From Flavobacteriia bacterium (GTDB lineage Bacteria; Bacteroidota; Bacteroidia; Flavobacteriales_D; Crocinitomicaceae), in the NCBI GenBank assembly GCA_947464135.1, contig CANHVK010000012.1, positions 1-44,689 of the forward strand: 44,689 nucleotides of DNA, written 5' to 3'. Both the position numbers and the translations under genes were made by a program. Shown here piece after piece: positions 1 to 44,689 of the stretch. Numbering within the stretch: position 1 is the stretch's first letter; every line of letters starts with the position of its first letter. The notes under the pieces were generated by a model. It searched no databases and was not told the origin of the DNA. It saw only the letters and a list, made by a program, of their open reading frames with translations.

Positions 1-185
1 ATTCCTAAATCAGCACACAACTTAGCCTTATTGTAATTACCCTGAATCAGGTAATGATCAATAATTGACTCAAAAGTATCACTATCCATAAATCCAAGTG
101 ACTCACCTTTAAGGGAATTCTCAAATCTAATTAAATCTTCTTTGAAACTTTCATCGAAAAAATGTTCGTCTTCATTTTCAAACAT
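1..185 (-). CDS. TPR-type protein, N-terminal 61 residues (cut by window edge)
   Basis: An ATG at 185 on the minus strand opens a frame without stops to the window edge. The product starts with an acidic segment (MFENEDEHFFDESFKED), followed by helical text with the pattern FESIIDHYLIQGNYNKAKL, which resembles the first unit of a tetratricopeptide or similar helical-repeat protein. Bacteroidota often carry a long cytoplasmic TPR protein with just such an acidic start. The function cannot be told from this fragment. It is separated from typA by a terminator, so it is probably a separate transcript; no clear TAnnTTTG box is visible in front of it. Confidence 0.6.
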   Translation of the reverse strand, partial: MFENEDEHFFDESFKEDLIRFENSLKGESLGFMDSDTFESIIDHYLIQGNYNKAKLCADLG

Positions 186-272
186 ATGCCTACCTTTTAG
201 GATTTTTATAAAAGTAAACCGAAATAAGTTGTTATCAAAAAAAAAGTCTTACAAGTTATAAACCATATAAAA

Positions 273-303
273 CAAAAAAGGTGCTACTATATAGTAACAC
301 CTT
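273..303 (-). terminator. Intrinsic terminator of typA
   Basis: A near-perfect inverted repeat (AAGGTG-c-TACTAT / ATAGTA-a-CACCTT, 278-303) is followed on the minus strand by a T-rich tract (273-279). It lies 24 bases past the typA stop, and only typA transcription runs into it. Confidence 0.8.
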
Positions 304-326
304 ATGTTATTGAGTTCTGAACTTTA

Positions 327-2123
327 TTATTTTCCAGATCTTTTACGTTCTGTTTCTTTTAACAAAATTTTACGAATACGTAAGTTTTCAGGTGTTACCT
401 CAACATATTCATCACCTTGAATATATTCCAAACATTCTTCTAAACTGAATTTTACTGGTGGGATAAGTTTTACTTTATCATCATTACCAGAAGAACGCAT
501 GTTTGTCATTTTTTTCGTTTTAGTAACGTTAACAACCATATCTCCAGCTCTTGAATTTTCTCCAATTACCTGTCCTTCGTAAATATTCTCATTTGGATGA
601 ATGAAGAATCTACCTCTTTCTTGTAGGTTATTGATTGAGAAAGGAATTGAAGTACCTTGTTCCATTGAAATTAATGATCCATTTTGACGTCCTGGAATTT
701 CACCTTTGTATGGTTGATATTCTAAGAAACGGTGACTCATAATTGCTTCACCAGCTGTTTGTGTCAACAAATAATTTCTTAGACCAATAATACCTCTTGA
801 AGGAATTTGGAATTGGATAGTCATACGAGTTCCTTTTGGCTCCATATTCGTCATTTCCCCTTTTCTTTTAGTAACAGCTTCAACAGCAGTTCCACTAAAT
901 TCTTCAGGTAAGTCAATTGTTAATTCTTCAACAGGTTCGCATTTAACACCATCAATCTCTCTAATGATAACTTGCGGCTGTCCTACTTGTAACTCATATC
1001 CTTCACGACGCATAGTTTCAATCAATACAGATAAATGTAATACACCTCTACCAGCTACCAACCATTTGTCCGCTTTGTCAGTACTTGAAACACGCATAGC
1101 TAAATTTTTCTCAAGCTCTTTAGTTAATCGCTCTTGAATATGACGTGAAGTAACTTTTTTACCTTCTTTTCCAAAGAATGGAGAATCATTGATTGAAAAC
1201 AACATATTCATCGTTGGCTCATCAATTGAAATAGAATCTAAAGGCTCAGGATTTTCAGCATCACAAATTACATCACCGATTTCAAAACCTTCGATACCAG
1301 TTAAAGCACAGATATCACCAGCTTGAATTTGAGCTACTTTTACACGTTCAATCCCTTCAAACACGAACATCTCTTTGATTTTGTGTTTTTCTTGAGTTCC
1401 ATCTCTTTTAGCTAAAATAATATTTTGACCTTCTTTCAATTCACCTCTATGTAAACGTCCGATAGCTATACGACCTACAAAGGTTGAGAAATCCAAAGAT
1501 GTAATCAACATTTGCGTATTTCCTTCATCAATTTTTTTAGGTGGGAAATAATCAAGGATTCTATCTAATAATGGTGTAATTGAATCTGTTGGTTTTTTCC
1601 AATCATCAGACATCCAACCATTTTTAGCTGAACCGTAAACTGTAGCAAAATCTAACTGATTATCATTTGCATCCAATTCGAACATTAAGTCAAATACTTT
1701 CTCGTGAACCTCCTCAGGTGTACAATTTTCTTTGTCTACTTTATTAATTACTAATAAAGGTTTCAAACCTAATGCAAGTGCTTTACCCAATACAAAACGT
1801 GTTTGTGGCATAGGACCTTCAAAAGCATCAACTAAAAGACAAACACCATCAGCCATGTTCAAAACACGCTCAACCTCACCACCAAAATCGGCGTGACCTG
1901 GAGTGTCAATAATATTAATCTTTGTTCCTTTATATAATACAGAAACATTTTTAGAAACGATGGTAATCCCTCTTTCACGCTCCAAATCGTTGTTATCCAT
2001 AAACAACTCTCCTTTTGGTTTTTCGTGTTTTTGAGCATCTGTTCCTGCTTCAATCATTCTATCTACCAAGGTAGTCTTACCGTGGTCAACGTGTGCAATA
2101 ATTGCGATATTCCTAATTTCCAT
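327..2123 (-). CDS. typA: Ribosome-associated GTPase TypA/BipA
   Basis: TypA is a translational GTPase of the EF-G/LepA class that binds the 70S ribosome and supports ribosome assembly and stress growth. The protein is 598 residues, normal for the family. The G1 motif HVDHGKTT is at residues 11-18, followed by the switch II motif DTPGHADF and the G4 motif NKVD. The later part has the EF-G-like domains and the BipA-specific C-terminal domain ([19 protein letters not shown] is typical). The start codon lies 7 bases past the stop of the DEAD-box helicase gene, so the two are probably co-transcribed from the promoter at 4038-4045. A terminator follows directly. Pairing a translational GTPase with an RNA helicase suggests a shared ribosome or cold-stress role (inference). 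Confidence 0.97.
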
Positions 2124-2130
2124 TTTTTAT

Positions 2131-4014
2131 TTAATTATTTCTACCGTACGAATTTCTACTTCTTGGTCTGCTAGAGCCCCCTCTTTCACGGTCTCTATCA
2201 CCACCATTTCTTGATCCAAATCCTCCTCCATCTCTGTTTCGGTCACCAAAACCACTTCCTCCTCTTCTCTCACCACCACGATCATTTCTATCTCTACTTC
2301 CACTGAATCCTCTATCTCTGTCACCTCCACCGCTTCTTCTCTCAGCTTTTTTCTTCGTGATTTCTACAGAAACTCTATTTCCTTCATAGTTAGCACCATT
2401 AACAGCTTTAAGAATTGCTTCTGTATGACTATTATCTGCTTCAAAGAAACTGAAAGAAGGCATTACATCTATTTTACCAACGCTAGAAGAAGTTAACCCT
2501 GCTTCATCACATATTAAACGTAATAATCCACCTGGATTCAAACCATCTCTTTTTCCGATGCTAACAAAGAAACGTGTTCTGTTGCTATCATCTCTATCAA
2601 AACGTTCTCTTCTTTCTCCACCTCTTTCGCGATCTCTGTCTCTATCCCCTCTTTCGCTTCTTTCACCACGATCTCTTCTATCTCTAGATTCAGAAACATT
2701 TAAATCCTGAGCTTTACTATAGTATTCAACAAAACGATTGAATTCAACTGATATAAACTTTTTGATCACTTCTTCTTTAGAAAGGTGTTCAAAATCACTC
2801 ATGATCTTAGGTAAGAACTCTTCAATATCTTTTTCTTTAACCTCAGTATCTTTTACTTTGTTAATTAAACTAGCTAATTGAATTGCACAAATTTCATTTG
2901 CACTTGGAACTACACCAAGCGTAAAATTAGTACGCATTTGACGCTCAATCGCTTTGATTTTGTAGTGTTCTTTTAAGTTGATTAAAACCAAAGATTCACC
3001 TTTTTTACCAGCACGAGCAGTTCTACCACTTCTGTGTGTGTAATTTTCAATATCGTCAGGTAATTGATAATTAATTACGTGCGTAATATTATCAACATCA
3101 ATACCACGTGCAGCAACGTCAGTAGCAACTAACAACTGAACTGTACGCTCTCTAAAACGTTTCATCACATTATCACGTTGAGCTTGAGAAAGATCACCAT
3201 GCAATGGCTCTGCGTTATAACCGTCTTTACTTAAATTTTCTGCAACATGTTGTGTTTCATGTCTTGTACGACAGAAAACTAATCCAAAAATTTCAGGATT
3301 TACATCAATCAAACGTTTCAAAGCAGCATATCTATCTTTTTCACGAACTGTGTAATAAATGTGCTCGATGTTTACATTTCCTTGATTTTTGTGTCCAATA
3401 GAAACTTCTAATGGATTCGTCATATAATTTTTTGCAATATCAGCCACTTCTTTTGGCATTGTTGCAGAGAATAACCATACGTTTTTTTCGTCAGGAGTTT
3501 GATCTAAAATTGAGTCAATATCCTCTTTGAATCCCATGTTTAACATTTCATCTGCTTCATCAAGCACAACAAAACGAACATCTTGAAGTTTTACAGCACG
3601 TCTTTGAATTAAATCCACCAAACGACCTGGAGTTGCTACGATAATCGTTGCTCCTTGTTTGATTTGAGTTATTTGACGACGGATGTCTGTACCACCATAC
3701 ACCGCTACAACAGCAGTTTTACGATCGTATTTCGCATAATTTTCAAGATCTTTTGAAATTTGAAGACACAATTCTCTTGTTGGACAAATTACCAACCCTT
3801 GTGTTAAATCGTACTGATCTTGAATGTTGTTTACTAATGGCAAGCCGAATGCTGCCGTTTTTCCCGTTCCTGTTTGAGCTAAACCAACTAAATCGCTATC
3901 ACTTTTTAATAAGTGTGGAATTGCCGACTGTTGGATAGGTGTTGGTGCTTCGAACCCCAAATCGTTTATCGACTGAAGCACCTCTTCCCTAAGCCCTAGT
4001 TCGCTAAAGGTCAT
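2131..4014 (-). CDS. DEAD-box ATP-dependent RNA helicase with DbpA-type RNA-binding domain
   Basis: A cytoplasmic RNA helicase of the DeaD/CsdA class, probably acting in ribosome assembly, mRNA decay or cold adaptation. The 627 residues hold the Q motif near 20-28, Walker A AQTGTGKT at 46-53, DEAD at 152-155, SAT at 183-185 and the helicase C motif HRSGRTARAG. After an acidic linker and an Arg/Asp/Glu-rich tract comes a DbpA-like RNA-recognition fold (about 482-557), then an RG/GGDRDR-rich unstructured tail expected to bind RNA without sequence preference. It is the first gene of the helicase-typA operon. The antisense low-complexity frame over the tail is only a by-product of its repeat codons. 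Confidence 0.95.
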   Translation of the reverse strand: MTFSELGLREEVLQSINDLGFEAPTPIQQSAIPHLLKSDSDLVGLAQTGTGKTAAFGLPLVNNIQDQYDLTQGLVICPTRELCLQISKDLENYAKYDRKTAVVAVYGGTDIRRQITQIKQGATIIVATPGRLVDLIQRRAVKLQDVRFVVLDEADEMLNMGFKEDIDSILDQTPDEKNVWLFSATMPKEVADIAKNYMTNPLEVSIGHKNQGNVNIEHIYYTVREKDRYAALKRLIDVNPEIFGLVFCRTRHETQHVAENLSKDGYNAEPLHGDLSQAQRDNVMKRFRERTVQLLVATDVAARGIDVDNITHVINYQLPDDIENYTHRSGRTARAGKKGESLVLINLKEHYKIKAIERQMRTNFTLGVVPSANEICAIQLASLINKVKDTEVKEKDIEEFLPKIMSDFEHLSKEEVIKKFISVEFNRFVEYYSKAQDLNVSESRDRRDRGERSERGDRDRDRERGGERRERFDRDDSNRTRFFVSIGKRDGLNPGGLLRLICDEAGLTSSSVGKIDVMPSFSFFEADNSHTEAILKAVNGANYEGNRVSVEITKKKAERRSGGGDRDRGFSGSRDRNDRGGERRGGSGFGDRNRDGGGFGSRNGGDRDRERGGSSRPRSRNSYGRNN

Positions 4015-4037
4015 AAATAATAATTAAAATTAAGTTA

Positions 4038-4045
4038 CAAAGATA
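4038..4045 (-). promoter_or_regulatory. Promoter -7 box for DEAD helicase-typA
   Basis: TATCTTTG on the minus strand, a full match to the Bacteroidota -7 consensus TAnnTTTG, 23 bases before the helicase start codon. No clear -33 TTG is seen at the usual spacing. Confidence 0.6.
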
Positions 4046-4103
4046 GTGTGAAATAAGGAGAATTCTAAAAAATAATTTTCACGCCCCTCATTTAATTAAA
4101 AAT

Positions 4104-5135
4104 TTAACCTATTCGTAACGATTTTAAAACATCAATCGCTATTTGAATTTGATTATCAGATATATCTAAATGAGTAACAAACCGAATTGCAGTCGGACCA
4201 AAAGCATTACATAATATATCTTTTTCTTTTAACGATTGAATGATTGTAGGTTGTAGAGACGGATTCATCAATTCAATGATCACAATATTCGTTTGAATTG
4301 GATACACTTCCTTAATCCATTCTAAATCTTTAATTGAATCTCCTAAATAAGACGCTTTTAAATGATCTTCCTTCAACCTATCCACATTATGTTGCAGAGC
4401 AAATAAACCTGCCGCTGCAATATACCCTGCCTGCCTCATTCCTCCACCCATAGATTTTCTAATTCTACGCGCTTGTTTAATATGATCTTTCTTACCAATT
4501 AATAACGAACCTATTGGAGCTCCCAACCCTTTAGACAAACAAAGAGAGATAGTATCAAATTGACTAGCGTATTCTTTGGGTACAATTCCATTTACTGTTA
4601 ATGCATTCATCATTCGAGCACCATCTAAATGCATCGGCAAACCGACTGACTTACAATAATTAGCAATCTCTTTAATGTCATTAAAGTCATAGACCGCACC
4701 ACCACCTTTATTTGCAGTATCTTCTAAGCTCACCAATTGTGTTAAAGGTAAATGTATATCATCAGGATTTACTGCATATTTTACTTGATTTACATTGATT
4801 CTACCATAATTCCCATCTATTAATTTCACAGATGCACCAGAATTTTTGGCAATTCCTCCTCCCTCATACCTATATATATGACTATCAGCATGACAAATGA
4901 CTTCTCCTCCTGGCTTTAAATTTAATTGAATTCCTATTTGATTGGATTGAGTTCCAGATGTGCAAAATAATGCTGCTTCTTTACCAAAATACTCACTCGC
5001 AAATTTTTCAAGTGCAGAGACAGTAGGATCTTCACCATAAACATCATCTCCTACTTCCGCTTGAAACATATAATCAAGCATTTCTTTTGATGGTTTTGTT
5101 ACTGTATCACTTCTAAAATCAATTTTCATATTCAA
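4104..5135 (-). CDS. ltaE: Low-specificity L-threonine aldolase
   Basis: A PLP enzyme cleaving L-threonine or L-allo-threonine to glycine and acetaldehyde. The 343 residues show the family pattern: FRSDTVTKPS near the N-terminus, the glycine-rich CTSGTQSNQ at 59-66, the PLP-contacting DGAR at 171-174 and the Schiff-base lysine K202 in LSKGLGAPIGS. Two ATGs lie at 5135 and 5129 (MNMKIDF); the second may be the true start, because the family normally opens with a short M.IDFRSDT. A good promoter lies just upstream. The gene is transcribed divergently from fumarylacetoacetase, another amino acid degradation gene, across 144 bases. Confidence 0.93.
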   Translation of the reverse strand: MNMKIDFRSDTVTKPSKEMLDYMFQAEVGDDVYGEDPTVSALEKFASEYFGKEAALFCTSGTQSNQIGIQLNLKPGGEVICHADSHIYRYEGGGIAKNSGASVKLIDGNYGRINVNQVKYAVNPDDIHLPLTQLVSLEDTANKGGGAVYDFNDIKEIANYCKSVGLPMHLDGARMMNALTVNGIVPKEYASQFDTISLCLSKGLGAPIGSLLIGKKDHIKQARRIRKSMGGGMRQAGYIAAAGLFALQHNVDRLKEDHLKASYLGDSIKDLEWIKEVYPIQTNIVIIELMNPSLQPTIIQSLKEKDILCNAFGPTAIRFVTHLDISDNQIQIAIDVLKSLRIG

Positions 5136-5146
5136 ACTCTTTGGGT

Positions 5147-5178
5147 CAAAAATAAATCTTTTAACTTGGTTAGCAAAA
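5147..5178 (-). promoter_or_regulatory. Promoter for threonine aldolase
   Basis: On the minus strand a -33 TTTTG (plus 5174-5178) and a -7 TATTTTTG (plus 5147-5154) are separated by 19 bases, the usual Bacteroidota spacing. This is the most complete promoter in the window. Confidence 0.75.
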
Positions 5179-5234
5179 CCAAAAAAAGTAATCGTTTTTT
5201 TAAGTTAGAAATAATTCAAAGAAACTTTAATAGT

Positions 5235-5242
5235 TATATTTG
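5235..5242 (+). promoter_or_regulatory. Promoter -7 box for fumarylacetoacetase
   Basis: TATATTTG, a full match to TAnnTTTG, 37 bases before the ATG at 5280. The -33 element is not clear. Confidence 0.6.
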
Positions 5243-5279
5243 TCAAGCAAAATTAGATTAACAAATTAATATTCTTGAT

Positions 5280-6557
5280 ATGGCAACAATCGCTGCAAAT
5301 AATCCTGCTCTAACCACTTGGGTAAATGTACCTGCTGGTTCAGACTTTCCAATTCAAAACTTACCTTTCGGTGTTTTTAAAACTTCTTCTCTTTCTTCAA
5401 GAGTTGGAGTTAGAATTGGGGATCATGTATTAGACCTTAAAACGTTACATGTTCTTGGTTATTTAGACGACTTACATTTTTCGTTAGAAGATTTCGATAC
5501 AGATTGTTTGAACCATTTAATGTCAAAAGGAAAGTTAGGCACGAGAGAGTTAAGAAATCGCATCTCATCTTTATTAGATTCAAATAATCAAGAATTACAA
5601 CAAAACAAACATCACGCTGAGCAAGTTTTGATTCCTAATAAAAGTGTTATCATGCAAATGCCTGTAAAAATTGGTGACTATACTGATTTTTACTCGAGTC
5701 GTGAACATGCTACCAACGTAGGGACAATGTTCAGAGATCCAAATAATGCTTTGTTACCGAACTGGCTTTGGATTCCTGTAGGTTATCATGGAAGAGCTAG
5801 TTCAGTTATTTTATCAGGTGTTGATATTCATAGACCGAAAGGACAAATAAAACCAGATCCTAATCAAGATCCTATTTATGCACCTTGTAGAAATTTAGAT
5901 TTTGAATTAGAAACAGCTTTTATTACGTATGAAGGAAAACCGTTAGGTGATTCAATTTCTCCAGATGAAGCAGAAGATTTCATTTTTGGAATGGTTTTAT
6001 TTAATGACTGGTCTGCACGTGATATTCAAACTTGGGAATATGTTCCATTAGGACCATTCTTAGCAAAAAACTTTGCTTCAAGTATATCTGCATGGGTAGT
6101 AACAATGGATGCTTTACAACCTTATAAAGTTTCAGGACCAGAGCAAGATCCTAAAGTGTTATCTTACCTTGAATTTTCAGGAGATAAAAGCTATGACATC
6201 AATCTTGAAGTATTGATTCAACCAGAAAATGGTACTGAAAATTTGATTTGTGAGTCAAATTTAAAATATATGTATTGGAATATGTCTCAACAATTGGCAC
6301 ACCACACAGTAAACGGATGTAATGTACGTTGTGGAGACTTAATGGGTTCTGGAACTATTTCTGGACCAACACCAAACTCATATGGTTCAATGTTAGAATT
6401 AGCATGGAAAGGAACTAAACCATTACAAATGAATGACGGTACAGAACGCAAATTCATTTTAGATAATGATACTGTTATCATGAGAGGTTATTGTGAGAAT
6501 GAAGGTGTTCGAATTGGCTTTGGTGAAGTAAAAGCAAAAGTTTTACCAGCTAAATAA
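5280..6557 (+). CDS. fahA: Fumarylacetoacetase
   Basis: The last enzyme of tyrosine/homogentisate catabolism, hydrolysing 4-fumarylacetoacetate to fumarate and acetoacetate. At 425 residues it matches the full-length two-domain enzyme rather than the short FAH-superfamily proteins. The N-terminal SH3-like domain covers about 15-120. The catalytic domain holds the metal ligands D136 (in DYTDFYSSREH), E209 and E211 (FELET) and D243 (NDWSARD), the catalytic H143, and the oxyanion segment EYVPLGPFLAKNF. No other homogentisate-pathway gene is in the window. It is a single-gene unit with its own promoter box and a strong terminator. Confidence 0.97.
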   Translation: MATIAANNPALTTWVNVPAGSDFPIQNLPFGVFKTSSLSSRVGVRIGDHVLDLKTLHVLGYLDDLHFSLEDFDTDCLNHLMSKGKLGTRELRNRISSLLDSNNQELQQNKHHAEQVLIPNKSVIMQMPVKIGDYTDFYSSREHATNVGTMFRDPNNALLPNWLWIPVGYHGRASSVILSGVDIHRPKGQIKPDPNQDPIYAPCRNLDFELETAFITYEGKPLGDSISPDEAEDFIFGMVLFNDWSARDIQTWEYVPLGPFLAKNFASSISAWVVTMDALQPYKVSGPEQDPKVLSYLEFSGDKSYDINLEVLIQPENGTENLICESNLKYMYWNMSQQLAHHTVNGCNVRCGDLMGSGTISGPTPNSYGSMLELAWKGTKPLQMNDGTERKFILDNDTVIMRGYCENEGVRIGFGEVKAKVLPAK

Positions 6558-6578
6558 TTTAAAATACTATTTTTGAAT

Positions 6579-6610
6579 TGTCCTTTCTTCGGGGAGGACA
6601 TTTTTTATTT
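6579..6610 (+). terminator. Intrinsic terminator with UUCG tetraloop
   Basis: A 9-bp stem (TGTCCTTTC / GGGAGGACA, two G-U pairs) closes on a C(TTCG)G tetraloop and is followed by TTTTTTATTT, 21 bases past the fumarylacetoacetase stop. It separates that gene from rel. Confidence 0.93.
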
Positions 6611-6673
6611 ATAATAATTTCATTTTTTTTGCTATCTTAATTAGCGAATTAAACCTTACTAAAACTTAAACCT

Positions 6674-8914
6674 ATGTCAAACGTACCGGAAGGAATTGAT
6701 TTAGAAAAAGAAAGAAAAGAAATATTAAACGCATTCAAAGCATTATTAAAGAATGCCAACAACTTATCAAAAGAAGACCAAAAAATGGTTCGTAAAGCTT
6801 TTGATGTAGCTGTTGAAGCACATAAAGACATGCGTCGTAAATCGGGTGAACCTTATATTTATCATCCGATTGCTGTTGCGCGTATTGTTTCAGAAGAGAT
6901 GGGACTTGGGGCAACAAGTATTACTTGTGCGTTACTTCATGATACTGTAGAAGATACATATATTACCTTAGAAGATATTGAAGAATTATTTGGTAGTAAA
7001 TCACGAAGAATTATTGATGGATTAACGAAAATTCCTGAAATTTTTGATGAAAACTCTTCTATACAGGCAGAGAATTTCCGTAAAATGATCCTAACCATTT
7101 CAGATGATATTCGTGTTGTTTTAATCAAATTAGCTGACCGTCTTCACAACATGCGTACTCTTGGAAGTATGCGTGCAGACAAGCGTTTAAAAATTGCATC
7201 AGAGACAAAATTCTTATATGCTCCATTAGCACATAGATTGGGGCTACATTCAATTAAAAGTGAGTTAGAAGATTTAGGTTTTTTACATTCAGACCCGGAG
7301 AACTACCACATGATTGAAAGCAAATTGAAATCAACAAAAGAATCTAGAAATAGATTTATCAAAACTTTTGTTGAGCCTATAAAAGAAGCACTAAATCATG
7401 AAGGATATGTCTTTGACGTAAAAGCAAGAACAAAATCTATTTCTTCTATTTGGAGAAAAATGCAAACAAAAAGTGTTCCTTTTGAAGAAGTATATGATTT
7501 ATTTGCTGTTCGAATCATTGTAGACACACCTGTAGAATTAGAAAAACCAGATTGTTGGAGAATTTACAGTATTGTTACTGATTTCTATCAACCTAGCCCT
7601 GAACGATTAAGAGACTGGATTTCAACACCAAGAGCAAATGGATATGAGTCATTACATACGACTGTAATGTCAAACCAAGGAAAATGGGTTGAAGTACAGA
7701 TACGTTCTAAACGAATGGATGAAATTGCTGAAAAAGGATTAGCTGCTCACTACAAATACAAAGAAAATTCTGGTGAATCAGAAGTTTCAAAATTTGACAG
7801 ATGGATTGCTGAGATTAGGGATTTAATGGAGAATCACAACTTGACAGCAATGGATTTTGTGAATGAATTCAAAATGAATTTGTTTACAGATGAAATTTAT
7901 GTGTTTACTCCTAAAGGTCAACTTAGAGTATTACCAGTAGGTGCTACTATTCTTGATTTTGCCTATGACATTCATACAGGAGTGGGTAATAAATGTATTG
8001 GAGCAAAAGTAAATACACAATTGGTTCCCTTAAGTTATCAACTACACAATGGCGATCAGGTTGAAATTATTACATCAGAAAAGCAAAAACCAACCGAAGA
8101 ATGGTTAGGATTTGTTTTTTCAGCTAGAGCAAAACAAAAAATTCGCGGTGCATTAAACGAACAGAAGAAAGCAATTGCTCAAGATGGTAAGGAAATATTA
8201 GAAAGAAAATTAAAACAATTCAACTTAAACAACAATAAGGAGAATATTCACTTAATTGAACGATATTTTGGAGCAAATACATTAACAGATTTATACATTA
8301 GAATTGCTAAAGTAAAAATTGACTTAAATAAATTACGTGAGTTGGATGACCAAGATGGTAATTTAATCATTGATAAAAAATTTCTTTCATCAAAATCATC
8401 TGATAAACGTTCTGAAAGTAACGATTACCACAAACGTACCATTGAATTTGATGAACAATATAAAGAACATACTTATAAACTCGCAAAATGTTGTAATCCA
8501 ATTCCTGGAGATCCGATTTTTGGATATTTAGCTAATAATAACGAGATCAAAATTCATAGGAACAATTGTCCGAATGCTGAACATATGAATTCTAAAATGG
8601 CATTCAGATGTATTAAGGCAACATGGACAAATACTGAGCTAGTAGAACACTTAGCTTCACTTAGACTTTTGGGTATTGACGGTGTAGGTATAGTAAATAG
8701 AATCACTGAAATTATTTCGAAACAACTGAATGTTGATATGAAATCTATATCCTTCGAAGCGAATGATGGAATATTTGAGGGATTAATTAAAGTTATGGTT
8801 TACGACACAGAACATTTGGATGCTTTAACGAAACAATTCGAACAAATCGATGGAGTTGAAAGAATTGAACGCTGGGATTTTGAAGACAGTGAAGTAATTC
8901 ACGCTAAAGATTAA
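6674..8914 (+). CDS. rel: Bifunctional (p)ppGpp synthetase/hydrolase (Rel/SpoT)
   Basis: The long RelA-SpoT homolog that makes and degrades the alarmone (p)ppGpp. The 746 residues carry, in order, an intact HD hydrolase domain (H64, HD at 89-90, ED at 93-94, D154 in LADRLHNMRTL), a synthetase domain (SIWRKMQTK then YDLFAVRII near 275, and the GYESLHTTV and EVQIRS segments), a TGS domain (ATILDFAYDIHTGVGNKC), the conserved-cysteine region KCCNPIPGDPIFG and a C-terminal ACT domain. Since all hydrolase residues are present, it is probably the genome's bifunctional enzyme. It is preceded by a terminator, and fur follows after 87 bases. The start ATG opens MSNVPEGIDLEKERKEI. Confidence 0.97.
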   Translation: MSNVPEGIDLEKERKEILNAFKALLKNANNLSKEDQKMVRKAFDVAVEAHKDMRRKSGEPYIYHPIAVARIVSEEMGLGATSITCALLHDTVEDTYITLEDIEELFGSKSRRIIDGLTKIPEIFDENSSIQAENFRKMILTISDDIRVVLIKLADRLHNMRTLGSMRADKRLKIASETKFLYAPLAHRLGLHSIKSELEDLGFLHSDPENYHMIESKLKSTKESRNRFIKTFVEPIKEALNHEGYVFDVKARTKSISSIWRKMQTKSVPFEEVYDLFAVRIIVDTPVELEKPDCWRIYSIVTDFYQPSPERLRDWISTPRANGYESLHTTVMSNQGKWVEVQIRSKRMDEIAEKGLAAHYKYKENSGESEVSKFDRWIAEIRDLMENHNLTAMDFVNEFKMNLFTDEIYVFTPKGQLRVLPVGATILDFAYDIHTGVGNKCIGAKVNTQLVPLSYQLHNGDQVEIITSEKQKPTEEWLGFVFSARAKQKIRGALNEQKKAIAQDGKEILERKLKQFNLNNNKENIHLIERYFGANTLTDLYIRIAKVKIDLNKLRELDDQDGNLIIDKKFLSSKSSDKRSESNDYHKRTIEFDEQYKEHTYKLAKCCNPIPGDPIFGYLANNNEIKIHRNNCPNAEHMNSKMAFRCIKATWTNTELVEHLASLRLLGIDGVGIVNRITEIISKQLNVDMKSISFEANDGIFEGLIKVMVYDTEHLDALTKQFEQIDGVERIERWDFEDSEVIHAKD

Positions 8915-8921
8915 GCACTTT

Positions 8922-8935
8922 TCAACAGATGTTGA
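8922..8935. promoter_or_regulatory. Small inverted repeat between rel and fur
   Basis: TCAACA-ga-TGTTGA, a perfect 6-bp inverted repeat 8 bases past the rel stop and 43 bases before the fur -7 box. It has no T-tract, so it is not a convincing terminator. It could be a protein-binding site. Confidence 0.25.
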
Positions 8936-8978
8936 TAAAGAAATGTTTTCATAAAAAAGTGAGAAATAAAAAAAATAT

Positions 8979-8986
8979 TATTTTTG
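8979..8986 (+). promoter_or_regulatory. Promoter -7 box for fur-STAS-purA
   Basis: TATTTTTG matches TAnnTTTG and lies 15 bases before the fur ATG at 9002, which predicts a leader of only about ten bases. It makes the TTG at 8984 an unlikely start, because that codon lies inside the box. Confidence 0.5.
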
Positions 8987-9001
8987 TCTTTTAAGAATAG
9001 G

Positions 9002-9451
9002 ATGCAACAAGAAGATTTACAAGAAACTGTAAAAAACATATTTTCAGCTTATTTGGAGCAACATAGCCATCGTAAAACCCCTGAAAGGTTTGCTATACTT
9101 GCTGAAATCTATGCTTATCCGGGACACTTTGATATTGAGTCTTTATACAACAAGATGAAAAATCAAAATTATCGTGTATCCAGAGCTACTCTTTACAATA
9201 CCATTGAATTATTATTAGCTTGCAATCTAGTTCGTAAGCATCAATTTGGAAAAAATATTGCACAATTTGAAAAATCACATGGTTCGAAACAACACGACCA
9301 TGTGATTTTAACAGATTCAGGTGAAGTAATTGAGTTTTGTGATCCGCGCATCCAACACATCAAAGCAACAATAGAAGATGTTTTCGGTGTGAATATTCAT
9401 CATCACTCATTATATTTCTACGGAGAGAAGAAAAAACCTGTTAATTCTTAA
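9002..9451 (+). CDS. fur: Fur-family metal-responsive transcription regulator
   Basis: A DNA-binding repressor of the Fur/PerR/Zur family, 149 residues. The N-terminal winged helix contains [12 protein letters not shown] and the recognition segment [14 protein letters not shown]. The dimerisation domain has the metal-binding HDHVI and IEFCDPRI segments and a histidine run (NIHHHSLYF). The two CxxC pairs that hold structural zinc in many Fur proteins are absent: the usual ICxxCG reads ILTDSG, and only two cysteines remain in the chain. Start chosen at the ATG at 9002; a frame-compatible TTG at 8984 lies in the promoter box. The STAS gene follows after 5 bases and purA after that, so they look co-transcribed. 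The metal specificity cannot be read from sequence. Confidence 0.9.
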
Positions 9452-9456
9452 GAAGT

Positions 9457-9804
9457 ATGAATTTATTATTTTCAGAAAACATAGATGGTCAAACAGTTAC
9501 TTTTGAATTAGAAGGTAAAATTGTTTCTGATATTGACACAACAAACTTAATTGAACAACTACAAAAAAGAGTTGAAGGCGCAGAAAAAACAATCATTTTT
9601 AACCTATCAAAATTAAATCACATTACGAGTACTGGGTTAAACTTCTTTGTGAGAGCATTGACAAGGACTAGAAATAACGAGAAAAATTTAATCCTTAACA
9701 ACTTACAGCCAAGTGTTGCAAAATTGTTTCAAATATCAAAATTAAACGAAATATTCACGATTTCATCTGATTCAAAAATAGATGAAACGCATAAAAATAA
9801 CTAG
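9457..9804 (+). CDS. STAS-domain protein (anti-anti-sigma factor-like)
   Basis: A 115-residue single-domain STAS protein of the SpoIIAA/RsbV type. Such proteins are switched by phosphorylation of a serine and bind an anti-sigma kinase or other partners. The typical segment FNLSKLNHITSTGLNFFVRAL (about 48-68) places a candidate phospho-acceptor Ser/Thr at the start of helix 2 (ITSTGL). No partner kinase or phosphatase is in the window. It lies 5 bases after fur and one base before purA (TAG-T-ATG), so it is very likely translated from the same mRNA. Its link to purine synthesis or metal regulation is unknown. Confidence 0.85.
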   Translation: MNLLFSENIDGQTVTFELEGKIVSDIDTTNLIEQLQKRVEGAEKTIIFNLSKLNHITSTGLNFFVRALTRTRNNEKNLILNNLQPSVAKLFQISKLNEIFTISSDSKIDETHKNN

Positions 9805-9805
9805 T

Positions 9806-11080
9806 ATGAAGGTAGACGTATTATTAGGTCTTCAATGGGGAGATGAAGGTAAAGGAAAAATTGTTGATGTACTAACCCCACAATATAATATTATTGCACG
9901 ATTTCAAGGTGGTCCAAATGCAGGACATACTTTAGAATTTGAAGGAATTAAACACGTTCTTCATACGATACCATCAGGTATATTTCACGGCGATGTTACA
10001 AACATAATCGGAAACGGAGTAGTAATTGATCCAGTGGTTTTTCAAAAAGAAATTGAAAAATTAGCTCCATTTAGTATGGACATTCGTAAAAATCTTTTGA
10101 TTTCTAAAAAAGCACATTTAATTTTACCAACTCACCGTTTGTTAGACGCTGCATCAGAAGCGGCAAAGGGAACTAACAAAATCGGATCTACATTGAAAGG
10201 TATTGGCCCTACATATATGGACAAAACTGGTAGAAATGGTTTACGTGTAGGAGATATTTTTTCACCAAAATTCCAAGAAAAATATAACCAATTAGTTGAA
10301 AAACACCTTGGAATTTTAAAACACCACGAAGATTTCGAATATAATCTTTCTGAAATGGAACAACCGTTTTTTGAAGGTATTGAATTGATTCGTTCATTTA
10401 CATGTATTGATAGTGAACAATATATCAATTCAGCACTTAAAAATGGAGAAAAAATATTAGCTGAAGGTGCACAGGGAACGATGTTAGATATTGATTTTGG
10501 TACTTATCCATTTGTTACATCATCCAATACTGTTACAGCTGGTACTTGTACAGGTTTAGGTATTGCTCCTACAAAAATTGGATCTGTTATTGGTATTTTC
10601 AAAGCATATTGTACACGTGTTGGAAGTGGACCCTTCCCTACTGAATTGCATTGTGAAGATGGAGAAAAAATCAGAAAAGAAGGGAATGAATTTGGTTCTA
10701 CTACAGGAAGACCAAGAAGATGTGGTTGGATTGATTTACCTGCATTGAAATACGCAATTATGATAAATGGCGTAAGTGAATTAGCAATGATGAAAGCTGA
10801 TGTTCTTGGTATTTTTGATTCAATCAAAGTTTGTACTCATTATGAAATTAATGGAGAATTGGTTGACTTTTTACCATTCGATATAGATGGATTAGAAATC
10901 AAACCAATATATTCAGAATTAAAGGGTTGGAATTGTGATTTAACACAATTAGATTCTATAGACAATGCACCACAAGCTCTTAAAGATTATATTACCTATT
11001 TGGAAACTGCTTTAGAAGTTCCAATTACGACCGTTTCTGTCGGACCAGATAGAAAACAAACTCTGTCAAATAGAAAATAA
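9806..11080 (+). CDS. purA: Adenylosuccinate synthetase
   Basis: A cytoplasmic enzyme joining IMP and aspartate with GTP to form adenylosuccinate, the first committed step to AMP. The 424 residues match the family. The GTP P-loop-like GLQWGDEGKGK follows the start, with the catalytic Asp in that loop, then NAGHT, the IMP-binding GIGPTYMDKTGR and QGTMLDIDFGTYPFVT and the late TTTGRPRRCGW segment. The start is set at ATG 9806, giving MKVDVLLGLQWG; an upstream in-frame ATG at 9782 lies inside the STAS gene and would add eight residues foreign to the family. It is part of the fur-STAS-purA-OstA run. Confidence 0.97.
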   Translation: MKVDVLLGLQWGDEGKGKIVDVLTPQYNIIARFQGGPNAGHTLEFEGIKHVLHTIPSGIFHGDVTNIIGNGVVIDPVVFQKEIEKLAPFSMDIRKNLLISKKAHLILPTHRLLDAASEAAKGTNKIGSTLKGIGPTYMDKTGRNGLRVGDIFSPKFQEKYNQLVEKHLGILKHHEDFEYNLSEMEQPFFEGIELIRSFTCIDSEQYINSALKNGEKILAEGAQGTMLDIDFGTYPFVTSSNTVTAGTCTGLGIAPTKIGSVIGIFKAYCTRVGSGPFPTELHCEDGEKIRKEGNEFGSTTGRPRRCGWIDLPALKYAIMINGVSELAMMKADVLGIFDSIKVCTHYEINGELVDFLPFDIDGLEIKPIYSELKGWNCDLTQLDSIDNAPQALKDYITYLETALEVPITTVSVGPDRKQTLSNRK

Positions 11081-12697
11081 TTGTTTCTTAAAAAGTTACA
11101 TATGATATACACAGCGCTTTTGATAAGCGCTGTTTTTATATTTAATAATCCTTTGTATTCACAAGATTTAATGGAGTTGAAGCCAGGTGCAGATAAACTT
11201 ACATTTAATAGAAATACAGGGGAACATAAACTCGTTGGAAATATTCATATTTTATATCAACGAAATGAAATTTACTGTGATTCTGCTTCCTATTTTAAGG
11301 GAGTAAACTTACTGAAGTTATATGGTAATGTGCATCTATCTAAAAATGATACATTGAACCTATACTGTGATTCTATGCATTACAATGGTATTTCACAAAT
11401 TGGTAAGTTATGGGGGCACGTGAAAGTTAGAGATCGAGAATTTAAAATTACTACGGACACATTAACCTTTGATTCAAAAAAAGATATTGCTACCTTTTTC
11501 AATGGGGGTAAGATTGAAAATATAAAACGAAAAGAAGAAATCACTAGTCTTTGCGGTTACTTCTATCCAAAATCTAAAAATATATCTCTAAGTAAAATTG
11601 TAAACTATACAAGTTCAAAGACAAAAATGCAAACCGATACGTTACGTTTTCAATACAACACAAAACGTATTTATTTTTTCAGTCCAACACATATTCAACA
11701 AACAGATAAAACAAAAATATACTGTGAAAGCGGATGGATGAATTCAGAAACTGAAGAATTTTTCATTCATAAAAATGCAGTTATTACCAAACCACAAAAA
11801 ACATTGGCAGCAGACACACTCTATGCATTTGAAGCGAAAGGATTGTCCGGAGCTTATGGACACATTAGATATGAAGATTCTGACAAAGGTGTTTCATTTG
11901 AAGGAAACAAATTATTTTATTCTAAAAAAGAAAAAAGAAGCTACTTAACAAAACAACCCTTTATCAGCTACAAACTTAAAACAGATACACTTTATGTAAA
12001 AGCAGATACTTTGTTTTTATTTCACGATTCATTAGATGAAATCGATTATGTAAAAGGGTATCATCAAGGAAAGATATACAGTACAAATCTTCAAGGTATA
12101 AGTGACAGTATTTACTATTCTAAAAAGAATAAAGTTTTAACATTATACAAATCCCCCTATTTATGGAATAAAAATGCCCAAATTAATGGAAAAGTGATTC
12201 ATTTATATATCAAGGATAGTATTTTGGATCATACGGAAATCATAGACAAAGCTGTTACAATCACAGAGGTAGATAGTGGTAAATATTACAATCAAATTGG
12301 CGGTAGAACCATGTTTGCTTATTTTGATCTAAATAATGATTTGAAAAAAATTGATGTTCAAGGAAATGCTCAAACTATATATTATCCAGAAGAGACAAAC
12401 TCTAAAGATTCTATAATTGAAATTACGCGAAAAGGGATGGTTCGACTTTACTCGAGTAAAATAAATGTATATTTAGATAGTGGAGAATTCAAAAAAGTAA
12501 TCTATGCAGATCAAGCTGATGGAATTATGTATCCAATGGAAAAAATTAATGCTGAAGAACAATATGTTGTAAATTTCAGTTGGAAACCTTTGTTGAGACC
12601 AAAAAACAAAAAAGATTTCTTTAAAAAGCCAACGCAGTTAGCATTACCTAAAAATGAAATTAAAAAAATTCGTAATTCAAAAAGAAGAAAAAATTAG
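11081..12697 (+). CDS. OstA-like protein (LptA/LptD N-domain type)
   Basis: A predicted periplasmic or outer-membrane protein with the repeated beta-strand pattern of the OstA/LptA fold, as in the LPS-transport proteins LptA and LptD. Repeats such as [20 protein letters not shown] and [19 protein letters not shown] recur through the first 250 residues. The 538 residues lack a recognisable LptD barrel. The frame opens with TTG directly after the purA stop, giving a good signal peptide ([21 protein letters not shown], ending near YSQ). The first ATG, at 11102, would remove the two lysines of the n-region. I favour the TTG start with moderate confidence. The tail is strongly basic. Its stop overlaps that of the convergent gmhA. 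Confidence 0.85.
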
Positions 12698-13257
12698 TCT
12701 ATATTCTTTTCTATGTAATCAATTAAACAATGAATTACTTTAATATGAATTTCTTGAGCTCTATCAGCAAATGGAGAATGCGGAGCTCGAATTTCAACAT
12801 CACAAGTACTTTTCATCTTACCACCATCTTTGCCTGTTAGTCCTATGACTTTCATTCCTTTGCTTTTAGCAACATCAATCGCATTTAATACATTTGCAGA
12901 ATTCCCTGAAGTAGAGATGGCTAATAAGATATCACCTTCAGTTCCAAATGCTTCTAAAAATCTAGAAAATACAAACTCATACCCATAATCATTCGATACA
13001 CATGACATGTGGCTTTGATCTGCAATCGCTAAGGCTGGAATAGCTTTTCTATCTCCTCTGTAGCGACCAGTTAATTCTTCTGCAAAATGCATTGCATCAC
13101 ACATAGATCCGCCATTTCCACATGCATAGATTTTATTTCCCTTATTAAGAGATTCTACGATGATTTTTCCTGCATTTTCAATTTTGTTAAAATTTTCTTC
13201 TGTTGAAAATTGAACTAAAATCTTACCAGCTTCTATGAAATGAGATGCGATCCCCAT
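12694..13257 (-). CDS. gmhA: Phosphoheptose isomerase (SIS domain)
   Basis: Sedoheptulose-7-phosphate isomerase, the first step towards ADP-heptose for the LPS inner core, acting in the cytoplasm. The 187 residues form one SIS domain: [22 protein letters not shown] near 46-67 (sugar-phosphate binding plus a metal-site histidine) and [15 protein letters not shown] in the middle, with the late histidine-containing helix [14 protein letters not shown]. The gene faces the OstA-like gene, and the two stop codons overlap (12694-12697). Both are envelope/LPS-related, but they are on opposite strands. Upstream TAACTTTA is a seven-of-eight promoter box. Confidence 0.93.
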
Positions 13258-13332
13258 ATGTATTTATTTAAATGCTTTAAGTGATAAAGTTAAATAATTA
13301 TAATCAATTATCTCGATTTTAATGAAACTTGC

Positions 13333-13340
13333 TATCTTTG
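13333..13340 (+). promoter_or_regulatory. Promoter -7 box
   Basis: TATCTTTG, a full TAnnTTTG match, 47 bases before the GTG start of the small secreted protein. The -33 element is unclear. Confidence 0.55.
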
Positions 13341-13387
13341 AATCATAGAATAAATCTATAAACGATTAATTTAAATTCTTTCACCAA

Positions 13388-13825
13388 GTGAAAAAACATA
13401 TAAAATCCATTTTCGTATTATCCCTTGTGCTTTTTGTTAATACGGTTGCAATTTCTCAGGAAGCAGATTGTTTAAAAAAATTAGAGCATTCATTTTCATT
13501 AAGAGGAAGCTACACAGTAGAAGATGCAATTCATAAAAATGTGATTGTAGTACAATTATCTCAAACAGGAAATTCTTGTTTTAACGGAAAGGCACGTGTA
13601 GAAAATGGTACGATTGTTTCTATTTTTATGGAATTAGAAGATAGCACATTTGCACTTTTAGATAAAAAATTCACAAACGAAAAAAAATCAGCACCGATTA
13701 TTCAAAATGGAATTTCGGAATTAATTATCTGTGAAGATGGAGAAAAATATAGAGTAGTTTTCATTGATAAACTCAAACCAAAATCCAAAGGATATAAAGA
13801 AGCGGTTATACCGGAAGACCTTTAA
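13388..13825 (+). CDS. Secreted protein of unknown function, 145 aa
   Basis: Not recognised. A signal peptide is clear (MKKHIKSIFVLSLVLFVNTVAISQ, with cleavage likely after ISQ), so the product is exported. The mature part is about 120 residues with three cysteines (EADC, NSC and IIC) and alternating hydrophobic text suggesting a small beta-rich domain. The start is GTG, giving the lysine-rich n-region; no ATG gives a signal peptide. A promoter box stands 47 bases upstream. The gene is convergent with the pseudouridine synthase, with an AT-rich inverted repeat between them. Confidence 0.8.
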   Translation: MKKHIKSIFVLSLVLFVNTVAISQEADCLKKLEHSFSLRGSYTVEDAIHKNVIVVQLSQTGNSCFNGKARVENGTIVSIFMELEDSTFALLDKKFTNEKKSAPIIQNGISELIICEDGEKYRVVFIDKLKPKSKGYKEAVIPEDL

Positions 13826-13835
13826 AATAATTTTG

Positions 13836-13880
13836 AATTATGAATGTTTAATGATAAATATTCAATTATAATTCATAATT
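13836..13880. terminator. AT-rich inverted repeat between convergent genes
   Basis: AATTATGAAT (13836-13845) and ATTCATAATT (13871-13880) are perfect inverse copies around a 25-base loop that contains further self-complementary text. It overlaps the end of the leftward pseudouridine synthase gene. The stem has almost no GC, so a terminator role is uncertain. Confidence 0.3.
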
Positions 13881-14762
13881 AATAAACCCTCTTGGTGCTT
13901 TTGATTTAATCTCAATTGCTTTTTTGGTAATTGGATGAATAAATTCAACACGATAAAAATGTAATCCTAAACGACCAAGCGGATTTGATTTTGCTCCATA
14001 TTTTTTATCACCAACAATCGGATGACCAATCTCTTGTAATTGAACCCGAATTTGATTCTTTACATTTGTTTTTTGAGCAACTTCTAACATCGATGAATTT
14101 TTTCGATTTGCAACAGTAACATATTCAGTTATTGCTTCATTACCATAGGTTTGATTTTTTGAAGCATGCACCTTCATTGCTTTACTTTCTCGTAGATAAG
14201 AAGTAATCTCTCCATCTTTTGGATTAACTACACCTTCTACGATAGCTAGAAATGAAGAGTTCTTCATAATATCTCCCCAAGACTTAACCATCAACGTTTT
14301 AACATCCATAGATTTAGCAAAAATAACTATACCTGATGTATCACGATCTAAACGATTCACCAAATACAATAATTTCCCCGGATTTTTAGCTTTATATTGA
14401 GTACTAACATAAGTCGATAATGTTTTTAATTTTTCTTTATCAGTCGCATTACAAAGTAAGCCTTCTGGTTTTGAAACAATGATAAAATGATCATCTTCTA
14501 ATAAGATACTTAGATGAAAAGGAAGCTTTACTTGTTTAAGCTCTTTTTTACCAACAACGACTATGTTTCCAGGTTTGACAGCAAAGTTTACATGAGTTTG
14601 AAATTGATTATCTACTTGAACGAGTTTATTCGCCAATAATTGTTTGATTGAAGTTTTACTCTTTCCTTTAAACGCTTGTTGTAAAAAATCAAATAACGTA
14701 CTTTCTGCATTCACTTTAAAAGTGGATATACGTTCTGAGCCTGGCTTTCTTCCTGTTTTCAT
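13866..14762 (-). CDS. RluA-family RNA pseudouridine synthase with S4 domain
   Basis: Converts specific uridines in rRNA or tRNA to pseudouridine. The 298 residues have an N-terminal S4 RNA-binding domain (about 20-70, with KTSIKQLLANKLVQVDNQ) and the RluA catalytic domain. The catalytic aspartate is D139 in NRLDRDTSG (136-144), where the usual leading histidine is asparagine. The late motif NQIRVQLQEIGHPIVGDKKYG is standard for RluC/RluD-type enzymes. The target site cannot be deduced. It is transcribed leftward, 74 bases below the DUF4159 gene, which it may follow on the same mRNA. Confidence 0.93.
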   Translation of the reverse strand: MKTGRKPGSERISTFKVNAESTLFDFLQQAFKGKSKTSIKQLLANKLVQVDNQFQTHVNFAVKPGNIVVVGKKELKQVKLPFHLSILLEDDHFIIVSKPEGLLCNATDKEKLKTLSTYVSTQYKAKNPGKLLYLVNRLDRDTSGIVIFAKSMDVKTLMVKSWGDIMKNSSFLAIVEGVVNPKDGEITSYLRESKAMKVHASKNQTYGNEAITEYVTVANRKNSSMLEVAQKTNVKNQIRVQLQEIGHPIVGDKKYGAKSNPLGRLGLHFYRVEFIHPITKKAIEIKSKAPRGFINYEL

Positions 14763-14836
14763 AAATAGATTCTTGTTATTTTAGACTATATGAAGACATA
14801 TAACCTTTATATTCTTTTATACTTTGATATCGTTTT

Positions 14837-15481
14837 TTATCTTGAAAAAACATACATCAAAATATTTGCTCCCATTTGCAACGCTTGTATACGTTTATCA
14901 TTTGGATCGTTATGTACCGATTGGTTTTCCCAACCATCTCCTAAATCTGTCTCATAGGTATACAAAAGTACCAATTTACCCTCTACAAACACACCAAATG
15001 CCTTTGGGGGTTTATTATCGTGTTCATGAATTTTAGGAAGGTTTGAAAAATTAAATTTTTGATGATAAATTGCATGATTACTTGGTATTTCAACCAATTC
15101 ATTTTCAGGAAATATCTTTTTAATTTGTGGACGAATATAGTTATCCATGCCATAATTATCATCAATATGCAAAAATCCTCCAGCTAATAAATAGGTTCGA
15201 AGATTATCTAATTCTTGAGCATTAAAAACTACATTTCCATGTCCAGTCATATGCACGAAAGGATATTGTAAAATATCTTTACTTCCGGCTTCAACATAGG
15301 GAACATCTGGATTTATTTCCGTATTTAAATTCTTATTACAAAACTTAATCAAATTTGGTAACGATGAAGGATTGGCATAATAATCTCCCCCACCATTATA
15401 TTTTAAAACGGCCAAACGGAAAGAACTCTGGCTAAACACACACGCTGAAAAAAATAAAAATATAATGAATACCGATTTCAT
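14837..15481 (-). CDS. DUF4159 domain secreted protein
   Basis: A 214-residue exported protein: signal peptide MKSVFIIFLFFSACVFSQ, then a DUF4159 domain over the rest (FRLAVLKYNGGGDYYANP, and GGFLHIDDNYGMDNYIRP in the middle). The fold resembles glutamine-amidotransferase-like or Rossmann domains seen in Bacteroidota gliding and membrane gene sets; its biochemical role is unknown. Its ATG overlaps the rsmE stop in an ATGA, so it is translationally coupled to rsmE in the holA-rsmE-DUF4159 operon. Confidence 0.9.
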   Translation of the reverse strand: MKSVFIIFLFFSACVFSQSSFRLAVLKYNGGGDYYANPSSLPNLIKFCNKNLNTEINPDVPYVEAGSKDILQYPFVHMTGHGNVVFNAQELDNLRTYLLAGGFLHIDDNYGMDNYIRPQIKKIFPENELVEIPSNHAIYHQKFNFSNLPKIHEHDNKPPKAFGVFVEGKLVLLYTYETDLGDGWENQSVHNDPNDKRIQALQMGANILMYVFSR

Positions 15482-16173
15482 TCAAACTTACATTTTAACA
15501 AAGTTACGGCATATAATCCAGCAGTTTCAGTTCTCAATCTTGTTTTTCCTAAAGTTAAAGGTACATAACCTGATTTTAAAGCCATTTCAACTTCATTCGT
15601 AGAGAAATCACCTTCCGGACCAATTAATACTGGAAAATTTAGTGGATCAGCTACACTCAAAAGATTTTGAGATGCAAACTCTTCACAATGTGCAATTCCT
15701 CCTTTTGGATATTTAGTAATAAATTCTTTAAACGATTGTAATGGCTCAATAATAGGTAAATACGTTCGATGGGATTGCTTCATTGCTGCTATTGCTATTT
15801 TTTCAAGGCGGTCTGATTTCATTAACTTTCTTTCACTTCTATCCGTTTGAATCAATGATAACTTTGTCAAACCTAATTCCGTAGCCTTTTCGATGAGCCA
15901 TTCGATTCGATCTGCATTTTTAGTTGGAGCAATCGCTAGATGAATTTCAAAAGGATGTTGTTGTTCGAATTTGTATTCAGTAATTTCTACTTCACATTTT
16001 TTAGGGTGATCAGATACGATTTTTGCTTTATACCTCCCCCCTCTACCGTCTAACAACTCTACTGAATCACCCATAGTTAATCGCATAACACGACAAGCGT
16101 GTTTCGACTCTTCTTCATTCAGATAAATACTTTTCAATTGAGAAGTTAAGGTAGCAATATAAAATGCGTGCAT
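15478..16173 (-). CDS. rsmE: 16S rRNA (uracil-1498-N3)-methyltransferase RsmE
   Basis: A SPOUT-class methyltransferase that methylates U1498 of 16S rRNA with S-adenosylmethionine. The 231 residues include an N-terminal PUA-like part (HACRVMRLTMGDSVELLDGRG), the segment KNADRIEWLIEKATELG and the knotted SAM site IGPEGDFSTNEVE, LGKTRLRTETAGL near the C-terminus, all diagnostic. It starts 6 bases after the holA stop and overlaps the DUF4159 gene by four bases. Confidence 0.96.
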   Translation of the reverse strand: MHAFYIATLTSQLKSIYLNEEESKHACRVMRLTMGDSVELLDGRGGRYKAKIVSDHPKKCEVEITEYKFEQQHPFEIHLAIAPTKNADRIEWLIEKATELGLTKLSLIQTDRSERKLMKSDRLEKIAIAAMKQSHRTYLPIIEPLQSFKEFITKYPKGGIAHCEEFASQNLLSVADPLNFPVLIGPEGDFSTNEVEMALKSGYVPLTLGKTRLRTETAGLYAVTLLKCKFE

Positions 16174-16179
16174 ACTAAA

Positions 16180-17178
16180 TCAATGCATTAATTTATAAAC
16201 TAGTTCAGTCATTAATTCCCCATCTTCTGCATGAGAATTTCCTATGCCTTTTGATTTTAAATCGTATTGATATAAGTAATTGATATTTCGAGCAATAATT
16301 TTGGGATTATATATTTTAGTTGCTTTTACCAATTCTCCCGCAACAAATGGATGTACCTTCAAAGCTGATGCAACTCCTTGGGATGTTTTATCCGAAACAT
16401 AATGTACCTTCATCAATTGACTAAAAAGATTATACAAAGACCCAATAATCACTACCAAAGGACCTGATTTTGGATTATGTTTAAAATAAGTGATGATTTT
16501 CATGGCTTTCAAATAGTCGTTATTTTGAACAGCACTATTCAACTCAAACATATTATAATCCTTGGAAATACCAATATTTTCTTCAATATGAATTTCATTT
16601 ATCGTAGTTCCTTTCTCTAAAATGATCGAAAGTTTTTCAATTTCTCCAGCAATTCTTGATAAATCATTTCCAATATTTTCGGCTAATAATAATGCTGCCT
16701 TACTTGAAATTTGAAAATTTACTGTAGCCACATACTTTGTAATCCAATCAACTAATTGATATTCTTTTATTTTGTCAGATGTAAAAACTACACCTACTTT
16801 AGAAAACAACTTTGCAACTTTTTTTCGGGAATCAACTTTTTTATACTTGTGAGCTAATACTAAAACCGTTGTTGGATTTGGATTTTCTAAATAACTTTCT
16901 AGCAAATCGATGTCTTTCATTTCTTGAGCTTCACGCACCATAACAAAACGACGTTCTGCCATCATTGGAAAACCTCTAGCTTCTAAAACGACTGATCTAA
17001 CATCAGCATCTTTTCCATAAACAATCGATTCATTAAAATCTCTCTCATGTTCCTCCAACACATTGTCATGAATCAATTTAGACAGTTGATCAATAAACAA
17101 TGGTTCTTCTCCCTGCAAAAGATATACAGGCTTAAAATCCTTGTTTTTAATTTGCTGCTGAAGCGACTTGAAATCCAT
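16180..17178 (-). CDS. holA: DNA polymerase III delta subunit
   Basis: The wrench subunit of the clamp loader, which opens the beta sliding clamp. The 332 residues fit HolA: the N-terminal segment KPVYLLQGEEPLFIDQL is typical, RFVMVREAQEM follows, then the mid-region LLAENIGNDLSRIAGEIEKL and a C-terminal all-helical collar domain. The gene leads the rsmE-DUF4159 operon. A full promoter box TATCTTTG stands only four bases before its ATG, which suggests a leaderless or near-leaderless mRNA, and the heptamer array begins 21 bases upstream of the start codon. Confidence 0.93.
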   Translation of the reverse strand: MDFKSLQQQIKNKDFKPVYLLQGEEPLFIDQLSKLIHDNVLEEHERDFNESIVYGKDADVRSVVLEARGFPMMAERRFVMVREAQEMKDIDLLESYLENPNPTTVLVLAHKYKKVDSRKKVAKLFSKVGVVFTSDKIKEYQLVDWITKYVATVNFQISSKAALLLAENIGNDLSRIAGEIEKLSIILEKGTTINEIHIEENIGISKDYNMFELNSAVQNNDYLKAMKIITYFKHNPKSGPLVVIIGSLYNLFSQLMKVHYVSDKTSQGVASALKVHPFVAGELVKATKIYNPKIIARNINYLYQYDLKSKGIGNSHAEDGELMTELVYKLMH

Positions 17179-17182
17179 AATT

Positions 17183-17190
17183 CAAAGATA
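17183..17190 (-). promoter_or_regulatory. Promoter -7 box very close to holA start
   Basis: TATCTTTG on the minus strand, followed by AATT and the holA ATG. With transcription starting a few bases past the box, the mRNA would begin at or next to the start codon. Upstream sequence is the heptamer array, with no -33 TTG at the usual spacing. Confidence 0.5.
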
Positions 17191-17199
17191 GTGTTTTTT

Positions 17200-17570
17200 A
17201 GTGATTAGTGGATAGGCATTAGGCAATAGTGATTAGTAAATAGTGATTAGTGAATAGGCAATAGGCAATAGGCAATAGGCAATAGGCAATAGGCATTAGG
17301 CAATAGTGATTAGTAAATAGTGATTAGTGAATAGGCATTAGGCAATAGGCAATAGTGATTAGTAAATAGTGATTAGTAAATAGTGATTAGTAAATAGTGA
17401 TTAGTGAATAGGCATTAGGCAATAGGCATTAGTAAATAGTGATTAGTGAATAGTGATTAGTAAATAGTGATTAGTGAATAGGCATTAGGCAATAGGCAAT
17501 AGTAAATAGTGATTAGTAAATAGTGATTAGTGAATAGTGATTGGTAAATAGTAATTAGGCATTAGAGAAT
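17200..17570. repeat. Heptanucleotide tandem array, 53 units
   Basis: 371 bases that divide exactly into 53 seven-base units with no insertion or deletion. Five unit types make up 49 of them: AGTGATT (15), AGGCAAT (12), AGTAAAT (9), AGGCATT (7) and AGTGAAT (6). The other four are AGTGGAT, GGTAAAT, AGTAATT and AGAGAAT, three of them in the last four positions at the right edge. All fit AG-nn-A-(A/T)-T with few exceptions. Units ending ATT tend to alternate with units ending AAT, giving a 14-base higher order. The array fills most of the divergent space between holA and the HsdR-N gene. Similar heptamer arrays occur between genes in some Bacteroidota and cyanobacteria; their role is unsettled. 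Confidence 0.97.
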
Positions 17571-17597
17571 TAAGCTTTAAGTTCTTAAGTAAAATAT

Positions 17598-17605
17598 TAA
17601 TTTTG
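17598..17605 (+). promoter_or_regulatory. Promoter -7 box for the HsdR-N gene
   Basis: TAATTTTG, a TAnnTTTG match, 10 bases before the ATG at 17616 and 27 bases past the end of the heptamer array. Confidence 0.45.
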
Positions 17606-17615
17606 CTGTGTGGTA

Positions 17616-18065
17616 ATGAAACGATTAAATCTTCCGAATGCTCCTTTGCGATTGACCCAAAAAGGTGAAATCATTTATGTGCATTGCCAAGTACGAAAAA
17701 AGAATTTAGTACTTACTCCCGAAGAATGGGTCAGACAACATGTAATTCATTTTCTATTATCTCATTCAGAAGTTCCTATTGGACTAATAAATACGGAAGT
17801 AGGAATGAAAATAAATAAACTCAAACGACGTTCGGATGTGATTGTATTTGGTTCTGATACATCCGTATTGTTATTAGTTGAATGCAAAGCACCTGAAGTT
17901 CCAATAAACGAGAAAGTACTTCATCAAGCAGCACAATACAATTCTCATGTTAAAGCCCGCTACATATGGCTTACAAATGGTTTAGACCATCATTTATATC
18001 ATATCAATCATCAAACTGGTGAGATTGCAAGATTGGAAGAATTGCCGAAGTATAAGGAATTATGA
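17616..18065 (+). CDS. Stand-alone HsdR N-terminal (PD-(D/E)XK-like) domain protein
   Basis: A 149-residue protein resembling only the nuclease-type N-terminal domain of type I restriction subunits. The core is KRRSDVIVFG (about 68-77) followed by LLLVECKAPEVP (88-99), giving the D...ExK arrangement of PD-(D/E)XK nucleases, then a helix with HQAAQYN. There is no helicase part. In Bacteroidota such a protein is commonly placed beside holA, so it is probably a core gene rather than a fragment of the nearby hsdR; a DNA-repair or replication role is possible but unproven. The ATG at 17616 is preferred over the GTG two codons earlier. It is convergent with hsdR, 21 bases apart. Confidence 0.8.
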   Translation: MKRLNLPNAPLRLTQKGEIIYVHCQVRKKNLVLTPEEWVRQHVIHFLLSHSEVPIGLINTEVGMKINKLKRRSDVIVFGSDTSVLLLVECKAPEVPINEKVLHQAAQYNSHVKARYIWLTNGLDHHLYHINHQTGEIARLEELPKYKEL

Positions 18066-18086
18066 ATAATGGGGTATGAGTTAAAC

Positions 18087-20993
18087 CTACTTCACGCCAT
18101 TTACAAAAGTCTCTACGAAATCTAAAATCTTAGAAAGTAATCTATCTCCGATGGTTTTTCGTTCTAATAGCTTTGGTTTTTCTCCTTCGATTAAATCTAA
18201 CAACTCATTTCTTAACGGTTCTCTTTCTGCAAATAAATACGTTTCAATCAATTTTTCTGTTTTCTCTTCTGATAAATTCTCTTCGGCTACAATTTGTTTG
18301 AACGCTTTGATTTGTTCTGATGTCCAGAAACGCTCAAATTCATCAGAAACATCTTCTGAATTTTGAATAATCGGAAGGTTTTCTTGAATGAATTTTTCGA
18401 TTAATTCTCGTTTGGTTCTCAATGTTGGATCACCGGTTAATAAATCAACAATCTCTTTTTTCTTCTTCTCTATTTCATTCGGTTGGGATTCTTTTAAGCC
18501 TGCTAAAAGATTGAGTATGTAGTTTACATTGATTTCATCTCTATGAATTAATTCTAATTCAAAATCGACATCTTCCAATATGGAAACTTTTTCTTTTTCA
18601 GTTGTTTTGCGAACGGTTTCATATATATCTAAATACTTGCTTTTGTAGTCTTCGAATTCTTGTTCGTTCATTTCTAAACCATCGTGCGTAAAATCTGAAA
18701 ACGTAGTTAGAATGTTTTTGATGCGCATTAACTCACGAAATGCTTTTACAAATTCTAATTTGCTTGTTTCGTTGTTCAATTCATTTACACTGTCTATGGT
18801 TGGAACAAGTTTCAAAAGCGTTTCGTATGCTTCGTTGAATTTACTCACGTAATCTTCATACGGTTGCATTATAATTACATCTTTCGCATCTTTATTCGAA
18901 AACAAGGCAATAGCATCATCAGTAGCCTTTTTTAGATTTCTAAATGAAAGAATATTCCCTTGTGATTTTAATTCGTCTAATATTCTATTTGTTCGTGAAT
19001 AGGCTTGAATTAAACCGTGGTATTTTAAATTCTTATCGACATACAATGTATTTAATCCTGGACTATCAAATCCTGTCAAAAACATATTGACAACCAATAA
19101 AATATCAATTTGCTTTTCTTTTACTTTTTTTGAAATGTCGTTGTAGTAATTGTAAAACAACACACTGTCTTTGGTGGAAAATTTAGTCCCGAAAAGCGTA
19201 TTGTAATCCCCTATAAACGATTCTAATTTATCGCGTGAATGTTCATCTTTTTTACCGTAAACAGCCATTGGTTCAGCGACCATTCCTAAGGTTGAACTTT
19301 CTTCGTTGAAATCAAAATTATAGGAACCATCAGCACCCTGGTCTTCTTCATTTGCTGTATAACTGAAAATCGTAGCGATTTTTAAGTTGTGTTTTCCTTC
19401 TTCTTTCTTTTGTTTGAAGAGTTCGTAATAAGCAATCAAAGTATCGACACTATTAACACAAAACATCGCGGTAAAGGTTCTGCTATGTGTTTTTCGGCTG
19501 TGGTTATCGATGATATAATCAACAATTTTATTTAACCGAATTGGGGAATTCATTAATTCTGCGGTATCGATATCTTCAACCTCAATATCTATGTTTGTGC
19601 GACTATCTTCTTTTTGTTTATAACGTCCAACGTATTCTACTGAAAAACGCAACACGTTTTCATCGTTAATTGCATCAGTTATCACGTATTTGTGTAAACA
19701 TTCACCAAAAAGTTCTTTGGTTGTTCGTTTACCCAATTCATTTTTCACTGCATTTTCAGCGAAAATGGGTGTACCGGTAAAACCAAACATCTGACTATTA
19801 TTGAAAAACGCTTTGATTTTCGCGTGTGTTTCACCAAATTGAGAGCGATGGCATTCATCAAAAATAAATACAATACGCTCGTCTTTCAGTTTATCCATTT
19901 TTTCTAAATATTGCTTTTTGCTAATAGCAGTATTTAGTTTTTGAATGGTGGTTACGATGAGTTTGTTATTCTTTAATTCGCCTTTTTTGTCTTTATAATT
20001 ATCGATGAACTGATTCACCAAGTTAGTCGTGTTATCAGTTCCATCTACACTTCCATCGGAGAAACCATTGAATTCTTTGGTTGTTTGGTAATCCAAGTCT
20101 TTACGATCGACGACAAAAACCACTTTTTTCACTTGTGGCAAGTTCATTAAAATTTGACTTGCTTTGAATGAAGTCAAGGTTTTACCTGAACCTGTGGTAT
20201 GCCAAATGTATCCGTTTTTATTGGTGTTTTTGACTGTTTCGATTAATGATTCAACTGCATAATATTGATAAGGGCGCAACACCATCAATACTTTGTGTGT
20301 TTCATTTAACACGATGTATTTAAAAATCATTTTAGAAATGGTACACGGCTCTAAAAATTCAGAAGTAAAACCATTCAATATGTTCGTTAATCGTTTGTTG
20401 TTTTTATCTGTCCAATAAAAGGTTTGTTTGAACGATTGCTTTTTGTTGTTGGCGTAATATTTGGTGTTTACTCCATTACTAATGATGAATAACTGAACGT
20501 ATTGAAACAAAGCAGCGCCTGCGCCAAATGAATGTTTTTGATAGCGGCCGATTTGATTGAATGCTTCTTTTAACTCTAATCCTCTGCGTTTTAATTCTAT
20601 TTGAACCAATGGCAATCCATTGATTAATAAGGTAACATCGTACCTGTTTTTGTATTCTCCCTTAATGGTTACTTGATGTGTGACTTGAAATTGATTTTGA
20701 CACCAAAATTCTGAATTAATGAATTCGAAATAAAGGTTATCACCTGCATCGCTAACAATATGTTGTTTTTCACGCAAGGTTTTTGCTTTTTCGAAAACGG
20801 TTCCTTTGCTCAAAATATTCAAGACACGTTCAAATTCTTTGTCGGTAAACTGAATGTTATTATGTTTCTCTAATTGTTGTTTTAGATTGATTAATAGGTC
20901 TTTTTCATCTTTAATGGAAACGAAACCATATCCCATTCCTGTTAATAAGGAAACCAACTGTTCTTCTAATACTAATTCTGGTTGTTTTGCCAT
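18087..20993 (-). CDS. hsdR: Type I restriction endonuclease subunit R
   Basis: The motor and nuclease subunit of a type I restriction-modification enzyme: with HsdM and HsdS it translocates unmodified DNA and cuts at a distance. The 968 residues hold an N-terminal nuclease domain (D119 in RYDV, E133-x-K135 in QIELKRRG), a SF2 helicase with Walker A HTTGSGKT at 265-272 and DECH at 379-382, then GFTGTP and the second RecA domain (FDSPGLNTLYVDKNL, AYSRTNRI), and a helical C-terminal tail. All key residues are intact, so the subunit should be active. Its start lies one base after the Abi-gene stop, so it is likely co-transcribed with that gene, while hsdM-hsdS lie beyond a terminator. Confidence 0.97.
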   Translation of the reverse strand: MAKQPELVLEEQLVSLLTGMGYGFVSIKDEKDLLINLKQQLEKHNNIQFTDKEFERVLNILSKGTVFEKAKTLREKQHIVSDAGDNLYFEFINSEFWCQNQFQVTHQVTIKGEYKNRYDVTLLINGLPLVQIELKRRGLELKEAFNQIGRYQKHSFGAGAALFQYVQLFIISNGVNTKYYANNKKQSFKQTFYWTDKNNKRLTNILNGFTSEFLEPCTISKMIFKYIVLNETHKVLMVLRPYQYYAVESLIETVKNTNKNGYIWHTTGSGKTLTSFKASQILMNLPQVKKVVFVVDRKDLDYQTTKEFNGFSDGSVDGTDNTTNLVNQFIDNYKDKKGELKNNKLIVTTIQKLNTAISKKQYLEKMDKLKDERIVFIFDECHRSQFGETHAKIKAFFNNSQMFGFTGTPIFAENAVKNELGKRTTKELFGECLHKYVITDAINDENVLRFSVEYVGRYKQKEDSRTNIDIEVEDIDTAELMNSPIRLNKIVDYIIDNHSRKTHSRTFTAMFCVNSVDTLIAYYELFKQKKEEGKHNLKIATIFSYTANEEDQGADGSYNFDFNEESSTLGMVAEPMAVYGKKDEHSRDKLESFIGDYNTLFGTKFSTKDSVLFYNYYNDISKKVKEKQIDILLVVNMFLTGFDSPGLNTLYVDKNLKYHGLIQAYSRTNRILDELKSQGNILSFRNLKKATDDAIALFSNKDAKDVIIMQPYEDYVSKFNEAYETLLKLVPTIDSVNELNNETSKLEFVKAFRELMRIKNILTTFSDFTHDGLEMNEQEFEDYKSKYLDIYETVRKTTEKEKVSILEDVDFELELIHRDEINVNYILNLLAGLKESQPNEIEKKKKEIVDLLTGDPTLRTKRELIEKFIQENLPIIQNSEDVSDEFERFWTSEQIKAFKQIVAEENLSEEKTEKLIETYLFAEREPLRNELLDLIEGEKPKLLERKTIGDRLLSKILDFVETFVNGVK

Positions 20994-20994
20994 T

Positions 20995-21924
20995 TTACTT
21001 CCAAATAGGTTCTTGATCCCAATTGTTTAAAAACCCCAATTTATAAATTGAAATTGAAGGATATCTTTTAAATAAATCTAAAATATCATGCTGAATTTTA
21101 TTGTTCTTATCAACTATTTTACATTGATAAACCAAGCAAGAAATAATAATGAAAGGCTTTTTTAACTGTACTGGTGTAATTGGATTTTGAAACCAAGTAC
21201 CTATTGGATTTTTTAAATTGAAAATAGGTGTTTTAACCATATTTTTACTCCAAAGTCTTGAATGATGTGCAATAATGTTTCGAACATAAGTAATTGACTC
21301 TAACCAAGAAGATAACTCAGAGTGAAAATTTAATCCCATTTCTTTTGAAATTATTGATTTCTCAGGTAATTGGTGTTTTAAATTTTTGAATAATTTAGAC
21401 AAAGTACCTAATGATGCTACTTCTAATAATTTCCAAGCATCAGCATCTAGTTTTGGATATCTTTTTTTGTGATCTTGAACAAAAATTTCTTGACTTCTAT
21501 TGAACTCTTTTTTTAATTCTGAGATCGTATTATCGTATATCGTAGTTATTGTTCCATCTTTTAATTTTAAAGGGACTTTTTCAAATAATTTTTCATTTTT
21601 ATACCATAATCCACCGTAAGCAAGAGATAGATGATAAATCATTTTAGTTCTCAATGAAATCTCTATTAATTCTATTGCATTGAACAAAATTAATCTCAAT
21701 TCTTTATCAAAATTATACCTTTCAATGACTTCCTCGAAATAAACATTTTCTTCAAATTGATGATTGATTTTGTCAACTTGTAAATCCCACCAATACCCTT
21801 TTAGTCGATAATAACTAATATTCTTTAAATAATTTACTGCATTAGTTTCGTTTTTGAATAACATTCCTCGTGATTTCAATAATGTTATTTGATCATTTAA
21901 AGAATATGCAGGTTTATTTGGCAT
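20995..21924 (-). CDS. Abi family protein (Abi_2/AbiF type, HEPN)
   Basis: A 309-residue protein of the Abi_2 family (lactococcal AbiD/AbiF relatives), proteins that stop phage by abortive infection. The N-terminal pattern KPAYSLNDQITLLKSRGM and YRLKGYWWDL is typical. The motif RNIIAHHSRLWSKN (215-228) contains the R-x4-H signature of HEPN ribonucleases (R215, H220). The start is placed at ATG 21924 (MPNKPAYSL); an upstream in-frame ATG at 21969 would add 15 residues without family support. It has its own promoter box and runs into hsdR with a one-base gap. A stand-alone RNase toxin of this kind may act when restriction fails (inference). Confidence 0.9.
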   Translation of the reverse strand: MPNKPAYSLNDQITLLKSRGMLFKNETNAVNYLKNISYYRLKGYWWDLQVDKINHQFEENVYFEEVIERYNFDKELRLILFNAIELIEISLRTKMIYHLSLAYGGLWYKNEKLFEKVPLKLKDGTITTIYDNTISELKKEFNRSQEIFVQDHKKRYPKLDADAWKLLEVASLGTLSKLFKNLKHQLPEKSIISKEMGLNFHSELSSWLESITYVRNIIAHHSRLWSKNMVKTPIFNLKNPIGTWFQNPITPVQLKKPFIIISCLVYQCKIVDKNNKIQHDILDLFKRYPSISIYKLGFLNNWDQEPIWK

Positions 21925-21986
21925 AGGTATAAAAAAAAATGACCCGAATGCAGATCTTACGGTATGCATAACGGGTACTGTTAATA

Positions 21987-21994
21987 CAAATATA
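21987..21994 (-). promoter_or_regulatory. Promoter -7 box for abi-hsdR
   Basis: TATATTTG on the minus strand, a full TAnnTTTG match, 62 bases before the Abi ATG. It lies between the transposase gene and the Abi gene, so it would drive abi and hsdR without hsdM/S. Confidence 0.6.
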
Positions 21995-22052
21995 CAATTA
22001 AATTACTTTTTTATTATAAAAAAATACTTTTTCATCTATTTAAAAAAGAACA

Positions 22053-22733
22053 TTATGTAGTTCTACAAAATGTATCTTCCTTCCATTTTGATGGATTTTT
22101 TTCAATGTAATTTTGAATATTTTCGAACGCCAATGAATTTCGAATGATGTGATCGTGATAATTCGATTGCCATTTAAAATCGGGATTTATTTTTCGGTTG
22201 TGAATGGTTACCATTCGTTTGTATTGATTTATAATTACTCCAATTGTTCCGGGTTTCCATTCGTCGATTTTACCTCCGTTTGAGATGCCCAAATTGGGCA
22301 TCTCTGGGGACGGGGGTTGTGTGGTGGGGGTTAATATGCCCAATTTGGGCATATCGGTGGATGGTGTGGTGGATATTGTGGTGGATGGTGTGGTGGATAT
22401 TGTGGAGATGCCCAAATTGGTTGTTGATATGCCCAATTTGGGCATATCAACAGCCGGTTTATCAATAATCAATATACCATGGGTATGATTGGGCATCACC
22501 ACAAAATTTCCCAATTCGATGAATGGAAAATGATTGGGTATTTCCAACCAAAATCGGGTTGCATTTTCTCCTAATTGGTTTAAATGCATTTCTCCATTTT
22601 TTATTTCTCCAAAATAATGTTTTCTATCTTGTGTACAAATGGTGATGAAATAGGCGGAATTTCTACCGTAATCCCAATTTTTCAAGCGATTGGATGCTAT
22701 TCTATATTTATTTTGAAATTTTTTCTGTGACAT
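22053..22733 (-). CDS. REP-associated tyrosine transposase (Y1/HUH family)
   Basis: A 226-residue single-strand DNA transposase of the IS200-like TnpA_REP (RAYT) group. The HUH histidines are in MPNHTHGI; YFITICTQDR precedes it; the catalytic tyrosine is probably in QNYIEKNP near the C-terminus, after WQSNYHDHIIRN. Between about residues 93 and 150 sits a low-complexity insert with the peptide MPKLGI/MPNLGI three times and ISTTPSTT twice, encoded by palindromes and a 24-base direct repeat. RAYTs are usually immobile single-copy genes tied to palindromic REP sequences. It lies between the hsdS terminator and the Abi promoter, splitting the restriction locus. Confidence 0.9.
   Translation of the reverse strand: MSQKKFQNKYRIASNRLKNWDYGRNSAYFITICTQDRKHYFGEIKNGEMHLNQLGENATRFWLEIPNHFPFIELGNFVVMPNHTHGILIIDKPAVDMPKLGISTTNLGISTISTTPSTTISTTPSTDMPKLGILTPTTQPPSPEMPNLGISNGGKIDEWKPGTIGVIINQYKRMVTIHNRKINPDFKWQSNYHDHIIRNSLAFENIQNYIEKNPSKWKEDTFCRTT
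22282..22304. repeat. Palindrome 1 inside the transposase gene
   Basis: GAGATGCCCAA-a-TTGGGCATCTC, arms of 11 bases, perfect. It belongs to the same family as the repeats at 22334-22354 and 22422-22452, with a truncated copy (left half and centre) at 22405-22420. Confidence 0.9.
22334..22354. repeat. Palindrome 2 inside the transposase gene
   Basis: ATATGCCCAA-t-TTGGGCATAT, arms of 10 bases, perfect. It shares the core TGCCCAA/TTGGGCA with the other copies. Confidence 0.9.
22356..22403. repeat. 24-base direct repeat, two copies
   Basis: Two exact head-to-tail copies (22356-22379 and 22380-22403) of a GGTGGATGGTGTGG-type unit. On the minus strand each encodes an eight-residue Ile/Ser/Thr/Pro block of the transposase. 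Recent duplication is likely because the copies are identical. Confidence 0.9.
22422..22452. repeat. Palindrome 3 inside the transposase gene
   Basis: Perfect inverted repeat with 15-base arms around one central T. The core GATATGCCCAA/TTGGGCATATC is shared with palindromes 1 and 2. As single-stranded DNA it would form a stable hairpin, the kind of structure RAYT enzymes recognise. Confidence 0.92.
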
Positions 22734-22860
22734 TCTCTTCTTTATTATTCATTTAAAACAACAAAAAACCTATAACACTGTTAATCAATTAATAACAGAT
22801 GTATTTTTTCGTTATTTACATTAATTTAATAAAAAAGATCGGTTCAAAAAATAGAAATAG

Positions 22861-22903
22861 AAGAAATAAAAAAGGCGAGATTATCGAAAAATCTCGCCTT
22901 TTT
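22861..22903 (-). terminator. Strong terminator after hsdS
   Basis: GGCGAGATT (22873-22881) and AATCTCGCC (22889-22897) form a 9-bp stem around 7 bases. On the minus strand the stem is followed by TTTTTTATTT; on the plus strand by a T-run, so it could work both ways. It lies 23 bases past the hsdS stop and closes the hsdM-DUF1016-hsdS transcript. Confidence 0.9.
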
Positions 22904-22925
22904 TACTCATTTCGAGTATGGTTTC

Positions 22926-24152
22926 CTAACAAAACATTCCTTGTAACAACCCTTTTTTATATTCTTCCGTATTTTTTATCTGCTGATTTACTATCTCTAT
23001 TTTTTCATCAATAACTGATAAGAAATTTGCGATTTTGGTTTGTTCTTCAATAGATGGTACAGGGAAAATAAATCTACCTATATCATCATTAGAAATATTA
23101 GGTTGGGCGCCTGTCGAAGGAATTGATTGTATATATTCAATAAATGTGTGATTTTGCATTACATAAAAGAAAAAGTTCAAACATTGTTCCGTACGAAATG
23201 TTGCGACTCGCTGATTAATGTAATACTCAATATTATCATTTATTCTACCAATTTTACCAAATGTTGCGCCTGACAAAGCAATAACAAAATCACCTTTACT
23301 AACTTTATATTTATCATTTGGTAATTCGCTGGAATATACACCTGTAAAATTTTCATTCAAAATATTTTTAGTAATATCACCAATTCGTAAAACTTTATTT
23401 TTCCCTTTACCGAACAATTGACTTTTAAATGCAAAACCACCTTGAATTAGAACAACCTCCCCCAATCTCTTCTCTTCCCATTCCGGATACTCGTTACCCT
23501 CTTCATCTTTAAAACGCAACTCTTGTGAGAATATCTTCTGCATTACTCCCTTTTTGTATTGCTCTAATTTGTTTTTCTTTTCTTTTAAAAGGGCTAATTT
23601 CTCATCAACGGCAGTTAAAAACGATGCGATTTTTTGTTGCTCGGATAAACTAGGGAATGGTAAACTTATATTTGACAAAGTATCTTGACCGATATTGTAT
23701 CTTGTACTACCACCCGCTCTTTTTGTAATCTCGTCTCTCGATAAATCGGTTTTCAGTAGTTTGTTAAAAAAAACAGGTTCATAATCTCCTATTTTTGCTC
23801 CACGAATTACAAAACCACCGAAAACAGCATTTTTATCTTTATCTAAATAAACGTTCGCAGAACCAACTTCTTCCCTTGTTTCAGAACTCCTTTGGAATAA
23901 AATATCTCCGTATTTCACTAAATTTTTTGATGCTATATTTTCATCTATATCAACTCTACCAATTATATTATCATAATTGATATAATCATTATTTAATATA
24001 TCTAAAACATTGATGAACTTGTACCCTTTACCGTATTGTTCTTTTGAAGCATTTATTCCATTTTTAAAATCTAACAACTGATTTAACTTTATTAATTTCC
24101 AATCTCCTTTAAACTCCGGAAACCTCAAACTTGGTTGTAACTTTTCCATCAT
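22926..24152 (-). CDS. hsdS: Type I restriction enzyme specificity subunit
   Basis: Provides DNA target recognition for both methylation and restriction. The 408 residues show the two-fold HsdS layout: target recognition domain 1 (about 15-165), central conserved coiled coil (EQQKIASFLTAVDEKLALL, 171-189, ending near 207), target recognition domain 2 (about 225-365) and the second coiled coil (EEQTKIANFLSVIDEKIEI, 369-387). Both halves are complete, so the target is expected to be bipartite. No partial or inverted second hsdS copy is near, so there is no sign of a recombination-driven specificity switch. The ATG overlaps the DUF1016 stop by four bases; a second Met follows immediately. Confidence 0.95.
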   Translation of the reverse strand: MMEKLQPSLRFPEFKGDWKLIKLNQLLDFKNGINASKEQYGKGYKFINVLDILNNDYINYDNIIGRVDIDENIASKNLVKYGDILFQRSSETREEVGSANVYLDKDKNAVFGGFVIRGAKIGDYEPVFFNKLLKTDLSRDEITKRAGGSTRYNIGQDTLSNISLPFPSLSEQQKIASFLTAVDEKLALLKEKKNKLEQYKKGVMQKIFSQELRFKDEEGNEYPEWEEKRLGEVVLIQGGFAFKSQLFGKGKNKVLRIGDITKNILNENFTGVYSSELPNDKYKVSKGDFVIALSGATFGKIGRINDNIEYYINQRVATFRTEQCLNFFFYVMQNHTFIEYIQSIPSTGAQPNISNDDIGRFIFPVPSIEEQTKIANFLSVIDEKIEIVNQQIKNTEEYKKGLLQGMFC

Positions 24153-25198
24153 TTCAAAAGATTAGTGTTTGGTTTGTCTTCATCATCTTGAATTAATTGT
24201 TTTAATTCGTCCTCATTCGGTAAAAATTGAGCAATCTCGTTTGGTAATTCTGTGTATGTATAAGTAGCAACTCCAACAGGTCTATTCACCAATTCTAATG
24301 CGTATTCGACCGTGATTTTACTTTTGTTTTTACACAGCAAAATGCCAATACTTGGCTTGTCGTCTTCGTATTTAACAGTTTTGTCTAACAAATGTAAATA
24401 CCAGTTTAGTTGTTGACTGTGTTCTGGTTTAAACTCCGTTGCTTTTAGTTCTACGGCAATCATTCGTTTCAATTTACGATGATAAAACAAAATGTCAATA
24501 AAATATTCTTTATTATCCAATTCCAATCTAAATTGTCGCCCCATAAATGCAAAATCAGAGCCAAATCGACCTAATGTTTTTGTAATATTATTCACTAATG
24601 CATTTTCAAGTTGCCTTTCTGTGTGTACATCCTCTAATTCTAAAAATGATAAATCGTATTCATCCCTAAATTCAAGTCGGTATTCCGTTAATTCCTTCTC
24701 TTCAATTGTTTTTATGAAATTGTTTTGAAAATTTAATGTTTTCGCATAAGCATCAAACCTAATTTCTTCCTCTAAAACACTTCTGCTCCAACCACGTTCA
24801 TTACTTTGTTGTAGGTAAAACAAAATTGCGTCAACGTCTTTTATTTTAGTAAAAATCAAATCAATATGTCCCCAAGGTAATTTTGCCACAGCCTGTGGCA
24901 AAATTGAATATTCCTGACATTTTTCATAAATGTATTTCATTCTTCGGATGTTACGAAGTGAAAAACCTTTAACACCAGGATATTCCGTTTGTAAATCAGA
25001 TGATAATTTGTCTACAACAGCATCACCCCATCCCAAAGAAACTTTTAACGAAATCACTTTTCCAATTTCCAAATACATTAAAATCAATTCAGTATTAACC
25101 GCGCGTAAACTTTTTAATCGAGCAGAATTAATATTGTTTTTAATTTCTAAAATCGTTTGATGATAATCAGTAGGTAAACTGTTTTTTTGCAATTCCAT
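24149..25198 (-). CDS. DUF1016 (YhcG-type) PD-(D/E)XK nuclease
   Basis: A 349-residue protein of the DUF1016/YhcG family. The N-terminal half is the helical YhcG_N domain (SLGWGDAVVDKLSSDLQ and RNIRRMKYIYE). The C-terminal half has the nuclease core FIDILFYHRKLKRMIAVELKA: D235, E250 and K252 in the D...ExK order, so the site looks intact. Genes of this family are often found inside type I restriction operons, where their role is not established. Here it starts one base after the hsdM stop and overlaps hsdS by four bases, so it is made in step with the methylase subunits. Confidence 0.92.
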   Translation of the reverse strand: MELQKNSLPTDYHQTILEIKNNINSARLKSLRAVNTELILMYLEIGKVISLKVSLGWGDAVVDKLSSDLQTEYPGVKGFSLRNIRRMKYIYEKCQEYSILPQAVAKLPWGHIDLIFTKIKDVDAILFYLQQSNERGWSRSVLEEEIRFDAYAKTLNFQNNFIKTIEEKELTEYRLEFRDEYDLSFLELEDVHTERQLENALVNNITKTLGRFGSDFAFMGRQFRLELDNKEYFIDILFYHRKLKRMIAVELKATEFKPEHSQQLNWYLHLLDKTVKYEDDKPSIGILLCKNKSKITVEYALELVNRPVGVATYTYTELPNEIAQFLPNEDELKQLIQDDEDKPNTNLLK

Positions 25199-25199
25199 C

Positions 25200-26774
25200 T
25201 TAAAAAGGTGTTTTGATGTTCAATTCACTACAAAAAGATGCAAGCAATGCATCCACCTCTTTCATTTTCAGGTCTAACGCTTGTATTTCTTCCGCAACTA
25301 CATTCACATCAATTTTTGCCTCCTCTTCAAACGTATCCACATAACGTGGAATGTTTAAGTTGTAATCGTTTTCAGCTATTTCAGACAAAAGTGCTTTACG
25401 GCTGTACTTTTCTTCTTCTAAACGATTGCGGTAGGTATCAATGATTTTATCAATGTGTTGGTCGCGTAGGTAGTTTTGCGTTTTTTGTTTTTCAAAATGT
25501 TGGCTTGCATCGATGAATAAAATATCGTCTGGATTTTCACGGCATTTCTTGAAAACCAAAATACACGTTGGTATCGATGTACCGTAAAAAATATTTGCAG
25601 GTAAACCAATCACAGCATCTAAGTAATTTCTATCCTCAATCAAATAACGACGAATGTGTTGCTCTGCTGCACCTCTAAACAAAACACCGTGCGGTAACAC
25701 AATCGCCATTGTACCATTGTCTGCTAAATGGTAAATCATATGTTGCACAAAGGCGAAATCTGCTTTGCTGGAAGGTGCTAATTTTCCATATTGGCTAAAA
25801 CGATCGTCGGAAGTAAACAAAGGATTTGCGCTCCATTGTGCTGAAAATGGCGGGTTAGCCACAATCGCTTCAAATTGTTTATCTAAATGTTGCGGTCTTT
25901 CCAAGGTGTCTTCTTGTCGAATATCAAATTGACGGTAATGTACATCGTGCAAAATCATATTCATACGCGCCAAGTTGTAGGTCGTACGGTTCATTTCTTG
26001 GCCGTAAAAATCAGAAACTTCTCCGACTTCTTTCGCAACACGCAACAACAACGAACCCGAACCACACGTTGGGTCATACACCGATTTTAACTTGGTTTTT
26101 CCTGTGGTTACAATTTTTGCTAATACTTTACTAACCTCTTGTGGTGTGTAAAATTCTCCTGCTTTTTTTCCTGCGCCACTTGCAAATTGTCCGATTAGGT
26201 ATTCGTAAGCATCGCCCAATACATCTAATTCGGTGTCGTTTAATTCAAAATCAATTTGATCTAAATGAAACAATACTTTGGAAATAATTTCATTTCGTGC
26301 ATCAGGGGTTTTTCCTAATTTCGTTGAATTCAAATCCATATCCTCGAAGAGATTATCAAAATCATCTTCACTTTCCGTACCCATCGTACTTTGTTGAATA
26401 TTGATTAAGATTTTTTGTAAATCTTCAATGATGAAATTGCTAGATGTGGCTGTACTTGTCGAAGAACCTTTTTCAGCAATCACCGAAAACAATTCGTTTG
26501 GTTTTAAGAAATACCCTAATTTATCCAATGCTTCCTCGCGAATAGCATCAATATATTCTTTTCCATCTTCTGAATTTTCGTTGATTTCTCTGAACTTCAA
26601 ATCATCTTGTTCCAAAATGCTATCGGCATACAACTCCATTTTCTCAGAAAGGTATTTGAAGAAGATAAATCCAAGTATATAATCTCTAAATTCATCGGCA
26701 TTCATTTTACCTCTCAAAGTATTCGCGATATTCCAAAGTTGTTGTTCCAACTGTTTTTTTTGTTCTTCTGACAT
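25200..26774 (-). CDS. hsdM: Type I restriction-modification DNA methyltransferase subunit
   Basis: The N6-adenine methylase subunit that, with HsdS, marks the host's own sites. The 524 residues contain the N-terminal HsdM helical domain (NIANTLRGKMNADEFRDYIL near 15-34), the SAM-binding motif I DPTCGSG at 234-240, and the catalytic motif IV NPPF at 307-310. The gene is the first of the hsdM-DUF1016-hsdS operon. A near-consensus promoter box TATCTTTA lies 29 bases upstream, with an inverted repeat just beyond it. An hsdR acting with this M/S pair lies downstream after two inserted genes. Confidence 0.97.
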   Translation of the reverse strand: MSEEQKKQLEQQLWNIANTLRGKMNADEFRDYILGFIFFKYLSEKMELYADSILEQDDLKFREINENSEDGKEYIDAIREEALDKLGYFLKPNELFSVIAEKGSSTSTATSSNFIIEDLQKILINIQQSTMGTESEDDFDNLFEDMDLNSTKLGKTPDARNEIISKVLFHLDQIDFELNDTELDVLGDAYEYLIGQFASGAGKKAGEFYTPQEVSKVLAKIVTTGKTKLKSVYDPTCGSGSLLLRVAKEVGEVSDFYGQEMNRTTYNLARMNMILHDVHYRQFDIRQEDTLERPQHLDKQFEAIVANPPFSAQWSANPLFTSDDRFSQYGKLAPSSKADFAFVQHMIYHLADNGTMAIVLPHGVLFRGAAEQHIRRYLIEDRNYLDAVIGLPANIFYGTSIPTCILVFKKCRENPDDILFIDASQHFEKQKTQNYLRDQHIDKIIDTYRNRLEEEKYSRKALLSEIAENDYNLNIPRYVDTFEEEAKIDVNVVAEEIQALDLKMKEVDALLASFCSELNIKTPF

Positions 26775-26803
26775 CGTTTGCTATTAAAATAAATTAATCG
26801 TGA

Positions 26804-26838
26804 TAAAGATAAGGGTTGAAGTGCGTAAAAAATTTACG
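26804..26838 (-). promoter_or_regulatory. Probable hsdM promoter with upstream inverted repeat
   Basis: On the minus strand TATCTTTA (plus 26804-26811, seven of eight consensus positions) stands 29 bases before the hsdM ATG. Twelve bases further upstream is CGTAAA-aaa-TTTACG (26824-26838), a perfect 6-bp inverted repeat that would cover the -33 region. It could be an operator. No controller-protein gene is nearby. Confidence 0.4.
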
Positions 26839-26989
26839 TGTTGGAATTTATTTTATTCAAATACATGTCAATTATTTTCTATTTTAAGTAGATAACACAT
26901 TTAAGGGGGAAAAATAAATTGAAATAATTAACTTCGTTTAAGCTTTGAATAAGCTAATTCATTTTTAATTTTAAATCTTATCGATCTAT

Positions 26990-27496
26990 ATGAAATTCAA
27001 TCTAATTATCACATTATTTTTCAGCATACTACTTGTTTCGTGTACAACCGATAAAAGCAGCGATATCAAAAATGAATCGGCTGAAAATAAATCTGAAGAA
27101 AAAAAGCCAAAACTTGTTTTCAATAAACCAAAAAGTAAAGATTTAATTAAACCAAACCTGGAGTTTCTGAAAAAATACAATGATCAATATGCTTTTGACA
27201 TTGATTTGTTAAATATAAAAGAATTAAGACAACGTATGATTCAATTGGTTGGTGAAGAAAAATTTAAATTCATTGAAGATTTATCTGGAAATTCCCCAAT
27301 AGAAATTCGTAAAAACGTATTTTCAAGTTGGCATTATCGTGGTAGTGATGCATGTTGTAATCACGCAATTATAGTTATCGATTTCAATAAAAACCTTCTA
27401 TGTGTTGGAATCTGTAAGAAACTGAATTATTCTTTTTATACAGAAGACGGAAGTTCTTCCGAAACTTTGTATAAATGGTATAATCATGAGTTATAA
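26990..27496 (+). CDS. Lipoprotein of unknown function, 168 aa
   Basis: Not recognised. A type II signal with lipobox LVSC (cysteine at residue 18) predicts a lipid-anchored envelope protein. It is followed by a Lys/Glu/Ser-rich linker (about 20-45) and a domain of about 120 residues with a four-cysteine group (DACCNH and CVGICKK) that could pair or bind metal. The C-terminus is rich in Tyr and Trp. The gene lies between the restriction locus and tRNA-Leu, divergent from hsdM across 215 bases, and may be part of the accessory region. Confidence 0.75.
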   Translation: MKFNLIITLFFSILLVSCTTDKSSDIKNESAENKSEEKKPKLVFNKPKSKDLIKPNLEFLKKYNDQYAFDIDLLNIKELRQRMIQLVGEEKFKFIEDLSGNSPIEIRKNVFSSWHYRGSDACCNHAIIVIDFNKNLLCVGICKKLNYSFYTEDGSSSETLYKWYNHEL

Positions 27497-27660
27497 AGTA
27501 CCAATTCAGTTTACTGGCCAAAAATAAAAACAAAGTTTATTGATGTTTTAAAATGTTGAGAGTTTATATATGAGATCGTAAGTCTCACATCTCTTTATCC
27601 ATCCTTATTTCAATAAAATTAATGTAAACAAGGCTGGATAAAAGATGATTTTTTTCAAGG

Positions 27661-27742
27661 TGCCCACGACTGGATTCGAACCAGCACACCTAATGGCACC
27701 ACCCCCTCAAGATGGCATGTCTACCAATTTCACCACGTGGGC
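27661..27742 (-). tRNA. tRNA-Leu, anticodon GAG
   Basis: An 82-base class II tRNA on the minus strand. The acceptor arms GCCCACG and CGTGGGC pair in full, with discriminator A; the CCA is not encoded. The D arm is present (GGTGAAATTGGTAGAC). The anticodon stem CCATC/GGTGG encloses the loop TTGAGGG with anticodon GAG (leucine, CUC/CUU codons). A long variable arm follows, and the T arm has GTTCGAATCC. The 3' end faces the restriction-modification region, the orientation expected if the gene had served as an integration site, but I see no repeated 3' end and no integrase. Confidence 0.96.
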
Positions 27743-27770
27743 AGGAAATAAAAATATTGGTATTAAAGCA

Positions 27771-27778
27771 CAAAAATA
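27771..27778 (-). promoter_or_regulatory. Promoter -7 box for tRNA-Leu
   Basis: TATTTTTG on the minus strand, 28 bases upstream of the tRNA 5' end, a full TAnnTTTG match. Confidence 0.5.
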
Positions 27779-27874
27779 ATTTTTTTATTGAAACTTTAAT
27801 AGAAATCGATTTTTATATTTTTTCTTACACCATAATTGAATTATACCTAAATTTAGATTTAGCATTTTAGTATT

Positions 27875-28378
27875 ATGAACAAAATAATTTTCACTTTATT
27901 TATTTTTTTACTTCATTTTCAATTTTTTGCACAAGATGAGTTGGATGAGTTAGATGACGAATATATCGAAAAACCAGCCGAAGAGATTCGAAAAGTTTGG
28001 AAAAATCATCCAAATCCAACAGCTTTTAAAGGAGAATTATTTTATGAGCCTTATGATAAAAATCATGTTGCAATCTTAGGTGATGGTAAAATTTTATATT
28101 TAGAAATGATTTCAGAAGATATAGAAATCGTAACAGAATGGCTCGATTACTATGTTGTTTTCAATGATTCAACGCGTAAACTTACTGTAAAAGGAAGAAC
28201 TGGAAATGTTATGTCTAGTATGCTTGTACCAGAAAACTATGATGTTGTTGGTCTATTAAAAGACGGAATGACTGATCATGAAAGGTATTATACAACCTAC
28301 GCTTTTGAATTAGATAATTTTGAAATTGAAGAAGTAAAGAGATATAACAAGCTATGCAAGCTTATCTCTGTCAGATAA
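27875..28378 (+). CDS. Secreted protein of unknown function, 167 aa
   Basis: Not recognised. A clear signal peptide (MNKIIFTLFIFLLHFQFFAQ) is followed by an acidic start (DELDELDDEYIEKPAEE) and a beta-rich text of about 120 residues ending in a basic tail. No catalytic motif is visible. It stands alone between tRNA-Leu and a bidirectional terminator. Weak promoter text TAGATTTA lies upstream. Confidence 0.75.
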   Translation: MNKIIFTLFIFLLHFQFFAQDELDELDDEYIEKPAEEIRKVWKNHPNPTAFKGELFYEPYDKNHVAILGDGKILYLEMISEDIEIVTEWLDYYVVFNDSTRKLTVKGRTGNVMSSMLVPENYDVVGLLKDGMTDHERYYTTYAFELDNFEIEEVKRYNKLCKLISVR

Positions 28379-28436
28379 TGTATTAATTAATCTGATTTGA
28401 TTATTATTTTATCGAAAAGAACTATTGCATTTAAAT

Positions 28437-28470
28437 AAAAAAAGAGAAAACAATTGTTTTCTCTTTTTTT
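28437..28470. terminator. Bidirectional terminator, 17-base palindrome
   Basis: A perfect palindrome with 17-base arms: A-run, GAGAAAACAA, then its inverse and a T-run. It stands between the rightward secreted protein and the leftward cysteine-rich gene, and both strands show a stem followed by T residues. Confidence 0.88.
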
Positions 28471-28489
28471 ATTCTATAAAGTAGTAAAA

Positions 28490-28744
28490 TTACTTTTTCT
28501 CTTCTTTAGCGCAACAAGCTTTTTTCTTTCCTTTTTTGCATTCTTTTTTAGAATCGCATTTTTTATCTTCTCCTTCTTTTTTGCAACAAGCTTTTTTACA
28601 ATCTTTTTCACATTCTTTCTTGTCTTGATCACAACAAGATTCTGTACAAGTACACTTGTTTGTATTCAATTCAGAAGCTAATAAAGAAGTAGATGAAGAA
28701 GCAAATAATGCAGCTAAAGACAAACTTAAAACTAATTTTTTCAT
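28490..28744 (-). CDS. Small secreted cysteine- and lysine-rich protein
   Basis: An 84-residue protein with a signal peptide (about 1-24, ending near LLASE) and a mature part of about 60 residues with 12 cysteines. The cysteines come as CTC, ESCC, ACCKK twice and single KEC/KDC/KKC, spaced by lysine- and acid-rich text, so the sequence is close to repetitive. It resembles metallothionein-like or other metal-chelating peptides in composition, but I know no defined family for it. It lies 36 bases after the psd stop on the same strand and ends at the bidirectional terminator. Confidence 0.8.
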   Translation of the reverse strand: MKKLVLSLSLAALFASSSTSLLASELNTNKCTCTESCCDQDKKECEKDCKKACCKKEGEDKKCDSKKECKKGKKKACCAKEEKK

Positions 28745-28780
28745 AAGGCGGTTTTATTAGTATATATGCTAAATTACAAT

Positions 28781-29449
28781 TTAATTTGATAATTCTCCAA
28801 TCTTAGTTATTCTTCCTTTCACAACATCACCAATTTTAACATTTATTTTGGTGTCAAGTGGTAAAAACAAGTCAATACGGGATCCAAATTTGATAAATCC
28901 ATATTCAGAACCTGTTTCTACTCTTTGTCCCGGCTCTACGTAATAACAAATTCTTCTGGCAACTGCACCTGCAATTTGTCTGAATAATACTTCTTTTCCA
29001 GATTTATGTTCTGTAACAACTGTTGAACGTTCGTTATCTGTTGAACTTTTTGGATGCCATGCAACTAAAAATAACCCTTTGTGGTATTTTACATATTTAA
29101 TCAACCCAGAGATTGGATTAAAGTTTGCATGAACATTTAATGGTGACATAAAAATAGAAACTTGAATTCTTCTATCTTTAAAATATTCATTTTCTTCAGT
29201 TTCTTCAATCACCACTACTTTTCCGTCAGCTGGACAAAGAATATCGTTTTCACCAAAAACAGGTGTTATATTCGGTACTCTAAAAAATTGAATTACTAAA
29301 TAATAAAACGTCAAAAGGACCAATGAAATCAATACGAATAACCATGTCCATCCAAGTAATTTTAGCAAATAAAAATTTCCCAATTCTAGCACACCGATAA
29401 TTACGGTAGCAATTGCAATAATTAAATAACCTTCTCTGTGTAATTTCAT
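28781..29449 (-). CDS. psd: Phosphatidylserine decarboxylase
   Basis: Makes phosphatidylethanolamine from phosphatidylserine at the inner membrane. The 222 residues match the short bacterial form: two N-terminal membrane segments (about 8-28 and 36-56), PADGKVV, VSIFMSPLNVHANFNP, and the self-cleavage site FGSR where S190 becomes the pyruvoyl cofactor. It lies 41 bases after the cdsA stop on the same strand, so phospholipid synthesis genes form a cdsA-psd unit. Confidence 0.95.
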   Translation of the reverse strand: MKLHREGYLIIAIATVIIGVLELGNFYLLKLLGWTWLFVLISLVLLTFYYLVIQFFRVPNITPVFGENDILCPADGKVVVIEETEENEYFKDRRIQVSIFMSPLNVHANFNPISGLIKYVKYHKGLFLVAWHPKSSTDNERSTVVTEHKSGKEVLFRQIAGAVARRICYYVEPGQRVETGSEYGFIKFGSRIDLFLPLDTKINVKIGDVVKGRITKIGELSN

Positions 29450-29490
29450 TTTAATAAAAAAATTTTGGCAAAAATAAGAATATAAATTGG

Positions 29491-30318
29491 TTAACGAGCT
29501 ATAAACTCAGTGTAGATTGTCCACCAGCAAAAGAAGAACGGAATCGTAAATAATGCTGCGTCAAAACGATCTAAAATACCACCATGCCCTGGTAAAATAT
29601 TTCCTGAATCTTTGATGTTCAAACTTCTTTTAAACAACGATTCTAATAAATCCCCAAAAATGGCACCTGGTACAATAATAATAGCTGCAGGAATCCAGAA
29701 AAGCAGACCACGCGTAGGGTCGAAATACGCAAAAACAAATCCAATTAAAACTGTTAGTACGATTCCTCCGATAGTACCTTCCCATGTTTTTTTAGGAGAG
29801 ATACGTTCAAAAAGTTTTGTTTTACCGAAGAAGCGTCCAGAAAGATAAGCAAAGGTATCGTTAGACCAAATCAACACAAACATTCCAATTAATTGAATTA
29901 CTGAATCTGTATCTTCTACACGAATTAAAATCAATAAGAAAAAAGGAATAACTAAATAGAAAAAACCAAAAATTTGAATTCCAATGTTCACCAATGGATT
30001 CGTTTTTTTACGCCAGAGTTCTGTAATAAATAATAATAAAAACAATGGGATAATTAATGCAATTACAACATCCATATTCCATTCTCCCAGTGCTCCAGGA
30101 AGCATTAAAGCAAAAATGGAAAAAATAACAATTGAAGGTAATTGCCATTTCAATTGAATAATCTTGTTCTCTTTGAAAAGTTTGAAATATTCAATAATCC
30201 CCAATAAAAGGAATAAGGAGAACACACCAATTGTCAAAAATTTATTGGCGTAAATGGAAAAAACGATCAGCGCGACAAAAACAGTTCCTGTTATGGCTCT
30301 TTGTACTAAATTATTCAT
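29491..30318 (-). CDS. cdsA: Phosphatidate cytidylyltransferase
   Basis: Makes CDP-diacylglycerol from phosphatidate and CTP, the precursor of all membrane phospholipids. The 275 residues contain about seven membrane segments and the full CDP-DAG synthase signature (227-253: SLFKRSLNIKDSGN then LPGHGGILDRFD), with the earlier SNDTFAYLSGRFFGKTK. The gene lies below ftsH, but the ftsH terminator stands only a few bases before its ATG, and a promoter box overlaps that terminator (see findings). Confidence 0.96.
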   Translation of the reverse strand: MNNLVQRAITGTVFVALIVFSIYANKFLTIGVFSLFLLLGIIEYFKLFKENKIIQLKWQLPSIVIFSIFALMLPGALGEWNMDVVIALIIPLFLLLFITELWRKKTNPLVNIGIQIFGFFYLVIPFFLLILIRVEDTDSVIQLIGMFVLIWSNDTFAYLSGRFFGKTKLFERISPKKTWEGTIGGIVLTVLIGFVFAYFDPTRGLLFWIPAAIIIVPGAIFGDLLESLFKRSLNIKDSGNILPGHGGILDRFDAALFTIPFFFCWWTIYTEFIAR

Positions 30319-30323
30319 AATAT

Positions 30324-30352
30324 AAAAAAAGGCTGTCCCAAAGAACAGCCTT
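30324..30352 (-). terminator. Terminator between ftsH and cdsA
   Basis: AAGGCTGT and ACAGCCTT (30329-30352) pair around an 8-base loop, and a run of seven T residues follows on the minus strand (30324-30330). The T-run ends 5 bases before the cdsA ATG, so this hairpin would stop ftsH transcripts just before cdsA. Confidence 0.88.
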
Positions 30353-30360
30353 CAAAATTA
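30353..30360 (-). promoter_or_regulatory. Promoter -7 box touching the ftsH terminator
   Basis: TAATTTTG on the minus strand, a full TAnnTTTG match directly before the left arm of the hairpin. Transcripts starting a few bases past it would begin inside the arm and reach cdsA. Confidence 0.5.
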
Positions 30361-30372
30361 GTGATTTTAAAT

Positions 30373-32466
30373 TTATTCAGCCTTATTTTCTTCATTAGTT
30401 GGAGACTCAACAACATCTTCAACAACTGATGTCTCTTCTGTTTCATTAGAAGTTGGAGTATCTGAATTTTCTGAAGATTCAATTTGCTGTGGAGCAGGCG
30501 TTTCAATTACGGGAACTTCTTCTTCTTTTTCCCAAGGTCGTTTTCCGAAAATTGTTTCCAAATCTTCTTTAAAAATTACTTCTTGCTCTAATAATTTCTC
30601 TGCCAACTGAACTAATTTCTCCTTGTTTTCAGTTAAGATTTGAAGTGCACGTTGGTATTGTGTTTCAATAATTTTACTTGCTTCTTCATCTATAATTTTG
30701 GCAGTTTCATCTGAATAAGGCTTGGTAAAAGCATCCCTTCCTTGAGAATCATAGAAAGAAATATTTCCAACTTTTTCATTTAATCCATAAATAGAAACCA
30801 TTGCATACGCTTGTTTTGTCACTTTTTCTAAGTCACTCAAGGCTCCTGTTGAAATCTTACCAAACATTAATTGTTCAGCTGCTCTACCACCTAATGCAGA
30901 ACACATTTCATCTAATATTTGCTCTGTAGTTGTAATACTTCTTTCTTCAGGCAAATACCAAGCAGCACCTAAAGATTGCCCTCTTGGAACGATGGTTACC
31001 TTAACCAAAGGTGAAGCATATTCTAATAACCATGAAGTAGTAGCGTGACCAGCTTCGTGGAATGCAATAGATTTTTTCTCAGATTTCGTAATAATTTTGT
31101 TTTTCTTCTCTAAACCACCTACAATTCTATCAACAGCATCTAAGAAATCTTGTTTGTCAACACTTGTTTTATTGTGACGAGCAGCAATCAAGGCTGCTTC
31201 ATTACATAAGTTAGCAATATCAGCCCCAGAAAAACCAGGTGTTTGTTTCGCTAAAAACTCAATATCAATAGCACCGTCTAATTTGATTGGTTTTAAATGC
31301 ACTTCAAAAATTGCTTTACGTTCATTGATATCTGGCATATCTACATAGATTTGTCTATCAAAACGTCCAGCACGCATTAAGGCACTATCTAGCACATCAG
31401 CGCGGTTCGTAGCCGCTAAAATGATGACCCCTGAATTTGTTCCGAAACCATCCATTTCAGTCAACAACTGATTCAGAGTATTTTCACGTTCATCATTCGA
31501 ACCAAAACTGTTATTTTTTCCTCTAGCTCGACCGATTGCATCAATTTCATCAATAAAAATAATCGATGGTGCTTTTTCTTTCGCTTGTTTAAATAAATCC
31601 CTCACACGAGAAGCACCTACTCCAACAAACATTTCTACAAAATCAGAACCAGACAAAGAGAAAAACGGAACTTTAGCTTCACCAGCTACAGCTTTTGCTA
31701 ATAAGGTTTTACCTGTTCCAGGAGGGCCTACCAATAAAGCTCCTTTAGGAATTTTCGCACCTAAATCAGTATACCTCTTAGGGTTTTTCAAAAATTCTAC
31801 AATCTCTTGTATTTCTTCTTTCGCACCTGTTAATCCAGCTACATCTTGGAAAGTTACATTAGTAGATTTTCCTTTATCGTACAATTGCGCTTTGGATTTA
31901 CCAATGTTGAAGATTTGGCCTCCGCCACCACCTCCGCCACCGCCCATGCGACGCATAACGAACATCCAAATAAGAACTAGAATAATAATAGGAGCTAAAA
32001 AATTTAAAATTGTAAATAAGTAATTTACTTCTTCTTTTAAATTATATTCAATCGGTTTTTTACCTCTTAACTTTAAGGATTTGTTTACTTCACTCATTCC
32101 TTGCTCAAAATGACCAACATCAGCAATTTCCATTTGAATCACTGGAGTACCACTGTTCATTCCATTAGAAATATTTTTGTATACTTTCTTTAATGGTTGA
32201 AATTCTGATCGACTTGAGTTCAAAACAAAATTAACTCCTTCTTTATTAAGACGGAAGTCAACACGTTGATGGTTTACAATTGAGACATTTGAAACATAGT
32301 TTGAATCTGCCAATTCTAGAAAAGCATCTCTACTTGTAAATTTCACTTCGTTGATTCCACTCATATAGAATTGAACCAAGATAATGGAAACAGCAATGAT
32401 TCCATATATCCAATAAACATTAAACGATACTTTCTTTTTGTTATCGTTGTTTTTATTATCTGCCAT
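30373..32466 (-). CDS. ftsH: ATP-dependent zinc metalloprotease FtsH
   Basis: A membrane-bound AAA+ protease degrading misfolded membrane and regulatory proteins. The 697 residues show two membrane segments (about 18-35 and 150-171) around a periplasmic domain, a nine-glycine run after the second (175-183), Walker A GPPGTGKT at 247-254, Walker [10 protein letters not shown], the second region of homology ([20 protein letters not shown]) and the zinc site HEAGH at 470-474. The acidic Ser/Thr/Glu tail of about 50 residues is low complexity. It starts 18 bases after rsfS and is followed by a terminator. Confidence 0.98.
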
Positions 32467-32484
32467 GATTTAAATAAAAAATGA

Positions 32485-32862
32485 TTAATCTAGATTTGGG
32501 ATGTCGGTTCTTTTCGCATCAGCCCAAAGGTCTTCCAAATCATAAAACGAACGAGCATCTTTTTGGAAGATATGAGCAACAACACTCACATAATCAAGTA
32601 AAACCCATTCAGAAGGCCCTTTTCCTTCAGCTCCCCAAGGACGTTCTTGTAATTCTTTTCTTACAAAACGTGTTACGGTATTGTTGATACCATCCACATG
32701 AGTTGTAGAATCACCCGAACATATTACAAAAAAATCAGTTACTCTATTTTGAATTTCTCTAAGATCCAGCACCACAATGTCCTTCGCTTTATTTTCCTGC
32801 ATCCCTTCAACAATTGCGTCACAAAGGATTTTGGAATCTATGTCTTTTGCTATTTTATACAT
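32485..32862 (-). CDS. rsfS: Ribosomal silencing factor RsfS
   Basis: Binds ribosomal protein uL14 and blocks subunit joining when nutrients are short. The 125 residues carry the family hallmarks KDIVVLDLREIQNRVTDFFVI, CSGDSTTHVDGI and WVLLDYVSVVAHIF. It has its own promoter box upstream and runs into ftsH with an 18-base gap, a common arrangement in Bacteroidota. Confidence 0.95.
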   Translation of the reverse strand: MYKIAKDIDSKILCDAIVEGMQENKAKDIVVLDLREIQNRVTDFFVICSGDSTTHVDGINNTVTRFVRKELQERPWGAEGKGPSEWVLLDYVSVVAHIFQKDARSFYDLEDLWADAKRTDIPNLD

Positions 32863-32880
32863 TCTTTTTATTTAGTTACA

Positions 32881-32888
32881 CAAATCTA
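32881..32888 (-). promoter_or_regulatory. Promoter -7 box for rsfS-ftsH
   Basis: TAGATTTG on the minus strand, a full TAnnTTTG match, 18 bases before the rsfS ATG. A weaker TAACTTTA at 32897-32904 on the plus strand could serve birA. Confidence 0.55.
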
Positions 32889-32932
32889 ATTAATTTTAAC
32901 TTTACAGCGTTACAAATTAACAATTACTAACG

Positions 32933-33682
32933 ATGATTGGTTCGGAAATAATCCATTTTAAACGTGTAGATTCTACGAGCAATTATATTGCCACATTGTT
33001 AAAAGAGTCAAAAATTGTTAATGGACTGGTAATTTTGGCAGACGAACAGACCGATGGTCGAGGTCAACGGGGGGCAAAATGGCAGTCAACACCAGGTGAA
33101 AACTTACTTTTTTCGTTTTTTATTGAATATGGAGATTTACTTATTTTTGAACAACAAACGATCACACACGCTACAAGTTTAGCAATTTCAAATTGTTTAA
33201 CACATTTTCAAATAGCATCCAGTATCAAGTGGCCGAATGATATAGTTATTGGTAATAAAAAAATTGCTGGGATTTTGATTGAAAATCAATTTCAAGGAAA
33301 TAAAATAAAAAGTAGTATCATCGGTATCGGTTTAAATGTGCTGCAACAAGATTTTCCCATTATAAATACGACAAGTATTTCCAATGAAACTGGTACGTCA
33401 GTATCCCTAAAGGATGTATTAAATCGTATGATTTTTGAACTCAATCAAACCTTTTCTCTTATTCAATTACATTCCTACAAAACTCTTTCAGAAAAATATA
33501 CCCAAAAACTTTGGTTATTAAATGAAATAGCTGATTACGAAACGACAGAAGGAATTAGGTTTAGAGGAATAATTAAAGGCACTAACGAAACAGGGAAACT
33601 TATTATTTACAGAGAAGACAATAAAAAGACTGTAGATTTTGATTTAAAAGAAATTCGATTTATTGCGCGAAACGTTGAGTAA
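32933..33682 (+). CDS. birA: Biotin-[acetyl-CoA carboxylase] ligase
   Basis: Attaches biotin to the carrier protein of acetyl-CoA carboxylase through biotinyl-AMP. The 249 residues contain the opening DSTSNY, the glycine-rich adenylate loop GRGQRG at 42-47, KWPNDIVIGNKKIAGIL (99-114) and the later IGIGLNV. There is no N-terminal DNA-binding domain, so it should be an enzyme only, not a repressor. Its 3' end overlaps the convergent SRPBCC gene by 23 bases. Confidence 0.95.
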   Translation: MIGSEIIHFKRVDSTSNYIATLLKESKIVNGLVILADEQTDGRGQRGAKWQSTPGENLLFSFFIEYGDLLIFEQQTITHATSLAISNCLTHFQIASSIKWPNDIVIGNKKIAGILIENQFQGNKIKSSIIGIGLNVLQQDFPIINTTSISNETGTSVSLKDVLNRMIFELNQTFSLIQLHSYKTLSEKYTQKLWLLNEIADYETTEGIRFRGIIKGTNETGKLIIYREDNKKTVDFDLKEIRFIARNVE

Positions 33683-34061
33683 GTTTTAGAGCCATGGTAT
33701 CAAAAAGATTTCTTAATGGTTTCTCAGCTATTAATTGAATCATCTTACTCACTTTAGCATCAAAAATCAAATTCCCTTTGGTAAGTTGTCCATCTTCATG
33801 TAGATTGACAGTTAATGTAAAAGGAAATGGGGATTTAACTCCTGATTTTAATACTAATTGTGATGGATTATTATCGGAAAGGTATTCCATTGGAATTATA
33901 ATTCCCCCTTGAACTTTGAAGCTACAATGTTCCGTAGAAGCTTCCCAATCTTTAATTTTATCTAAGGGTAATAAATAATAAAGGTTAGACACATCACGTA
34001 AAAAAGAGAACACCTCTTGAATTGGTGCATTTGCTACAGCAGGTGTACTCTCAATAAGCAT
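33660..34061 (-). CDS. SRPBCC-fold protein next to pyrE
   Basis: A 133-residue single-domain protein of the START/polyketide-cyclase-like (SRPBCC) fold: an opening strand plus APIQEVFSFLRDVSNL, several strands, and the long C-terminal helix IQLIAEKPLRNLFDTMALKLTQRF. These proteins bind hydrophobic ligands; the ligand here is unknown. It starts 5 bases after the pyrE stop, a pairing that recurs in Bacteroidota. It overlaps birA at the 3' end. Confidence 0.8.
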   Translation of the reverse strand: MLIESTPAVANAPIQEVFSFLRDVSNLYYLLPLDKIKDWEASTEHCSFKVQGGIIIPMEYLSDNNPSQLVLKSGVKSPFPFTLTVNLHEDGQLTKGNLIFDAKVSKMIQLIAEKPLRNLFDTMALKLTQRFAQ

Positions 34062-34066
34062 TGTAA

Positions 34067-34708
34067 TTATTTATTCCAGTTTGCAGGATCTTGTCTCCAA
34101 GATTGTAAAGATTCTACATCAGACTCAGTAATATAATCATGCTTTACAGCTTGAGACATTAAATAATCATAGTTAGTAAGCGTTTCAAAAGCACATTTAG
34201 CATTTGCGAAGTTTTCAGCAGCAATATCAAAACCATAACTAAAAATTGCTACTAATCCTTTCACTTCACATCCAGCTGCACGCAAAGCTTCAACAGCCTG
34301 TAAGCTACTGCCACCAGTTGAAATTAAATCTTCAATAACAACTACTTTTTGACCTGCTTCAAAATCACCTTCAATTTGATTTCCTAAACCATGTGCTTTT
34401 GGAGAAGTACGAACATATACAAAAGGAACTCCAAGTTCCTGTGCAACTAATGCACCTTGTGCAATTCCTCCTGTAGCAACTCCAGCAATTACATCAGGTT
34501 TTCCAAATTTATCCAAAATCACATCAGCGTAAGACTGACGAATGAAAGTCCTAATAGTTGGATAGGATAACGTTTTTCTGTTATCACAATAAATTGGAGA
34601 TTTCCACCCAGACGCCCATGTAAACGGATTTGCAGGCTGTAATTTTATTGCTTTAATTTGCAATAAGAATTCGGCAACTTTTAATGCTCTTTCGTTATTC
34701 AAAATCAT
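34067..34708 (-). CDS. pyrE: Orotate phosphoribosyltransferase
   Basis: Joins orotate and PRPP to form orotidine 5'-phosphate in pyrimidine synthesis. The 213 residues include the phosphate/orotate segment NPFTWASGWKSPIYCDNR near the N-terminus and the PRPP motif VVVIEDLISTGGSSLQAVEAL in the middle. It leads the pyrE-SRPBCC operon. Its ATG and that of the divergent Nudix gene are separated by only 7 bases, and its -7 box TACATTTG lies four bases before the ATG. Confidence 0.96.
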   Translation of the reverse strand: MILNNERALKVAEFLLQIKAIKLQPANPFTWASGWKSPIYCDNRKTLSYPTIRTFIRQSYADVILDKFGKPDVIAGVATGGIAQGALVAQELGVPFVYVRTSPKAHGLGNQIEGDFEAGQKVVVIEDLISTGGSSLQAVEALRAAGCEVKGLVAIFSYGFDIAAENFANAKCAFETLTNYDYLMSQAVKHDYITESDVESLQSWRQDPANWNK

Positions 34709-34712
34709 ATTA

Positions 34713-34720
34713 CAAATGTA
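34713..34720 (-). promoter_or_regulatory. Promoter -7 box for pyrE overlapping the Nudix start codon
   Basis: TACATTTG on the minus strand (full TAnnTTTG), then TAAT and the pyrE ATG, so the mRNA should start at or close to the start codon. The box covers the Nudix ATG at 34716, so RNA polymerase binding here would occlude Nudix initiation. No -33 TTG at standard spacing. Confidence 0.5.
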
Positions 34721-35345
34721 TAAAGTTTTTATTCAAAATAAACCTTTGATTTTTGCATCAGAGTCAGAATTTCAAAATTATAATGGGATTCTCTTAAAAG
34801 AAAGTGTTGCGTTTAGCGATAGAAGTCTAATTGACAACCTATTAAAAACAACAACATCAGAAAATCCAGTTTTTATTTTATGTGAAAATCCTGAAAAAAG
34901 TTTTCAACTATACTTTGAAACCTACGAAAAAGTGGAAGCGGCAGGTGGAATTGTACGAAGAAAAAATCGTTTTTTATTTATTAAGCGAAACGGCGTTTGG
35001 GATATTCCAAAAGGTAAGTTGGAACGTAAAGAGACACCTGAACATGGAGCAGTAAGAGAAATTGAGGAAGAATGCGGAATCAACAATCCAGTTATAGAAT
35101 ATCCACTTACGATCACTTATCACACCTATGAATACAAAGGACTTCCAACATTAAAAAAAACTTATTGGTATTTGCTAAACTACGAAGGATCAAAAGAAGT
35201 AGCCCCACAGGTTGAGGAAGGAATTTCAAAAGTTTCTTGGAAGAAACCTGAAAAAATTGGTAAAATATTATCCAATACCTATGCATCGATAGAAGATGTA
35301 ATTCGTGTATTTTTAGAAAAAAGTAACTTAAATATAGAAATCTGA
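34716..35345 (+). CDS. Nudix hydrolase
   Basis: A 209-residue Nudix enzyme with an N-terminal extension of about 70 residues (MYKVFIQNKPLIFAS...) before the fold. The Nudix box is complete at 100-122: G-x5-E-x7-REIEEECGI. Bacteroidota carry many such proteins, acting on nucleoside or sugar diphosphates; the substrate cannot be assigned. The gene is divergent from pyrE with the two ATGs 7 bases apart, which hints at linked nucleotide metabolism. Confidence 0.92.
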   Translation: MYKVFIQNKPLIFASESEFQNYNGILLKESVAFSDRSLIDNLLKTTTSENPVFILCENPEKSFQLYFETYEKVEAAGGIVRRKNRFLFIKRNGVWDIPKGKLERKETPEHGAVREIEEECGINNPVIEYPLTITYHTYEYKGLPTLKKTYWYLLNYEGSKEVAPQVEEGISKVSWKKPEKIGKILSNTYASIEDVIRVFLEKSNLNIEI

Positions 35346-35346
35346 T

Positions 35347-35354
35347 TAAATTTG
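35347..35354 (+). promoter_or_regulatory. Promoter -7 box for the DUF1573 gene
   Basis: TAAATTTG, a full TAnnTTTG match, 19 bases before the ATG at 35374 and just past the Nudix stop. Confidence 0.5.
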
Positions 35355-35373
35355 AATCGTAAATTTCAAAAAA

Positions 35374-35811
35374 ATGAAAAAAGTACTTTTAATATTGATG
35401 TTGTGTGGTGGATTTACCACAATTTCAAATGCTCAGGAAGCTGAAAAAACAGAAGTTAAAGCTAAAAAGAAAAAAGAAGCTATTACTTTTAAAACTTTAA
35501 CAATCGAAAGAAATAATATTCCTTATGGTTCAGATGAAACGTTTACGTTTACGTTTAAAAATACAGGAAAAGAACCAGTTATTATTTCTAATGTTCAAAC
35601 AAGTTGTGGCTGTACAACAGCAAAAAAACCAGAAGCACCTGTTGCACCAAAGAAATCTGCAGATATTTCTGTGAAATACGACACGAAAAGAGTTGGTCAA
35701 TTTACTAAAACAATTACTGTTACCTCAAATGTGGGAGAGCCTATAGTTCTGACAATCAAAGGAACAGTTTTACCACAAGAAACGAAAGCACCAAGTACAA
35801 AGTCTGAATAA
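35374..35811 (+). CDS. DUF1573 domain secreted protein
   Basis: A 145-residue exported protein: signal peptide MKKVLLILMLCGGFTTISNAQ, a lysine-rich linker, then one DUF1573 immunoglobulin-like domain (about 40-135). The motif TSCGCTTAKKP is diagnostic of the family, whose members are frequent in Bacteroidota and mostly uncharacterised. It has its own promoter box and shares a terminator with the convergent argS. Confidence 0.92.
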   Translation: MKKVLLILMLCGGFTTISNAQEAEKTEVKAKKKKEAITFKTLTIERNNIPYGSDETFTFTFKNTGKEPVIISNVQTSCGCTTAKKPEAPVAPKKSADISVKYDTKRVGQFTKTITVTSNVGEPIVLTIKGTVLPQETKAPSTKSE

Positions 35812-35848
35812 GATAGAGAATTAGAAAGTTTATACTTTAAAACACTCA

Positions 35849-35887
35849 GTAACAAAAAAAGCTTCCAAAGGAAGCTTTTTTTGTTAC
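35849..35887. terminator. Bidirectional terminator overlapping the argS stop
   Basis: A perfect inverted repeat with 18-base arms (GTAAC, seven A, GCTTCC and the inverse) around the loop AAA. T-runs follow on both strands. The argS stop codon (35884-35886) lies inside the right arm, so the stem forms part of the argS 3' end. Confidence 0.93.
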
Positions 35888-37779
35888 ATCTTATTCGGTG
35901 ATTCAATACCTAACAACAGTAAAGATCTCTTTACAATGTCCGCTACACTTTTACAAAGTACCAAACGTAAATTTTTAACATCTGGATTTTTTTCTATTAA
36001 CACAGGAACTGCTTGATAAAAATGATTAAATGCTTTTACCAATTCAAATAAATAATTAGCGATTACAGCTGGGGAATAATGATCACCGGCTTCCTTAATT
36101 ACAGATGGATATTGACTTAGTAATTTAATAATTTCTTTTTCTTCAGCTCCCAAAAGTGCATCCTGAAACTCCCCTACTTCCCCAGCTTTTACTAATAAAG
36201 ATTGAATTCTTGCATGTGCATATTGTAAAAAAGGACCAGTATTTCCGTTTAATTCTATTGATTCTTCTGGGTTAAACATCATACGTTTTTTAGGATCTAC
36301 TTTTAATAAGTAATATTTCAAGCCTCCCATTCCAATCTGACGGAATAAATTTTCCTTTTCATCGTTTGACATGCCTTCTAAATGCCCTCGCTCACTGGTC
36401 ATTTCTTTAGCAGATGTAATTACTTCATCCATTAAATCATCTGCATCTACAACAGTTCCTTCTCTTGATTTCATCTTTCCAGAAGGAAGATCTACCATTC
36501 CATATGACAAATGAAAACACTTATCTGCCCAAGCATACCCTAATTTTTTAAGAATTAAGAAAAGTACTTTGAAGTGATAGTCCTGCTCATTGCCAACAGT
36601 ATAAACCATTCCTTCCATGTCTTCAAAATCTTTTTTACGATCCAACGCAGTACCTAAATCTTGAGTCATATATACCGCTGTACCATCCGAACGTAGAACT
36701 AATTTTTCATCTAATCCATCTCCAGTTAGATCAACCCAAACAGAACCATCTTGTTTTCGATAAAAAACATTTTTATTTAATCCTTCATCAACAATATCTT
36801 TACCAAGAAGATACGTTTCAGATTCGTAATATAATTTATCGAAATCAACCCCCATCATTTTATAGGTAGTTGCGAAACCATCATACACCCATCCGTTCAT
36901 CGTGTTCCACAACAAATAGGTTTGAGGATCTCTGGCTTCCCATTTAACCAACATTTCCTTTACATCACGAAGAAGAGAAGTTTCGTTTTTTGCTAATTCT
37001 TTTATTTTAGCATTTATATCTTCCACTGCCTTCTCGTCTTTTCCTTCACGCGCGTTTGCAAACTTTTTAAATTGTTCTATTGTTTCAGGTTTAAACCCTT
37101 CAACAACTCCTGTTTCCCATTGATTTAAAATTTCTTTCGCTTCAGCATTGAAATGCTTATCGAATTCTACATAATATTTCCCTACTAATTTATCCCCCTT
37201 TAAACCTGTATTTTGTGGAGTTTCTCTTTCCCCTTTGTCATTCAATGGAGAAAAACGTTCCCAAGCAAGCATACTTTTACAAATATGTATTCCCCTGTCG
37301 TTAATGATTTGGGTTTTTACAACTTTATGACCGTTTGCCTTTAAAATTTCCGCTACAGAAAACCCTAAAAAATTATTACGCAAATGCCCTAAGTGTAATG
37401 GTTTATTTGTATTAGGAGATGAATACTCAACTAACAAAGTTCCTTTTGAATTTGGTTGCTCCCAACCAAATGTTTCGTTTGAAGCAATTTCAGTTAGTTG
37501 ATTTTTCCAATAATTCTCTTTTAAAACAATATTTAGGAACCCTTGAATTACATTAAATTTTTCGATTTCAACGACATGTTGAATCAAGAGCTCTCCTAGT
37601 TTTTGAGCAGCATCTTGCGGAGATAACTTCCATAATTTAGCAAAAGGAAAAGCAACTAAAGTTAAATCACCTTCGAATTCTTTACGAGTTACTTGAAATT
37701 GAATGTTTTTTTCTTCTATTTGAGCACCAAAAAAGGTTTCTGCATTTTGTAATAATACGGATTTAATAAGATTTTCCAT
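35884..37779 (-). CDS. argS: Arginyl-tRNA synthetase
   Basis: A class I synthetase charging tRNA-Arg. The 631 residues include the N-terminal Add-1 domain, the HIGH-type motif HLGH at 129-132 within SSPNTNKPLHLGHLRNN, a KMSKS-like loop SGKMKSREGTVVDADDL and the C-terminal DALR-type anticodon domain (LQYAHARIQSLL). It starts 13 bases after the arginase stop, so the two arginine genes are probably on one transcript. Confidence 0.97.
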   Translation of the reverse strand: MENLIKSVLLQNAETFFGAQIEEKNIQFQVTRKEFEGDLTLVAFPFAKLWKLSPQDAAQKLGELLIQHVVEIEKFNVIQGFLNIVLKENYWKNQLTEIASNETFGWEQPNSKGTLLVEYSSPNTNKPLHLGHLRNNFLGFSVAEILKANGHKVVKTQIINDRGIHICKSMLAWERFSPLNDKGERETPQNTGLKGDKLVGKYYVEFDKHFNAEAKEILNQWETGVVEGFKPETIEQFKKFANAREGKDEKAVEDINAKIKELAKNETSLLRDVKEMLVKWEARDPQTYLLWNTMNGWVYDGFATTYKMMGVDFDKLYYESETYLLGKDIVDEGLNKNVFYRKQDGSVWVDLTGDGLDEKLVLRSDGTAVYMTQDLGTALDRKKDFEDMEGMVYTVGNEQDYHFKVLFLILKKLGYAWADKCFHLSYGMVDLPSGKMKSREGTVVDADDLMDEVITSAKEMTSERGHLEGMSNDEKENLFRQIGMGGLKYYLLKVDPKKRMMFNPEESIELNGNTGPFLQYAHARIQSLLVKAGEVGEFQDALLGAEEKEIIKLLSQYPSVIKEAGDHYSPAVIANYLFELVKAFNHFYQAVPVLIEKNPDVKNLRLVLCKSVADIVKRSLLLLGIESPNKM

Positions 37780-37792
37780 TGAAACTCGTTTC

Positions 37793-38746
37793 TTAGTTAA
37801 AGTGATTAGTTATTAGTTTGTTGGCCATTTCGAACGCAACTTCAGCCATTTTATTTTTTTTCTCGTCTAAACAAGGATTAATTTCAACGAATTCAAGACA
37901 GGTTACTTTATTTGTTTTTAACAACCCATTCATAATTTCAAAAGCTTCATCAGGCTTCAAACCATTCTCAACAGGAGTTCCTGTACCATGAGAAGTATAT
38001 AATGGATCCATAGAATCAACATCAAAAGAAATATAAATTAAATCACAATGAGCTAATTTAGAGTTAATTTCAGACAGTATACGATCCGTACCTTTGATTC
38101 TAACATCATCCACAGAAACAGAAGATATATTTAATCGATTTATCAAATCAACTTCTTCTTTCTCAACATCTCTAACAGCAACATAAACAAGATCTTCAGG
38201 ATTTATTTTAGGACAAATTCCGTGTAAATTTTTCAATTTATTCCAACATTCAACTTCTTCTTCAGATAGATGATTTCGTTTGTTGTTTAAATTATCTTCT
38301 GCTAAAGCCGTAGCAACAGGCATTCCGTGCATATTTCCAGAAGGAGTTGTGTATGGAGAGTGAATATCACCGTGCGCATCTATCCAAACAACCCCAACTT
38401 TTTTATCAGGAAATTGTTTTTTAATTCCAGCAATTGTTCCACCAGCAGATCCATGATCGCCAGCAAAAACAAAAGGAAAACGATGTAGATTATATACAGA
38501 AGCTAGGGCATCTGAAACCGCTTCATATACATTTATTAATCCTTCCACATTTTTTGCAAAAGGAAATTTAGTGTCATGATCCAGTAAATAATTACAATCT
38601 GTGAGTGTTTGAATCGGATATTTACCAAATAATTGGTTTTTAATTTTTCTAGCTTCAGTAATAACAGCATACGGACCTAAAGAAGCTCCCCTCGTACCTG
38701 CGGTAATTTCAGAAGGGTTAATTATAAAAGTTATATCTTTATACAT
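37793..38746 (-). CDS. Arginase family hydrolase
   Basis: A Mn-dependent ureohydrolase, most like arginase. With the start at ATG 38746 (MYKDITFIINPSEITAG) it has 317 residues; an upstream in-frame ATG at 38788 would add 14 residues that look unlike the family. The metal ligands are all present: H98 in GDHGS, D123/H125/D127 in DAHGDIH, and D242/D244 in SFDVDSMDP. The segment NMHGMPVA follows the second ligand set. Arginase, agmatinase and formiminoglutamase share these motifs, so arginine is the likely but not certain substrate. It lies directly upstream of argS. Confidence 0.9.
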   Translation of the reverse strand: MYKDITFIINPSEITAGTRGASLGPYAVITEARKIKNQLFGKYPIQTLTDCNYLLDHDTKFPFAKNVEGLINVYEAVSDALASVYNLHRFPFVFAGDHGSAGGTIAGIKKQFPDKKVGVVWIDAHGDIHSPYTTPSGNMHGMPVATALAEDNLNNKRNHLSEEEVECWNKLKNLHGICPKINPEDLVYVAVRDVEKEEVDLINRLNISSVSVDDVRIKGTDRILSEINSKLAHCDLIYISFDVDSMDPLYTSHGTGTPVENGLKPDEAFEIMNGLLKTNKVTCLEFVEINPCLDEKKNKMAEVAFEMANKLITNHFN

Positions 38747-38763
38747 ACTTTTCGAGTGTGTAA

Positions 38764-38793
38764 CAAAAATAATAATTAAGTACTTCAAAAATA
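38764..38793 (-). promoter_or_regulatory. Two promoter-like boxes for arginase-argS
   Basis: TATTTTTG occurs twice on the minus strand (plus 38764-38771 and 38786-38793), 17 and 39 bases before the arginase ATG. Either may be the -7 box; the second ends four bases from the divergent gene's ATG. Confidence 0.45.
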
Positions 38794-38797
38794 TCCT

Positions 38798-39436
38798 ATG
38801 TTAAGAACTTTCATTCTATTCTTATTGACATCAACTACCCTTTTCGGACAAGAACCCACATATAAGTCGTTCAGTGGAGCAATCACCTATAAAGTTGAAC
38901 TAATGGACAGTACCATGAAAAAAGGCGCTTTTCAGTATTATATGCGTCTGTATACAAATGACACATTGGTTAGAACCGAAACTGAATCTATTAATTTCGG
39001 TAAACAAATTTTGATTAAACATTTGAAAATCAACAAACAATATTTACTAATCAATTTTGATAATAAAAAATATGCTATTCAACAAACACTAACCAAGGAT
39101 ACACTTCCTTCAAAATACAGTTTTGAATTTAAACCAAAACATAAAAAATTCGGGAGAAAAAAATCACTCCTAGCAATCACAAAAATCAAAAACATACCTA
39201 TTAGTTTCAACACGTATTATTACCCGGAACTGAATCCAATCTATCTTGATATTTTAAAAGGAATCAAAGGCTTGCCTGCTCAATATTATTTACCTTCAGA
39301 AAATGGTCTTCTTCGATACACTGTAGTAGAAATTCAGGAAGCTTACTTACCCCCTTCCACTTTTTTATTTAGTAAAGATTACACGAAAATCACCTTTGAT
39401 GAATTTATAGATATTGTGACTAAAGAGAAAAAATAA
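38798..39436 (+). CDS. Secreted protein of unknown function, 212 aa
   Basis: The signal peptide MLRTFILFLLTSTTLFGQ is followed by GAITYKVELMDSTMKKGAFQYYMRLYTNDTLVRTE, which resembles the opening of DUF4412/GLPGLI-type secreted proteins of Bacteroidota, built of long antiparallel strands. I cannot confirm the family. The product is basic and ends in a lysine-rich tail. It is divergent from arginase, with promoters overlapping. Confidence 0.75.
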   Translation: MLRTFILFLLTSTTLFGQEPTYKSFSGAITYKVELMDSTMKKGAFQYYMRLYTNDTLVRTETESINFGKQILIKHLKINKQYLLINFDNKKYAIQQTLTKDTLPSKYSFEFKPKHKKFGRKKSLLAITKIKNIPISFNTYYYPELNPIYLDILKGIKGLPAQYYLPSENGLLRYTVVEIQEAYLPPSTFLFSKDYTKITFDEFIDIVTKEKK

Positions 39437-39503
39437 AACCAATATACGATTCATTCTTTAACATTTCAATGTTTAAACATATTCTAAAATCAAAAATAAC
39501 CGA

Positions 39504-39531
39504 TTGACAAAGCTATTATTTTAGTAGGTTG
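39504..39531 (+). promoter_or_regulatory. Possible ftsK promoter
   Basis: TTG at 39504-39506 and TAGGTTG at 39525-39531 are 18 bases apart, close to the Bacteroidota -33/-7 layout, and the second is 14 bases before the ftsK ATG. The -7 match is imperfect. Confidence 0.4.
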
Positions 39532-39545
39532 TAAAAACACTTAGC

Positions 39546-42197
39546 ATGTCATTCGAAAACGAATATATAGTAAAAAACACTGTAGAATCTGAGGTAATAG
39601 ACTCTACCAAAAACACAACTAAAAAAAGAGAAAAAAAGGCTGTTAAAGAAACTAAGTCAACCAAAAACGAATCCCCACAATCAATTGCTAAATTTCGTAA
39701 TCGTTGGGATTCAAAAAAAGCTACTGTTATTTTTGGGGCAATTACCATTATACTTTCTTTTTACATTGCGCTAGGTTGCGTTTCATATCTAGCAACATGG
39801 AAAATTGATCAAAGTGAAATATTAGATAAAGGTTTTTGGGAATATCTATTTTCTAGTAATGTAGAAAAAGTAGCAAATTGGAATGGAAAATTTGGAGCTT
39901 GGATTTCACACTTATTAATTTACGATTTATTTGGTCTTTCTGCATTTTCACTTCCATTTTTGAGTTTTTTACTAGGAGTTAAATTATTGGCAAACACACA
40001 TTTACTTCCTTTACGCAAAACTATAATTCAAACAGTCGTTTGGATGTTATTTGGCTCTGTTTTTTTAGGTTACTTCAGTAATTACATCAATTTTGTGGGT
40101 GGTAAATTTGGATTCTACATTAATCATTGGTTAAGTTTCACAGTAGGGAAATTTGGAGCTTTTTTGTTTGTTTTATTAATGCTTTATGTTGTGTTAGTTA
40201 CGTTATACAATCCAAATTTCAATAGTATTTTTTCTATGTTATTTGACCGATTTATTCGAAGCGAAAACGATGATGAATATGAAAATGAAGTAGAAGATGT
40301 TATAGAGGAAGAAAATAGAATTCGCATTAAAAAAACGGTTGTCCCTGATGAATTTGAGAAACAAACAGATTTAAAAGATAACATTTTACCTGAGAATGAA
40401 TTCATAAGCAAACCAGTTCCAAATCAACAATTCGATGATTTCATAACAGAAATAGAAGATGAAGAAACTATTTCAAATATGTATGAACCTATCAACGATA
40501 GTCCCATCATAACGTTAATTGATGAAGAAGATGATTTTCAAATTGAAATTCCAGTTGAGCCTGAATATGTTAGTCCAACCCCTGTGATTGCTCCACTTGC
40601 TCCAGAAGCAGATTTTCAAGTGGAAATCGGACAACAAGAAGAATTATTGTCTGAACATGAAGCAGATGAATTGAGACAAGAATATGGCGATTATGACCCT
40701 ACGTTAGATTTGTCTGGATATGTGCTACCATCCATTGAACTTTTAAGGGATTATGGGAATAATGAAATCAGTTTCAACAAACAAGAAATAGATGAAAATA
40801 AAAACAAAATTGTTGAGACATTATTAAACTATAAAATTGAAATTGCACAGATAAAAGCAACCATAGGACCGACAGTAACTTTATATGAAATAGTACCTGC
40901 TCCAGGTGTTCGTATATCGAAAATTAAAAATTTAGAAGATGATATTGCCCTAAGTTTATCTGCGTTAGGGATTCGTATTATTGCTCCAATTCCTGGTAAA
41001 GGTACGATTGGTATTGAAGTTCCGAACAGTAATCCAAAGATGGTATCGATGCGATCTCTAATTGCATCTGAAAAATTCCAAAATACAGACTTTGAATTAC
41101 CAGTTGTACTAGGAAAAACGATTACAAACGAAACATATACATTTGACTTAACCAAAATGCCACACTTATTGGTTGCTGGTTCGACAGGTCAAGGGAAATC
41201 TGTAGGTCTTAATGCTATATTAGTTTCTATACTTTATAAAAAACACCCAGCTCAGGTAAAATTTGTTCTCGTCGATCCTAAAAAAGTTGAGCTTACCCTT
41301 TACAACAAAATTGAACGTCATTTCTTAGCAAAATTACCTGGAGAGGAAGATGCGATAATTACTGATACTTCGAAAGTAGTAAACACATTGAATTCATTGT
41401 GTATTGAAATGGATGCTCGTTACGAATTATTGAAAGATGCGCAGGTTCGTACTATAAAAGAATACAATGCGAAATTTATTTCAAGAAGATTAAATCCAGA
41501 GAAAGGTCATCGTTACCTACCTTATATCGTAGTGTTAATTGATGAGTTTGCTGATTTAATTATGACCGCTGGAAAAGAAGTAGAACATCCTATTGCGCGA
41601 ATTGCTCAGTTAGCACGAGCTGTAGGTATCCATTTAATTGTAGCAACTCAAAGACCTTCAGTGAATGTTATTACAGGTATGATTAAGGCAAACTTTCCTG
41701 CTCGTATAGCATTTAGAGTACTCTCTAAAATTGATTCAAGAACTATTTTAGATCAATCCGGTGCAGATCAATTAATTGGTAGAGGAGATATGTTAATTTC
41801 TACAGGACAAGATTTAATTCGTTTACAGTGTGGATTTGTTGATACACCAGAAGTTGAATCAATCTGTGATTTTATTGGAAATCAACGTGCTTATCCTGAA
41901 GCATTATTATTACCAGAATATGTTGGCGAAGATGGTGGTTCATCTAAAGATTTTGATTTAGATGACATTGACAGTATGTTTGCAGATGCAGCAAGAATTG
42001 TTGTTATGCACCAACAGGGTTCTGCAAGTTTACTCCAACGAAAATTAAAATTAGGTTATAATCGTGCAGGAAGAATTGTTGATCAATTAGAAGCTTTTGG
42101 AATCATAGGTCCATTCCAAGGAGCCAAAGCTAGAGATGTACTATATCAAGATCCACAAGCGTTGGAAGAGTTATTACAACAGAAAAACATAGGGTAA
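39546..42197 (+). CDS. ftsK: DNA translocase FtsK
   Basis: A membrane-anchored septal DNA pump that helps resolve and move chromosome termini at division. The 883 residues have a lysine/threonine-rich N-terminus, about four membrane segments between 55 and 225, an acidic linker (about 240-375, many Asp/Glu), the alpha and beta motor domains with Walker A GSTGQGKS at 545-552 and Walker B VVLIDEFADLIM, and the C-terminal gamma winged-helix domain (QQGSASLLQRKLKLGYNRAGRIVDQLE) that reads the orienting DNA sequence. All parts look intact. Confidence 0.97.
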   Translation: MSFENEYIVKNTVESEVIDSTKNTTKKREKKAVKETKSTKNESPQSIAKFRNRWDSKKATVIFGAITIILSFYIALGCVSYLATWKIDQSEILDKGFWEYLFSSNVEKVANWNGKFGAWISHLLIYDLFGLSAFSLPFLSFLLGVKLLANTHLLPLRKTIIQTVVWMLFGSVFLGYFSNYINFVGGKFGFYINHWLSFTVGKFGAFLFVLLMLYVVLVTLYNPNFNSIFSMLFDRFIRSENDDEYENEVEDVIEEENRIRIKKTVVPDEFEKQTDLKDNILPENEFISKPVPNQQFDDFITEIEDEETISNMYEPINDSPIITLIDEEDDFQIEIPVEPEYVSPTPVIAPLAPEADFQVEIGQQEELLSEHEADELRQEYGDYDPTLDLSGYVLPSIELLRDYGNNEISFNKQEIDENKNKIVETLLNYKIEIAQIKATIGPTVTLYEIVPAPGVRISKIKNLEDDIALSLSALGIRIIAPIPGKGTIGIEVPNSNPKMVSMRSLIASEKFQNTDFELPVVLGKTITNETYTFDLTKMPHLLVAGSTGQGKSVGLNAILVSILYKKHPAQVKFVLVDPKKVELTLYNKIERHFLAKLPGEEDAIITDTSKVVNTLNSLCIEMDARYELLKDAQVRTIKEYNAKFISRRLNPEKGHRYLPYIVVLIDEFADLIMTAGKEVEHPIARIAQLARAVGIHLIVATQRPSVNVITGMIKANFPARIAFRVLSKIDSRTILDQSGADQLIGRGDMLISTGQDLIRLQCGFVDTPEVESICDFIGNQRAYPEALLLPEYVGEDGGSSKDFDLDDIDSMFADAARIVVMHQQGSASLLQRKLKLGYNRAGRIVDQLEAFGIIGPFQGAKARDVLYQDPQALEELLQQKNIG

Positions 42198-42468
42198 TCT
42201 GAATACTTTTCACACAATTGTAAGCAAATTTTATCAGATTAATCAGTTAAACTTTACTTTATTGATTACAAATGAATTGCAATAAATTTAATTTGAAGTT
42301 TCAATTTATTTAAATCAAAATAATTTTACTGATTATAATGTATTTGAATTTGATAACTTATAATATCAATTTAAGCGAGACTTATTAATTGATATTTAAT
42401 CAATGTAATTGAACTCGTTTGATTAATTGATTTATTAATTAAAGACCTGTAACTAAATTTTAAAAAAA
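42198..42468. other. AT-rich space between convergent genes, no clear feature
   Basis: 271 bases of very AT-rich sequence between the ends of ftsK and the T9SS protein gene. A short hairpin ATTGAT-attta-ATCAAT (42388-42404) is present but has no GC content. I see no gene, tRNA or convincing terminator. Confidence 0.5.
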
Positions 42469-43632
42469 CTATCGTTTAATCAGTAATTTATTACAGTAAG
42501 TACCATCTTTAGTTACCACCGTTGTAAAGTAAATTTCTTCCGATAAATCTGAAATATCGAAAGCGTACTTATTCAACAAAAGATTAAATTGATCGAATTC
42601 TTTAATCACTTTTCCGGTAGCATCAGAAATAAGCACTTTATAAATTGGATCTGTTGATTGTATCACAAAAGAATCAAATGCGGGATTAGGAAATAAATGA
42701 ATCTCTGTTTTATTTAATTGATTTTCTATGGATGTTTGTTGACTATTCTGATAATAAAAATTAGTCAAGTTATCTTCATTAAATTTCTTTACATTCATAT
42801 CATACACCTGATCTATCACTTTGTACAAACGACTTTTTTCGTCGTAAATAGTAGTTATCAATCTTGAATATTGATCAGTTACAAATGAATTATCGATGTA
42901 AGACCAATTTTGAATAAGTGTTTGAGAAAGAAGTTTATTCTCATTATAGACATACGTTTCTTTTGAAGTTTTCAACCATTCTCCTTTATTTTTATCATCA
43001 TAATAAAACTGATAATTTTCTTTTTTTAATCCATTTGAAAATACAGAAGAATCTTTACCTGTATTTACCCAAAACCCATATTGATTACAAATTTGTCTGA
43101 TTACAATTTCTATATCTCCATTTGAGCTATAAGAATAAATCTTCTTTTGATTTGAAATTAATTGATTTGTCCTTTCATCCCATTCTGAAGTTGTTTCTAG
43201 GGAAATTCTATTCTTTATATCATATTCAAAACTTAGTCGATCGACATCAATCCATACACCATTCTGTTTTTTATATGTAGTAATAGATTGTATATTATTA
43301 TTTAAGGTATATGACCATTTTTTAAAAGATATTGTATCCCAAGATTCCGTATTTCCATCTTGATATATATCGAAAACTTTTGACAACAAATTATTTGAAT
43401 AGGAGTATTTTGTTACATATGAAACTTGTGGATTCATACTTCCGATGAAATGCACTTCTTCAATTAGTTTACCTGTTGCATCGTAATTTAAAATAGATGA
43501 ATCCCCTTTCTCCCAAAAGTTCTTTGTTTTATCAAAATATATTTGAGCATTTGAAGAAACCCAAAAAGAATTTCCTTTCTGAGAAAAAGTATAAGATGTT
43601 AAAATCAAAAATAAAATCAATACTCTATTCAT
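42469..43632 (-). CDS. T9SS-sorted protein with repeated tyrosine-rich strands
   Basis: A 387-residue secreted protein. The signal peptide MNRVLILFLILTSYTFSQ is followed by about 290 residues with irregular repeats of the form Y.Y..N.L (YSYSNNLLS, FEYDIKNRIS, YVYNENKLLS), like beta-hairpin repeats of RHS/YD or similar surface proteins. The C-terminal 75 residues (HLFPNPAFDSFVIQ..., ISDATGKVIKEF..., NKLLIKR) are a type A type IX sorting domain, so the protein is exported to the surface. Its ligand or partner is unknown. Confidence 0.85.
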   Translation of the reverse strand: MNRVLILFLILTSYTFSQKGNSFWVSSNAQIYFDKTKNFWEKGDSSILNYDATGKLIEEVHFIGSMNPQVSYVTKYSYSNNLLSKVFDIYQDGNTESWDTISFKKWSYTLNNNIQSITTYKKQNGVWIDVDRLSFEYDIKNRISLETTSEWDERTNQLISNQKKIYSYSSNGDIEIVIRQICNQYGFWVNTGKDSSVFSNGLKKENYQFYYDDKNKGEWLKTSKETYVYNENKLLSQTLIQNWSYIDNSFVTDQYSRLITTIYDEKSRLYKVIDQVYDMNVKKFNEDNLTNFYYQNSQQTSIENQLNKTEIHLFPNPAFDSFVIQSTDPIYKVLISDATGKVIKEFDQFNLLLNKYAFDISDLSEEIYFTTVVTKDGTYCNKLLIKR

Positions 43633-43748
43633 ACAAAGTCAATATATTACTAATCTACCAACTTAATGAACGTGTATTTTTGTGCTTTTATTTTATTATT
43701 AACTTACAAATGTTTAATAAAGTAGCTTTTTAAACTCTTCCTAATCAG

Positions 43749-44689
43749 TTATCGAATGAACTCAATTTTCGATATTGATTCATCCGAATTATTTAAGAGA
43801 TGGACAAATAGTATTTGATCTTCTAATTCATTGAATTCAAACGAAAATATTTCACCATTATACTGAGGTAATTGTTTCGTATAAATTATCCTTCCTAATA
43901 CATCCTTCACTAGGATTGATAAAAACCCAGATTCTCCTTTTACGAAAATAGTTCCATTCGTAGGATTTGGATATACCTGAGTTTTATTTTCCAAACTTGT
44001 CAATTTTGATAATTGTTCTTTTTTAACAATCACTTTTACATATTTAGTCTTACCGTTAGCTAATGTAATTAAATAAGTTACCGTATCTGTAAAGTCATTC
44101 GCTGTCGTTCCTGAAATTTGATTCAAGTCTCGAACAGTTACAACTGCGTTTAATTGAACTTTAAATGATGCTACTAATTTGGTTAAATCTGTATTAGCAG
44201 GAACTGTAATTATAATTGTAGTATCTTGATTCACTATCTGCTCATTTATATCCAACAACTCAAAAGATATAAATCCTTCATTTTTAGTAGTGTCTAAAAC
44301 ATTCACAACGTAATCTTGTGTTGATCCATCTTCAGCAATTACGGAGTATGTCAATGCTTTTGAGAAATCGTTTACTGTAACACCACTAATTTGTGTAGCT
44401 TGTCCGATTTTTAAAGTTGCTTTTGGAGAAATTGTAAATGTAGCTATCAAGTTTTTAAAGTTCGTACCGTTTGGAACAAACGCTGTTATCGTAGTATCAT
44501 TAATTTTAGCACTTATAGCAGGTTTGAAGTCATTAAAACCAAAGGTAATTATTGATTTTTCTGAAGATTTTGGAGCAGGCGCTTCATACACTGTTACTGT
44601 ATAATCTTGGGTAGAACTATCTTCTGCCATAACTGTGTAAACTAAACTATTTGTAAAATCGTTTGGAGTTGTTCCACTGACCTGAGTAA
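43749..44689 (-). CDS. C-terminal part of a T9SS-sorted repeat protein (5' end outside window)
   Basis: The frame runs without stop to the window edge; the ATG at 44630 is internal, because upstream codons continue the same repeat (TQVSGTTPNDFTNSLVYTV). The visible 313 residues hold three immunoglobulin-like repeats of about 85 residues, each with VPNGTNFKNLIATFTISPKA-type text, an ISG.T.NDF turn and Y.V.AEDGSTQDY..., as in DUF5018-like repeats of Bacteroidota surface proteins. The end (VYPNPTNGTIFVKG, ILVKDVLGRIIYTKQ, ISKIEFIR) is a type IX sorting tail. The full protein is probably much longer. Confidence 0.85.
   Translation of the reverse strand, partial: TQVSGTTPNDFTNSLVYTVMAEDSSTQDYTVTVYEAPAPKSSEKSIITFGFNDFKPAISAKINDTTITAFVPNGTNFKNLIATFTISPKATLKIGQATQISGVTVNDFSKALTYSVIAEDGSTQDYVVNVLDTTKNEGFISFELLDINEQIVNQDTTIIITVPANTDLTKLVASFKVQLNAVVTVRDLNQISGTTANDFTDTVTYLITLANGKTKYVKVIVKKEQLSKLTSLENKTQVYPNPTNGTIFVKGESGFLSILVKDVLGRIIYTKQLPQYNGEIFSFEFNELEDQILFVHLLNNSDESISKIEFIR

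Follow-up and report, generated by a model that had tools for sequence, protein, structure and literature searches.

Positions 17,200–17,570 of the window, the window being the whole stretch of 44,689 nucleotides that was analyzed, are occupied by a tandem array of 7-bp units that takes up the intergenic space separating holA from a divergently transcribed gene with an HSDR_N_2 domain. The window is contig C12 of a 2.31-Mb assembly composed of 104 contigs and 84% complete. The features of the locus are the following:

16180 to 17178, minus strand: holA, DNA polymerase III delta subunit (PF06144, PF21694), with its start codon 21 bases from the array
17183 to 17190, minus strand: putative holA -7 box CAAAGATA, which is TATCTTTG on the holA strand, by fit to the Bacteroidota consensus
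17200 to 17570, plus strand (the G-rich strand): heptamer tandem array of 53 units in the register TAG(TG/TA/GC)A(A/T)
17228 to 17255, plus strand: AGTGATT AGTAAAT AGTGATT AGTGAAT, an example of the dimer rule
17256 to 17290, plus strand: run of five AGGCAAT units, evidence for 7-bp steps
17543 to 17570, plus strand: degenerate right edge, GGTAAAT AGTAATT AGGCATT AGAGAAT
17598 to 17605, plus strand: possible -7 box of the divergent gene, TAATTTTG, by the Bacteroidota consensus
17616 to 18065, plus strand: gene with an HSDR_N_2 domain (PF13588), divergent neighbor of holA

The array lies outside the open reading frames (ORFs) and outside both putative -7 boxes, and any -33 element of holA would overlap its edge. 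CAAAGATA/TATCTTTG was read as the holA box by its fit to TANNTTTG, the -7 box consensus of Bacteroidota. The motif CAAAGNTA, presumably the Bacteroidota -7 box when read on the holA strand, is found next to the start codon of holA at each of the 13 genus loci compared. No Rfam match at gathering score was obtained in 16900–18200. Beyond the HSDR_N_2 gene, the minus strand at 18087–21969 carries two genes, one for a type I restriction R subunit and one of the Abi_2 family, and a perfect 24-bp tandem duplication, GGTGGATGGTGTGGTGGATATTGT, was located by Tandem Repeats Finder at 22356–22405.

The array was predicted to consist of 53 uninterrupted heptamers of about five types, and counting gave 53 units in phase and free of indels from 17200 to 17570, of which 49 belong to AGTGATT (15), AGGCAAT (12), AGTAAAT (9), AGGCATT (7), and AGTGAAT (6). 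With its 7-bp units, a length beyond chance, and a position in a spacer, it is an intergenic heptanucleotide tandem array. The neighbor rules proposed for the units were likewise borne out. AGTAAAT is followed by AGTGATT in nine of nine cases, a count averaging 2.5 in shuffles of the same 53 units and reaching nine in none of 20,000; AGTGATT is self-adjacent in 0 of 15 cases (equally low in 64 of 20,000 shuffles) and is followed by a unit ending in AAT or by a one-base variant of it (AGTGGAT, GGTAAAT), for which the counts given earlier were correct; and AGGCATT precedes AGGCAAT in five of seven cases. The mutual information between neighbors is 1.45 bits, compared with 0.64 ± 0.09 in shuffles, and it was equaled in 0 of 20,000, so the rules do not recur when the same units are shuffled. 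Both the array of 53 heptamers and its non-random unit order are thus confirmed.

The alternation of units ending in ATT and AAT, another part of the original prediction, was upheld to a large extent: the final three bases change at 43 of the 52 steps (shuffle mean 27.1; 43 reached in 0 of 20,000), but it fails in the runs of AGGCAAT. This is the sole unit type that is ever self-adjacent in the array, six times in all, in the run at 17256–17290 and in two pairs farther along, which breaks the alternation by one-unit phase shifts, a point absent from the prediction. Since these runs shift the phase, some 7-bp steps must also have occurred. Sequence drift had been assigned to the right edge, where three of the last four units are indeed non-standard; unit 2 is non-standard too, so that both edges are affected. 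The non-standard units (2, 50, 51, and 53) are each at most four from an edge, with a chance of 2.4e-4 for a question posed post hoc. Worn units at both edges are as expected if copying keeps the interior of a tandem array uniform. Tandem Repeats Finder called a 70-bp period in the array. A higher-order period of 70/77 bp was considered and rejected, since the best lag identity (lags 3–26) was matched by 1,119 of 2,000 first-order Markov simulations and thus amounts to no more than the neighbor rule; for lag 11 by itself, the level was matched in 31 of 2,000.

The order of units constrains how the array may have grown. Growth was simulated with 2,000 runs per model, using simple models and an assumed seed, and runs were discarded if unit types were lost or the array remained short. 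Duplication of one unit reproduced the observed self-adjacency and alternation in 0 of 1,307 kept runs and duplication of two units reproduced the observed statistics in 418 of 1,446, while one or two units at equal chance gave them in 0 of 1,300. Duplication of blocks of 2 to 11 units and of 1 to 11 units yielded them in 84 of 1,834 and 63 of 1,802 kept runs, respectively. The simulations rule out single-unit slippage as a main step and leave the block size unfixed. The proposal of copying in 14-base steps instead of single-unit slippage is therefore sustained against the one-unit model, but the AGGCAAT runs require 7-bp steps as well; the inference of block copying holds for the most part, 14 bp being one of several step sizes.

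As a general rule, 14 bp was contradicted by the relatives. At least eight consecutive TAGKNAW units were found in 9 of 240 family genomes, own genome included, and seven of these nine (G014, G082, G092, G093, G095, G115, and G116) show single-unit runs only, among the matches listed. For instance, TAGTGAT is self-adjacent throughout in G115, among the matches listed. Among the 240 family genomes, mixed or alternating units characterize the window array and G008. A shorter alternating two-unit array is present on contig C50 of G002, and in the flanks of PF05635 genes (best 80 of 575 relatives), a repeat at lag 14 without lag 7 was recorded in 5 of 160 flanks and at lag 16 without lag 8 in 3 of 160. 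The dimer recurs in relatives, yet it is no rule.

The holA gene is present in 12 of 13 genus genomes, own genome included, and judged by eye, it has an HSDR_N_2 neighbor in 8 of these 12, own genome again included; another gene lies beside holA at L104, L105, and L137, and L133 ends there (by eye). A comparison of unit order and length at this locus, as the original prediction had proposed, could be carried through the genus with the following outcome. The spacer has no clear heptamer run at L138, L139, and L122 and holds approximately three to seven degenerate heptamers of the ATTATGR or TTAGGAA type at L104, L105, L106, L134, L136, L137, and L140 (all by eye), while the spacer of L135 is cut by a contig end. 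G002 (L133), whose HolA is 88% identical, has 10 TAG units at the holA site, again by eye. Congeners therefore carry 0 to approximately 10 units of differing sequence against 53 here, and the growth of the array at the holA site is lineage-restricted. Two other kinds of repeats were seen at this spacer: short heptamer runs in inverted pairs with no four-helix-bundle gene between them at L117, L119, and L132 (by eye), and, near the spacer in G001 (L105:2755-2994), repeated period-13 motifs, AAAAACTACCCAG.

These comparisons bear on three other explanations of the array. An assembly artefact or misjoined repeat is suggested by the fragmented assembly and by the other TAG arrays of the genome, which lie at contig ends (C48 and C100). 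The window array, on the contrary, is contig-internal with the expected gene pair on both sides, the longest exact repeat within it is 55 bases, and a related array occupies the corresponding spacer of the sister genome G002, which makes an artefact hardly credible; the length of the array is given as assembled. A contingency array, whose changing length would regulate holA or the HSDR_N_2 gene by tuning or switching, would agree with a position between two divergent genes and with a length that varies strongly by species. It is nevertheless improbable, as a change of length in an array outside the reading frames and the putative -7 boxes would shift no frame or box spacing, and several congeners manage without an array. 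A protein-binding array, with one nucleoid, RNA-binding, or Csp-like protein per heptamer, is more improbable still: MacGregor proposes such roles for the TAACTGA arrays upstream of start codons (PMC4679880), but the unit sequence at the holA site varies by species, which a sequence-specific binder would tolerate poorly.

Heptamer arrays are already known, and the window array alone is ordinary in kind. According to PMC4679880, TAACTGA arrays of up to 43 copies are found in Beggiatoaceae, Cyanobacteria, and five Bacteroidetes; like the window array, they have a 7-bp unit and are intergenic, often just before a start codon and in one orientation, and some close relatives have shorter spacers without obvious repeats, as here. 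The window array differs from them in its several interleaved unit types, its neighbor rule, and its unit sequence. A term search of the text of PMC4679880 found no mention of a four helix bundle. The same source, citing Mrazek 2007, reports that heptanucleotides are the commonest long simple repeats in most genomes and names slippage as the cause (PMC4679880). That finding speaks for a rival reading of the array as a neutral heptanucleotide satellite, by which bacterial polymerases would slip readiest in 7-nt steps so that arrays arise in any spacer, and any likeness to the arms of other genes described below would reflect shared slippage. It is a tentative but serious possibility, and a generic preference for 7-nt slippage would account for the period without kinship.

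In support of this satellite, most of the TAG arrays seen in relatives are solo. Three consecutive TAGKNAW units were found in 11 of 40 genomes, own genome included, and a control pattern read backward matched in 4 of 40 and 5 of 240 genomes, so heptamer arrays of other sequence are also present in the family. Each genome tends to have unit types of its own. In G014, TAGGTAA makes up 10 of 11 places among the matches listed, spread over many contigs, and none of the listed arrays of this genome (290 contigs) shares a contig with any of its nine PF05635 genes. G082 has three distant TAGGAAT arrays, one of them beside a decayed PF05635 relic (L251:1503-2067); the (ATTCCTA)n and (ATTCGTA)n arrays on the two sides of this relic share one orientation instead of being inverted. 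Palindromic repeats of the CTTCGACATGCTCAG / GAGCTTGTCGAAG type adjoin heptamer arrays in three genomes (L020, L053, and L149). In G001 and G010, a like heptamer stretch ending in TAGTAGTTATTTTT occurs at three places (L048, L051, and L058) and is possibly a dispersed element.

Beyond the family, the window array as a DNA query matched no phage record among those searched and 1 of 72,556 plasmids, a Bernardetia plasmid of 601,782 bp whose record holds two TAG arrays and two PF05635 genes. At its best place, (TAGTGAT)14 stands approximately 55 nt before an annotated four-helix-bundle gene, and on the other side of that gene, just before recF, degenerate units lie on the other strand (by eye). 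The second array of this plasmid has eight units and stops 8 nt short of an inositol monophosphatase gene's start, with no four-helix gene in the 3 kb shown.

A similar arrangement exists in the genome of the window. Its four PF05635 matches are on C1, C47, C58, and C2, and no PF05635 ORF is present on C12. One four-helix gene lies between two genes read by eye as sdhA and sdhB; its left flank reads TAGTAAA TAGTAGT TAGGCAA TAGGCAT and its right flank, on the other strand, TAGGCAA TAGGCAA TAGGCAT. The window array shares units with this arm pair, and G020 has the same arrangement of the four-helix gene. In the genus, 21 of 28 PF05635 loci reached at least the 95th percentile of 648 mispaired flanks for a match in inverted orientation (L102, which is another fragment of the locus already represented by L098, was left out); L090, L091, L094, L095, L097, L098, and L101 were below it. 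With one representative for each of ten operon families, the mean inverted match was 35.5, compared with 18.9 when deranged and a maximum of 21.5 in 300 derangements. By eye, the arm units vary with the operon yet match within each, such as AGATTNN, AGACNTN, TTTCAAC, GACAATK, GTGACGR, and ATGTTTA, and one family has 8-mers. The possibility that TAG units serve as stop codons was dropped as not general, since arms elsewhere (GGACTCG, AGTTTCA) contain no TAG. Among the PF05635 genes viewed at L074-L101 and L171-L250, many of those in the genus lie between codirectional genes (by eye).

The arms extend across phyla. From 575 confirmed relatives, the best 80 were retained, as ranked by their similarity to four proteins from the genus of the window, and they were grouped by record titles. 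The closest named relatives of the own-genome protein in this set, in which records very close to the window's genome may be missing, are from Flavobacterium, so that Flavobacteriaceae is the likeliest family of origin of the window. Two loci with short flanks were dropped, and of the 78 usable ones, 61 were at or above the 95th percentile of the mispaired flanks of their own group and 17 below (best 80 of 575), with 29/40 in Bacteroidota, 9/14 in Firmicutes, and 23/24 in the others at or above it. Repeats in the 160 flanks of these best 80 of 575 were at lags 7 (23), 8 (12), 14 (18), 16 (11), 21 (8), 24 (4), 15 (2), 17 (1), and 19 (1), and none was found at lags 3–6 and 9–13. Among 149 control stretches 900 nt away, which are mostly coding, lags 7 and 8 had none and lags 9, 14, 18, and 21 one each; at least one flank passed at lag 7, 8, 14, or 15 in 34 of the 80 loci (best 80 of 575) against 1 of 74 controls. 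The contrast was smaller when 49 other intergenic gaps served as the control: lag 7 or 8 was detected in 3 of them, compared with 34 of the 160 flanks (odds ratio 4.1, one-sided p 0.009). Taken separately, the gaps from these same 80 loci contributed 2 of 33 (p 0.028) and those from the holA loci 1 of 16 (p 0.13). Arrays are thus enriched at the PF05635 gene and are also found without it. Furthermore, left flanks exceed right flanks in G-skew at 75 of the 80 loci (best 80 of 575).

Two known systems combine heptamers with paired ends. In Coxiella, the ends of the 23S intervening sequence (IVS) are complementary and are cleaved by RNase III, and its S23 ORF is preceded by two to three tandem heptamers that vary among strains (PMC4990558). 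Its S23/IVP protein is of the same family as the genes whose arms resemble the window array; the own-genome insert, however, lies between protein genes, and the window array has neither an ORF nor a second arm. In Nostoc, the P6b element of the tRNA-Leu(UAA) intron is described as a stem of 7-nt repeats, Class I TDNGATT and Class II NNTGAGT, with 14-nt insertions, and the repeat class shifts between lineages in a constant 7-nt frame (PMC4476775). Its heptamers are paired and within a group I intron (PMC4476775), unlike the unpaired window array. As for the arms described above, no report of inverted 7/8-bp arms of PF05635 genes outside rRNA and between protein genes was found in open-access literature by titles and the starts of abstracts.

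The arrays have a handedness with respect to genes. Out of 41 array rows, 8 were dropped for a missing neighbor on one side; the ORFs were called mechanically, and the loci are a non-random set from the matches listed and chosen stretches. In this set, 25 of 33 arrays have the nearer gene on the 5' side of the TAG strand (sign test, p 0.002). The same is true of 21 of 29 once the window array and the rows beside intact four-helix genes are excluded (p 0.012), and of 19 of 26 when three further sequence-sharing loci were also removed (p 0.014). A gene lies within 20 nt of the 5' end in 21 cases and of the 3' end in 7. Left arms sit at the stop of a codirectional gene, and right arms sit where a gene on the opposite strand begins. 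With respect to holA, the window array is placed like a right arm, 20 nt at its 5' end against 53 nt at its 3' end by the mechanical ORFs. It is, accordingly, a gene-edge array of 7-bp units whose G-rich strand starts at the edge. A hairpin or cruciform formed by the window array was considered and discarded, as both strands fold less well than their shuffled versions (z +2.0 and +2.6). For the own-genome four-helix insert, arms included, the folding z was -5.8, and the terminal heptamers are paired. At the window site, the array is in one orientation only, and no partner arm was found in the window, where two stray matches with one to two mismatches, at 37800 and 3982, are all that occurs outside the array. 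With the ORF and the second arm missing, the window array itself is not a PF05635 (IVS-like) element.

We put at roughly 0.5 the probability that the window array belongs, as an expanded array in a single orientation (one-handed), to a widespread class of arrays with 7- or 8-bp repeats, and it probably has no function of its own. The members of this class would most tellingly be the inverted arm pairs around PF05635 genes, and others would stand solo at gene edges, like the window array; solo arrays and arms would have one origin. A short run of heptamers between holA and the HSDR_N_2 gene may have been the start of the array, which would then have grown by tandem duplication, through replication slippage or unequal exchange, mostly in blocks of at least two units with some single-unit steps. 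Slippage is the presumed mechanism, and the neighbor rules and the worn edge units would be what block copying left behind. The array would do nothing specific except lengthen the promoter spacer. In paired members, the arms would be expected to form an mRNA stem that RNase III cuts, by analogy with the intervening sequence of 23S rRNA.

The proposed tie of the array to the PF05635 arms is drawn from the shared units, the shared handedness, and the Bernardetia case. Against such kinship stand the mostly solo TAG arrays, the 7-bp arrays in 3 of 49 other gaps, the matches of the backward pattern, and the same-orientation arrays of G082, along with the 7 of 28 genus and 17 of 78 named loci below the percentile and a repeat test passed by just 34 of 80 loci (best 80 of 575). 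In each of the 12 holA-bearing genus genomes, the contig with holA had no PF05635 match, and therefore nothing shows that such a gene was ever at the site, which counts against it, too. The solo arrays, the gaps, and the backward matches are also what favors the neutral satellite; slippage alone, however, predicts neither the inverted matching of flanks at PF05635 genes nor the handedness of arrays.

Taken by itself, the window array adds another case to the heptanucleotide satellites, although its history of block copying can be read with unusual clarity. It matters as a pointer to four-helix genes of the 23S-IVS type, which in many phyla (best 80 of 575) often have inverted arms of 7- or 8-bp units, and this arm rule may be the part that specialists find surprising. 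If true genome-wide, it would provide a testable handle on the placement of these genes in operons and on mRNA excision, as well as on the origin of some simple repeats in bacterial spacers.

A bolder extension, which we regard as unlikely, is that the 7/8-bp arrays and the PF05635 genes are two faces of one element spreading between operon genes. The gene with two inverted arms would be its full form, geneless arm pairs and solo arms its reduced forms, and the match of the arms with one another and with other arrays in their genome would be maintained. The PF05635 protein is kin to Avd, which partners reverse transcriptases in diversity-generating retroelements, so that copying through RNA is conceivable. 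On the own-genome four-helix protein, the bAvd model (PF22296) scored 39.8 bits against a cut-off of 40.
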